Origin: Candidatus Alcyoniella australis
GTDB taxonomy: Bacteria; Lernaellota; Lernaellaia; JAVCCG01; Alcyoniellaceae
Reading direction: 5' to 3'
Assembly (NCBI GenBank): GCA_030765605.1
Contig: JAVCCG010000064.1
Location: forward strand, 1 to 48,232
Length of the DNA stretch: 48,232 nucleotides
Shown: positions 1-48,232 of the stretch, piece after piece
Layout of the letters: every line of letters starts with the position of its first letter
Position numbering within the stretch: the first letter of the stretch is position 1
Notes under the pieces: generated by a model
Told to the model about the DNA's origin: nothing
Seen by the model: only the letters and a program-made list of their open reading frames with translations
Database searches by the model: none
Translations under genes and position numbers: made by a program

Positions 1-1020
<1,020 letters not shown>

Positions 1021-1093
1021 AATCTGATAAACGGTATTAGCTACCGTTAAGCTCCATGTTTACATGGTTGGGCACCACACGTTTGCGCGCTCC

Positions 1094-1110
1094 TATTCAG
1101 TTTTCAAAGA
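1094..1110 (-). promoter_or_regulatory. rRNA leader boxA-like antitermination element
   Basis: In the rRNA leader, the minus strand reads CTTTGAAAACTGAATAG, about 75 nt before the mature 16S start. This resembles the boxA/leader sequence found ahead of bacterial 16S genes, where the NusB/S10 complex assembles. The match is by eye, and the exact core boundaries are uncertain. Confidence 0.5.
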
Positions 1111-1189
1111 CCAAGGCGTATTGTCCCTACGAGGCGAGTTTCGCTCCGCCCGTAAAAGATCGTGTAACGACCATCCGTAGGGACCTTCT

Positions 1190-1217
1190 ATATTACGAAT
1201 CTCGCAGCATTTGTCAA
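1190..1217 (-). promoter_or_regulatory. rRNA operon promoter P2
   Basis: On the minus strand a perfect -35 TTGACA (1212..1217) is followed after 16 bp by TAATAT (1190..1195). It sits about 170 nt ahead of the mature 16S 5' end. With the stronger promoter further upstream it forms the tandem arrangement typical of rRNA operons. Confidence 0.55.
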
Positions 1218-1274
1218 GCGCGAAATCCTTAACAGCGTTTTTTCTACCAAAGAACTAGATCCAAACGAGGCGCA

Positions 1275-1302
1275 ATTATACGTATCGAAATTTTGGTGTC
1301 AA
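1275..1302 (-). promoter_or_regulatory. rRNA operon promoter P1, full consensus
   Basis: On the minus strand TTGACA (1297..1302) and TATAAT (1275..1280) are both perfect sigma-70 hexamers with a 16-bp spacer. The region just upstream (1303..1345) is rich in A and T runs and could act as an UP element. Predicted transcription starts near 1268, about 250 nt before the 16S gene. Confidence 0.8.
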
Positions 1303-1397
1303 GTTAAAAAAGGGAAACCCCTCATTTTTCTCAAAACCGCCCTTTTTATAGGGGCTTTGTCACTGCTTGTGACGCACCGCGTCATGGTCCGGGCAAG

Positions 1398-1424
1398 AAA
1401 AAAGGGGGAGCAAAACACTCCCCC
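1398..1424 (-). terminator. Rho-independent terminator of the poly-Asp lipoprotein gene
   Basis: On the minus strand GGGGGAG (1418..1424) pairs perfectly with CTCCCCC (1404..1410) around a 7-nt loop and is followed by six T residues. It lies 28 nt past the stop codon of the lipoprotein gene and separates it from the rRNA promoters. Confidence 0.85.
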
Positions 1425-1451
1425 TGGTAAATCCGTATCACGTTAAAACGT

Positions 1452-2150
1452 TTAGGGCAGAACGATCGCGCGGATCATGAAGCAGCCCGGGTAGCCGATG
1501 GCGGTCGTCGGATCGAACGGCACGCTGCCGTCGACCGAGACGAAGCCCGGCGTACTCGAGGCGGTGTCCATGCCGATCGACTGGAAGCCAACGGTCTCCT
1601 GGATGCCGACGGCAAAGGGGCCGGCCACTGCCAGCGGCGCGGTCAGCACGAACTCGTCCCAGGCGTCCCAGACGGTCGGGGTGATCGGCTGGCTGTAGAT
1701 CGGCGTTCCGGCAGTCGGACCGGCGGCCACTGTCGCGTCGTAGACCACCAGCGTGCAGGCGTACGGTGCGGGCGGCAGGGTCCCGCCCTCGAAGCCGGCG
1801 CTGTTGAACATCATCTTGACGCGCAGCAGGTTGGTGCCCGCATCGATGGCCGGATCAAAAGCGTTGACGAAGAAACCACACGGATCGGGGCCGCAGCCCA
1901 GCTGGGCGTCCTGTGTGCCGTCGTCGTAGAACAGCTCTCGCTCTGTTTCGTCATCGTCGTCATCATCGTCGTCGATGTCGTCGTCATCGTCGTCGTCGTC
2001 AACCAGATCGTCGTCATCGTCGTCGACCAGGTCGTCGTCGTCGTCGTCATCATCGTCGCCGCTGGAGCAGGCAACGATCGCCATCGAACTGAACGCAAAC
2101 ACGACGAGCAGGACGATGAACCAACGCAGTCCCATATTCCACCTTGTCAT
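1452..2150 (-). CDS. Putative lipoprotein with poly-aspartate linker and beta-sandwich domain
   Basis: The 232-residue product begins with a charged N-terminus and a hydrophobic stretch that ends in a lipobox (I-V-A-C, followed by SSG), so it should be lipidated at that cysteine. About 35 residues of almost pure Asp follow, interrupted by LV, LV and I. A compact C-terminal domain (about 150 residues) has the pattern of secreted jelly-roll modules: a tyrosine/aspartate start, FAVGIQE, a GMDTAS-like strand, and an ending of FMIRAIV. The domain call is inferred from pattern only. An ATG at 2150 is preferred over the GTG at 2153 because the GGGGAGG Shine-Dalgarno is better spaced. The gene is single, with its own terminator. 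The Asp run probably forms a charged, possibly Ca2+-binding spacer holding the domain off the membrane. Its biological function is unknown. Confidence 0.75.
   Translation of the reverse strand: MTRWNMGLRWFIVLLVVFAFSSMAIVACSSGDDDDDDDDDLVDDDDDDLVDDDDDDDDIDDDDDDDDETERELFYDDGTQDAQLGCGPDPCGFFVNAFDPAIDAGTNLLRVKMMFNSAGFEGGTLPPAPYACTLVVYDATVAAGPTAGTPIYSQPITPTVWDAWDEFVLTAPLAVAGPFAVGIQETVGFQSIGMDTASSTPGFVSVDGSVPFDPTTAIGYPGCFMIRAIVLP
1949..2058 (-). repeat. GAC/GAT trinucleotide repeat encoding the poly-Asp linker
   Basis: About 110 bp consist almost only of Asp codons, with GAC and GAT mixed. Two copies of a larger unit are visible, each ending in the LV interruption. The mixed codons suggest selection for the amino acid rather than a recent pure slippage expansion. 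The unit duplication still makes length variation likely. Confidence 0.85.
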
Positions 2151-2260
2151 CACAATCCTCCCCTCTCCAATTGCAACTCGTTGTTGAGCGCCGGAGATTC
2201 TATTTATTTTTTACATTTGGTAGCATGAAAGGCCGCTGTTCCGCAAGCGCTATGTGCGCC

Positions 2261-3493
2261 TCACTCTGCCTTGGCAACCAGCGCAACCTTGCAGAATTTT
2301 CGCTTGCCGACCTGCAGCAGATACTCGCCGCCGAGCTCCAAGGTGGCGTCGATATCGCTGATCTTGGCCTGGTCGACGCGCACGCCTCCGCCCTTAATCA
2401 GTCGCTTGGCCTCGGAGTTGCTCGCGGTCAATCCCGCGTCGCACAACACTTTAATCAGCCGCACCGCGCCCTGGGCCTGGTCGTAGGTGAGCTGTCGAAG
2501 TTCGATCTCGTCGGGCAGTTTGCCCTGGGAGAACACGCGCTGGAACTCCTCGCGGGCCGCGATCCCCTGCTGTTGGCCGTGATAGCGCGCTGTCAGCTCG
2601 ACGGCCAGCCGTTTTTTGGCCTCCATCGGGTTGAGCTCGCCTGATTTCATCTGCGCCTTGAGCAACGCTAGATCCTCGGCCGACACGTCGCTGAGCAGCT
2701 CGTAGTAGCGCAGCATCAGCTCGTCGGAGATGCGCATCAGCTTGCCGAAGATCTCGGTCGGCGCCTCGTTGATGCCGATGTAGTTGCCCAGGCTCTTGCT
2801 CATCTTCTCCACGCCGTCCGTGCCCTCGAGCAGCGGCATCATCATCACGACCTGCGGCCGCTGGCCGTAGTCGCGCTGGATCTCGCGTCCCAGCAGCAGG
2901 TTGAAGCGCTGGTCGGTTCCGCCCAGCTCGACGTCGGCCCGCAGCGCCACGGAGTCGTAGGCCTGGATCAACGGATAGAGGAACTCGTGGACCGCGATCG
3001 GCCGGCCCTCGCGAAAGCGCTTTTTGTAGTCGTCGCGTTCGAGCATCCGCGCCACGGTATAGCGGCCGGCCAGCCGGATCAGATCCTGGCTGGTCATCGG
3101 GTCCATCCAGCGCGAATTGAACTCGACCGTGGTACGCTTTGGATCGAGCACCTTGAACACCTGCTCGGTGTATGTCTCTGCGTTGCGCTCGATCTCCTCG
3201 CGCGAAAGCGCCGGGCGGGTGACGTTGCGACCGGTGGGGTCGCCGATCATCGCGGTGAAGTCGCCGATCAGAAACACCACCTTGTGCCCCAGCTGCTGGA
3301 ACTGTCGTATCTTGTGCAGCAGCACGGTATGTCCCAGGTGCAGGTCCGGCGCCGTGGGATCGAAGCCTGTCTTAATTGTCAGCGGACGATCCTCGCTGAT
3401 CGCGCGATTCAGGAGCTGCTCGAGCTCGTCGCGCTCGATCACCTCCGCTACCCCGCGCAATAAAATTTCCAGTTGTTCTTCCGTGGATCGCAT
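2261..3493 (-). CDS. tyrS: Tyrosyl-tRNA synthetase
   Basis: This cytoplasmic class I synthetase (410 residues) charges tRNA-Tyr. The HIGH-type motif reads HLGH (residues 52-55), the tyrosine-pocket motif GGTDQ is at about 191-195, and the signature loop is KMSKS (230-234). It therefore belongs to the KMSKS subgroup (TyrZ-like) rather than the KFGKT form of E. coli TyrS. An S4 RNA-binding domain occupies roughly residues 345-405. The ATG at 3493 gives the normal family N-terminus, but no strong Shine-Dalgarno is visible before it. The 261-nt gap between this gene and rny (3494..3754) shows no open frame, T-box motif or terminator that I can recognise. Confidence 0.95.
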
Positions 3494-3754
3494 TGTCTAT
3501 ATCCGTCCCAAAGGAAAAAAAGGGAGCGCCCTCTAGCCCTGACTATTCATGAAGCTTCTACTACAGCGAACAATCTACTCGCAACAACTGTGTCTTCCTC
3601 GCCGATCCGTCCTCGACGTACCACAGCGGATACGCCTGCGGAGTCTCGACTCGGCTTCCTTGTTCTTGCGGCATCTTGTTCGCCTCGCAGACGAACCCTC
3701 ACGAATAGTCCGGGCTTGTTGGACGCTCCCGTCGTGTTCAGCTCCGGGCGCGCC

Positions 3755-5329
3755 TCAGCGCGCGTATTCCACGGAGCGGGTCTCCCTGATCACCGTGACC
3801 TTGATCTGACCCGGATAGGTCATCTCCTCCTCGATGCGGCGTGCGATGTCGCGCGACATCACCACCGTATCGTCGTCGGACACGTCCTTGTCGCAGACGA
3901 TGATGCGGATTTCGCGTCCGGCCTGGATCGCGTAGATCTTGTCAACGCCGTCGAACTTCTTGGCAATGCGCTCCAGGTCGGCCAGTCGCTTGACGTAGGT
4001 CTCGAGCATCTCGCGGCGTGCTCCGGGGCGCGCGCCTGACAGCGCGTCCGCCGCCTGAACGAGCACGGCCAGGACCGTATCGGGCTTGATGTCCTCGTGG
4101 TGCGCCTCAATGGCGTGCACGATCTTGGGACTCTCGCCGTACTTGCGAGCCAGGTCGCAGCCCAACTGGGCGTGCGTGCCCTCGACCTCGTGATCCACGG
4201 CCTTGCCGATGTCGTGCAGCAGTCCGGCGCGTTTGGCCTGCTTGACGTTCTGCCCCAACTCCGCAGCCATAATCCCTGCAAGAAACGCCACCTCCAGGCT
4301 GTGCTGCAGCACGTTCTGCGCATAGCTGGTGCGGAATTTCAACTTGCCCAGAAGCTTGATCAGCTCGGGATGGATCCCGTGCACGCCCAGATCGAACGTC
4401 GCCTGCTCCCCGGCCTGCTGGACCTCTTTCTCGACCTCCAGACCGGCCTTGGACACGATCTCCTCGATCCGGCCCGGATGAATCCGGCCGTCGGAGATCA
4501 GCCGTTCCAGTGAGATGCGCGCGATCTCGCGGCGGATCGGATTATGCGCCGAGAGGATCACCGCCTCGGGAGTGTCGTCGACGATGAAGTCCACGCCCGT
4601 GGCCGCCTCCAGCGCGCGGATGTTGCGCCCCTCGCGGCCGATGATCCGGCCCTTCATATCGTCGTTGGGCAGGGCGACGACCGAGACCGTGCGCTCGGCC
4701 ACATAGTCGCCGGCGTAGCGCTGGATCGCCAGGGCGATGATGTTCTTGGCCTTCTTCTCGGCCGTCTCCATCGCCTCGTCCTCGATCTGCTTGATGCGCT
4801 TGGCCGCCTCGTGCTTGGCCTCGGACTCGATGTCCGCGACCACCTTGCGCTTGGCCTCCTCACGGGACATGCCCGCCAACTTCTCGAGCTTGACGTTGCA
4901 CTGCTCGACCAGTTCGCCGAACTTCTTTTCCTGGGCTTGGGCCGACTTCTCGCGCACGACAACTGATCGCTCGCGCTGGTTGGTGTCTATCTCTTTTTGG
5001 TCTAGCAAACCGACTTTCTTCTCTAGGTTCTCCTCCTTCTGCATTAAGCGCTTTTCAAGAACGCCCAGATCTTGGCGACGGTCGCGGGTATCCCGCTCGA
5101 AATCCGCCTTGGCCGCGATCTGTTGTTCTTTTATCCTGAGTTCCGCTTCCTTTTCCAAGTTCTGGGAGTTCTGGCGCGCCTCCTCGACCATCTTGTTGTA
5201 GAAGGTCTCGGCATCCTGCTTCTTGCTTCGCGTGTAGTTGCGATAAAGCAGGTAGCCGACGATAGCGCCCGCCAGAACACCCAGCACTCCCGCACTTACG
5301 GCGATGAGAATAGTACTAAGTGGTGACAC
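3755..5329 (-). CDS. rny: Ribonuclease Y
   Basis: This is a membrane-anchored endoribonuclease that starts mRNA decay in many bacteria lacking an RNase E-centred system. The 524-residue protein has the full family layout. There is one N-terminal membrane helix (about 5-29), a long charged coiled coil (35-200), a KH RNA-binding domain with GRIIGREGRN (227-236), and an HD metal-dependent phosphohydrolase domain with LLHDIGKA (H372-D373). Translation starts at a GTG (5329), supported by AAGGAG six bases upstream. It follows a structured non-coding stretch downstream of zapA, which could be its leader. Confidence 0.97.
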   Translation of the reverse strand: MSPLSTILIAVSAGVLGVLAGAIVGYLLYRNYTRSKKQDAETFYNKMVEEARQNSQNLEKEAELRIKEQQIAAKADFERDTRDRRQDLGVLEKRLMQKEENLEKKVGLLDQKEIDTNQRERSVVVREKSAQAQEKKFGELVEQCNVKLEKLAGMSREEAKRKVVADIESEAKHEAAKRIKQIEDEAMETAEKKAKNIIALAIQRYAGDYVAERTVSVVALPNDDMKGRIIGREGRNIRALEAATGVDFIVDDTPEAVILSAHNPIRREIARISLERLISDGRIHPGRIEEIVSKAGLEVEKEVQQAGEQATFDLGVHGIHPELIKLLGKLKFRTSYAQNVLQHSLEVAFLAGIMAAELGQNVKQAKRAGLLHDIGKAVDHEVEGTHAQLGCDLARKYGESPKIVHAIEAHHEDIKPDTVLAVLVQAADALSGARPGARREMLETYVKRLADLERIAKKFDGVDKIYAIQAGREIRIIVCDKDVSDDDTVVMSRDIARRIEEEMTYPGQIKVTVIRETRSVEYAR

Positions 5330-5459
5330 GGTTGGCTCCTTAGCCTCTATGGAAACGAGCAGTGCTCGCCTCCTATTATCGTCAACAGAAGATGCTCGCC
5401 CAGGTGGGGTACGGGCGATCAGAGGCCGGGTATAGCCTGAAGGGGCGTCAGTCTGAGCA

Positions 5460-5613
5460 GGTCAGTGGTAGAAGGTCTTCCTCGCATCCACTCATAAGCC
5501 GTGAGCGTTGACTTTGCAATCGCATTTGAAGCACAGCTTTAATCTCGATTCCCCCTGCCGCAACTATCAACCGTTGATTATCGGAGCTTTTCGGCTCACC
5601 TGATAACAACGGT
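5460..5613 (-). ncRNA. Candidate structured RNA between zapA and rny (6S RNA or rny leader)
   Basis: The 409-nt gap between rny and zapA (5330..5738) has no plausible gene, but its minus strand folds well by hand. Helix A pairs 5602..5613 with 5570..5582 (12 bp, one bulge) around an inner 4-bp stem. Helix B nests four stems: 5567..5571 with 5507..5511, 5560..5563 with 5514..5517, 5546..5550 with 5518..5522, and 5536..5539 with 5529..5532. Two shorter stems follow (5502..5505 with 5491..5494, and 5488..5492 with 5464..5468). A perfect TATAAT (5618..5623) lies just upstream, although no good -35 is visible. The zapA-rny neighbourhood often carries 6S RNA, but I could not recognise the 6S closing stem. 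A riboswitch-like leader is the alternative. Confidence 0.4.
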
Positions 5614-5699
5614 ACTAATTATACCCATACTCCCTTGATCTTCCGGACCTCATATCGGGCTTGCTCCTCCCGACCGGTTCCCGGATCATCTATTGTCAA

Positions 5700-5714
5700 C
5701 CCGGCTGCGCCGGG
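5700..5714 (-). other. GC hairpin downstream of zapA
   Basis: CCCGGC and GCCGGG form a perfect 6-bp stem with a 3-nt loop, 25 nt past the zapA stop. The next minus-strand bases are TTGACA rather than a T run. It could be a weak terminator or RNA 3' end, and equally the TTGACA could be an unpaired -35 element. No matching -10 was found at normal spacing. Confidence 0.35.
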
Positions 5715-5738
5715 ATTCATAGGGCCATCAACGCTCGT

Positions 5739-6017
5739 TCAGACTTTGCTATCGATGAAACCTATTAGTTCATCGCACTTTTTTTCGATCTTGTCGAACA
5801 GCGTCTTCTGATGGCCCACGCTTTTAAAATAATCGTCCGCAATGTTCAACGCGGCCATGATAGCGACGTTCAGCGAAGCGCTCTGTGAGCCGTTCTTCTG
5901 AACTTCGTCCATTTTTTCGACCACGTATTGCGCGACTTCGCGCACGTACTCGTCGTTCCCCTCTGAGTTAACCTTCAGACGTTTACCGAGAATGCTGAGT
6001 TCTATCAAGTCCGCCAT
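5739..6017 (-). CDS. zapA: Cell division protein ZapA
   Basis: ZapA binds and bundles FtsZ filaments at the division site in the cytoplasm. The 92-residue product has the small-family layout: an N-terminal beta region (LIELSILGKRLKV), then a long helix that forms the dimer/tetramer coiled coil and contains the conserved alanine/asparagine-rich stretch (NVAIMAALNIADDYF). The ATG at 6017 is chosen because it gives the normal MADLIEL start. A longer frame would begin inside the upstream hairpin and add 16 residues unlike the family. It lies downstream of ftsY on the same strand and has its own likely promoter. Confidence 0.9.
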   Translation of the reverse strand: MADLIELSILGKRLKVNSEGNDEYVREVAQYVVEKMDEVQKNGSQSASLNVAIMAALNIADDYFKSVGHQKTLFDKIEKKCDELIGFIDSKV

Positions 6018-6019
6018 CG

Positions 6020-6049
6020 GGTTCCTAGGGTTGAATTTCCCTTGGAACC
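6020..6049 (-). promoter_or_regulatory. Inverted repeat covering the zapA ribosome-binding site
   Basis: Arms 6039..6049 and 6020..6030 pair over 11 bp with one mismatch around an 8-nt loop, directly before the zapA start. The 3' arm on the minus strand contains the AGGA that would be the Shine-Dalgarno. A transcript reading through from ftsY would mask it. No T run follows, so it is not a terminator. Confidence 0.5.
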
Positions 6050-6075
6050 TAGCCCGGTTGGGCAAGATTTGTCAA
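6046..6075 (-). promoter_or_regulatory. Candidate zapA promoter
   Basis: On the minus strand a perfect TTGACA (6070..6075) is followed after 18 bp by TAGGTT (6046..6051). It lies in the short gap after the ftsY stop. Transcription would begin near 6039, inside the inverted repeat, so this shorter mRNA would lack most of the masking stem. Confidence 0.45.
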
Positions 6076-6101
6076 GTAGATTATTAGGGATTGGCCCGAG
6101 G

Positions 6102-7655
6102 CTACTCTGCGAACAGCGCCTCGACGAACTGTTGCGGATCGAACGCCCGCAGGTCGTACATCTGCTCGCCGATGCCGATGTATCGAATCGGTATCTGCAA
6201 TTCATTGGAAATACCGACGATCACCCCGCCCTTGGCCGTGCCGTCGAGCTTGGTCAGGACCAGGCCGCTGAGATCGAGCATCTCGTTGAACATTTTGGCC
6301 TGGTTGATCGCGTTCTGGCCGGTATTGGCGTCGAGCACCAGCCAGACCTCGTGGGGCGCCCCGGGCAGCGCCTTGTCCACTACGCGCCGAATTTTCTTGA
6401 GCTCTTCCATCAGGTTCGTTTTGGTATGCAGCCTACCGGCGGTATCGACAATCACTACGTCGGCGTTGCGCGCCTGAGCCGCGGCCACCGCGTCAAAGGC
6501 CACTGCCCCCGGATCAGCTCCGTGGGCCTGCTTGATCAGATCGCAGTTCGCGCGCTGGGCCCAGATCTCGAGCTGTTCGATGGCCGCGGCGCGGAACGTA
6601 TCGGCCGCCGCCAGCAGCACATGCTTGCCCTGCCCTGTAAGCTGGGCCGCGATCTTGCCGATGGTGGTGGTCTTGCCCACGCCGTTGACGCCCACGATCA
6701 TCAACACCAGTGGATGTTGGCTGTCCCAGGCAACCGGCTGCACGCTAAACGAGACGATGCGCGCGATCTCGTCCTTGAGCGCCTGACGTAGCGCGTCAAC
6801 GTCGGCCAACTCGCCGCTGTCCACCTGCGCCTGCACGTGCTCGAGCAGCCGATAGGCCGTCTGTACGCCGATATCGGCCGTTATCAGCACCTCCTCGAGC
6901 TCGTCGAACAGCTCGGCGTCGATCTTGCCGCGCCGCAGCAGGCGATCGATGCGGCCGACCAGGCCACCGCGCGTCTTGGACAGCCCGCTCTTGAGCCTGG
7001 TGAACAGACCCTCGCGAGTGAGCATCGGCTCTGGTTCGGGCTCGGGCTCGGGCTCGGTCTCCCACTCGGCCTCAGGCTCGAACTCGGGCTCGGGCAGAAC
7101 ATCGTCAGCCGCTTGCTCGAACTCATCGGCCTCTTCCAGCGATTCCGATACCTGAGCGCTTGGTTTTTTCGCTTTGCCCTTGGCGCGATCGGGTTTTACC
7201 TGCGCGAGCTTTTCCGGCTTGGCCTTGCCGCGGTGCATCAGCTTGAGCACCAGCGCCATGAGCACGATCATCACCACCAGCGCGCCGGGCACGATCAGCT
7301 GCGCCCACCACGGGGCCTCCATCGGCGCGGCCGCCGGCGCAGGGATCGGCGTCTGCTCGACCAGCACCTGCTCGGCGACTTCCTGCTGCGGGCTTACGGC
7401 CAACGCGGGCAGCTCTATGCTCGGATCAAGCATCTTGCCAAACGCGGCAGAGCCGTAACGGCTGAAGAACAGCAGGTCGGTGGCGTGCTCAATTCCGAGG
7501 GCCACCTCGGCTGTGGATTGCCCCAGCGGCAGAGCATCCATCGCGGCCGCATCCGGCGGCGTTGGCTGCTCCAGGGCAACCGCGGACTCGCCGTGTTCGA
7601 CAATATTTTGTGCTTGCGCTTGCTGCTGGGCCGCCGCCTGATCCGTGGCGCTCAT
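6102..7655 (-). CDS. ftsY: Signal recognition particle receptor FtsY with membrane-anchored N-terminal extension
   Basis: FtsY is the GTPase that docks SRP-ribosome complexes at the inner membrane. The C-terminal NG domain is complete, with P-loop GVNGVGKTT (322-330), DTAGR (404-408), [10 protein letters not shown] (468-477) and the final GEQMYDL signature. The N-terminal half is unusual. About 115 residues (partly Ala/Gln/Pro-rich) precede one clear hydrophobic segment at about 117-139, then a Lys-rich patch and an acidic Glu-Pro repeat lead into the NG domain. Many FtsY proteins have only an acidic A domain that binds the membrane peripherally. The ATG at 7655 is chosen for its AGGGGA Shine-Dalgarno; an upstream frame adds 20 basic residues without support. 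The response regulator gene lies upstream on the same strand. Confidence 0.95.
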
Positions 7656-7729
7656 CTGGTTCCCCTGTGGCCGTTTCGGGCGCACATTTCTAACCGCAGC
7701 CAGGCGGCCTGTCAACTAGCCCGTGGGTG

Positions 7730-8155
7730 TTACTCGGATTGAGATGAAGCGGCTGTTAGAGCCTTTTTCACACGGGCGATCAGGTCGTTGATCTCGAAGG
7801 GCTTGCTGATGTAGTCGCTGGCCCCGCAGGCATAGCCGAACTCGACATCCTCGGGCAGGTTGCGATGGGAGATGAAAATCACCGGGATGTGTTGAAACTC
7901 GCTGACGCCTTTAACAATTTTGCACAGCTCGAAGCCGTCGATCCAGCTCATCATAATATCGAGCAGGATCAGGTCGGGCTTGTTGACCTTGAGCACCGAT
8001 ACCAACTTGAGGCCGTTGGCCACGGTGAACACGTCCAAGCCGTGCTTGGCCAGCTCGCGCTGCAGCAGATCGCGCACAGTGCGGTCGTCGTCCACGACCA
8101 TGATCTTGGGCCGTGCGGCGCTGGGTTGTTCGGTTTTATGCTCGGTATCGGTCAT
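7730..8155 (-). CDS. Single-domain response regulator (CheY-like receiver)
   Basis: The 141-residue product is a lone receiver domain without an output domain. The acidic pocket DDD is at 22-24, the phospho-accepting Asp is D66 in LLDIMM, the Ser/Thr switch is S96 and the conserved Lys is K118 in SKPF. The usual Pro after the MM pair is Ser (MMSWIDG). An Asn/Thr-rich stretch of about 15 residues precedes the domain. The start at 8155 gives the tightest fit to the family, although its Shine-Dalgarno is weak; an ATG at 8197 is possible. No histidine kinase is nearby. It precedes ftsY by 74 nt on the same strand, so co-transcription is possible. Partner and output are unknown. Confidence 0.85.
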   Translation of the reverse strand: MTDTEHKTEQPSAARPKIMVVDDDRTVRDLLQRELAKHGLDVFTVANGLKLVSVLKVNKPDLILLDIMMSWIDGFELCKIVKGVSEFQHIPVIFISHRNLPEDVEFGYACGASDYISKPFEINDLIARVKKALTAASSQSE

Positions 8156-8231
8156 GGCTATTAAATCACACCCCGTGGATGGTAACGAGATATACATCAA
8201 GCCCCAGTGCCTGACAACCCGTATCGCGCCC

Positions 8232-10745
8232 TCATCCAAGCCTGTCGAATTGGGTGCGACTGATGATCTCGTCCTGGATCGCCTTGCCCAGATCGACGAA
8301 CAGCGCGGAATAGCCCGAAACGCGCACAACCAGGTCGATATACTTCTCCGGGTGGGCCTGGGCGTCGAGCAAAGTGGCGTTGTCCACCACGTTGAACTGG
8401 GCCTCCATTCCGCCCTGGGAGAAGTAACCGCGAATCAGCGCGCCGAACTTCAGACGCCGCTCGGGCGTGGAGAGCATCGCGGGCAGCAGCTTGATATTCA
8501 GCGCGCAGCCGTTGCCGATCAGCGTCTGGTCGAACTTGGCCAACGAGTTCATCACGCCGGTGGGCCCGTTGCTCTCCGAGCCGTTGGTGGGCGAGAGACT
8601 GTTGGAGATCGGCGTGCCCGCAAGACGGCCGTTGGCCGTGGCCCCGAGCATCGCGCCCTCGAGCACGTGCATGCCGTAAGAGAAGAACCCCGGCCGAAAA
8701 TGACCGCCGCGCGAACCCTCGCGCGCGGAGACCTCGCGGCAGAAGTTCTCTACAATCTGTTTGGCGATCAGGTCCGCGCCGTCCTCGTCGCGGCCGTAGC
8801 GCGGCACGCGGTGTTGCAGATACTGCCGCATCACCTCGTTGTCGCGGAAGTTGTTGCGCAGCGCCCGCAGCAACTGGGGCATGGTGAACTTGCGCTGCTC
8901 GAACACCGCGTACTTGATCGCGGCCAGCGAGTCCGCGACCGTGCCCAGTCCGCGGGCCGAGATCGAGCTGAAGTTGTAGCGCGCACCACCCTGGGTCAGA
9001 TCGCGGGCGTTTTCCAGGCAGCCCTCGATGCTCAGCGAGACAAAGGGGCTGTGCAGGGTCTGTGCATAGGCCTGGTCCTTGAGGTTCGTGGCCCGGGCCA
9101 CCACGTCGATCATGAACCGCACCTGGCTTTGGAAAGCCTCGAACAGCTGCTCGTAACTCTCGAACCGCGCCGGGTCGCCGGTATCGGGCCCTAGTCGGCG
9201 GCCGAGGATAAACAGCCGACCGCGGTTGAGCGTCATCTCCAGCGCGCCGACCAGCGAGATATCGTTGCCCGAGGTGCAGCCAAAGGTATCGCCCTCGCCC
9301 GTGGGCTCGACGCAGCCGATCACCGCGTAGTCGCGCGCCGCGGCCGCGCTGTAGCCGTCGCGGGTCAGCGCCTCGACCACCACCTCGTCGTTGAACACCG
9401 CCGGGCCGGAGGTCACGCTGAACAGCTCCGCGGTCTTGTCCAACCAGCTCTGCGGCGATTTGGAATCAATGCGGATCGAGAAGCTGTTGCCCAGGGCCCG
9501 CACGTCGGCCACCGCGTCGAGGAACACCTCGGAGAGCTCGTTGGTCGCGTCATTGCCATCGGGCCCCAGCCCGCCGACCGTGACCGCGTTGGAATCGGCC
9601 CCCAGTTCGCTGCCCGTATTCTTGCCGCCAAAGGGGATCGTCAGCAGGTTCGACGAGAGTTTGATCAACAACTCCTCGACGATGTCCAGGGCCCCACGGC
9701 GCGTCAGCGCGCCGCGTTGGATATCGCGTTGATAGTACGGATAGAGGTACTGATCCGAACGCCCGACAGCGAAAATCCCGACCATGCCGTGGGCCACGAT
9801 CGCGCCGACCTGGGTCAGCCACAACGACTGCACGGCCTCGGCAAAATCGCGCGGCGGATCATAGGGCACGCGCTCACAGCGCTGCGCGATCGCAAGCAAT
9901 TCGGCCTTACGCTGCGGATCGCCCTGCCCCTTTGCCTGCTCGCGGGCCAGGACTGCGAAGCGTCCGGCAAAGTTCTTGATCGCATCGCAGCAAATCAGCG
10001 CGGCCTCGCAAAAGGCCACACCGTCCGTATCGTTGTCCGCCCTGCACTGTTCCAGCCGCTGCTGTGCACGTCGAGCCACTTCGCGGAACCCGATCGGCAG
10101 CAGATTGCGATGGCCCACAACCATGTGCCCCTGCACGTCGAACACGTTCATCACCATGCCCGGATTGTTGTAGCTCAGCTCCTCCACTGCCTTGGGCGCC
10201 TGGCTAAGCTTGAACTGCGGCGAGCGCACCATCTGGAACAGCGTGTGCATATCCAGACTGCGGTAGCGCCGGTAGATGCTCAGCGGGTCCAGGCGCACTC
10301 CGAAGTGCAAACCGTTTTCCTTCCACAGCCGACGCTTGAGCGCGCGCAGGCTGCGCTTGCGCCAGTACGGCAGGATCTGGTCGAACAGCTCGCTGCGGTC
10401 CTGCGGATCGATGCGGTAGGGCTGCCGTTCGCGCGCCAGCAACGAGTCCAGGTCCATCTCGAGCACCGCGTTGATGTCGCCGCGCTCCACCGGGATCGGC
10501 GTGCCCACGATCTTGCTGGTGCGGTTGCCCACGATCCCCTCGCAATCGAGGATCTCGATGCTCATCTTCTCCAGGCAATTTTGCAGGGCCAGCGCCGCGC
10601 GCAACGAAGGATGGCGGCCCACGGTGGCCCGATACGACTCGGTGACATAACGCGCGCGCTCGATGCAGATCTCGTAAGGCGCGTGCAGCACCAGATTTTT
10701 ATAGCACGCGTTTCGTTCTGAGATGCCAGGAGGAAAATCAATCAT
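8232..10745 (-). CDS. Glycyl radical enzyme (pyruvate formate-lyase/dehydratase superfamily), substrate unknown
   Basis: This oxygen-sensitive enzyme (837 residues) carries both catalytic signatures. The thiyl-radical cysteine is C478 in GCVEP, with E480 the general base typical of the dehydratase/choline-lyase branch. The glycyl radical site is G811 in RVSGYSA. The family motif GRSDQYLYPYY is at 328-338. After GCVEP the sequence (about 481-495) departs from the glycerol/propanediol dehydratase and choline lyase patterns I know, so I do not assign a substrate. These enzymes need a radical-SAM activase, normally next door, and none is present in this window. There is also no microcompartment gene. 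The start at 10745 has a GGAG about eight bases upstream. The gene is divergent from the acyl-CoA dehydrogenase across a 232-bp gap. Confidence 0.92.
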   Translation of the reverse strand: MIDFPPGISERNACYKNLVLHAPYEICIERARYVTESYRATVGRHPSLRAALALQNCLEKMSIEILDCEGIVGNRTSKIVGTPIPVERGDINAVLEMDLDSLLARERQPYRIDPQDRSELFDQILPYWRKRSLRALKRRLWKENGLHFGVRLDPLSIYRRYRSLDMHTLFQMVRSPQFKLSQAPKAVEELSYNNPGMVMNVFDVQGHMVVGHRNLLPIGFREVARRAQQRLEQCRADNDTDGVAFCEAALICCDAIKNFAGRFAVLAREQAKGQGDPQRKAELLAIAQRCERVPYDPPRDFAEAVQSLWLTQVGAIVAHGMVGIFAVGRSDQYLYPYYQRDIQRGALTRRGALDIVEELLIKLSSNLLTIPFGGKNTGSELGADSNAVTVGGLGPDGNDATNELSEVFLDAVADVRALGNSFSIRIDSKSPQSWLDKTAELFSVTSGPAVFNDEVVVEALTRDGYSAAAARDYAVIGCVEPTGEGDTFGCTSGNDISLVGALEMTLNRGRLFILGRRLGPDTGDPARFESYEQLFEAFQSQVRFMIDVVARATNLKDQAYAQTLHSPFVSLSIEGCLENARDLTQGGARYNFSSISARGLGTVADSLAAIKYAVFEQRKFTMPQLLRALRNNFRDNEVMRQYLQHRVPRYGRDEDGADLIAKQIVENFCREVSAREGSRGGHFRPGFFSYGMHVLEGAMLGATANGRLAGTPISNSLSPTNGSESNGPTGVMNSLAKFDQTLIGNGCALNIKLLPAMLSTPERRLKFGALIRGYFSQGGMEAQFNVVDNATLLDAQAHPEKYIDLVVRVSGYSALFVDLGKAIQDEIISRTQFDRLG

Positions 10746-10844
10746 CCATTCACTCCGATACCCTTACCAACACGGCCTTTTTTGCCCGGTCCATCTTACA
10801 CTCGTCATTATCGAATTCAATCGACGCAGCCCACACGGTTTAAG

Positions 10845-10873
10845 TTGACACCACATTCTCCGGATGTTAACCT
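10845..10873 (+). promoter_or_regulatory. Candidate promoter of the acyl-CoA dehydrogenase gene
   Basis: A perfect TTGACA (10845..10850) is followed after 17 bp by TAACCT (10868..10873), a partial -10 match. The predicted start point (about 10880) coincides with the first base of the palindromic operator. The leader to the ATG at 10978 would be about 98 nt. Confidence 0.5.
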
Positions 10874-10879
10874 TTTTTA

Positions 10880-10897
10880 TGAATGAGGGCTCATTCA
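10880..10897 (+). promoter_or_regulatory. Palindromic operator of FadR (TetR family) type
   Basis: The 18-bp site TGAATGAGGGCTCATTCA is a perfect inverted repeat with 8-bp arms. It fits the half-site pattern TGAATGA-N4-TCATTCA that I recall for the Bacillus subtilis FadR (YsiA) box. That repressor is a TetR-family protein released from DNA by long-chain acyl-CoA, and it controls beta-oxidation genes. Here the site covers the predicted transcription start of an acyl-CoA dehydrogenase. The functional match of site and gene makes fatty-acid-responsive repression likely, although no regulator gene is in the window. Confidence 0.65.
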
Positions 10898-10977
10898 ATG
10901 GGTCCCACTCCCCGCTTACTAACCACTTGACTTCGGCAGGCCGAGGCTCTGTGCCGCCGATGGTGAGGAGACGCCCT

Positions 10978-12825
10978 ATGAGTCACTACAAAGTTGACGA
11001 ACGCGATGTGAAATTCGTCCTGTTCGAGCAGCTCGGTATCGACAAGCTGTGCGATCTGCCGGCATTTGCCGAGCACGACCCGGACATGCTGAAAATGGTT
11101 CTCGATGAGGCATTGAAGCTGGCGACCAACGAGGTCGCGGTGATCAACGAGGACAGCGATAAGATCGGCGCCAAGATCGAGGACGGCCAGGTTACCTCAC
11201 CCCCGGGCACTAAGCAGGCCTTCAAAACTTTCGCCGAAAACGGCTGGGTCGCGCTGGACTGCGATCCGGAATTCGGCGGCCAGGGCATGCCCTACGCGCT
11301 GAAGATGGCGACAATGGAGTTCTTCTGCGGCTCGTGCATGGCGTTCACGATGTACGCCGACCTGACCCACGGCGCGGCGCATCTGATCGAGGCCTTCGGC
11401 ACCGACGAGCTCAAGCAAACCTACGTCGAGAAGATGTACACCGGCCAGTGGGCGGGCACGATGTGCCTCACCGAGCCTCAGGCCGGATCGGACTTGGCCG
11501 CGATCAAGACCACGGCCAAACGCGAGGGCGACCACTTCAAAATCGTCGGCACCAAGAACTTCATCTCCTGCGGCGACCACGACGTCACCGACAACATCGT
11601 CCACCTGCTGCTGGCTCACATTGAGGGCGCACCCCAGGGGACCAAGGGCATCAGCCTGTTCGTGGTGCCCAAATACCGCCTCAACGACGACGGCTCGCTG
11701 GGCGACTCCAACGACGTGACCACGGTGAGCATCGAGCACAAGATGGGCATCAAGGGCTCCCCGACCTGCGTGCTGAACTTCGGCGACGAGGGCAGCACCG
11801 TGGGTTACCTGCTGGGCGAGGAGAACCGTGGCCTGAAGTACATGTTCCAAATGATGAACGAGGCCCGGCTCTACGTCGGACTACAGGCCGCCAGCCAGGC
11901 CGGCACCGCCTATTGCAACGCGCTGGAATACGCTCGCGAGCGCATCCAGTTCGTGCACGTCTCGCAGATGAGAAACCCCGAGGCCAAGCCCGTGCCGATC
12001 ATCGAGCACCCCGACGTGCGCCAGATGCTGATGTTCCAAAAATCGATGAGCGAGGGCCTGCGTGCGCTGCTGTTGACCGTGGCCTACTACATCGACATGT
12101 CCCGGCACGCTGCGACCGAGGAAGAGCGCGCCAAGCACAAAGACTTGGTCGACCTGATGATCCCGATCTGCAAGGCCTACAGCTCCGATCAGGCTTTCCG
12201 CGTAACCGAGTCCGCGATCCAGACCTACGGCGGCTACGGCTATTGCTCGGAATACCCGGTCGAGCAGTACGCCCGCGACACCAAGATCTGCTCGATCTAC
12301 GAGGGGACCAACGGCATTCAGGCCCTGGACTTGGTCGGCCGCAAGCTGGCCCTCAAGGGCGGCGCGCTGTTCATGACCTACATGGCGCAGCTGGCCGAGA
12401 ACATTGACAAGCACAAAGACCATCCACTGCTGTCCGACGCGGTCGCCAGACTCGACGCGGCACGCAACACCCTATCCGAGTGCGTGATGCTCTTTGGCTC
12501 CAAGGGCAAGGGCAAATCCGCTATCTACCCGGTGCTGTGCGCCACATCGTTCCTCGAGATGTTCGGCCACCTGATGGTCAGCCACCTGCTGCTGTGGCAG
12601 GCATCGATCGCCTTTGAGAAACTCCAGGCGATCTACGCTGACAAGGGCATCGGCGAGGACGCCGGCGAGCGTGCGGCATTCTTGGCCGATCACGACGACG
12701 CGCGTTACTACGACGGCAAGGTCAAGAGCGCCCTGTGGTTCTCGACCAACATCCTGCCCCGCGTGGGAGCGATCGCCGAAACGATCAAGAGCGACAACAC
12801 CTCGGCCCTGGACATCGTGTTCTAA
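10978..12825 (+). CDS. Acyl-CoA dehydrogenase, long (about 600-residue) form with C-terminal extension
   Basis: This flavoenzyme oxidises acyl-CoA to 2-enoyl-CoA and passes electrons to electron-transfer flavoprotein. The 615-residue product has the N-terminal helical domain, the beta-domain substrate/FAD motif MCLTEPQAGSDL (162-173), and the C-terminal helical domain with YGGYGYCSEYPVEQYARD. The catalytic base is Glu442 in IYEGTNGIQ. Residues about 470-615 form the extra helical domain of the long subfamily that is often annotated as DmdC-like (methylmercaptopropionyl-CoA dehydrogenase). The true acyl chain cannot be told from sequence. The ATG at 10978 follows GAGGAG and avoids a 38-residue non-conserved extension that would cross the operator. 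The gene is monocistronic, with its own promoter, operator and terminator. Confidence 0.93.
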   Translation: MSHYKVDERDVKFVLFEQLGIDKLCDLPAFAEHDPDMLKMVLDEALKLATNEVAVINEDSDKIGAKIEDGQVTSPPGTKQAFKTFAENGWVALDCDPEFGGQGMPYALKMATMEFFCGSCMAFTMYADLTHGAAHLIEAFGTDELKQTYVEKMYTGQWAGTMCLTEPQAGSDLAAIKTTAKREGDHFKIVGTKNFISCGDHDVTDNIVHLLLAHIEGAPQGTKGISLFVVPKYRLNDDGSLGDSNDVTTVSIEHKMGIKGSPTCVLNFGDEGSTVGYLLGEENRGLKYMFQMMNEARLYVGLQAASQAGTAYCNALEYARERIQFVHVSQMRNPEAKPVPIIEHPDVRQMLMFQKSMSEGLRALLLTVAYYIDMSRHAATEEERAKHKDLVDLMIPICKAYSSDQAFRVTESAIQTYGGYGYCSEYPVEQYARDTKICSIYEGTNGIQALDLVGRKLALKGGALFMTYMAQLAENIDKHKDHPLLSDAVARLDAARNTLSECVMLFGSKGKGKSAIYPVLCATSFLEMFGHLMVSHLLLWQASIAFEKLQAIYADKGIGEDAGERAAFLADHDDARYYDGKVKSALWFSTNILPRVGAIAETIKSDNTSALDIVF

Positions 12826-12850
12826 GACCGTTCAACCGCTTCAATGCACA

Positions 12851-12880
12851 AGCCCCGGCCAATCGGCCGGGGCTTTTTTT
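12851..12880 (+). terminator. Rho-independent terminator after the acyl-CoA dehydrogenase
   Basis: AGCCCCGGCC and GGCCGGGGCT form a perfect 10-bp stem around AATC and are followed by seven T residues. It starts 25 nt past the stop codon. Confidence 0.95.
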
Positions 12881-12922
12881 GTTATTTAAAAAACGGAGTG
12901 AGGGCGAAGGAGGTAAAGATCA

Positions 12923-12939
12923 AGGCACCTTTGAGGTGC
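12923..12939. repeat. Perfect 7-bp inverted repeat
   Basis: GGCACCT and AGGTGCC flank TTG. There is no T run on either side, so it is not an obvious terminator. It may be part of an RNA 3' structure of the nitroreductase transcript, or a protein site. Confidence 0.5.
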
Positions 12940-13026
12940 CCGCAAAACTCGCGCAGCACAATCATCATTGCTCAACGACCAGCCCCGCGTCGCGGCGATC
13001 ATCGTTGGTCAACGACTAGTGTAATA

Positions 13027-13065
13027 CGCGAGGCATGCTCCGGCTCAAAGCCGGCCCTGCTCGCG
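13027..13065. repeat. Nested inverted repeat (REP-like)
   Basis: The outer arms CGCGAG/CTCGCG (13027..13032 and 13060..13065) enclose inner arms CCGGCT/AGCCGG (13040..13045 and 13049..13054). The shape resembles small REP-type palindromes that collect between convergent genes. Only one copy is seen in this window. Confidence 0.45.
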
Positions 13066-13137
13066 CCTACCCAATATTGTTGAACAATAATATTACCCAC
13101 CCACTTTTATCCGATGTGGAGTGGGCAGGCAGCAGGT

Positions 13138-13677
13138 CTAAAATTTATCGTTGTGAATGATATCGCCCAGGGGCTTGCGCGGTGTGGTGTTGGGCATCTG
13201 CGCGGGCACGCCCAGCGGCACCAGCTCGACCACCTGGTATTCATCGGGCACTCCGAGCACTTGCGCGGCCTTGGCGTGATCGATCATGCCGATGTGCACT
13301 GTGCCGTACCCCAGGGCCTGGGCCGCCAACGTCAGGTTGGCCATGCCCAACGCCACGTCGAACATGTACCAGTCGCCCAGCTCCGTGACCGCCCCGCCTT
13401 TCTTGAACCCGGACAGGTTGCGCCGGCCGATGCCGGCGATTACCAGCGGCGCCTCGAACAGCGCCGGACGCCCCGGATTGCGTTCGCCCACCGCCTCGGC
13501 CAGGGCCGCCTTGACCTCGGGGTCGCTGATCACGATGTACTCGGCGCACTGGGTGTTGGCCCAGGACGGAGCCCAACGCGCCGCGTCGAGAATCTCGTTG
13601 AGGTGTTCTGCGGTTACGGGGTCTGATTTATAGCTGCGCACGCTGCGACGCGAGTGAATTGCCTCGAAAAGATCCAT
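13138..13677 (-). CDS. Nitroreductase-family flavoprotein
   Basis: The 179-residue product belongs to the FMN-dependent, NAD(P)H-using nitroreductase fold. It opens with the family hallmark RRSVRSYKSDPV (the Arg cluster contacts FMN phosphate). WAPSWANTQCAEYIVI follows, and near the C-terminus comes ALGYGTVHIGMID (the typical glycine-rich GxG region) with LVPLGVPA. The physiological substrate cannot be inferred; family members reduce quinones, nitro-compounds or flavins. The ATG at 13677 is set by GGAGG nine bases upstream, which lies within the end of the sirtuin gene, so the two are translated from one message. It is the last gene of a minus-strand cluster. Confidence 0.88.
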   Translation of the reverse strand: MDLFEAIHSRRSVRSYKSDPVTAEHLNEILDAARWAPSWANTQCAEYIVISDPEVKAALAEAVGERNPGRPALFEAPLVIAGIGRRNLSGFKKGGAVTELGDWYMFDVALGMANLTLAAQALGYGTVHIGMIDHAKAAQVLGVPDEYQVVELVPLGVPAQMPNTTPRKPLGDIIHNDKF

Positions 13678-13681
13678 CTGT

Positions 13682-14443
13682 TCAATCCTCCCCAATCAGC
13701 TTGAGACGGTCGGCGACCGCGGCCAAGGTTTCGGACGACGAGCCTTGTACGAACAGGTCGGCCAGCGAGTCGGTCAGCGCGGTGCGCGTGGTGTTGAACT
13801 CGACGATCGCCGCTCCGGCACGCTTGGCGATAAACGGGATGTGCGACGCCGGGGCGACCGTGGCGCTGGTGCCGATGACCATGATGCAATCGCAGTTCTG
13901 CGCCTCGTGCTGGCTGAGCATGCTGGCCTCGACCGGAATCGGCTCGCCGAAGAACACCACGTCGGGCTTGAGCACCGCACCGCAACTGCACATCGGCAGC
14001 TCGTCGGATTCAAGGCTCTCCTCGTAATCCTCGCGGCCGTAGGTTTTCTGGCAGTTCAGGCAGATCAGCCTGCTGCCGTTTCCGTGGAACTCGATTACCT
14101 TTTTATTGCCCGCGTCCTGGTGCAGGTTGTCGATGTTCTGGGTGATCACCGCCTTGAGCATGCCCATCTGCTCCAGCCGGGCCAACGCGAGGTGCCCCGG
14201 ATTGGGCCGCGCGCGCTCGACGATCAGGTGTAGTTCCTTGATCATTTGGTAGACCTTGGCCGGGTTGTTGGAAAAGGCCTCGATGGTGGCGTACTCCATC
14301 GGGTTGAAGCGATCCCAAAGTCCTCCGGGACTGCGGAAATCGGGGATGCCCGAGTCCGTGCTGATCCCGGCACCGGTGAGGGCGATCACGTGATGCGATC
14401 CCGATAAGAGCCTCGCCGCCCGCTTTACGGATTCGACGTCCAT
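13682..14443 (-). CDS. NAD-dependent protein deacylase (sirtuin, Sir2 family)
   Basis: Sirtuins remove acyl groups from lysine using NAD+. All core motifs are present in 253 residues: GAGIST (24-29), TQNIDNLH (101-108), the catalytic His120 in EFHG, and a zinc site made of C128, C131, C152 and C154. The second zinc pair is C-x-C (CSC) rather than the more common C-x2-C. The late NAD-binding strand carries VIGTSATVAPAS. Start at 14443 is two bases from the stop of the upstream TPR gene, with its GGAG inside that gene. The downstream nitroreductase begins four bases after its stop, so the three form an operon. Target proteins are unknown. Confidence 0.93.
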   Translation of the reverse strand: MDVESVKRAARLLSGSHHVIALTGAGISTDSGIPDFRSPGGLWDRFNPMEYATIEAFSNNPAKVYQMIKELHLIVERARPNPGHLALARLEQMGMLKAVITQNIDNLHQDAGNKKVIEFHGNGSRLICLNCQKTYGREDYEESLESDELPMCSCGAVLKPDVVFFGEPIPVEASMLSQHEAQNCDCIMVIGTSATVAPASHIPFIAKRAGAAIVEFNTTRTALTDSLADLFVQGSSSETLAAVADRLKLIGED

Positions 14444-14445
14444 TA

Positions 14446-15090
14446 TCAGCTAAGCTCCTTGATTCGAGCCCGGGCTCGATCCAGCATGTCTTCGCGCTCG
14501 CCGGTGACTTCTCCGATGCTTACGTAGCGCCGCCAGCATTCGAGGGCATCGCGGTTGCGGCTCATCTGTTCGTAGACCAACGCCAGGTTGAAGTGGGCGC
14601 TGGCGTAGTCGTAGTCGATGTTCACAGCCTTCTGGTAGGCTTCCGCCGATTCCTCGTAGCGCTGCAGGCGGCCCATGGCGATGCCCATGTAGTTGTAGGC
14701 CTTGGAATGCTCCGGCTCGATCTCGATCGCTGTTTCCAAAATATCGACCGCGTCCTTGTAGCGCTCGCTGCGGATCAGATTGCGCGCCATGGATAGGTGG
14801 TCCTCGAACAACCTCGCCCTACCCTGCGGCGTATCGTCCAACGGCGCGGGGGTCATCTCGAACTCGATCCGCGGATCCATCCGGCTGCCGCGCGGCTTGG
14901 CGCGCAGCGGCTGCGTGGGCTGCTGCTCGGGCGTACGCTGGGCCGCCATGTAGACCATGGTCACGGCAATGATCGCACCGATGCCGATCATGCTCGCCGA
15001 CGTCGGACCGAAAAGGCCGAACACGAGGTAGCCCGCCAGCGTCAGCACGCAAATCGCCACCAGCGACGTTATGTAGAGCGCTATCCGCAC
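14446..15090 (-). CDS. Small membrane protein with TPR repeats
   Basis: The 214-residue product has two N-terminal membrane helices (about 5-28 and 34-51). A Pro/Arg-rich linker follows, then three to four TPR-like helical repeats (about 90-212; examples are YKDAVDILETAIEIEP and YEESAEAYQKAVNID). TPRs bind other proteins, so this could be a membrane-bound scaffold facing the cytoplasm. Translation begins at GTG (15090) with GGAGG five bases upstream. It is translationally coupled to the sirtuin gene. No specific family name is justified. Confidence 0.8.
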   Translation of the reverse strand: MRIALYITSLVAICVLTLAGYLVFGLFGPTSASMIGIGAIIAVTMVYMAAQRTPEQQPTQPLRAKPRGSRMDPRIEFEMTPAPLDDTPQGRARLFEDHLSMARNLIRSERYKDAVDILETAIEIEPEHSKAYNYMGIAMGRLQRYEESAEAYQKAVNIDYDYASAHFNLALVYEQMSRNRDALECWRRYVSIGEVTGEREDMLDRARARIKELS

Positions 15091-15185
15091 CCTGCCTCCG
15101 CCGGTTTTCAGATTAAGACCACATAAATGATTTTCTTAACACATTTGCCACGGCCGTGAAAGCGCGCCGCCCGTTGATAGGCGGC

Positions 15186-17228
15186 CTACTGTCCGCCGAA
15201 AGCCGGGAAGTTGTTCAGCGGCGAGGGTTGCTGCACCTCACCCTCGAGCTGCTCGATCAGCGCCTTAACCATCACGTTGTCCGGATCGATGGTCCGCGCC
15301 TTGCTCAACCATCCAAGCGCCGCCGCGCGATCGCCGGACTTATTCTCCAGGCCGGCCAGCCCGATCAGCAGCTTTACGCTTTGCGGCTCGCGCTCCAGCG
15401 CTCCTTGCAACAGCTCCCGCGCCCGGTCGCTCTGCTCGAGCTCGATCAGCGAGACGGCAGCCTGGTTGAGCAAATCAGCGTCGTCCGGATCGCGCGCCAG
15501 CGCCTCGCTGCACAGCTCCCAGGCGCGCTGATGTTCTCCCTTGCGGGCATAGAGCGCGGCGAGCTGCCTGCTCAGCGCCGGATGAACCGGCCAGAGTTCC
15601 AGCGCGCGCTGCAGGTCGTCTTGGGCGCCCTGCTCGTCGCCCTGGGAGATGCGAACCCGCGAGCGCAGGCTCAGCGCCTGGGGCAGGTTCGGCCGCAGCT
15701 CCAGACAGCGATCAAGATGCTCCAACGCGCCGCCCGCGCTGTTGCGTACTTTCAGCGCGAGCAGGGCCTGGACGAAATCGAGCTTGGCCAGTTGCGGACA
15801 GTCCTCGATCGCACGCTGAGCGGCCCGCTCCGAGTTTTCGAACTGACCGCGGGCCAACTGCGCGCTGCTGAGATTGAGCAGCGCGTCGCAGAGCACCGGC
15901 GTGGCGGACTCGCCCTGCCCTGCGGCCTCAATCGCCCGCTGAAACTGGGCCGCGGCCTCTCGATGTTGCCCGCGCCGCATCTGTTCCAATCCCAGCTCGT
16001 TGAGCGCAACAGCGTCATCTCCGCAACACTGGTAGGCGCTGGGCGCGTCGGCCCAGATGCGCGACTGATGGAACGCCTGGGCACAGAACGCGGCCAGCAA
16101 CAGACAGCCGATTGTGGCCCCGGCCCTGCGCGGCAACCACGAGATCAGAGCCGCAAGCACAATCGTTGCTCCGCCCGTTGCGAGGTACAGCGCGGGGTAG
16201 TCGATGGGCCAGCCGCGACCGGGCCAGGCGTAGACAACACTCAGATTTGACACCGGCAGCATGGCCGCCGCAAACCACAGCGCTCCCAGGGCCAACCCCG
16301 GAACCTTCTTGCCTGCGCGGCGCAGGCCGATCGCCAGAACCACCAACAGTGCCAGACTCAGCCAAAGACGATAATCGGCAAATGGATTCGCGTGCCAGGC
16401 CAAGCCCGCGTAGCTGCACAGCCACACTGGAACCAAAGCCTTGGCCGCAATAACGACCATCCCCGCGGGCCATGCCGCCAGCCGCGCCGTAAGTCCGGGG
16501 TCAGCCAAATCAGCGGGCCAGACCCCGGTCGCAGATCGCAGTACCCAGTACGGAACCTGTGAGAGCAGCAGAATTGCCGCCGCGCTATACAGCCGTTGCC
16601 TGTTTCCCATGCCGCTGTGCGCCACGAGCGCCAAGAGCAGCAGCGGTGCGGCCAGCGCCGCGCTGTGGGCCAACGCTGCCAGGGCTGCCAAGCCTGCCGC
16701 TGCGATCAGCCAACCTGTCGATCGAGGGCGGCGCGGTGCGTTGATAAAACGCAGAGCGCAGTGCAGGGCCCAGATCGTCAACGCGCCGGCAAGCAGCGCC
16801 GGTCGGCCCGGCGCCCAAGCCACACTGTGTGCGAGCAACGGATGGACGCCAAACAGCGCCGCGGCCCAGAACGCTAGTTCGGAGCGCGGAAAACGCAGGC
16901 GCAACAACGAGTAAAGGCCGAAGACCGTTGCGAGATGCAACAGCAGATTAACCAGATGACGGCCCCAGGTCCGCTGGCCGAACAGTAGGTTGTCCAGCAG
17001 CACGCTCGAGCCGGAAAGCGGTTGATAGCGGCCATGCGAATACACATCGTCGGCCTCGGCCGCGTAGTCGCCGAGCCAGACCTGCCCAAGCTCGGAGACC
17101 GACAAATAGCGGTAGTCCTCGGAGTACAGCGGCTGCTCGATCCCGACCTGGCCGTGCCCCAGGCTCGAGACGTAGGGCGCAACGGCCAACAAGGCCAGTA
17201 TCAACAACGTCAACCGGACTCGCTTCAT
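15186..17228 (-). CDS. TMTC-like polytopic membrane protein with C-terminal TPRs (putative GT-C glycosyltransferase)
   Basis: The 680-residue product has a first membrane helix, an extracytoplasmic loop, about ten more membrane segments (to about residue 390) and a TPR superhelix (about 400-665). The first loop has EDY at 37-39, then a YQPLSGSS-like segment. HLVNLLLHL, a hydrophobic helix and GVHPLLAHSVAWAPGR follow. This order matches bacterial proteins related to eukaryotic TMTC O-mannosyltransferases, where the loop acid binds the metal-independent sugar-phosphate site. Such enzymes use a polyprenyl-phosphate sugar on the outer face. An ALG5/DPM1-like donor synthase lies 4.7 kb away. Function is inferred from layout, and a non-enzymatic role is possible. 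No Shine-Dalgarno stands out before the ATG at 17228. Confidence 0.75.
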   Translation of the reverse strand: MKRVRLTLLILALLAVAPYVSSLGHGQVGIEQPLYSEDYRYLSVSELGQVWLGDYAAEADDVYSHGRYQPLSGSSVLLDNLLFGQRTWGRHLVNLLLHLATVFGLYSLLRLRFPRSELAFWAAALFGVHPLLAHSVAWAPGRPALLAGALTIWALHCALRFINAPRRPRSTGWLIAAAGLAALAALAHSAALAAPLLLLALVAHSGMGNRQRLYSAAAILLLSQVPYWVLRSATGVWPADLADPGLTARLAAWPAGMVVIAAKALVPVWLCSYAGLAWHANPFADYRLWLSLALLVVLAIGLRRAGKKVPGLALGALWFAAAMLPVSNLSVVYAWPGRGWPIDYPALYLATGGATIVLAALISWLPRRAGATIGCLLLAAFCAQAFHQSRIWADAPSAYQCCGDDAVALNELGLEQMRRGQHREAAAQFQRAIEAAGQGESATPVLCDALLNLSSAQLARGQFENSERAAQRAIEDCPQLAKLDFVQALLALKVRNSAGGALEHLDRCLELRPNLPQALSLRSRVRISQGDEQGAQDDLQRALELWPVHPALSRQLAALYARKGEHQRAWELCSEALARDPDDADLLNQAAVSLIELEQSDRARELLQGALEREPQSVKLLIGLAGLENKSGDRAAALGWLSKARTIDPDNVMVKALIEQLEGEVQQPSPLNNFPAFGGQ

Positions 17229-17310
17229 CGCATTAAAGCCGCCTGTATTAATGATCTATCCCTCGAGCGAGGGCTGAAGATAGCCCAAGCCCGGGCGATC
17301 GGTCAAACGA

Positions 17311-17338
17311 TTGACACACCGCGGCATGTCTGATAAAT
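17311..17338 (+). promoter_or_regulatory. Candidate promoter of the secreted poly-Asp protein gene
   Basis: A perfect TTGACA (17311..17316) precedes an AT-rich TGATAAAT segment (17331..17338) at near-normal spacing. The gene start follows 29 nt later with an ideal AAGGAG (17355..17360) six bases before the ATG. Confidence 0.5.
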
Positions 17339-17366
17339 CGCATCTATCACAACCAAGGAGAACGTA

Positions 17367-19127
17367 ATGAAACGTGTAAGTTTCCTTACATCGACGATAG
17401 TGCTCTGCGCTCTGGCGATCTGCTCGCCGGCCGCGGCAGCCACAGTGACGGCGCAACTGGACATGGACCTGTCCAAGGGCGATCTAAGCCTGAGCCAGAT
17501 CGTGTTCGACACCCCGACCAGCCTGGCCCCGAGCACGGCCTACGATTTCGAGCTGACGGTCAATTTCTGGAGCGACAATCAGTACGAGTGGCTCTACTCC
17601 ACGAGCCTGACGCTGCCCGCGGGCTACACTGTGAACAGCGCGCAGGATCCGTCCTACGTCAACGAGCAGGGCTGGTGGAACAACACGATCACCGGGACCA
17701 AAATCGACTGGGTCTTCGACCACTATGAGCATCCCGGTGCGGGCGACGTGCACCGCGGCTACTCGGTCACCTACTCCTTTAACGCCACCACCGACGGATC
17801 GGCCACCAACGACTTCGACTGCGTGCTCACCGGCGATGAAGAGGGCGTGCTCTCGCGCGCGGTCTACATCGGTGCGCCGGTGGTCGACTCCATCGCCCCG
17901 GCGACCTACAGCGTGGTCGAGCTCGACCAGCAGATCGTGGTGACCTTCTCCACGGCGATGGACACCGGGACCGTGGCCTACACCTGCACACCCGATCCTG
18001 GCAACTGGACCGAGGTCTGGAGCGAATCGGACACCGTGCTGACCCTGACCCACGACGACTTCGAGCTGGCGCGCAACTACCTGTTCCGCGTCACTGCGGG
18101 CGATTCCACGACCGGGCTGCCGATCTCGCCGATGCAGGTGACCTATTACACCCACGGCGACGCGGTGAACTCGCCGTTCACCAAGACCCCGCCGACCTTC
18201 GACGGGCTGCTGCTCGCCGACGAGTGGGCCGACGCCGAGGTGATCGACATCTCGGCCACGGGTTCGGGCAACATCTTCCTCTACATCATGAACGACCTGG
18301 AATACATCTACATCGGCCTGGACATCCCCGGCGACACCCAGCTGGACTACAACCAGTTCACCGGCGCCACGGACCAGTACGGCATCTACTTTGACGAGAA
18401 CAACGACGACGCGTTCCCGGCCACCGAAGCCGACCCGGTCAAAGAGGGGCTAGCGTGGCTGATCTACCTGCCGGACGACCCGCCCTACGTGCAGAGCTTC
18501 CGGCAGTACTTCGGCGACTACGCCGCCGGAACCCTGGACTACGTCCCCTCGTTCGAGAGCAGCCTGGGGCTGCAGGCGATGCTGGGCACGACCATGGGCC
18601 ACGTGCAGATCGAGGCCGCGTACAACGCCGAGGAGGGGTTCATCAACCCGGAGCTCCCCGGCACCTTCGGCATGCGGATGTTCTACTTCGAGGCCGGCTC
18701 CGAGACCTACATGGGAACCTGGCCGCGCTATTCCAACGGCTATCTGCCGGCGACCTACATGGACATCAACCTGGCCGAGGCCGAGGCGCCCGAGGTGCTG
18801 AGCATCGAGCCCGCCTTTGGCTATCCCAACCTGACGACCGAGGTCACGGTCACCGCCGAGGGCATCAGCAACGACGCCACGCTGCACATCGGCGAGACCG
18901 AGTGCATCAACGTGCAGGTGCTCTCCAGCTCGTTGCTGACCGCCCTGGTCCCCTCGGGCGTACCGATCGGCCTGCACGACGTAATCATCACCAACCGCGA
19001 TCAGCAGCAGGGAGTGCTCGCCGACGGCTTTGAGAGCAAAGACCCCAATGCCGACGACGATGACGACGCCGGTGACGACGACGCTGCCGGCGACGATGAC
19101 GACGACGACGACCAGTGCTGTAAATAG
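17367..19127 (+). CDS. Secreted multidomain protein with Ig-like, CBM9-like and IPT/TIG modules and a poly-Asp-CCK tail
   Basis: A clear Sec signal peptide ends at AAA (about residue 25). Residues 26-170 form a beta-rich domain I do not recognise. About 172-265 resembles a bacterial Ig-like (Big_5) module (a TFSTAMD-type strand and a RNYLFRV strand). About 268-475 has the pattern of a CBM9/DOMON-type carbohydrate-binding domain (FDGLLLADEW start, YIYIGLDI and YGIYFDENND strands). About 478-555 looks like an IPT/TIG domain. The C-terminus (562-586) is nearly all Asp and ends in QCCK. The tail parallels the poly-Asp linker of the lipoprotein at the left end of the window, but here it is C-terminal with paired cysteines. 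It could be a surface-retention or modification signal. The gene stands alone, between its own promoter and terminator. Confidence 0.8.
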   Translation: MKRVSFLTSTIVLCALAICSPAAAATVTAQLDMDLSKGDLSLSQIVFDTPTSLAPSTAYDFELTVNFWSDNQYEWLYSTSLTLPAGYTVNSAQDPSYVNEQGWWNNTITGTKIDWVFDHYEHPGAGDVHRGYSVTYSFNATTDGSATNDFDCVLTGDEEGVLSRAVYIGAPVVDSIAPATYSVVELDQQIVVTFSTAMDTGTVAYTCTPDPGNWTEVWSESDTVLTLTHDDFELARNYLFRVTAGDSTTGLPISPMQVTYYTHGDAVNSPFTKTPPTFDGLLLADEWADAEVIDISATGSGNIFLYIMNDLEYIYIGLDIPGDTQLDYNQFTGATDQYGIYFDENNDDAFPATEADPVKEGLAWLIYLPDDPPYVQSFRQYFGDYAAGTLDYVPSFESSLGLQAMLGTTMGHVQIEAAYNAEEGFINPELPGTFGMRMFYFEAGSETYMGTWPRYSNGYLPATYMDINLAEAEAPEVLSIEPAFGYPNLTTEVTVTAEGISNDATLHIGETECINVQVLSSSLLTALVPSGVPIGLHDVIITNRDQQQGVLADGFESKDPNADDDDDAGDDDAAGDDDDDDDQCCK

Positions 19128-19155
19128 CGCACAACGCCACTTTGAATAATCGACA

Positions 19156-19187
19156 AGCCCCCGGCATATAATTGCCGGGGGCTTTTT
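19156..19187 (+). terminator. Rho-independent terminator after the secreted poly-Asp protein
   Basis: AGCCCCCGGCA and TGCCGGGGGCT form a perfect 11-bp stem with loop TATAAT, followed by five T residues. It begins 28 nt after the stop. Confidence 0.95.
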
Positions 19188-19280
19188 ATTGAAGATCGAG
19201 GCCAAGCAAAACCCGATGCGCAGCAACACTGCTTTGTTGACGAACCCCGCCCAATCCTCCAGGCTTATGGGCAACCAACG

Positions 19281-20015
19281 ATGCAGATAGCCTGTACCCA
19301 ATGCGGCGGCCAGGTGCCGATCGAGCCGGACAGCGATTTTCTAAGCTGTCCGTATTGCAATACCAGCCTGTTCGTCGACCTGCGCGGAAGCGTGCACCAC
19401 CTGGCGATCGAGCCGCTGGTGCCGCCGGACCAAGCGCTCCAGACCCTGATGGATTTCCTGCGCGACCACGAATTACCGCGACCCAAGAGCATCGATTCCA
19501 AATTGATCTACCTGCCGTTCTGGCAGATCCAGTGGCCGCACCATCTAGCTTCGATGGTGGCCGGGCACTTGCCGCAGACCGGCCTGCTCGAGCCCGCGCT
19601 GCCTCCGGGCACTCAGTTGGGCCTCGATCGCTGCCGGATCGACCCCGGCGATCTCACGCTCCCCGGCGTCCAGTTGGACGCGGCGCTGGAGGCGTTCAGC
19701 GAATCGCAGCCGGACTATCAGAACTTCAAGTCCGCGCGCCTAGTGCATGCGCCGTTTCATCTGCTGGCCTTCAGCCTGTCGGGCAACGAGCACCACGCGC
19801 TGGTCGACGCGGTGACCGGCGCGATCTACATCGAGGGACTGCCCAGCGCCGCCTCCACCGGCCGAACCGTGCGCTCAATGCTGATGGTCTCCTCGATCAT
19901 CGTGCTGGCCACGCTGGTGGTGGCCCTGGCGCCGCGCACGATCTTCGGCATCGCGGCCCTGGTTGTGCTCGGTTATCCGCTGACCATGTTGTTCCGTTAT
20001 GGATTGAGACGATGA
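19281..20015 (+). CDS. Zinc-ribbon membrane protein, first of a three-gene cassette
   Basis: The 244-residue product starts with a zinc ribbon (C5-x2-C8, then C23-x2-C26 in SCPYC). A cytoplasmic-looking region follows with LPFWQI near residue 75, then a VDAVTGAIYIEG segment and two C-terminal membrane helices (about 196-240). The LPFW and DAVTG motifs recur in the next genes. The ribbon resembles rubredoxin/TFIIB-type knuckles that bind a structural Zn or Fe. I do not recognise a named family. The ATG at 19281 has only a weak Shine-Dalgarno, but the ribbon begins four residues later, so the start is about right. The stop overlaps the next start as ATGA. Confidence 0.8.
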   Translation: MQIACTQCGGQVPIEPDSDFLSCPYCNTSLFVDLRGSVHHLAIEPLVPPDQALQTLMDFLRDHELPRPKSIDSKLIYLPFWQIQWPHHLASMVAGHLPQTGLLEPALPPGTQLGLDRCRIDPGDLTLPGVQLDAALEAFSESQPDYQNFKSARLVHAPFHLLAFSLSGNEHHALVDAVTGAIYIEGLPSAASTGRTVRSMLMVSSIIVLATLVVALAPRTIFGIAALVVLGYPLTMLFRYGLRR

Positions 20016-21247
20016 GCGAACGCCCCGTCGAGACCCCGGACCGGCCGCATAACGGCGAAGAGGGCGTGTACCACGTCTCGTGCCCCGGTTGCGGCGGCAC
20101 TCTGGCCAGACCGCAGGGCGCACAGATAATCCAGTGCGACTATTGCAAGGCGCGCTGCCTGGTCCGCTGCGAGAGCATCGTCCCGCGAGTGGCGGTCATG
20201 CCGCGGTTAACCCATGCAGACATCCGCGCGGTGGTCACGCCGCTGCTGACCAACTACAACACCCCCGAGGACATGATCGACCGCGCGGTGCCCAAGCAGT
20301 CCCGGCTGTTCTTCGTGCCCTACTTCGAGATCGCGGGCAAGAAAGGCTCGGTGCGCCGCTCGATGCGCGATGCGCGCTGGACCGACAAGGACTCGGAAAT
20401 CACCCTGCGCACCATCGACCTGGTCAGCGACAATTTCTCAGACCGCCAACGCCGCATACGGCGCGGCAGCGTACACGATATGGTGGTCTCGCTCTCCGAC
20501 TTCTACGACTTCTTGCCCGCCAGCTCGATGCCCGGGTTCGGCGTCGAACATGCACGGGTGGGCGACGTGCGCGGCAAGGCCTCGGACATCGATTGCCAGG
20601 TGGTGCCCTTCGATCCTGTCGAACTTGCGAGCAAGGGAATCGTCGTGGGCGTTACTCGCTCGATCAGCAGTTTTCAGCAGGCCTTTGACGCACGCATCAA
20701 GGCCAGCTCGGGCAGCGGCGAAGTCCAGGTGGTCGAAAGCCGCTCCGGGGTCGTCTATTACCCGCTATATCGCGTGATCCTCAGCTACGCGGGCCGCGAC
20801 TATCCGCTGACCATCGACGCGGTCACCGGCGATGTAATATCGGCCCGGCTGCCCGAGTCGGGCAAGGTGCGCGCGCCGATGGCCGTTGGTTTCAGCCTGT
20901 GGGTCGGGATGTCGTTCGGGCTTCTGTTGCGCCTGGGGCTCAAGGCTTTTGAGAACCCGCGGCAATTCTTCGAGTACCTGTTCTACGCCGACAGCGGCAC
21001 GGGCAACGTCTTAATTTTCGGCATCCTCGGCTCGATCCTGATCCTGGCGCTGACGCTGCTCTTCCTCTCGATCGCCTGGGACCACGTGCGCTACGAGGGC
21101 GAATACGTAGTGCGCGGATCCAGCGCATCCTTCGAGCGCATCGGTCGACCCGAGAAGACCCTGCTGGACAAGCTGAGCATGGGACTCTCAAAGGCCCTCG
21201 ACCCTTGGTTCTATCGCGAGCCCTACACCCGGATCGATAAAAAATGA
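20012..21247 (+). CDS. Zinc-ribbon membrane protein, second of a three-gene cassette
   Basis: The 411-residue product begins with about 23 polar residues. A zinc ribbon follows (CPGC and CDYC, about 24-46), then a region holding the recurring motif FFVPYFEIAG near residue 110. A long soluble domain follows, then an LTIDAVTGDVISARLP segment (compare DAVTG in the previous gene). Two membrane segments (about 290-310 and 330-355) and a 55-residue basic tail end the protein. The shared motif order suggests a common ancestor with the first gene, with an inserted domain. It overlaps both neighbours by four bases (ATGA), so the three are translationally coupled. Function is unknown; a membrane complex with metal-binding heads is the natural reading. 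Confidence 0.8.
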   Translation: MSERPVETPDRPHNGEEGVYHVSCPGCGGTLARPQGAQIIQCDYCKARCLVRCESIVPRVAVMPRLTHADIRAVVTPLLTNYNTPEDMIDRAVPKQSRLFFVPYFEIAGKKGSVRRSMRDARWTDKDSEITLRTIDLVSDNFSDRQRRIRRGSVHDMVVSLSDFYDFLPASSMPGFGVEHARVGDVRGKASDIDCQVVPFDPVELASKGIVVGVTRSISSFQQAFDARIKASSGSGEVQVVESRSGVVYYPLYRVILSYAGRDYPLTIDAVTGDVISARLPESGKVRAPMAVGFSLWVGMSFGLLLRLGLKAFENPRQFFEYLFYADSGTGNVLIFGILGSILILALTLLFLSIAWDHVRYEGEYVVRGSSASFERIGRPEKTLLDKLSMGLSKALDPWFYREPYTRIDKK

Positions 21248-21888
21248 CGGACGACGCCGTAGTCAAAGTCGTTACGTTGAGCTGCCCCGACTGCGGCGCG
21301 GCGCTGGACGGACTGGGCACGGACGTGCTGTTCGGCTGCTCGACCTGCGGCCGGGCACTCGATCCGTTGCGCCCCGACCAACCAGCAACGCCCATCGTCT
21401 ACGCCCGAGCACAGGAGCCGGTTCCGCGATTGCCGATCGTCCGCCTGCCGTTCTGGGTGATCGACGTTGAAGCGCGGGCGGTCGATTCCAACGGCAACCC
21501 CGTGGTGCTCGACGGCTGGCTGGAGCAAATCTGGGTAAGCGCCTTCTGGACCCGCGCCACGATGCGCTACGGCGACCCGGCCCAACTTCTCACCCAGCGC
21601 CAGGCCTTTCTAGAACCCGGCGGGGAGCGCGGCAGGTTGGCCGGGATCGCTCGGCGGCCCGAACATGCATCGGCCATTGCCCGCTACTTCCAGCTCGCCC
21701 AGCTGGACAAGCATCAGGATCTGGGTGAAAACGTCGTCGATCCGCTGCTATCCGCGGCGCAGCTTGTCGCGGTCCCCTTTGCCTTGGAGGGTGGATCGAT
21801 GACCGACCTATTGCTCGGAAACACGGTCTCAACTCGCATCGTACAAGACCTGAGTCAGCTGCAAAGTCCGGTCGACTCGCCCGCTTGA
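21244..21888 (+). CDS. Zinc-ribbon protein, third of a three-gene cassette
   Basis: The 214-residue product has an N-terminal zinc ribbon (CPDC and CSTC, about 14-35). The recurring motif comes next as RLPFWVIDVEA (about 66-76), then a soluble domain of about 130 residues. Unlike its two partners it has no clear membrane helix and lacks the DAVTG segment. It may be the soluble member of the set. It overlaps the second gene by ATGA. The next gene begins 71 nt later, so the cassette may be separable from the glycosyltransferase-lipB part of the run. No family recognised. Confidence 0.8.
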   Translation: MTDDAVVKVVTLSCPDCGAALDGLGTDVLFGCSTCGRALDPLRPDQPATPIVYARAQEPVPRLPIVRLPFWVIDVEARAVDSNGNPVVLDGWLEQIWVSAFWTRATMRYGDPAQLLTQRQAFLEPGGERGRLAGIARRPEHASAIARYFQLAQLDKHQDLGENVVDPLLSAAQLVAVPFALEGGSMTDLLLGNTVSTRIVQDLSQLQSPVDSPA

Positions 21889-21959
21889 CGCTCCCTTGGC
21901 GCTGTGACAACATTCGCAGGCGTTTTTCTCCAGTTTTTCTATCGTCCGGGGTACTTTCC

Positions 21960-22697
21960 ATGTCAGACGCTGATCGACCGCAGCTCTCGGTGGTCATTCC
22001 GGCCTATAACGAGGCCCGGCGTCTGCCCGACACCCTCAATCAGATCCTGAATTTCCTCGAGGGCCGCGAGGACTCGTGGGAGCTGGTGGTGGTCGACGAC
22101 GGCAGCTCCGACGACACGCGCTTAGTCGCGGCCAAGATCCTCGAGGGCCGTGAAAACGCGCGGGTGATCAACAACGGCCGCAACCTGGGCAAGGGCTATA
22201 GCGTGCGTCACGGCATGGTCCAAAGCAACGGCGCGCTGGTACTGTTCACCGACGCGGACAACTCGACCCCGATCCAGGAACTGGACAAGCTGCGCTCCGC
22301 CATCGACCAGGGCAACCAGCTGGCAATCGGCTCGCGCGCACTGGGCCAGAGCAGCGTGCAGGTCCACCAGCCGTGGTACCGCGAGATGATGGGCAAGGTT
22401 TTCAATCTGATCGTGCGCCTGCTGGCGGTGCGCGGATTTCGCGACACCCAATGCGGGTTCAAGCTCTTCACGCGCCGCGCCGTGGACCTGCTGGTTCCAC
22501 GCCAGACGCTGGGCGGCTTCGGCTTCGACGTCGAGCTGATCTTCATCGCACTGCGACACGGACTGCGCGTGGCCGAAGTGCCGGTCACCTGGATCAACTC
22601 GCCACAGACCACGGTGCACCCGATCAAGGCGCCGATTAAAATGATCGGCGACCTGCTCAATATCCGCCTGAACTCCCTGCGCGGGCTCTATGACTGA
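21960..22697 (+). CDS. Family 2 glycosyltransferase, polyprenyl-phosphate sugar synthase (ALG5/DPM1-like)
   Basis: The 245-residue product is a GT2 fold enzyme with VVIPAYNEARRLPDTL at the N-terminus, VVDDGSSDDT for nucleotide binding, and FTDADNSTP, which holds the metal-binding DxD-like acidic group. GSRALG and DTQCGFKLF follow, then FGFDVELIF. DTQCGFKLF plus FDVE is the signature of dolichyl-phosphate beta-glucosyltransferase/mannose synthase relatives. These make a lipid-linked hexose on the cytoplasmic side. There is no membrane segment. The ATG at 21960 gives the standard start. The lipB gene begins eight bases before its stop. The sugar (Glc or Man) cannot be told. It could feed the TMTC-like protein encoded 4.7 kb away. 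Confidence 0.9.
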   Translation: MSDADRPQLSVVIPAYNEARRLPDTLNQILNFLEGREDSWELVVVDDGSSDDTRLVAAKILEGRENARVINNGRNLGKGYSVRHGMVQSNGALVLFTDADNSTPIQELDKLRSAIDQGNQLAIGSRALGQSSVQVHQPWYREMMGKVFNLIVRLLAVRGFRDTQCGFKLFTRRAVDLLVPRQTLGGFGFDVELIFIALRHGLRVAEVPVTWINSPQTTVHPIKAPIKMIGDLLNIRLNSLRGLYD

Positions 22698-23373
22698 GGC
22701 CGCTGCGCTGCGGGCCTTTTACCTGGGCAGGGTCTCCTACGGCCGGGCCTTTGAGCTGCAGAACAAGCTGCGCCAACAGATCATCGCGGGCGGCCCGGAG
22801 ACGATCCTGCTGCTCGAGCACGACCCGGTAATCACCCTGGGTTACTCCCAGCAGTGCGATGAGAGCCTGCTGCGCACGCCCCAACAACTTACCGAACGCG
22901 GCATCGAGCTGGTCCAAAGCGACCGCGGCGGCAAAACGACCTACCACGGCCCGGGCCAGCTGGTGGGCTATCTGCTGCTCGACCTGGGACGTCGCAGGCT
23001 CGCGTTGAAAAACCTCGTCGGATTCATCGAGAGCTCGCTGATCGACCTGCTGCTCTCCTACTCGATCCGCTCCGGCATTCGCGAGGGCATGCACGGCGTG
23101 TGGATCGGCGACGAGAAGATCGGTTTCATCGGTCTCAACGTCCAACACGGCGTAACGACCCACGGCTTCGCGCTGAACCTCAACAACGAACTGCGGCCCT
23201 TTGACTACTTCGCGCCCTGCGGGATCGAGGATGCCAAGGTCACATCGCTCAAACGCATTACGGGCGAGGAGCTGTGCCTGCCCGAGGTCTCGCGCCGCTT
23301 TATCGATTACTTCGGCGAGACCAGCGGGATCAGCGCGCAGATCGAGTCGGCCGATGCTTTGGAGCTGCCATGA
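22690..23373 (+). CDS. lipB: Lipoyl(octanoyl) transferase LipB
   Basis: LipB moves the octanoyl group from acyl carrier protein to lipoyl-domain lysines, the first step of lipoate synthesis in the cytoplasm. The 227-residue product has RGGKTTYHGPGQLVGY (79-94), the catalytic Lys143 in EKIGFIG, THGFALNLNN and the catalytic Cys177 in PCGI. All are intact. It overlaps the glycosyltransferase gene by eight bases and the following membrane-protein gene by ATGA. LipA is not in the window. Its place among glycan-type genes is unusual and probably reflects operon packing. Confidence 0.95.
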   Translation: MTEAAALRAFYLGRVSYGRAFELQNKLRQQIIAGGPETILLLEHDPVITLGYSQQCDESLLRTPQQLTERGIELVQSDRGGKTTYHGPGQLVGYLLLDLGRRRLALKNLVGFIESSLIDLLLSYSIRSGIREGMHGVWIGDEKIGFIGLNVQHGVTTHGFALNLNNELRPFDYFAPCGIEDAKVTSLKRITGEELCLPEVSRRFIDYFGETSGISAQIESADALELP

Positions 23374-23837
23374 GTTTCTTGAACTACTTTAAATCGATCG
23401 GCTTCGACGCGCGGCTGGCGATCGCGGTCTACGCCAAGCTGATCGTAATCTGCATACTGTGCTCCTACGTTCTGGGATTGCTCTGGAGCTTGATCAAACC
23501 GCGCGTCGATCTGAAAACCGCGGGACGGATCGGCATCGGTTTCTGGCTGGCGTTCGAGATCGGCGTCTCGATCCAAAAGGCATCGCCGCTAATTGGCAAC
23601 ATCGTGTTCCACATGGTCATGCCCTACTCCGTGCCGGTGATCGGGCCGCTGCTGGGCCTGGTCTTTCTCGCGCTGTGTCTGTGGATCTCCCGCTCGCTGA
23701 CTCGCAGCGGCGCGGTATTGGGCAAGCGCATCCGCAGAGTGAAACTCGACCAACCGCCGCACAAGTCCGGGCCGTCGACAAAGCAAAGTAAAAAACCTGC
23801 GGCTCGCGGCCGCAAGTCCAAGGGGGCCCGAACTTGA
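23370..23837 (+). CDS. Small polytopic membrane protein of unknown function
   Basis: The 155-residue product has three hydrophobic segments (about 18-40, 50-72 and 83-108). The last 45 residues are strongly basic and probably cytoplasmic. I recognise no family. The start at 23370 is fixed by GGAG eight bases upstream and by ATGA overlap with lipB. The stop overlaps the TTG start of the carbamoyltransferase (TTGA). Translational coupling on both sides suggests a role with one of these neighbours, but which is not clear. Confidence 0.75.
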   Translation: MSFLNYFKSIGFDARLAIAVYAKLIVICILCSYVLGLLWSLIKPRVDLKTAGRIGIGFWLAFEIGVSIQKASPLIGNIVFHMVMPYSVPVIGPLLGLVFLALCLWISRSLTRSGAVLGKRIRRVKLDQPPHKSGPSTKQSKKPAARGRKSKGART

Positions 23838-25708
23838 GCCGCTACTTCCTCGGGATCAACGTCAGCCACGACCGCGCAGCGACGCTGGTGCGCGACGGAG
23901 AGCCGGTCTGCGCCGTGGCCGAGGAGCGCCTGGACCGCCGCAAGCACTCGATCGAGCCCGACGCCGAGGGCAACTACCTCAACGTGTTGCCGCAAAAGGC
24001 GATCAAATATTGCCTCGAGTTCGGCGGTGTCGAGCCCATGGAGCTCGAGGGCGTGTACATCAGCGGCGCAGTCGTTTACCACCCACAACGCGCGGTGCGC
24101 AACCCGACGATGGACGACTTCGTCCCGCAGTATCCCGAGCTGTTCTTCGGCGACAACGCCGTGCTGGTCAACCACCACGAGGCGCACGCGGCCGGCGCGT
24201 TCTTCGCAAGCCCCTTTGACGAGGCGGCCATAATGGTGGTCGACGGCGGCGGCAACATCATCGGCGAGCGGCCCAAGACCCTGACCACCATGCCCGACGT
24301 CGAGCACACCACGTTCTACCACGGCAACGGCAGCGAGCTGCAAATGCTGCACAAGGTCGTCTCCGGCCCCCACGGCATGCACAGCCTGGGCGCGCTGTAC
24401 AACCTTGTGACCCAATTCATCGGGTTCGGCCAGTTTAACGAGGGCAAGACCATGGGGTTGGCGCCCTACGGCGAGTCGCGGCTCTATAAGCAGTTCAAGG
24501 CGGCAATCAAAATCGGAACGGAGCTGGACTACAGCATCGACCCGGTGTTCCAACCCTTTGACCGCAAAGGCAACTTCATCCGCCCCGAATTCATCAAGCT
24601 CTTCGGCCAACCGCGTAACCCCCTCAAAGAGGAGCTGCGCGAGAGCGACCGCGATATGGCCTACGCGGTGCAGTGCGTGCTCGAGGAAACGCTGATCGAG
24701 CTGGCGCGCAACCTGCAGCGCATGACCGGCAGTAAAAACCTGGTAATCGGCGGCGGGGTCGGCCTGAACTCCGTGGCCAACAAGAAAATCCTGGACAACA
24801 CCGACTTCGATCAGATCTTCATCATCCCCTGCGCTGCCGACGACGGCTGCGCCGTGGGCAACGCGCTGCTGGCCTGGCACCAGGCCGGCGGCGACAAGCG
24901 CTGGACCATGCGCAACGCGGCCCTGGGACGCCCCTACTCCGACTCCGAGGTCGAGCAGGCGATCGAGGAACACTCGACCTGGTACAACGTGGAGCGCCCC
25001 GAAGATCCGGCGCTGGCCACGGCGCAGGAGCTGGCCGACGGTCAGATCGTCGGCTGGTTCGAGGGCGGCTCGGAGATCGGACCGCGAGCCCTGGGCCACC
25101 GCAGCATCCTGTGCGATCCGCGCCAAGCCGAAATGAAGGACGTGCTCAACGCCCGGGTCAAATACCGCGAGGGGTTCCGGCCCTTTGCCCCGGCGGTCCC
25201 GCTGGATCGCGCCGCGCAGTACTTCGATATCCAAGGGGCGTCGCCGTTCATGCTGCTGATCGCCCGCGTCAAGCAGCCCGACCTGATTCCCGCCGTGACC
25301 CACGTCGACCAGACCAGCCGCGTGCAGACCACGACCCTCGAGGACAACGGCGAATACCACCGCGTGATCGAGGCTTTCGGCGAGTTGACCGGCGTGCCGG
25401 TGATTCTCAACACCAGCTTCAACGTAGCCGGCCAACCGATCGTCGAGACGCCGAGCGACGCCATCGAGTGTTTCCTGGGAACCCAGATCGACACCCTGGT
25501 GCTCGAGGGCCGCGTGCTGCGCAAACAACATCCGCCCAGCGCCACGCGCATCGCCGAGCTCAACCGCGATCTGGAGCTCACCCGGCAGCGGCTGATCCAG
25601 CGCGAACGCGAGCTGTACATGATCAGCCAAAGCCGCGGCTGGAAGTTGATCCAGAGGCTCAACCGCCTGCGCAAATCCGACAAGCCCAAGGGGATCGACT
25701 TTCTCTAG
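23834..25708 (+). CDS. Carbamoyltransferase, NodU/CmcH (TobZ) family
   Basis: Members transfer a carbamoyl group from carbamoyl phosphate, through carbamoyl-adenylate, to hydroxyls of sugars or antibiotics. The 624-residue product has the YrdC-like plus Kae1-like two-domain layout, with the metal-binding NHHEAHAAGAFF (113-124) and GGGVGLNSVAN (306-316). GWFEGGSEIGPRALGHRSIL (407-426), KYREGFRPFAP and LNTSFNVAGQPI follow. The last 50 residues form a charged helix followed by SRGWKLIQRLNRLRK. That ending resembles linkers seen in polysaccharide-type glycosyltransferases and is not part of the standard family. Translation starts at TTG (23834) after AGGGGG. The acceptor is unknown; a cell-surface or lipid-linked glycan is the likeliest guess given the upstream glycosyltransferase. 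Confidence 0.92.
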   Translation: MSRYFLGINVSHDRAATLVRDGEPVCAVAEERLDRRKHSIEPDAEGNYLNVLPQKAIKYCLEFGGVEPMELEGVYISGAVVYHPQRAVRNPTMDDFVPQYPELFFGDNAVLVNHHEAHAAGAFFASPFDEAAIMVVDGGGNIIGERPKTLTTMPDVEHTTFYHGNGSELQMLHKVVSGPHGMHSLGALYNLVTQFIGFGQFNEGKTMGLAPYGESRLYKQFKAAIKIGTELDYSIDPVFQPFDRKGNFIRPEFIKLFGQPRNPLKEELRESDRDMAYAVQCVLEETLIELARNLQRMTGSKNLVIGGGVGLNSVANKKILDNTDFDQIFIIPCAADDGCAVGNALLAWHQAGGDKRWTMRNAALGRPYSDSEVEQAIEEHSTWYNVERPEDPALATAQELADGQIVGWFEGGSEIGPRALGHRSILCDPRQAEMKDVLNARVKYREGFRPFAPAVPLDRAAQYFDIQGASPFMLLIARVKQPDLIPAVTHVDQTSRVQTTTLEDNGEYHRVIEAFGELTGVPVILNTSFNVAGQPIVETPSDAIECFLGTQIDTLVLEGRVLRKQHPPSATRIAELNRDLELTRQRLIQRERELYMISQSRGWKLIQRLNRLRKSDKPKGIDFL

Positions 25709-25710
25709 CC

Positions 25711-25737
25711 GCCGGCACTAGGGCAAATATTGCCGGC
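25711..25737. other. Hairpin between convergent genes
   Basis: GCCGGCA (25711..25717) pairs with TGCCGGC (25731..25737) around a 13-nt loop, two bases after the carbamoyltransferase stop. No T run follows on the plus strand. It could be a weak bidirectional transcription end. Confidence 0.35.
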
Positions 25738-25787
25738 CAGCCAAAATTTAGAAATTGCGTTGATGATCGCCGAAGCGGCGTTGTTGG

Positions 25788-26705
25788 TTAGGCTTGTTGG
25801 AAGGCGTCGGTCAGATCGTCGAGGTTCTCGAGCCGCTCGCACTCGCGCTCTTTGGCCACAAGCAGCTCCTCGAAGCGCGCGAGCATCTGCCGAATCTCGT
25901 CGTTGTCCGGATCGTCCTGGATCAACTTGCGCGAGGTGATGATCGCCTCGTCGAGCAGCGAGAGCTCCATGTGGATCTGGGCCAAGTGCGCCGCGGCCTT
26001 GATCTCGACCTGATTGGCGCGCGCCTCCGCGGCGGTCTCAATGCGGCGCTCGATCTTCTCAAGCTTCAGTCGCGGATCTAAAACCTCGTCTTGGGCCATG
26101 CGCTGGGCGATCTGATCCAGATGCCCCTCGACGTGATCCAGGTCGCCCAGGGCCTGGTCCGTGGCTTTGACGTATTCCTGGTGCTCGAAAACGTCCACCT
26201 GATCAAGGTCGACCACGGGCAGCTCGGGCTCGCCCGAGGGTTCCGCGACGGACGCGCTTTGCTCGTCGATCTCGACCAACTGCTCCTCGCCCGCGATCCG
26301 CTGCCGAAGCGAGATCAGCAATGAGCGCGCCTCGAAGTCGATGGTGTCCCTGGCGCTGACCATCTCGAGCTGGTGCCGGGCATCTTCCAGCTGCTCCTGG
26401 GCGATGTAGATCTTGCCCAGCAACTTCTTAACTACCAGGTTGTCCTTGACGATCCGCGCCACCGGCTCGAGCTGCTCGGCCGCCTGCTCAATGTCGCCGC
26501 GCTTGTACAGGGCCTTGCCCAGCGCCTCGCGGCAGGCCAGATAGGACGGGAAAATCTCGAGCCCCCGTTGTCCGATGCGGATTGCGTCGTCCACCAGCCC
26601 GACCTTGCGGTAGGCCTCGCTGAGCTGGGCGTAGACGCGCCTGTGCTCGTCGAGTTTCAGTTCCTTGTTATACTTGGCGATAGATGTGAAAATCGCCTTG
26701 TCCAT
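25788..26705 (-). CDS. Cytoplasmic TPR-repeat protein
   Basis: The 305-residue product has no signal peptide or membrane segment. Residues 1-135 are TPR-like helical repeats (for example HRRVYAQLSEAYRKVGLVDDAI and CREALGKALYKRGDIEQAAEQLEP). A Glu/Val/Pro-rich acidic linker (140-185) follows, then a helical stretch and a final TPR pair (240-300). It is probably a scaffold protein with no catalytic residues visible. The ATG at 26705 has GGGAG upstream. It is single, convergent with the carbamoyltransferase and divergent from glpD. No specific family can be named. Confidence 0.8.
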   Translation of the reverse strand: MDKAIFTSIAKYNKELKLDEHRRVYAQLSEAYRKVGLVDDAIRIGQRGLEIFPSYLACREALGKALYKRGDIEQAAEQLEPVARIVKDNLVVKKLLGKIYIAQEQLEDARHQLEMVSARDTIDFEARSLLISLRQRIAGEEQLVEIDEQSASVAEPSGEPELPVVDLDQVDVFEHQEYVKATDQALGDLDHVEGHLDQIAQRMAQDEVLDPRLKLEKIERRIETAAEARANQVEIKAAAHLAQIHMELSLLDEAIITSRKLIQDDPDNDEIRQMLARFEELLVAKERECERLENLDDLTDAFQQA

Positions 26706-26832
26706 TGTGCAACTCCCGCCGGGACACTCTCCGAGGTACGAGGCAATATCTTACATACGGCGTGAGCACTCATCAATATCGCTCGCAATAGGTTTGCATT
26801 ATTATTGCCCAAGGCCAGCACATCATGTAGGG

Positions 26833-26847
26833 TGACGCAGAGCGTCA
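26833..26847 (+). promoter_or_regulatory. Inverted repeat in the glpD leader
   Basis: TGACGC and GCGTCA flank AGA in a perfect 6-bp palindrome. It ends one base before the AAGGAG of glpD (26849..26854). It is either a repressor site or a hairpin that limits access to the ribosome-binding site. I found no clear promoter pair upstream of it. Confidence 0.5.
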
Positions 26848-26861
26848 TAAGGAGAGAATTG

Positions 26862-28517
26862 ATGCAAAGAGATCTGCAAAAAATGTCTGGCGATAAATTC
26901 GACCTGCTAATTATCGGCGGCGGCATCTCCGGCTGCGCAGTGGCGCACGACGCCGCGTCGCGCGGACTAAAGGTCGCGCTGGTAGAGAAAACCGACTACG
27001 GCTGCGCCACCAGCGCCGCCACCAGCAAGCTGGCCCACGGCGGACTGCGTTACCTGAAGAATTTGGAATTCGGCCTGGTGCGCGAGAGTCTGCGCGAGCG
27101 CCGGACCCTGGAATACATCGCACCGCATCTGGTCTACCCCGTTCCGTTCATGATCCCCAACTACCGCGGCACCGGCACTCGGCGATCGATGATCTGGGCG
27201 GCGATGCTGCTCTACGACCTGCTCAGCTGGGATAAGGGCAATCTGGAGGACCCGGATCGCCGCAGCCCCGGCCGCGGATTCTTCAACCGCCAAAGCTCGA
27301 TCGACCTCGAGCCGGGGATGTCCAGCGAGCGGCTCAGCGGGTCTTCGCTCTACTACGACTGCCAGATGTACAGCCCGGACCGCGTAACCCTCGAGTTCCT
27401 GCTCAGCGCAGAGCAAAACGGCGCGCAGGCCGCCAACTACGCCAAGGTTGTCGGATTTATCAAACAGGGCAATCGCGTACAAGGCGCGGTGGTCCAGGAC
27501 TCCCTCAGCGATCAGACCTACGAGATCCGCGCCGAGGTCACTGCCAACACCTGCGGCCCGTGGGCCGACATCGTGCTCGGGCTGGCCACCGACGGCAAGA
27601 ACAGCCACGGCCTGCTGCGCTCCCAGGGGATCCACATCATCACGCGTTCGATTTCCAACAAATATGCGATGGTGCTGGCGACCAGGTCCGGCCGCCACTT
27701 CTTCATTATCCCCTGGCGCGGCCACAGCCTGATCGGCACCACCGACACCAAGTACGAGGACGCTCCGGATGAGTACTCGGTCAGCGAGTCGGCGGTGGCA
27801 GAGTTCATCGACGAGATCAACGACGCCTACCCCGGCGGCAAACTGACCCGCGAGGACGTGCTGTGGTCCTACGGCGGCCTGCGCCCGATCGTGGACAAGC
27901 AGACCGAGGTCGAGGGGACCTACTCCGCCAGCCGCAAGTACGAGATCTATGACGACGCCAAGGAGAACGGTATCGAGGGACACGTCACGGTGATCGGCGG
28001 CAAGTACACCACCAGCCGCAACCTGGCGCGCAGCATGGTCGACATGGTCGGCAACAAACTGGGCCGTGAGCTGCCGCCGTGCCGTACCGACCAGACCCGA
28101 CTGTTCGGCGGCGATATCCCGACCTGGGCCGGATTCCTGGCCGACCTTAAGCGCGAGCATCCCCACGGACTTTCCGGCGAACAACTCGAGCACCTGGCCC
28201 GGCTCCACGGCTCGGCACTGGGCCGCGTGCTGGCGCACGCCGACGCCGACCCCTCGCTGCTCGAGCCGATCGGGCCCGGACGGTTGGACCTCAAATGCGA
28301 GGTGGTGCACGCGGTGCGCGAGGAGATGGCTCAAACTTTAGCCGATGTGCTGATGCGCCGCACCGAGATCGGAACTGCCGGTGATCCGGGCGCTCAGGCG
28401 CTGGAGACCTGCGCCGAGCTGACCGCAGCGGAACTGGGTTGGGACGAGCAACGCAAGGCCGAGGAGCTGGCAGCGGCGCGCGACGAGTTCAGCCACCAGG
28501 GAATCAAACCCGACTGA
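26862..28517 (+). CDS. glpD: FAD-dependent glycerol-3-phosphate dehydrogenase
   Basis: GlpD oxidises glycerol-3-phosphate to dihydroxyacetone phosphate and passes electrons to the quinone pool at the inner membrane. The 551-residue product has the N-terminal dinucleotide-binding GGGISGCAVAHDAASRG (19-35), then the family segments ATSAATSKLAHGGLRYL and FIIPWRGHSLIGTTDT. WSYGGLRPI, VTVIGGKYTT and a C-terminal helical DAO_C domain complete it. Length is normal. The ATG at 26862 has AAGGAG seven bases before it. It is a single gene with its own leader palindrome and terminator; no glpF or glpK is nearby. Confidence 0.94.
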   Translation: MQRDLQKMSGDKFDLLIIGGGISGCAVAHDAASRGLKVALVEKTDYGCATSAATSKLAHGGLRYLKNLEFGLVRESLRERRTLEYIAPHLVYPVPFMIPNYRGTGTRRSMIWAAMLLYDLLSWDKGNLEDPDRRSPGRGFFNRQSSIDLEPGMSSERLSGSSLYYDCQMYSPDRVTLEFLLSAEQNGAQAANYAKVVGFIKQGNRVQGAVVQDSLSDQTYEIRAEVTANTCGPWADIVLGLATDGKNSHGLLRSQGIHIITRSISNKYAMVLATRSGRHFFIIPWRGHSLIGTTDTKYEDAPDEYSVSESAVAEFIDEINDAYPGGKLTREDVLWSYGGLRPIVDKQTEVEGTYSASRKYEIYDDAKENGIEGHVTVIGGKYTTSRNLARSMVDMVGNKLGRELPPCRTDQTRLFGGDIPTWAGFLADLKREHPHGLSGEQLEHLARLHGSALGRVLAHADADPSLLEPIGPGRLDLKCEVVHAVREEMAQTLADVLMRRTEIGTAGDPGAQALETCAELTAAELGWDEQRKAEELAAARDEFSHQGIKPD

Positions 28518-28541
28518 GTTTCAAAACAAACCGCATAAACA

Positions 28542-28574
28542 ACGGGGCCCCGGAAAACCGGGACCCCGTTTTCT
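28542..28574. terminator. Terminator between convergent glpD and efp
   Basis: ACGGGG-C-CCCGG and CCGGG-A-CCCCGT form a 12-position stem with one mismatch around AAAA. On the plus strand it is followed by TTTTCTT, which ends the glpD transcript. On the minus strand the stem is followed by a weaker GTTGTTT run, so it may also stop transcription from efp. Confidence 0.9.
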
Positions 28575-28595
28575 TATCGACGTTTTAACTTGAGA

Positions 28596-29156
28596 TCAGA
28601 CGCGCTCGACATACTCGCGCTTTTCAGTGTCCACGCGGATCATCGTTCCGACCGCGATGAATGAGGGCACCGTGACCACCAGGCCGGTCTCGAGCTTGGC
28701 CGGTTTTGGCGAGTTGGCGGCGGTCGCGCCCTTGAGCGGCGGATCGGTCTCGATCACCTCTAGCTCGACCTTGGCCGGCGGATCGATGCCGATGATCCGC
28801 TCGGCGTAGAGCTGGGCCTGGATCATCGCGTCGGGCTTGATGAACAGCACCGCGTCGCCCATCGCCTCCTCGTCCAGCTCGGTCATCTCGTAGGTCGAGG
28901 TGTCCATCAACACGTAGCGGTCGCCCTGCTTGTAGAGGTACTGCAGTTCCTTGGTCTCGAGCATCGCCCGCTCCACCGTATCGGTCGAGCGAAAGCGCTC
29001 CTCGGTCTGCACACCGGAAATCAGGTTGCGCATTTTAACCTGGACCACGGCGTTGCCCTTGCCCGGCGTGATGTGCGTCATCTGCAGGATGCGATAGGGC
29101 TCGCCTTTGTAGTCGATTACGTTCCCGGCCCTGATCCTGGTGGCGGTCATCTTCAT
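28596..29156 (-). CDS. efp: Translation elongation factor P
   Basis: EF-P relieves ribosome stalling at proline runs. The 186-residue product has the three-domain KOW/OB/OB layout. The tip loop reads HITPGKGNA, with Lys33 at the modified position, so it belongs to the lysine group (modified as in E. coli by EpmAB, or differently) rather than the arginine/rhamnose group. The C-terminus RVDTEKREYVERV is typical. No modifying enzyme is in the window. An ATG at 29156 follows AAGG; ATG at 29150 would also work. Confidence 0.95.
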   Translation of the reverse strand: MKMTATRIRAGNVIDYKGEPYRILQMTHITPGKGNAVVQVKMRNLISGVQTEERFRSTDTVERAMLETKELQYLYKQGDRYVLMDTSTYEMTELDEEAMGDAVLFIKPDAMIQAQLYAERIIGIDPPAKVELEVIETDPPLKGATAANSPKPAKLETGLVVTVPSFIAVGTMIRVDTEKREYVERV

Positions 29157-29249
29157 TGCGTTGCCTTCTCCTTGAACGAACTATCCCAGCAATGGGAGCT
29201 TAAAGGGAGAGGTATCTTACCCGCAGCGGCCCGCGCGCTCAAGCCCGGG

Positions 29250-30992
29250 TCACTCCTCGGACGCTTGTTGCGGGGTCTGCACCAGGTAGTAGGCGTCTTT
29301 GAGCCGGTCGCGGGTGCGGTCGATCAGCTTGGCCCGTCCGAGCTGTTCGATAAAGCGCTTCTCTCCCCAGCGCACCCACTGCTGCTCCTCGGGACTCAGC
29401 GGCGGCAGCTCGCCTTGCGGGTTGCGCCACTTCATTACGCACAGACTGTGCGCGAAACCGATCCCCTCGAACACGCGCCGTTGTTTTTCGCGCTGGTAGC
29501 CGCGCGCCAATTCGAAGTGCCCCTGGGCGTCAAAGCCGGTAAGCGCGCCCACGCCGATGGCCACGCCCTCGAGAAACGCCTTCTGCCCCGAGAAGAATCC
29601 TCCGACGTTGAGGTCGGAGAACAACGCCTGATCGATCGGCATCTCGTAGTGCGCCAGCAGGTTGCCGGTGAAGTAGAAGTAGGAGTATCCGGGCACCAGC
29701 ATGTCCTCGGACGTGTCCTGGTCGAAGTGCACCTCGGGGATCGCGTTGTACATCAGTAGCGCCATCACGCCGGCCAGAATCATGCCCGAGCGCGAGACCC
29801 AGCGCAGCCGGTGGCGGATCAGCAACAACAGCCCCTGGGTCTGGCAGACGATCATCGTGGTGTACAGCGCTGTCCAATAGCGGATCAGGTCCGGGTTCCC
29901 GGCCTGGCCGCGGGTAAAGATCAGGAAGCTCAGCGCAAAGCTTATTACCGAGGCCGCGAACGCCAGCTCGCGCCAGTCCAGCGGCTCGGCCAGTTTATGG
30001 CGCGGCAACGGCGAGAGCGCTTTGATTGCGTCCGCGACCCGAAACCGATTGAACCAGATCACCAGCGCGCACGATGCGCCGAGCCACAACAGGAACAGCG
30101 CGTTGGCCGTTCCCGACGAGGAAAAGCGCGTGACCTCGCCAAGGCTGGCCAGCGTCCATTGCGCTTGCGGATTGTCCTCAACGCCCCAAGGGACCCCTTG
30201 GGACATGAAGGTCCGCAGGTAATGGATAAAGTTGTGGCTGGTGTGCGAGGCGTACCACAGATGGAATCCCACTCGCCAGGCCACGATCATCGCCAGGTAC
30301 GAGATCAGCCTGATCCGTCGCAGGCCCACGGTCCAGAACATCACCGCGAACAGCGGCAAAAACGGCAGCACCGAGAGGTCGATGTACAGCGCGTAGCCCA
30401 GACTTAGGCCGAACAGCGCCGCGAACAACGGCTGTCTGAGTCTGCCCGGCCCGCTGGAGACCATGGCAAAAAACGAGAGGTACATCAGGCCGATCAGCAG
30501 GTTCAGGTCGTGGTGGTTGCCAAAGGCGAACAGCCCGCGGCGCAGCAGGTAGTCCGGCAGCACCGCGAGCAACACGCCGAAGATCAGCGCTCCGATGCGG
30601 CCCCAGGCCAGACGCGCCAGCAGCATCCAGGCCAGCAGGATCAGTACGCCCACGCCCAGCGGCACCAGCTTAAGCGTGACGTATGTCGGGTCGAGAAACG
30701 AGAACGGGATGTACGAAAGCAGCCCGGTGTGCAGGGTGCCGCCGGCGTCTTGGGAATGCTGGTAGACGATGAACGGCGCCAGCCGACCGTGGATCAGGTG
30801 ATGCCCGAGCAGGCCCTGAAACAGCTCCTCCTCGCCGTGCAACAGCAGATCGCTGCGGTAAATCACATCGAGCCGCACCTTGATGAACAGCAGCAACGGA
30901 AACAACCAAGTCAGCGCCTCGCGCACCCAGTTCGGCGCACTGCGCAGACGCTCTGCGATCCGTGCCGGCATACTGCCGTCATGCATTTTCAT
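29250..30992 (-). CDS. Large polytopic membrane protein of unknown function
   Basis: The 580-residue product has about ten to eleven membrane segments between residues 25 and 430. An extracytoplasmic-type soluble tail of about 150 residues follows. After the first helix, an acidic GEEELFQG loop comes where GT-C glycosyltransferases carry their catalytic acid, and the overall profile resembles that fold. No diagnostic motif confirms it. It starts 24 nt after gerW and precedes efp by 93 nt on the same strand. The ATG at 30992 lacks a clear Shine-Dalgarno; the second Met (residue 8) is an alternative. Confidence 0.7.
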   Translation of the reverse strand: MKMHDGSMPARIAERLRSAPNWVREALTWLFPLLLFIKVRLDVIYRSDLLLHGEEELFQGLLGHHLIHGRLAPFIVYQHSQDAGGTLHTGLLSYIPFSFLDPTYVTLKLVPLGVGVLILLAWMLLARLAWGRIGALIFGVLLAVLPDYLLRRGLFAFGNHHDLNLLIGLMYLSFFAMVSSGPGRLRQPLFAALFGLSLGYALYIDLSVLPFLPLFAVMFWTVGLRRIRLISYLAMIVAWRVGFHLWYASHTSHNFIHYLRTFMSQGVPWGVEDNPQAQWTLASLGEVTRFSSSGTANALFLLWLGASCALVIWFNRFRVADAIKALSPLPRHKLAEPLDWRELAFAASVISFALSFLIFTRGQAGNPDLIRYWTALYTTMIVCQTQGLLLLIRHRLRWVSRSGMILAGVMALLMYNAIPEVHFDQDTSEDMLVPGYSYFYFTGNLLAHYEMPIDQALFSDLNVGGFFSGQKAFLEGVAIGVGALTGFDAQGHFELARGYQREKQRRVFEGIGFAHSLCVMKWRNPQGELPPLSPEEQQWVRWGEKRFIEQLGRAKLIDRTRDRLKDAYYLVQTPQQASEE

Positions 30993-31016
30993 CGTTATTT
31001 TGGAACCAAGCCGACG

Positions 31017-31388
31017 TTACTCTTGCTTATCCGCGGCCGCGTCCTTTTCCTTGTCCGCGCGTTTGATCCGGCTCAGCTTCTCGATCAGATCCGGCACCTG
31101 CTCCAGCACGCGGTCCAAAGTTCCCGTGGGATTTTTAAAGCTCATCAGCGAGACCGCGCCGTCGATCACGGTCAGAAATCCCACCGGGTCGACCGAGCCC
31201 GCACCGCCGAACCCGGAACCGGATTTGCCCGAGCCCTTGTCGCCGCCGCCGGAGCCGAAGCCGAAACGAATCTTGCACACCGGGATGATCATTATGTCCT
31301 CGCCCATGCGCAACGGCTCGCCAAGAATCGTGTCCGACTTGACCATCGAACGCATCTGCTCCATGGCGCTTTCGATTATCTTGTCCAT
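31017..31388 (-). CDS. GerW (YtfJ)-family protein
   Basis: The 123-residue product matches the GerW/YtfJ family. It has an N-terminal helix, IIPVCKIRFGFGSGGG, then a Gly/Ser-rich stretch, DPVGFLTVIDGAVSLMSF and a C-terminal helix with a charged tail. In Bacillus the protein is needed for normal spore germination; elsewhere its role is not known. The conserved VSKV position reads VCKI here, a cysteine replacing serine. The ATG at 31388 is preferred because GGAG lies eight bases upstream. It overlaps the DUF2953 gene by 13 nt, and that pair mirrors ytfI-ytfJ of Bacillus. Confidence 0.88.
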   Translation of the reverse strand: MDKIIESAMEQMRSMVKSDTILGEPLRMGEDIMIIPVCKIRFGFGSGGGDKGSGKSGSGFGGAGSVDPVGFLTVIDGAVSLMSFKNPTGTLDRVLEQVPDLIEKLSRIKRADKEKDAAADKQE

Positions 31389-32035
31389 CTCCACATCTCC
31401 CTGCGTAGGTAATCGAATCCGGTTGAGATCAGCGAACCGACCGTGCCGATCAGCACAGCCGGCACGAACACCGCAAGTTTGTAGGGCCGCACCACAATTC
31501 CCAGTTCCGCGTCGCCCTCGAACACCGCCTCGCCGAAGTCCACACGCAGCCCGTCAAGCTGCGGCAGATACGGCAGCAGCACGCCGCGAACAGCGCAAAG
31601 ATAGCCGTTGAACTCCGGGTCGTCCAGCCCGACGTCCAGATCGAGCCGGGCCTGTCCAATCCCCACGATTGAGAACAGACGATTGATCCGCGAGAGAATT
31701 TGGGGCAGCACGTGTCGCCGCGCAAAACGCAGGTAGGGCCCGGAACGGCTCCAACTTTCGCGGGCCGAGCTGAGCCGTTGCGCCAGTCCCTGTGACGGGC
31801 TGGGCTTGGCAGCCTTGGGCGCCCGTTGTTTTTTTGGCGGCCGCTCCTGCGCGGGATAAAGCACACGGCTGATTTTGAGCAACGGCATCAGCCGCGAACG
31901 CAAACGCACGCGCAGCAGCAGCTCGTCTTGCGCGTCCAACCGCAACCTGACGATCCACGGCGCGAGCAGCAGCGCCAGCGCGATGCAGATCGCGGTCGCC
32001 AAAATTATCAACAGTGTCCAGATTATCGTCCACAC
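31376..32035 (-). CDS. DUF2953 membrane protein (YtfI-like)
   Basis: The 219-residue product has an N-terminal membrane helix (about 4-28) and a Lys/Pro-rich stretch. A soluble region follows with LDLDVGLDDPEFNGYLCAV, and a second hydrophobic segment (about 188-205) is near the C-terminus. The segment order fits DUF2953, whose Bacillus member YtfI is encoded next to YtfJ/GerW. Function unknown. The frame begins with GTG (32035) and shows no clear Shine-Dalgarno, so the start is uncertain. Its end overlaps gerW. Confidence 0.75.
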   Translation of the reverse strand: MWTIIWTLLIILATAICIALALLLAPWIVRLRLDAQDELLLRVRLRSRLMPLLKISRVLYPAQERPPKKQRAPKAAKPSPSQGLAQRLSSARESWSRSGPYLRFARRHVLPQILSRINRLFSIVGIGQARLDLDVGLDDPEFNGYLCAVRGVLLPYLPQLDGLRVDFGEAVFEGDAELGIVVRPYKLAVFVPAVLIGTVGSLISTGFDYLRREMWRWTR

Positions 32036-32074
32036 AGTGATCGAGAATATGCAGGCGATTTCAGGGGTGTCAAG

Positions 32075-32677
32075 CTACTGGTCCAGCAGCCGCTGAACCA
32101 GGGCGACGAACTCCGGGCCGTTCCAATCGTAGGGGCCGATGAAGCGCCGGGCGATGTTCCCCTGCTTGTCGATCAGGTAGGTCTCGGGAAAGCCCGAGAT
32201 ACGGTAGCTGCCCGTGATTTGGTTGTTCGCATCCTGCGCAAAGAGCGGCGGGCTGCGGAACTGCGAGCTGAACTGGGGCAAAACGCGGCGCAATCCGCTC
32301 TCCGAGGAGATCGCCAGCATCACGAAGTTCGCGTCGGCAAAGCGCGCATTGAGCGCGTCGAGCTGCGGCACTTCCATGCGACACGGCGCGCACCAGGTGG
32401 CGAAGAAGTTGAGCAGCACCACCTTGCCCCGTTGTTCAAAGAGCGCGAAGCGCCCGCCCTCCATGGTCTGCACTGTGAAATCAGGGGCCAGGTGTCCGGG
32501 AATCGGCTTGGGGTTCGAGCTTACCCGACGCTGGGCGTTGAGCTCGGCGATCACCGATCCAGCGCCGCGGCCGGACGCAGAATCGCCGCCGAGCCTAAAA
32601 ATTATTGTGTACAGGCCGGCGGCGATTAATACGAACAGTCCGACTAGGACCAGATTGATTTTCGTCTCTTTACGCAT
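32075..32677 (-). CDS. TlpA/ResA-like membrane-anchored thioredoxin
   Basis: The 200-residue product has an N-terminal membrane anchor (about 8-27). A thioredoxin fold follows with [22 protein letters not shown] (active cysteines 96 and 99) and [12 protein letters not shown] (the cis-Pro loop). It probably reduces or exchanges disulfides outside the membrane, as in cytochrome c maturation. No cytochrome biogenesis gene is in the window. The ATG at 32677 is chosen, although its GGGGG abuts the start; a TTG at 32686 would add three residues. It follows rplQ by about 20 nt, so it may be read from the ribosomal operon. Confidence 0.88.
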
Positions 32678-32697
32678 CCCCCGCAATTACAGACTGA

Positions 32698-33288
32698 TCA
32701 GCCCTTGTCGGGCTCCCCGCCTTCGGACTCGGCCGCGGGCTGCGGCGCTTGCTCCTCGGTCTTTTCCTCGGCCTTGGCCTTGGCCTGGGCCGCCTTGTCG
32801 ACCTTGGCCTTAGCCGCGGTCGACTTGGCCTTGGACTTGCCGCTCGAGCGCTTGCGCTTGGACCCGGACTTGCGCTTGCTGTCGGGCATCTGCTCCTCGA
32901 CCAGCTCGATGATCGCCATCTCGGCGTTGTCGCCCACGCGCCTGCCGAGCTTGATCACGCGCGTGTAACCGCCAGGGCGGTTGACGAAGCGCGGAGCGAT
33001 CTCGTCGAACAGCTTGTAGACGACAGCCTTCTCGCGGATCACGCGCATTGCGCGACGGAGATAGTGCAACCGCTTGGCAACCGATTCCTGGTCCTCGGCG
33101 TCCCGGAGCACATTGGCTTTCTTGCTCAAGGTGATCATGTTGTCCGCCACGGCGCGCAAGGCCTTGGCCTTGACCGTGGTGGTGCGGATCTTCTCGTGTT
33201 TAAACAAGGATGTAACCATGTTGCGGAACATCGCTTCCCGATGGGAGCTGTTACGTCCCAGTATTACACCCGTCTTGCGGTGACGCAT
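32698..33288 (-). CDS. rplQ: Ribosomal protein L17 with basic C-terminal extension
   Basis: The first 120 residues are a normal L17 ([20 protein letters not shown] start, [32 protein letters not shown]). L17 lies by the peptide exit side of the large subunit. Residues 120-196 are an added tail, first Lys/Ser/Arg-rich and then Ala/Lys/Glu-rich, ending acidic. The usual family length is 115-130, so the tail is lineage-specific. It is the last classic gene of the alpha operon. Confidence 0.96.
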
Positions 33289-33310
33289 CTCGTTCTCCGT
33301 TGCCTGAGGA

Positions 33311-34318
33311 TCAGTCCTCGGTCTTTTCCTCTTCCGGGACCAGTGGCTTGAAATTATCGATCTTCATGCCCAGCGACAGCCCCATCTCGACGAGGATTTC
33401 CTTGATCTCGTTCAGGCTTTTGCGGCCAAAGTTCTTGGTCTTGAGCATCTCCTGCTCGCTTCTTTGCACCAGCTCGCCGATGTACTTGAGGTTGGCGTTC
33501 TTCAAGCAGTTCTGGCTGCGCACGCTCAGCTCGAGTTCGTCCACCGAGCGGTAGAGGTTCTCGTTGAACGGGGTCTCCTCGGACAGCTGATCGTCAAAGG
33601 CTTCGTCGTCCTCGGTCTCTTCGAAATTGATGAAGACTTGCAGCTGCTCCTTGAGGATCTTCGAGGCGTAGGCCAACGCATCCTCGGGATGCGTCGAGCC
33701 ATCGGTCCAGACCTCGATGATCAGGCGGTCGAAGTCGGTGCGCTGCCCGACGCGGGCGTTGGTCACGTTGAAGTTGGCCTTGGTCACCGGCGAGAACGAG
33801 GCGTCCAATGCGATGGTGCCGATCGTATCGTCCTCTTCTTTATTGTTCTCGTAGGTAACGTAGCCGCGGCCCGAGCGCACGGTCAGCTCGGCGCTGAGCT
33901 TGGCGGCCTTGGTCAGCGTCGCGATGTGCTGCTCGGGGTTGAGCACCACGATCGACTCGTCGACCTTGATGTCCGCGGCGCTGATTGCGCCCTCGCCCTT
34001 GTTCTCGAGCTGCAGCACACGCGTGGCCGCGTTGTTGGCCTTAAAGCGGACCTTCTTCAGGTTGAGCACGATGTCGGTCACGTCCTCCTTGATCCCGGGG
34101 ATCGTGGTGAACTCGTGCTGCACGCCGTTGAAGCGAACCTTGGTAATCGCCATCCCCTGCAGCGTGGACATCAGGACACGACGCAGGGCGTTGCCCAGCG
34201 TAATGCCGAATCCGCGCTCGAGTGGCTCGGCGTAGAACTTGCCGTAGTAGTGGCTGAGCGATTCGCGCTCGACCTCGAGCTGCTTGGGCCTAATCAAATC
34301 CTTCCAGACACTATACAT
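33311..34318 (-). CDS. rpoA: RNA polymerase alpha subunit
   Basis: The 335-residue product contains both domains. The assembly domain carries [19 protein letters not shown]-like sequence ([18 protein letters not shown]). The C-terminal DNA-contacting domain has [20 protein letters not shown] and [14 protein letters not shown], retaining the Arg, Asn, Cys and Lys positions that contact UP elements in E. coli. This is consistent with UP-element use at the rRNA promoter. The linker is unusually acidic (DDQLSEETP). It lies between rpsD and rplQ. Confidence 0.97.
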
Positions 34319-34333
34319 CTAGCAGCCTCCCGG

Positions 34334-34963
34334 CTATTTGGAATAGAGCTCGACGATCAGGTGGTCCTGGATCATGCCGCCCAGATCCTCACGGGTGGGG
34401 ATCGCCTTGATCGTACCGTTGAAATGATCCGTGTCGAGTTCGAGCCATGTCGGTACTCCCGAGCGCACGATCGTCTCGACCGAATCTTTGATCGCCTGAA
34501 GCTTTTGGCTCGAGGACTTGATCGCAACCACGTCCCCCTCCCGAACCTGATAGCTGGGGATGTTGACCTTGCGGTCGTTGACGCGGACGTGGCCGTGCAG
34601 CACGAGCTGACGGGCTTGCTTGCGACTGGCGGAGAAGCCGAGCCTGAATACGATGTTGTCCAGCCGTCCCTCGAGAAAGCGCAGCAGGTTCTCGCCGGTT
34701 ACGCCCTTGGCCTTGTCGGCCTTTTCGAAGTACTGACGGAACTGCTTCTCGAGCACGCCGTAGATGCGCTTGGCCTTCTGCTTTTCGCGCAACTGAATGC
34801 CGTAGTCCGAATGCTTCATCCGGCGACGCTGTCCGTGCTGTCCGGGAGGATATTCGCGCCGATTGACCGCACACTTGTCAGAGTGGCAACGATCTCCCTT
34901 AAGGTAGAGCTTCATCCGCTCCCTGCGACAGAGGCGGCAGACCGATCCTCGATATCTCGCCAT
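34334..34963 (-). CDS. rpsD: Ribosomal protein S4, zinc-binding form
   Basis: S4 nucleates 30S assembly on the 16S 5' domain. The 209-residue product keeps the four N-terminal zinc cysteines (C9, C12, C26, C31), which many S4 proteins have lost. It then has [17 protein letters not shown] and the S4 domain ([21 protein letters not shown]). The order rpsM-rpsK-rpsD-rpoA-rplQ is the canonical alpha operon. Confidence 0.97.
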
Positions 34964-34972
34964 GTGCTGCTC

Positions 34973-35368
34973 CTAAACCCTGCGCCGCTTGGGTGGGCGG
35001 CAGCCGTTGTGTGGGATCGGGGTTACGTCCCTGATCAGGTTCACTTTCAAGCCGCAGCCCAGTAGGCTGCGCAAGGCTGCCTCGCGCCCTGCTCCCGGTC
35101 CTTTGACCAGGACGGCGACGGTCTGCATCCCCTGATCCTGGGCCTTCTTTGCCGCGTCCTCGGCGGCGAGCTGAGCGGCGAAGGGAGTCGATTTACGCGA
35201 TCCCTTGAAGCCCACAACGCCGGCCGAAGACCAGGCAACAGTGTTGCCCGACAGGTCGGAGAAAGTGATGATCGTATTGTTGAAGGTGCTGCGGATGTGC
35301 GCCACCCCTTGCGGGATGTTCTTGCGCACCTTCTTCTTGGTGGTCCGTTTCTTGGGGGTCTTGGCCAT
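34973..35368 (-). CDS. rpsK: Ribosomal protein S11
   Basis: The 131-residue platform protein shows [46 protein letters not shown] and the invariant end [14 protein letters not shown]. It lies 12 nt after rpsM and 9 nt before rpsD. Confidence 0.97.
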
Positions 35369-35380
35369 CGATACTCCCGC

Positions 35381-35746
35381 CTACTTCTTGCGACCGAGAA
35401 CGCGACGCGGACCCTTGCGCGTACGCGCGTTGGTGTGGGTCCGCTGTCCCCTGACCGGCAGACCGCGCCGATGGCGCAGCCCACGATAGGTCCCGAGGTC
35501 CATCATCCGTTTGATGTTCATCGAGATCTGTTTGCGCAGATCGCCCTCGACCTTGAACTTGGCGTCGATGATCGTCGAGATCCGGGCCACGTCCTGGTCG
35601 GCGATTCTGTCTGTGCGTAGCGAGGGGTCGATGCCGGCCTCCTCCAGAATCTTGTTGCTACTGGTCGGACCTATACCGTAGATATAGGTCAGCGCCACAT
35701 CTATCCGCTTATTGCGCGGAAGGTTGACTCCTGCGATTCGTGCCAT
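35381..35746 (-). CDS. rpsM: Ribosomal protein S13
   Basis: The 121-residue head protein starts [20 protein letters not shown] and carries [12 protein letters not shown]. It ends with the [16 protein letters not shown] region and a basic tail that contacts the P-site tRNA. It is preceded by rpmJ with 15 nt spacing. Confidence 0.97.
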
Positions 35747-35761
35747 CGCTCCTCCGCTCGG

Positions 35762-35875
35762 CTATCCCTGTCGCTGCTTGTGCCTGGGATTCTCGCAAAT
35801 CACGCGCACCACACCTTTGCGGCGAACGATCTTGCACTTGTCACAGCGTTTTTTAACCGAAGCCTGAACTTTCAT
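35762..35875 (-). CDS. rpmJ: Ribosomal protein L36, zinc-binding form
   Basis: A 37-codon frame reads [19 protein letters not shown] and ends KQRQG. The zinc ligands are C11, C14, C27 and His32, which is the standard C+ form. It is easily missed because of its size. It sits in the usual place between infA and rpsM. Confidence 0.97.
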
Positions 35876-35909
35876 TTCGATACTCCCAACCCTGTCGGCG
35901 ACTGCCGAT

Positions 35910-35930
35910 CGACCCGCTCGCAACGGGTCG
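35910..35930 (-). other. Hairpin between infA and rpmJ
   Basis: CGACCCG and CGGGTCG form a perfect 7-bp stem with a 7-nt loop in the 67-nt gap after infA. A tandem GCAACGGGT repeat overlaps one arm. No T run follows. It may be a processing or attenuation site separating spc-side and alpha-side genes. Confidence 0.45.
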
Positions 35931-35942
35931 CAACGGGTGACT

Positions 35943-36161
35943 TCACTTTGCCCGATAGGTAATGCGTCCCCTGGTCAAATCGTACGGGGACAGCTCCACC
36001 GTAACCCGATCTCCCGGCAAAATCTTGATGAAGTGCATCCTCATCTTGCCCGAGATATGGGCCAATACCTTATGACCGTTGTCGAGGGACACGCGAAACA
36101 TCGCGTTGGGCAGAGGCTCGAGCACTGTGCCCTCGACTTCTATCGCGTCTTCCTTCGCCAT
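35943..36161 (-). CDS. infA: Translation initiation factor IF-1
   Basis: The 72-residue single OB-fold protein reads [20 protein letters not shown], then [20 protein letters not shown] and ends RGRITYRAK. It occupies the ribosomal A site during initiation. It lies 16 nt after map, a common arrangement outside the gammaproteobacteria. Confidence 0.97.
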
Positions 36162-36177
36162 GTAACTCCCTACCCCG

Positions 36178-36945
36178 TCAATCTACGAGGCTTAATACGT
36201 CCGGACCTTGATCTGTGATCGCGAACGTATGTTCAAAGTGCGCCGACAAACTGCCGTCGCGCGTAACCGCCGTCCAACCGTCTCCCAGGACTTCGATCTC
36301 CCAGGATCCGATGTTGACCATCGGCTCTACAGCCAGGACCATTCCCGGCCGCAGCCGCACGCCCCGCCCCGGATCGCCGAAATTCGGAATCTGCGGCGGC
36401 TCGTGCATTGCCTGGCCGATGCCGTGTCCCACAAAGTCGCGCACTACCGAAAAGCCCGCGGCCTCGACGTGAGACTGGACAGCATGTGAAATATCAAAGA
36501 GTCGATTCCCGACCAAGGCCTGCTCGATCCCTTTCCACAACGCCTCGCGCGTGGTTCGGATCAGGCGCAGCGCCTCGGGGCTCACTTCGCCAATCGGAAT
36601 CGTGATCGCCGAATCGCCGTAGAATCCGTCAATCACCACACCGAAGTCAATGCTCAACAGGTCGCCATCGCGTAAAACACGATCTGCGCTCGGTATTCCG
36701 TGCACCACCTCGGAGTTGATCGAGGTGCACACCGAGCGCGGGTAGCCCTGGTAGCCCAGAAAGGCCGGCTTGGCCCCCGCGTCCTCGAGCATTCGCACCG
36801 CCTCGTCGTCCAGCTGCTGAGTGCTCATGCCAGGTTCGGCATACTCTCTCATCCGCTTGAGCACCCGACCGACGATCTGATTGGCGACCCGCATCTTCTC
36901 GATCTGCTCGCGGGTCTTCAACACGATCGTGGATGGACGCCCCAT
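36178..36945 (-). CDS. map: Methionine aminopeptidase, type I
   Basis: This enzyme removes the N-terminal Met from new proteins. The 255-residue product has all five metal ligands at expected spacing: D100, D111, H174, E207 and E238. The substrate-side His is in NSEVVHGIP (H82). No N-terminal zinc-finger extension is present. It follows adk by 10 nt. Confidence 0.96.
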
Positions 36946-36955
36946 TACGAGGCCT

Positions 36956-38927
<1,972 letters not shown>

Positions 38928-38928
38928 C

Positions 38929-39375
38929 TCAGATCTCCTCGACCTTTCCTCCGGCCGCGGTCAGTTTTTCCTTGGCCGAATTTGTGAACTTATTGGCCTT
39001 GACGGTCAGCGCGACCTTGATCTCGCCGTTGCCCAACACCTTGAGTCCGTGTTTGGGCAGTTTGCGGATCAGTCCTTGATCGAGCAGCAGCTGGGCGTCG
39101 ATCACCGAGCCGTCCTCGAAACGCGACAGCTCGCAGACTTTGACCAGCGCGTACTCTTTGCGAAACGGGTTTTTGAACCCGCGCTTGGGGATACGCCTGA
39201 TCAGCGGCATCTGCCCGCCCTCGAAGCCGGCGGGAACTCCACCGCCCGAGCGCGAATTCTGGCCCTTGTGGCCGCGGCCGCAGGTTTTTCCCTTGCCCGC
39301 TGCAATTCCACGCCCGCGGCGCATACGCTTGCGGCGCGCACCATCCGGCGGACTGAGGTTGCTCAGGTCGTACAT
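38929..39375 (-). CDS. rplO: Ribosomal protein L15
   Basis: The 148-residue product has the Gly/Arg-rich N-terminus ([20 protein letters not shown]), then [20 protein letters not shown] and a C-terminal globular region. The Shine-Dalgarno GGAGATCTGAG also occurs before secY. It follows rpmD by a single base. Confidence 0.96.
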
Positions 39376-39376
39376 C

Positions 39377-39559
39377 TCAGATCTCCTCCACGGCCAACAG
39401 ATGGATCACTTTTTTGACCATGCCGCGGATGATCGGCGTATTGGAGTGAATCACACTCTGGTTCAGCCGGCGCAGGCCCAGGGCGACCAGAATATCTTTC
39501 TGCTTCTGCTGGCGTCCGATGCCGGACTTGAGCAGCGTAATTTTGAGCTTATCAGCCAT
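39377..39559 (-). CDS. rpmD: Ribosomal protein L30
   Basis: The 60-residue product reads [20 protein letters not shown], then [13 protein letters not shown] and ends HLLAVEEI, the bacterial short form. Its ATG overlaps the rpsE stop (TGATG), so translation is coupled. Confidence 0.95.
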
Positions 39560-40107
39560 CAGCGACCTCCGGTTGCCCCGCCCTGACCGGCCAAGTCTTC
39601 TACAGTCTTGCCCAGCCGTTCGGCGTACTCCTCGGGGGTGACCAACTGCTTGAGCCCGGCGACCGTGGCCTTGATCACGTTGTGCGGATTGCGCGATCCC
39701 AGGCACTTGGTCAGTACGTTCTGGATGCCGGCCGACTCGCACACGGCGCGCACGGCGCCGCCGGCGATCACACCGGTTCCCTCGATGGCCGGCTTGAGCA
39801 GCACGCGCCCCGAGCCCGAACGCCCGATCACCCCGTGGATGATCGTGCCCCTGCTCATCGGGACCTCGAACAGGCTCTTCTTGGCCTTCTCGATCCCTTT
39901 GCGGATCGCCTCGGGGACCTCGTTGGCCTTGCCCATTCCGGCGCCCACGCGCCCCTTGCCGTCACCGACCACAACCAGCGCCGAGAAGGAGAAGCGACGG
40001 CCGCCCTTGACGACCTTGGCCACGCGGTTGATATTCACCACGCGATCGACCAGTTCGCTTTCCTCTTGGACTGTGCTCATTCTATTTCTTGAATTGCCGG
40101 TTTCCAT
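39559..40107 (-). CDS. rpsE: Ribosomal protein S5
   Basis: The 182-residue product has [40 protein letters not shown] and [11 protein letters not shown]. It helps translation accuracy at the mRNA entry side. The start at 40107 overlaps the rplR stop (TGATG) and has GGAG five bases upstream. The internal ATG at 40080 lacks one, so the protein has a slightly longer N-terminus (METGNSRNR). Confidence 0.95.
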
Positions 40108-40472
40108 CAGAACTCCAGTCCTTTGCCGCGGGCCGCCTCGGCCAGGGCCTTGATGCGGCCGTGGTAGAGGAATCCGTTGCGGTCGAAGACCACGCTCTTG
40201 ATTCCCTTGTTCAGCAGCTGCTGCGCAATCATCTCGCCGATGATCTTGGCGTTGCCTACCTTGCCTCCTTCTTCACCGGCACTGTAACTCTTGCCGGTGG
40301 TCGAGGCTGCGGAAAGCGTAACCATATTCACATCGTCGATCACCTGGGCATAGATGTGACGAGCGCTTTTGAACACGCACAAACGCGGCCGCTCGGGACT
40401 ACCGCGCACCTTGCGGCGCACTCTCGCCCGACGAATCTTCCTGGCCGCGTGTCTTGATTTGTTAACTGACAC
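40107..40472 (-). CDS. rplR: Ribosomal protein L18
   Basis: The 121-residue 5S-rRNA-binding protein shows a basic N-terminus, [20 protein letters not shown] and the end [26 protein letters not shown]. It overlaps rpsE by one base. Confidence 0.96.
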
Positions 40473-40490
40473 CTCGAATCCTCCTCGGGA

Positions 40491-41030
40491 TCAGGCTCCG
40501 GCCTTGCCAACCTTGCGGCGGATCTGTTCATTCGCGTACTTGACGCCTTTGACCTTGTAAGGGTCGGGGATCTTGACGCGTCTTATATCCGCGGCCACCT
40601 GGCCCACCTTCTGCTTGTCGATCCCCACGACCTTAATCCGGACGTTTTTCTCAACGCTGACCTGTACATCGTCGGGGATCGGAACGTGTACCGGGTGGCT
40701 GTACCCTACGTTCATTACAATCTCTTTACCCACGACCTCGGCGCGGTAACCCACGCCCATAACCTCGAGGTCGCAGTTGAATCCCGTGGATACTCCCAAA
40801 ATCATGTTCGCGACGAGGCTGCGGTTGAGTCCCCACAGCGCGCGTTGCACGCGGTCGTTCTCTTTTTTGCAAGAGACAACCACGCCCTCGTCGACGATCG
40901 TGATCGAGATTCCCGGGTTGACCTGATGCGACAGGTTACCCTTGGGGCCCGTAACGTCGACATTGTTGCCGTCGAGCTTGACCTGAACCCCGTCCGGGAT
41001 TTTGATCGGCAGTTTTCCGATGCGGCTCAT
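40491..41030 (-). CDS. rplF: Ribosomal protein L6
   Basis: The 179-residue product starts MSRIGKLPIKIPDGVQVKLD and ends with DPYKVKGVKYANEQIRRKVG, the conserved C-terminal RNA-binding loop. The ATG at 41030 has GGAG six bases upstream. A TTG four codons earlier would make a non-standard start. Confidence 0.97.
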   Translation of the reverse strand: MSRIGKLPIKIPDGVQVKLDGNNVDVTGPKGNLSHQVNPGISITIVDEGVVVSCKKENDRVQRALWGLNRSLVANMILGVSTGFNCDLEVMGVGYRAEVVGKEIVMNVGYSHPVHVPIPDDVQVSVEKNVRIKVVGIDKQKVGQVAADIRRVKIPDPYKVKGVKYANEQIRRKVGKAGA

Positions 41031-41058
41031 CGTTGTCTCCAAATCGCTTTACGCGCCT

Positions 41059-41457
41059 CTAGTAAACGGTGCAAAGCACCTCGCCGCCGACGCCTTGGGC
41101 ACGCGCACTTTTATCCGACATCAAGCCCTGGGGCGTAGAGATCACCGCTACTCCCAGGCCGTCGAGGACCTTGGGAATCGTATCCTTGGACACGTAGCGC
41201 CTCAGCCCGGGCTTGCTCGCCCGCTTAATGCACTTGATAACGTGCTCGCCTTCCTCGTCATAGCGCAGCACCACCTTGAGAATCCCCTGGCGGCTGTCCT
41301 CCAGAAAACGGAAACTCTTGATGTAGCCCTCCTGCTTGAGAATCTCGGCGATGCGGATCTTGAGTTTGCTGGACGGGATCTCGCACGCTTCGTGCCGCGC
41401 CTTTCCCGCATTGCGAATGCGGGTCAGCATGTCGGCTACTGGATCGGTCATCACCAT
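41059..41457 (-). CDS. rpsH: Ribosomal protein S8
   Basis: The 132-residue product begins [20 protein letters not shown] and ends [15 protein letters not shown], the usual GVGGE(L/V)L-type terminus. In E. coli S8 represses its own operon; no target structure was identified here. GGAGG lies ten bases before the ATG. Confidence 0.97.
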
Positions 41458-41474
41458 TACTTACAGACCTCCGG

Positions 41475-41660
41475 TTACCAGCTGGACTTGGTCACGCCGG
41501 GCAGTTCGCCCTGCAAAGCCAGCGTACGCAGGCAGATACGACACATATCGAAACGCCGATAGTAGGCTCGCGGACGCCCGCACAACGGACAGCGGTTGTA
41601 CTCGCGGACCTTGAACTTGTTCGCCTTCGCAGCCTTAATCCTCAGAGCCTTGCGTGCCAC
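41475..41660 (-). CDS. rpsN: Ribosomal protein S14, zinc-binding type
   Basis: The 61-residue product reads [20 protein letters not shown] and has zinc ligands C24, C27, C40 and C43 (CPLC and CRIC). It ends PGVTKSSW. The start is GTG (41660) with GAGGG just upstream; an ATG-only search would give a spurious 21-residue extension. This is the short C+ form. Confidence 0.96.
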
Positions 41661-41673
41661 GTTTCCCTCGCGT

Positions 41674-42225
41674 TCAGTTGGACTTGTTACGGAAAGGCAT
41701 GCCCATCGCGGCCAACAGGGCATGGCCCTCTTCGTCGTTTTTGGCCGAGGTGCAGATCGTGATGTTCATCCCGCGAATCTTGTCGATCTTGTCGTAGACG
41801 ATCTCGGGGAAGATGATCTGCTCCTGGATGCCCAATGTATAGTTGCCGCGACCGTCGAACGCCTTGTCCGGGACTCCCTTGAAGTCGCGAACGCGCGGCA
41901 GTGCGACCGCAAACAGCCGGTCGAGGAACTCGAACATCCGGGCGCCGCGCAACGTCACCATGCAGCCGATCGGCATTCCCTCGCGCAGCTTGAACTGAGC
42001 CACCGACTTCTTGGCTTTGGTGATCACCGGCCGCTGGCCCGTAATCTGCTTGAGCTCGTCGGCCGCGCTATCGAGAACCTTGATGTTCTCGATAGCCTCT
42101 CCCAGGCCCATGTTGAGAACTACCTTCTCGAGCCTGGGAGCCTGCTCGAAGTTGGTGAAGTTGAAGCGCTTTACCAGCGTATCAACAGCCTTTTCCTTGT
42201 ACATCGTCTTCAGACGCGGTTCCAT
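41674..42225 (-). CDS. rplE: Ribosomal protein L5
   Basis: The 183-residue 5S-binding protein shows [20 protein letters not shown], then [20 protein letters not shown] and ends [15 protein letters not shown]. The ATG at 42225 has GAGG six bases upstream and gives the family start. A longer frame would overlap rplX. Confidence 0.96.
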
Positions 42226-42238
42226 TTTCGGCCTCGCC

Positions 42239-42604
42239 TTACTTGTCAATCTTTTCGTTACAACGTTTACAAATCCGCACCTTGCGACCGTCGTTGAGGA
42301 ACGTGTAACCGACGCGGGTCGGCTGATCGCACGCCGGGCAGACCAACATCACATTGCTGATGTGGACCGCGCCCTCGCGCTCGATGATTCCCCCCTGGCG
42401 GTTGGTACGGCTGGGACGCGAATGACGCTTGATGAAGTTCAAACGCTCCACCAGCACTCGTTCCTTATCGGGCATCACCCGCAGCACCTTGCCGCGCTTG
42501 GTCTTGGCGGCGCGGCTGCCGCGCTCTTTGCCCGCAACGATCATCACAACGTCTTTGTTTCTGATCTTGAACGATTTACGTTCGGCTATTGTTTTCTTGG
42601 CCAT
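42239..42604 (-). CDS. rplX: Ribosomal protein L24
   Basis: The 121-residue product has the KOW motif region ([13 protein letters not shown]), [19 protein letters not shown] and [20 protein letters not shown]. The C-terminal part carries two cysteine pairs (C89, C92 and C112, C115), so it probably binds zinc. The N-terminus is a little extended. Confidence 0.96.
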
Positions 42605-42620
42605 CGGTGTTTCTCCAGCC

Positions 42621-42989
42621 CTACAGCACTTCGGGCGCCAGGGAGATGATCTTCATAAAGCGCTTGGCCCGCAGTTCCCTGGCGACCGGGCCGAAAATGC
42701 GCGTGCCGATCGGCTCTTTGACGTTGTTGATCAGCACCGCGCTGTTCTCGTCGAAACGAATGTAGGAGCCGTCGGGGCGGCCGACGTTCTTGGCCACGCG
42801 TACGATCACGGCTCTAACCACGTCGCCCTTCTTGACCTTAGCGCCGGGGATCGCCTCTTTAACCGAGACGACGATGATATCGCCCAGCGTGGCGTAACGG
42901 CGCTTGGAGCCGCCGAGCACCTTGATGCACTGGACTTTCTTCGCCCCCGAATTGTCGGCCACACTGAGCCTGGTCTGCATTTGGATCAT
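42621..42989 (-). CDS. rplN: Ribosomal protein L14
   Basis: The 122-residue product starts [20 protein letters not shown] and ends with the conserved [12 protein letters not shown]. It contacts L19 and 16S helix 14 in the family. Confidence 0.98.
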
Positions 42990-43001
42990 TGCGGTCTCCG
43001 A

Positions 43002-43262
43002 TTACTGAGCGCGTTCAATGACGCTCGATACGCGCCAGCGTTTGTCCTTGCTCAACGGCCGGGACTCGATCAGGCTCACGCGGTCTCCCACGCGGCATGT
43101 GTTCGTCTCGTCGTGCGCTTTGACTTTTTTCCGGCGGCGGACGTACTTGCCGTAGAGGGCGTGCTTGGTCAACCTCGAGGTCTGGACCACCACGGTCTTG
43201 TCCATCTTGTCCGACGTGACGACGCCGACGATCGTCTTGCGTTTCCCGCGTTGGCTATTCAT
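43002..43262 (-). CDS. rpsQ: Ribosomal protein S17
   Basis: The 86-residue OB-fold protein reads [20 protein letters not shown], then [14 protein letters not shown] and [13 protein letters not shown]. It overlaps the end of rpmC by eight bases. Confidence 0.97.
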
Positions 43263-43461
43263 CCCTGTTCTCCGTAGGCTCCAGCTCGCCCAATAGGCAC
43301 TTGACCCGAGCGATGTCCTTGCGTACGCCCTTCATCCGCGCTGTATTCTCCAGCTGTCCGGTGAAATACTGGAAGCGCAGGTTGAAGTACTCGCTCTTGA
43401 GGTCCTCTTCCTTCTGCCGCAGTTCGTCATCGGACAGCGCACGCAGCTCACTGGGCTTCAT
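43255..43461 (-). CDS. rpmC: Ribosomal protein L29
   Basis: The 68-residue two-helix product begins [20 protein letters not shown], then [20 protein letters not shown] and [11 protein letters not shown]. It overlaps rplP by 14 bases and rpsQ by eight. Confidence 0.96.
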
Positions 43462-43873
43462 AGAACCCCTCCCGCGTAACGAATCGAGTCTTCAGGGGCA
43501 GCTTGTGGGCGGCCAGGCGGAAGGCCTCGCGCGCCGTCTCCTCGTTGACCCCTTCCATCTCGTATAAAATCTTGCCGGGTCGGATGACCGCCACCCAGTA
43601 CTCGGGCGAGCCCTTGCCCTTGCCCATCCGGGTCTCGGCCGGTTTTTTGGTCAGCGGCTTGTCCGGGAAAATGCGGATCCAGATCCGTCCGCCGCGCTTG
43701 ATGAAACGAGTCATCGCCACGCGCGCGGCCTCGATCTGACGCGCGGACAGAAAACCGCAATCAATCGCCTTGAGACCGTAGGCGCCGAAGTTCAGATCCG
43801 TGCCGCCCTTGGCCTGACCGGGCATCCGGCCTTTCTGCACCTTGCGATGTTTTACTTTCTTCGGACTAAGCAT
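43448..43873 (-). CDS. rplP: Ribosomal protein L16
   Basis: The 141-residue product starts [20 protein letters not shown], then [20 protein letters not shown] and [20 protein letters not shown]. It helps shape the A-site. The Met/Arg hydroxylation loop (RMGKGKGSP) is present. Confidence 0.97.
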
Positions 43874-44519
43874 GGGGCAGCGCCCCCCCCTTGGTGGCTA
43901 CGTCGCCGTTGTAGATCCAGACCTTGATGCCGATCACACCGTAGGTCGTCTTGGCGCGGAAAAAGCCGTAGTCGATGTCGGCGCGCAGGGTATGCAGCGG
44001 AACGCGTCCCTCGCGGTACCACTCGCGGCGGGACATCTCGGTCCCACCCAGGCGGCCGGCGCAGGCAACGCGCACGCCCTTGGCGCCCATCTTCATCGCC
44101 TGGGTCACCGCGCGCTTCATCGCCCTACGGAAGGCGATGCGCCGCACCAGCTGGCTGCCGACGTTCTCGGCCACAAGCTGCGCGTCGGTCTCTGCCCGCC
44201 GCACCTCGCGAATCTTGACGTTCAACGGCAGGTCGGTCATCGCCTGTAGGCGCTTGCCCAGCAGGTCGACTTCGGACCCCTTCTTGCCGATGATGATGCC
44301 GGGACGCGCCGTGTAAATGATCACGTCGATCTTGCCCGAGTGGCGTTCGATCTCGATCCTGCTGACCGCCGCGTTCTCCAGCTTCTGCTTTAAATAGCGC
44401 CGAAGCTTGAGATCCTCGTGCAGGAACTTACGGTACTGGTCCCTCTCGGCGAACCAGCGCGAGTTCCAGTCCTTGATCACTCCCAAGCGGAAGCCGGTCG
44501 GATGTGTCTTCTGGCCCAA
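43866..44519 (-). CDS. rpsC: Ribosomal protein S3
   Basis: The 217-residue product has [20 protein letters not shown], the KH domain [40 protein letters not shown] and [10 protein letters not shown]. It overlaps rplP by eight bases. Confidence 0.97.
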
Positions 44520-44534
44520 GGTTACCCTCCAGCG

Positions 44535-44873
44535 CTACGCCGTGCGTTCATCGAGAACCACGGTGATGTGACAGGTACGCTTGTTAATCCGATTGCCGCG
44601 CCCCATTGCCCGCGCGCGAAAGCGCTTGAGCGTCGGGCCCTCGTCGACCATTACGGTCTTGACGAAGAGGTTGTCCACGTCGACTCCCTCGCGCTGCCTT
44701 GCGTTGGACAGCGCCGAGTTGAGCACCTTATTCAACGCCCGGGCAGCGGACTTGTTGGTGAACGACAACGTGTTGCGCGCCTGTTCCACGTCCTTGCCCC
44801 GTATCAGCCGCGCTACGTCTCGGCCCTTGCGGGCTGAGAAACGGATGAAGCGGCCTCTGGACCTGATATCCAC
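44535..44873 (-). CDS. rplV: Ribosomal protein L22
   Basis: The 112-residue product has RFIRFSARKGRDVARLIRGK, then SFTNKSAARALNKVLNSALS and the exit-tunnel loop region with RFRARAMGRGNRINKRTCHI. Sequence is standard. Confidence 0.96.
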   Translation of the reverse strand: MDIRSRGRFIRFSARKGRDVARLIRGKDVEQARNTLSFTNKSAARALNKVLNSALSNARQREGVDVDNLFVKTVMVDEGPTLKRFRARAMGRGNRINKRTCHITVVLDERTA

Positions 44874-44883
44874 GTCTTCGCTC

Positions 44884-45156
44884 CTACTTGCTCTTACGGT
44901 CGCCGGCGTGACCGTGGAACATCCGAGTAGGCGAGAATTCGCCCAGCTTGTGACCGACCATGTTCTCGGTCACGAATACCGGCACGAATTTCTTGCCGTT
45001 GTGCACTGCAAAGGTGAAACCGACAAACTCCGGCAAGATCGTGCTGCGGCGCGACCAAGTACGGATCACCCTGCGTTCGCCGCTGTCGCCCATCCGCTGG
45101 ACCTTCTCCAGCAGATGATTGTCAACGAAAGGTCCCTTCTTTACCGATCGGGGCAT
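44884..45156 (-). CDS. rpsS: Ribosomal protein S19
   Basis: The 90-residue product starts [20 protein letters not shown], then [20 protein letters not shown] and [20 protein letters not shown]. It follows rplB by 12 nt. Confidence 0.98.
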
Positions 45157-45168
45157 CTGTGCTCCCCC

Positions 45169-45993
<825 letters not shown>

Positions 45994-45994
45994 C

Positions 45995-46285
45995 CTACGC
46001 TCCCTCGAAGAAATCGATGGTCTCGCCCGCGGCGAGCTTGACCAGCGCCTTCTTCCACGTCTTGCGCTTGCCCATATTCCGGCCGACTCGCTTGGTCTTG
46101 CCGTTGATCACCATCGTCTGGACATCGACGACCGTGACGTTGAACAACTCCTCGACCGCTTTGCGGATCTCGACCTTGTTCGCGTCGCGCATGACCTCGA
46201 AGACGAACTGATTGGCGCTGTCCTTGGCCAAATTGGTCTTCTCGGTGATCACCGGACGCCGGATTACCTGGTATCCCTCTCTCAT
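45995..46285 (-). CDS. rplW: Ribosomal protein L23
   Basis: The 96-residue exit-site protein shows [40 protein letters not shown] and [20 protein letters not shown]. The ATG at 46285 is preferred over the GTG at 46294. It has GGGGAGG eight bases upstream and overlaps the rplD stop as ATGA. It offers the docking site for SRP and trigger factor. Confidence 0.96.
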
Positions 46286-46902
46286 TTCCGGCACCTCCCC
46301 GAAATAACTTCGGCCGCGGCCGAAGTCATCACCAGGGTCGAATGGTCCAGCAGATCGTAGACGTTCAGCGCGTCGACGTGCATCACCTTGAACCCGCGCA
46401 GATTACGTGCGCCCAGCTCGAGGTTGTCCTCGCGTTGATCGAGCACCAACAGCCCCTCGCTTACTCCCAGGCCTTTCATCAGCTCGATAAAGCCCTTGGT
46501 CTTGGGCTCGTCGAGCTTAAGCTGATCGACCAGCAGCAGCTTATCCTCGGCCGCCTTCATCGACAGCGCCGAGCGCAGTGCGGCGACGCGGACCTTCTTA
46601 TTGACCTTGCGTTCGAAGGAACGCGGCTTGGGTCCGAACTGAGCCGGGCCGCCGCGACGTACGTTGGTGCGCAATGCGCCCATCCGCGCGCGGCCGGTGC
46701 CCTTCTGGCGGTAGATCTTGCTCTTGGCGCCGTTGACTTCCGAGCGGTTCTTGGTGCAGGCGGTCCCGGCCCTCACGGCCGCGAGCTGCGCCACAACCAC
46801 CTCGTGCAACAGATGCTGTTTGACCTCCGCGCCGAACACCGTGTCGTCGAGCTCTATTTTCTCGACCGGTTTGCGGCTCGAGTCGACAACATCGACTTTC
46901 AT
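46282..46902 (-). CDS. rplD: Ribosomal protein L4
   Basis: The 206-residue product begins [20 protein letters not shown], then [20 protein letters not shown] and [20 protein letters not shown] (the tunnel loop), and ends in a Rossmann-like domain. The start at 46902 overlaps the rplC stop (ATGA) and has GGGAG seven bases upstream. E. coli L4 represses the S10 operon; the leader lies outside the window. Confidence 0.96.
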
Positions 46903-47546
46903 GTCGCATCTCCCTTGTGATCCTTGACCGCCGACTGGATCGAGACCAGACCGTTGCGGCCACCCGGAGCCGGGCCGTTGATGAACAGCAGGTTCTTTTC
47001 GGCGTCGATGGAAAACACGCGGACCATCGGCACCGTGGAGCGCTTGTTGCCCAGCTGACCGGGCATCTTGCGTCCCTTGACCACGCGGCTGGGCCACGCT
47101 GAGTTGCCGATCGATCCCGGCGGACGCTTGTTGTGCGAGCCGTGAGTCATCGGTCCACGGTGGAAGTGATGCCGCTTGATCGTTCCAGCGAATCCCTTGC
47201 CCTTGCTCGTGCCGATGATGTCCAGCAGCTGGCCGGGCTTGAACTGCTCGACCGTGAGCTCCTGACCGGACGTAAAGGCGCTGGGATCGTCCACGCGGAA
47301 CTCGCGCAGCACGCGATAGGCCGTTTTCGACCCGTTGCCCTTGAAGTGTCCGGACAGCGGCTTATTGGTCTTCTTCAGATCGAGCGGCTCGAATCCGACC
47401 TGGATCGCATCGTAGCCGTCCTTGTCAGCGACCTTGACCTGGATCACGACGCAGGGACCGGCCTCGATTACGGTCAGGCCGTGGCACTGCCCCTTGTCGT
47501 CGTAGCTCTGGGTCATGCCCAGTTTTCGTCCTAGGATTCCAACCAT
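46899..47546 (-). CDS. rplC: Ribosomal protein L3
   Basis: The 215-residue product starts MVGILGRKLGMTQSYDDKGQ and carries RHHFHRGPMTHGSHNKRPPG, with the Gln/Trp-loop region that reaches the catalytic centre. KMPGQLGNKRSTVPMVRVFS follows. Sequence is standard for the family. Confidence 0.97.
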   Translation of the reverse strand: MVGILGRKLGMTQSYDDKGQCHGLTVIEAGPCVVIQVKVADKDGYDAIQVGFEPLDLKKTNKPLSGHFKGNGSKTAYRVLREFRVDDPSAFTSGQELTVEQFKPGQLLDIIGTSKGKGFAGTIKRHHFHRGPMTHGSHNKRPPGSIGNSAWPSRVVKGRKMPGQLGNKRSTVPMVRVFSIDAEKNLLFINGPAPGGRNGLVSIQSAVKDHKGDAT

Positions 47547-47557
47547 TGCCGCGCTCC

Positions 47558-47869
47558 TCAGATCAGCTTGATATCGACGCTCACGCCGGCGGCGAGCTCG
47601 AGCTTACCCATGGCGTCCATTGTCGCCTGGTTGGTCTCGAAGATCTCGATCAGCCTTTTGTGAGTCCGAATTTCAAACTGTTCACGGCTCTTCTTGTCAA
47701 TGTGGGGTGAGCGCAGTACGCAGAACTTCTCGATCCGCGTGGGCAGGGGAATCGGTCCCGAAACCCTGGCGCCCGTACGCTTGGCAGCCTCGGCTATCTC
47801 TTGAGCCGACTTGTCAAGCAACTTGTGATCGTAAGCCTTGAGGCGAATGCGAATTCGCTGATTCTCCAT
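47558..47869 (-). CDS. rpsJ: Ribosomal protein S10
   Basis: The 103-residue product reads [20 protein letters not shown], then [20 protein letters not shown] and [21 protein letters not shown]10 also joins NusB on boxA RNA in antitermination, which fits the boxA-like leader at the rRNA gene. It lies 25 nt after tuf. Confidence 0.98.
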
Positions 47870-47894
47870 CTGCCCTGACGCTCCTGTCTGTTAA

Positions 47895-48232
47895 TTAGGC
47901 CTTGATCTTGGTGATGACGCCGGCGCCCACTGTGCGGCCGCCCTCGCGGATCGCGAAACGCAGGCCTTCTTCCATCGCAATCGGCGTGATCAACTTGACG
48001 TCGACCTCTGTATTCTCGCCCGGCATTACCATCTCGACGCCTTCCTTCAGCGTCACCACGCCCGTAACGTCGGTGGTGCGGAAGTAAAACTGCGGACGGT
48101 AACCATTGAAAAACGGAGTGTGACGACCACCCTCCTCTTTGCTCAATACGTAAACCTCGGAGCTGAACTCCGTATGCGGCGTGATCGAACCGGGCTTGGC
48201 CAATACCTGGCCGCGCTCGATATCGTCGCGCT
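47895..48232 (-). CDS. tuf: Elongation factor Tu, C-terminal part (5' end outside window)
   Basis: The frame is open to the window edge and gives the last ~112 residues. [15 protein letters not shown] comes first, then [46 protein letters not shown] and the end [15 protein letters not shown]. These are part of domain 2 and all of domain 3, which bind tRNA and EF-Ts. The position directly before rpsJ is a common end of the str operon. The GTPase domain is outside the window. Confidence 0.97.

Follow-up and report, generated by a model that had tools for sequence, protein, structure and literature searches.

In Bacillus subtilis, YdjG and YdjH interact with each other, YdjH contacts both PspA and YdjI, and deletion of ydjG or ydjH abolishes the membrane foci of YdjI and PspA (PMC8581546). 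YdjG combines a pair of zinc ribbons with a YpeB-related domain and a membrane segment, whilst the TPM proteins include YdjH (Ravi et al. 2024, PMC11237479); the same authors proposed chaperone-like, complex-assembly roles for the band-7 and TPM partners of PspA (PMC11237479), and Popp et al. suggested DNA binding for YdjG from the likeness of its ribbons (PMC9239133). In related arrangements, the membrane proteins PspB and PspC retain an oligomer of the cytoplasm on the membrane (PMC8581546), and NfeD is a conserved operon partner of membrane SPFH proteins of the stomatin and flotillin types (PMC2636767). A 2009 survey of 497 genomes described small SPFH subfamilies, soluble ones included, without an identified conserved partner (PMC2636767), and YdjI, whose foci need YdjG and YdjH and which works with PspA, is the only worked case that we found in the literature.

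Here we analyze three zinc-ribbon genes of Candidatus Alcyoniella australis, termed A, B and C, that resemble these systems in part. Like YdjG-type proteins, A and B carry a zinc ribbon, a homologous PFW...LP.W...(D/N)G.TG domain and a C-terminal membrane segment, and in many relatives of the triplet the genes adjoin one for a YdjI-type SPFH protein, whereas in the window genome the two lie on separate contigs. Unlike YdjG, which is a single protein with two N-terminal ribbons (PMC11237479), the triplet consists of three paralogues with one ribbon each, of which C is soluble and lacks a membrane segment; A and B also fall outside the YdjG-type clade. NfeD differs in having no zinc ribbon and in partnering membrane SPFH proteins, whereas the triplet is associated with a soluble SPFH family, and NfeD models are absent from the Pfam matches of A, B and C. 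These proteins likewise have no Pfam match to PspB or PspC, and the window genome contains no PspA (PF04012), no TPM-domain protein (YdjH, PF04536) and no full YdjG-type protein.

Three coupled zinc-ribbon genes in the window

The window, the whole 48,232-nt stretch of DNA analyzed here, encodes the triplet on its forward strand, to which all coordinates below refer unless marked otherwise. A (19281-20015, 244 aa) and B (20012-21247, 411 aa) each combine a zinc ribbon, a PFW domain and two C-terminal membrane helices, followed in B by a C-terminal tail, and C (21244-21888, 214 aa) joins ribbon and PFW domain in a soluble protein. All three genes start with ATG, and a four-letter overlap at A/B and again at B/C agrees with the ATGA coupling described in an earlier, sequence-only reading of this DNA. 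That reading had a CxxC...CxxC knuckle opening each protein; the ribbons are indeed N-terminal in A (C5, C8, C23, C26; 19293-19358), B (C24, C27, C42, C45; 20081-20146) and C (C14, C17, C32, C35; 21283-21348), with the correction that about 20 residues precede the ribbon of B. The four cysteines are invariant in alignments of A homologues and of C homologues, and those of B are invariant in one alignment and nearly so in another.

Each protein also carries the [LV]P[FY][FW]xI motif seen at the outset, as LPFWQI in A (residues 78-83, 19512-19529), VPYFEI in B (residues 102-107, 20315-20332, inside a long predicted strand spanning residues 93-123) and LPFWVI in C (residues 68-73, 21445-21462). 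Its spacing from the knuckle, originally judged similar throughout, is so in A and B, where 74-79 residues separate the first ribbon cysteine from the motif proline, and shrinks to 55 in C. Of the 115 stop-to-stop frames in the window that reach 150 aa, A, B and C are the only ones to combine CxxC with this motif. A DAVTG segment is common to A (residues 176-180, 19806-19820) and B (residues 269-273, 20816-20830), aligns between them and is absent from C. Hydropathy agrees with two membrane proteins and one soluble one: Kyte-Doolittle 19-residue windows place two membrane segments in A (residues ~196-239, 19866-19997), hydropathy and an AlphaFold2 model place two helices in B (residues ~287-314, 20870-20953, and ~333-361, 21008-21094), and C has no membrane segment by hydropathy.

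A terminator-like hairpin of 12 pairs, a consensus match only, lies between the upstream gene and the triplet (19155-19184), and a weaker one just 3′ of C (21902-21919) is not above chance expectation. The downstream neighbors are a glycosyltransferase gene and lipB, neither of which recurs beside the triplet elsewhere. The window also encodes two probable secreted proteins with long aspartate runs (1452-2153, reverse strand; 17367-19127, forward strand) and a glycyl-radical-enzyme-like protein of 837 aa that carries an RVSGYSA segment close to the C-terminus (8232-10745, reverse strand).

Homology within the triplet and to YdjG-type proteins

Profile comparison shows that the motif likeness of A, B and C goes beyond chance and is true homology. 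A against B reached 99.7% with the whole soluble part aligned, and B against C reached 98.1% over 205 columns (29-row profiles), a region that includes, besides the ribbon, PFW and PA, a second proline-aromatic motif. As controls, B gave 0.2% against the unrelated H family described below, and 78.6% over 12 columns only against the zinc-ribbon tail of SPFH. Because C against A, with small profiles, aligned the ribbon alone, the homology of C rests on its comparison with B. These comparisons bear out the duplication and divergence proposed earlier, placing the three proteins as paralogues of one another rather than in unrelated known families.

A and B are also homologous to YdjG-type proteins in these comparisons: using YdjG-type proteins of other genomes, rather than B. 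subtilis YdjG itself, hhalign gave 99.5% over 246 columns for B, 99.1% for A and a weaker 94.6% for C. The proteins compared include double-ribbon proteins adjoining SPFH in five genomes (G084, G154, G115, G158 and G175), which the B profile also matches. Searches of viral contigs and of plasmids with B returned no relatives. YdjG-type relatives do occur on plasmids, beside SPFH, where their annotation is hypothetical, 'zinc ribbon domain-containing protein' or 'TFIIB-type zinc ribbon-containing protein'; one Enterococcus plasmid has the order SPFH / YdjG-type / TPM, which matches ydjI, ydjG and ydjH.

In a 61-row tree, A proteins from several lineages form one clade (98/94), B-type halves of fused proteins form another (99/98), and YdjG-type proteins form their own (100/99) with A and B outside it; B as such was not recovered as a clade. 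This pattern suggests that the duplication of A and B is likely older than their observed spread, with the inner forks of the tree uncertain given the number of long terminal branches. At L029 (8646-9578), an A homologue in the expected place no longer has the zinc-ribbon cysteines, which suggests that A can do without the ribbon in that lineage.

No Pfam or NCBIfam model matched A, B or C above its curated cut-off, the weak matches being unrelated zinc ribbons, and PADLOC defence models gave no match of any score. PDB sequence profiles returned short zinc ribbons only, with generic helices for H and nothing for SPFH. AlphaFold2 models built from 29-row alignments (B, mean pLDDT 79.2, pTM 0.68; C, mean pLDDT 88.2, pTM 0.86) place both proline-aromatic motifs of each protein in long strands. 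Foldseek comparison of these models with the PDB gave best E values of 0.16 for B and 0.57 for C at low probability; with none below 0.1, we claim no known fold, a result compatible with a fold that may be new. Pore-forming proteins among the matches of B were rejected, as the likeness lies in the long strands only. In the freely readable literature, we found nothing on the triplet beyond the YdjG and PspA papers. The initial view that no named system has this layout therefore stands insofar as no named family covers A, B and C; as distant relatives of YdjG-type proteins, A and B make the kind of system not wholly unknown.

Genomic distribution and likely partner genes

Within the phylum, six other genomes yielded no B in a single-sequence search and no C by profile. 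Full-length but distant relatives of B occur across a 290-genome spread, in which the A-B-C order proved to be conserved in other phyla (L027 in G190, L028 in G224, L029 in G082, L030 in G121, L034 in G245, L130 in G135, L131 in G036, L132 in G183 and L144 in G109). Partial arrangements also occur, with A and B adjacent and C elsewhere in G120 and G257, and B and C adjacent and A elsewhere in G246. In G224 (L028, after C) and G082 (L029, 6205-6795), the triplet is followed by a gene for a zinc-ribbon and FHA protein, hinting at phospho-signalling in that lineage.

At L028 and L030, the triplet follows genes for a soluble SPFH protein (S) with C-terminal zinc ribbons and for a ~170-aa helical protein, H. 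The window genome encodes an H-S pair as well, on contig C61 rather than on the triplet's contig, so linkage is not demonstrated in that genome. Its SPFH protein matches Band_7_1 far above the cut-off (E 2.6e-59), in a search whose control, B. subtilis, matched, and like YdjI it is soluble with a C-terminal zinc ribbon. H, encoded there at L037 4140-4685 with the conserved pattern IPG..GY...E.RR..DK..R, is found almost always upstream of the soluble SPFH gene, in most of loci L167-L246. It has no Pfam family; its nearest model, NCBIfam LIMLP_15305, scored far below cut-off, and the literature naming that model gives it no function. The candidate identification of H as a remote PspA was set aside, being without Pfam support.

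Scanning named genomes with an SPFH alignment, we took the best 80 loci and identified neighbors with local HMMs. A homologue of A, B or C lay within 4 kb of SPFH at 39 of these 80 loci (at L233, a YdjG-type gene instead); 29 had room and no such neighbor, and at 12 the contig ended too soon. The order H-S-A-B-C occurs in Methylomirabilota (L188 and L189), Stahlbacteria (L232) and L214; S-A-B-C in a Geobacter-like genome (L174), Methylomirabilota (L175) and a Desulfovibrio MAG (L190); and [A-]B-C-H-S in actinobacterial MAGs (L199, L201, L203, L206 and L238). At approximately 20 of the best 80 loci, in Desulfobacterales, Zixibacteria, Calditrichota and others, the gene directly 3′ of S encodes a B-type half and a C-type half fused in one protein, most of these proteins having no membrane helix. 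The recurrent fusion suggests physical association of the two halves. At L181 (9384-13151) and L212 (1158-3934), a gene of the fused B-C type overlaps an NfeD1b gene, followed at L181 by a membrane SPFH gene of the stomatin type, which places two SPFH systems in one operon.

Co-occurrence parallels this linkage: Band_7_1 is present in 17 of the 19 genomes with C compared with 46 of 290 overall (p = 2e-13, a value that ignores relatedness, the 19 genomes representing 15 families). PspA, by comparison, is absent from 15 of the 19 genomes with C. Of the genomes that have SPFH, 4 of the 17 with C encode PspA, versus 19 of the 29 without C (p = 0.013), a contrast that is suggestive only because six of the 19 PspA genomes without C belong to one class. 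The six class-mates of the window genome all have a PspA-family match and all have SPFH, with H directly upstream in five; three carry a YdjG-type protein and none carries C. The putative "small membrane complex" envisaged from the window is therefore no stand-alone unit, since the genes behind it are linked, by position or co-occurrence, to those of H and of a soluble SPFH protein of YdjI type.

A candidate SPFH scaffold complex and its alternatives

The triplet gene set is probably a distant cousin of the Bacillus membrane-stress system (pspA-ydjGHI). Our preferred reading, to which we assign a probability of roughly 55%, is a PspA-independent SPFH membrane-scaffold complex in which A, B and C serve as three paralogous, zinc-binding adaptors working with S and H. 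A two-helix hairpin at the C-terminus would anchor A and B in the cytoplasmic membrane, a location that follows from their hydrophobic helices, with their zinc-ribbon/PFW domains facing the cytoplasm, an orientation inferred from the cysteines and basic flanks; C would be the soluble paralogue. By analogy with YdjG and YdjH, the resulting zinc-ribbon/PFW platform may dock the soluble SPFH oligomer on the membrane, holding it, along with anything it recruits, at sites of membrane stress as YdjG and YdjH do for YdjI in Bacillus. Docking here would dispense with PspA, the TPM protein YdjH and the second zinc ribbon of YdjG, and H, whose gene lies immediately 5′ of the SPFH gene at most loci, would be the usual companion of SPFH. 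Because most fused B-C proteins lack a membrane helix, anchoring cannot be the shared function, which suggests that the common core is SPFH adaptation rather than anchoring itself. This lack of helices counts against the scaffold, as do the separate contigs of the triplet and H-SPFH in the window genome, the 29 of 68 SPFH loci with room that have none of A, B and C as a neighbor, and the six class-mates, of which none yielded C and three have a YdjG-type protein instead.

The membrane-free fusions would fit a soluble adaptor of another kind, in which the triplet proteins bind clients and serve SPFH membrane microdomains as assembly or quality-control factors, not as stress anchors. Their zinc-ribbon/PFW domains would then hold membrane-protein clients or parts of complexes, with the SPFH oligomer as the enclosure, in keeping with the chaperone-like roles that Ravi et al. 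proposed for band-7 and TPM partners of PspA (PMC11237479) and with the succession of fused B-C gene and NfeD1b at L181 and L212, with a membrane SPFH gene next at L181. We nevertheless regard such a role as unlikely: the NfeD linkage is confined to two loci, and among studied proteins the nearest relatives, YdjG/YdjH with YdjI and PspA, function in recruitment to the membrane during stress. The position of the window triplet, apart from SPFH and upstream of a glycosyltransferase gene and lipB, would suit an association with SPFH that is a by-product of shared ancestry or neighborhood in a few lineages, the triplet itself serving some unconnected housekeeping task, for instance metal storage or membrane-enzyme assembly. 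Yet linkage occurs in both orders, 5′ and 3′ of H-S, across many phyla and with fused halves, co-occurrence extends over 15 families, and the window's downstream genes do not accompany the triplet elsewhere, making this account rather improbable. Least probable is a role for A, B and C as nucleic-acid binders or membrane-tethered regulators of transcription that act through a TFIIB-like ribbon. In sequence the ribbons do resemble those of TFIIB, of RNA-polymerase subunit P/Rpo12 and of ribosomal proteins, the same basis on which Popp et al. suggested DNA binding for YdjG (PMC9239133), but such likeness is generic to four-cysteine ribbons, conservation spans the PFW domain, and the A homologue at L029 has no ribbon at all.

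With the scaffold complex as the preferred reading, the A-B-C gene set is widespread in bacteria, so far without a name, and makes up one half of a larger module that includes SPFH, branching distantly from a system already known in part. This analysis identifies genes that recur as partners of soluble SPFH proteins, in bacteria mostly without PspA, and flags a conserved protein domain without a match among solved structures; linked sets are available in named lineages such as the Geobacter-like L174 and Methylomirabilota L188 and L189. Tentatively, and at somewhat less than even odds, A-B-C, H and soluble SPFH may together constitute an ancient PspA-independent membrane-guarding machine of many phyla, with an adaptor fold new to the PDB, the paralogues providing a docking platform that had appeared to be missing for most soluble SPFH proteins. 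Confirmation of the partner set would show that the SPFH membrane-guard module extends beyond the phage-shock system, where it was discovered.
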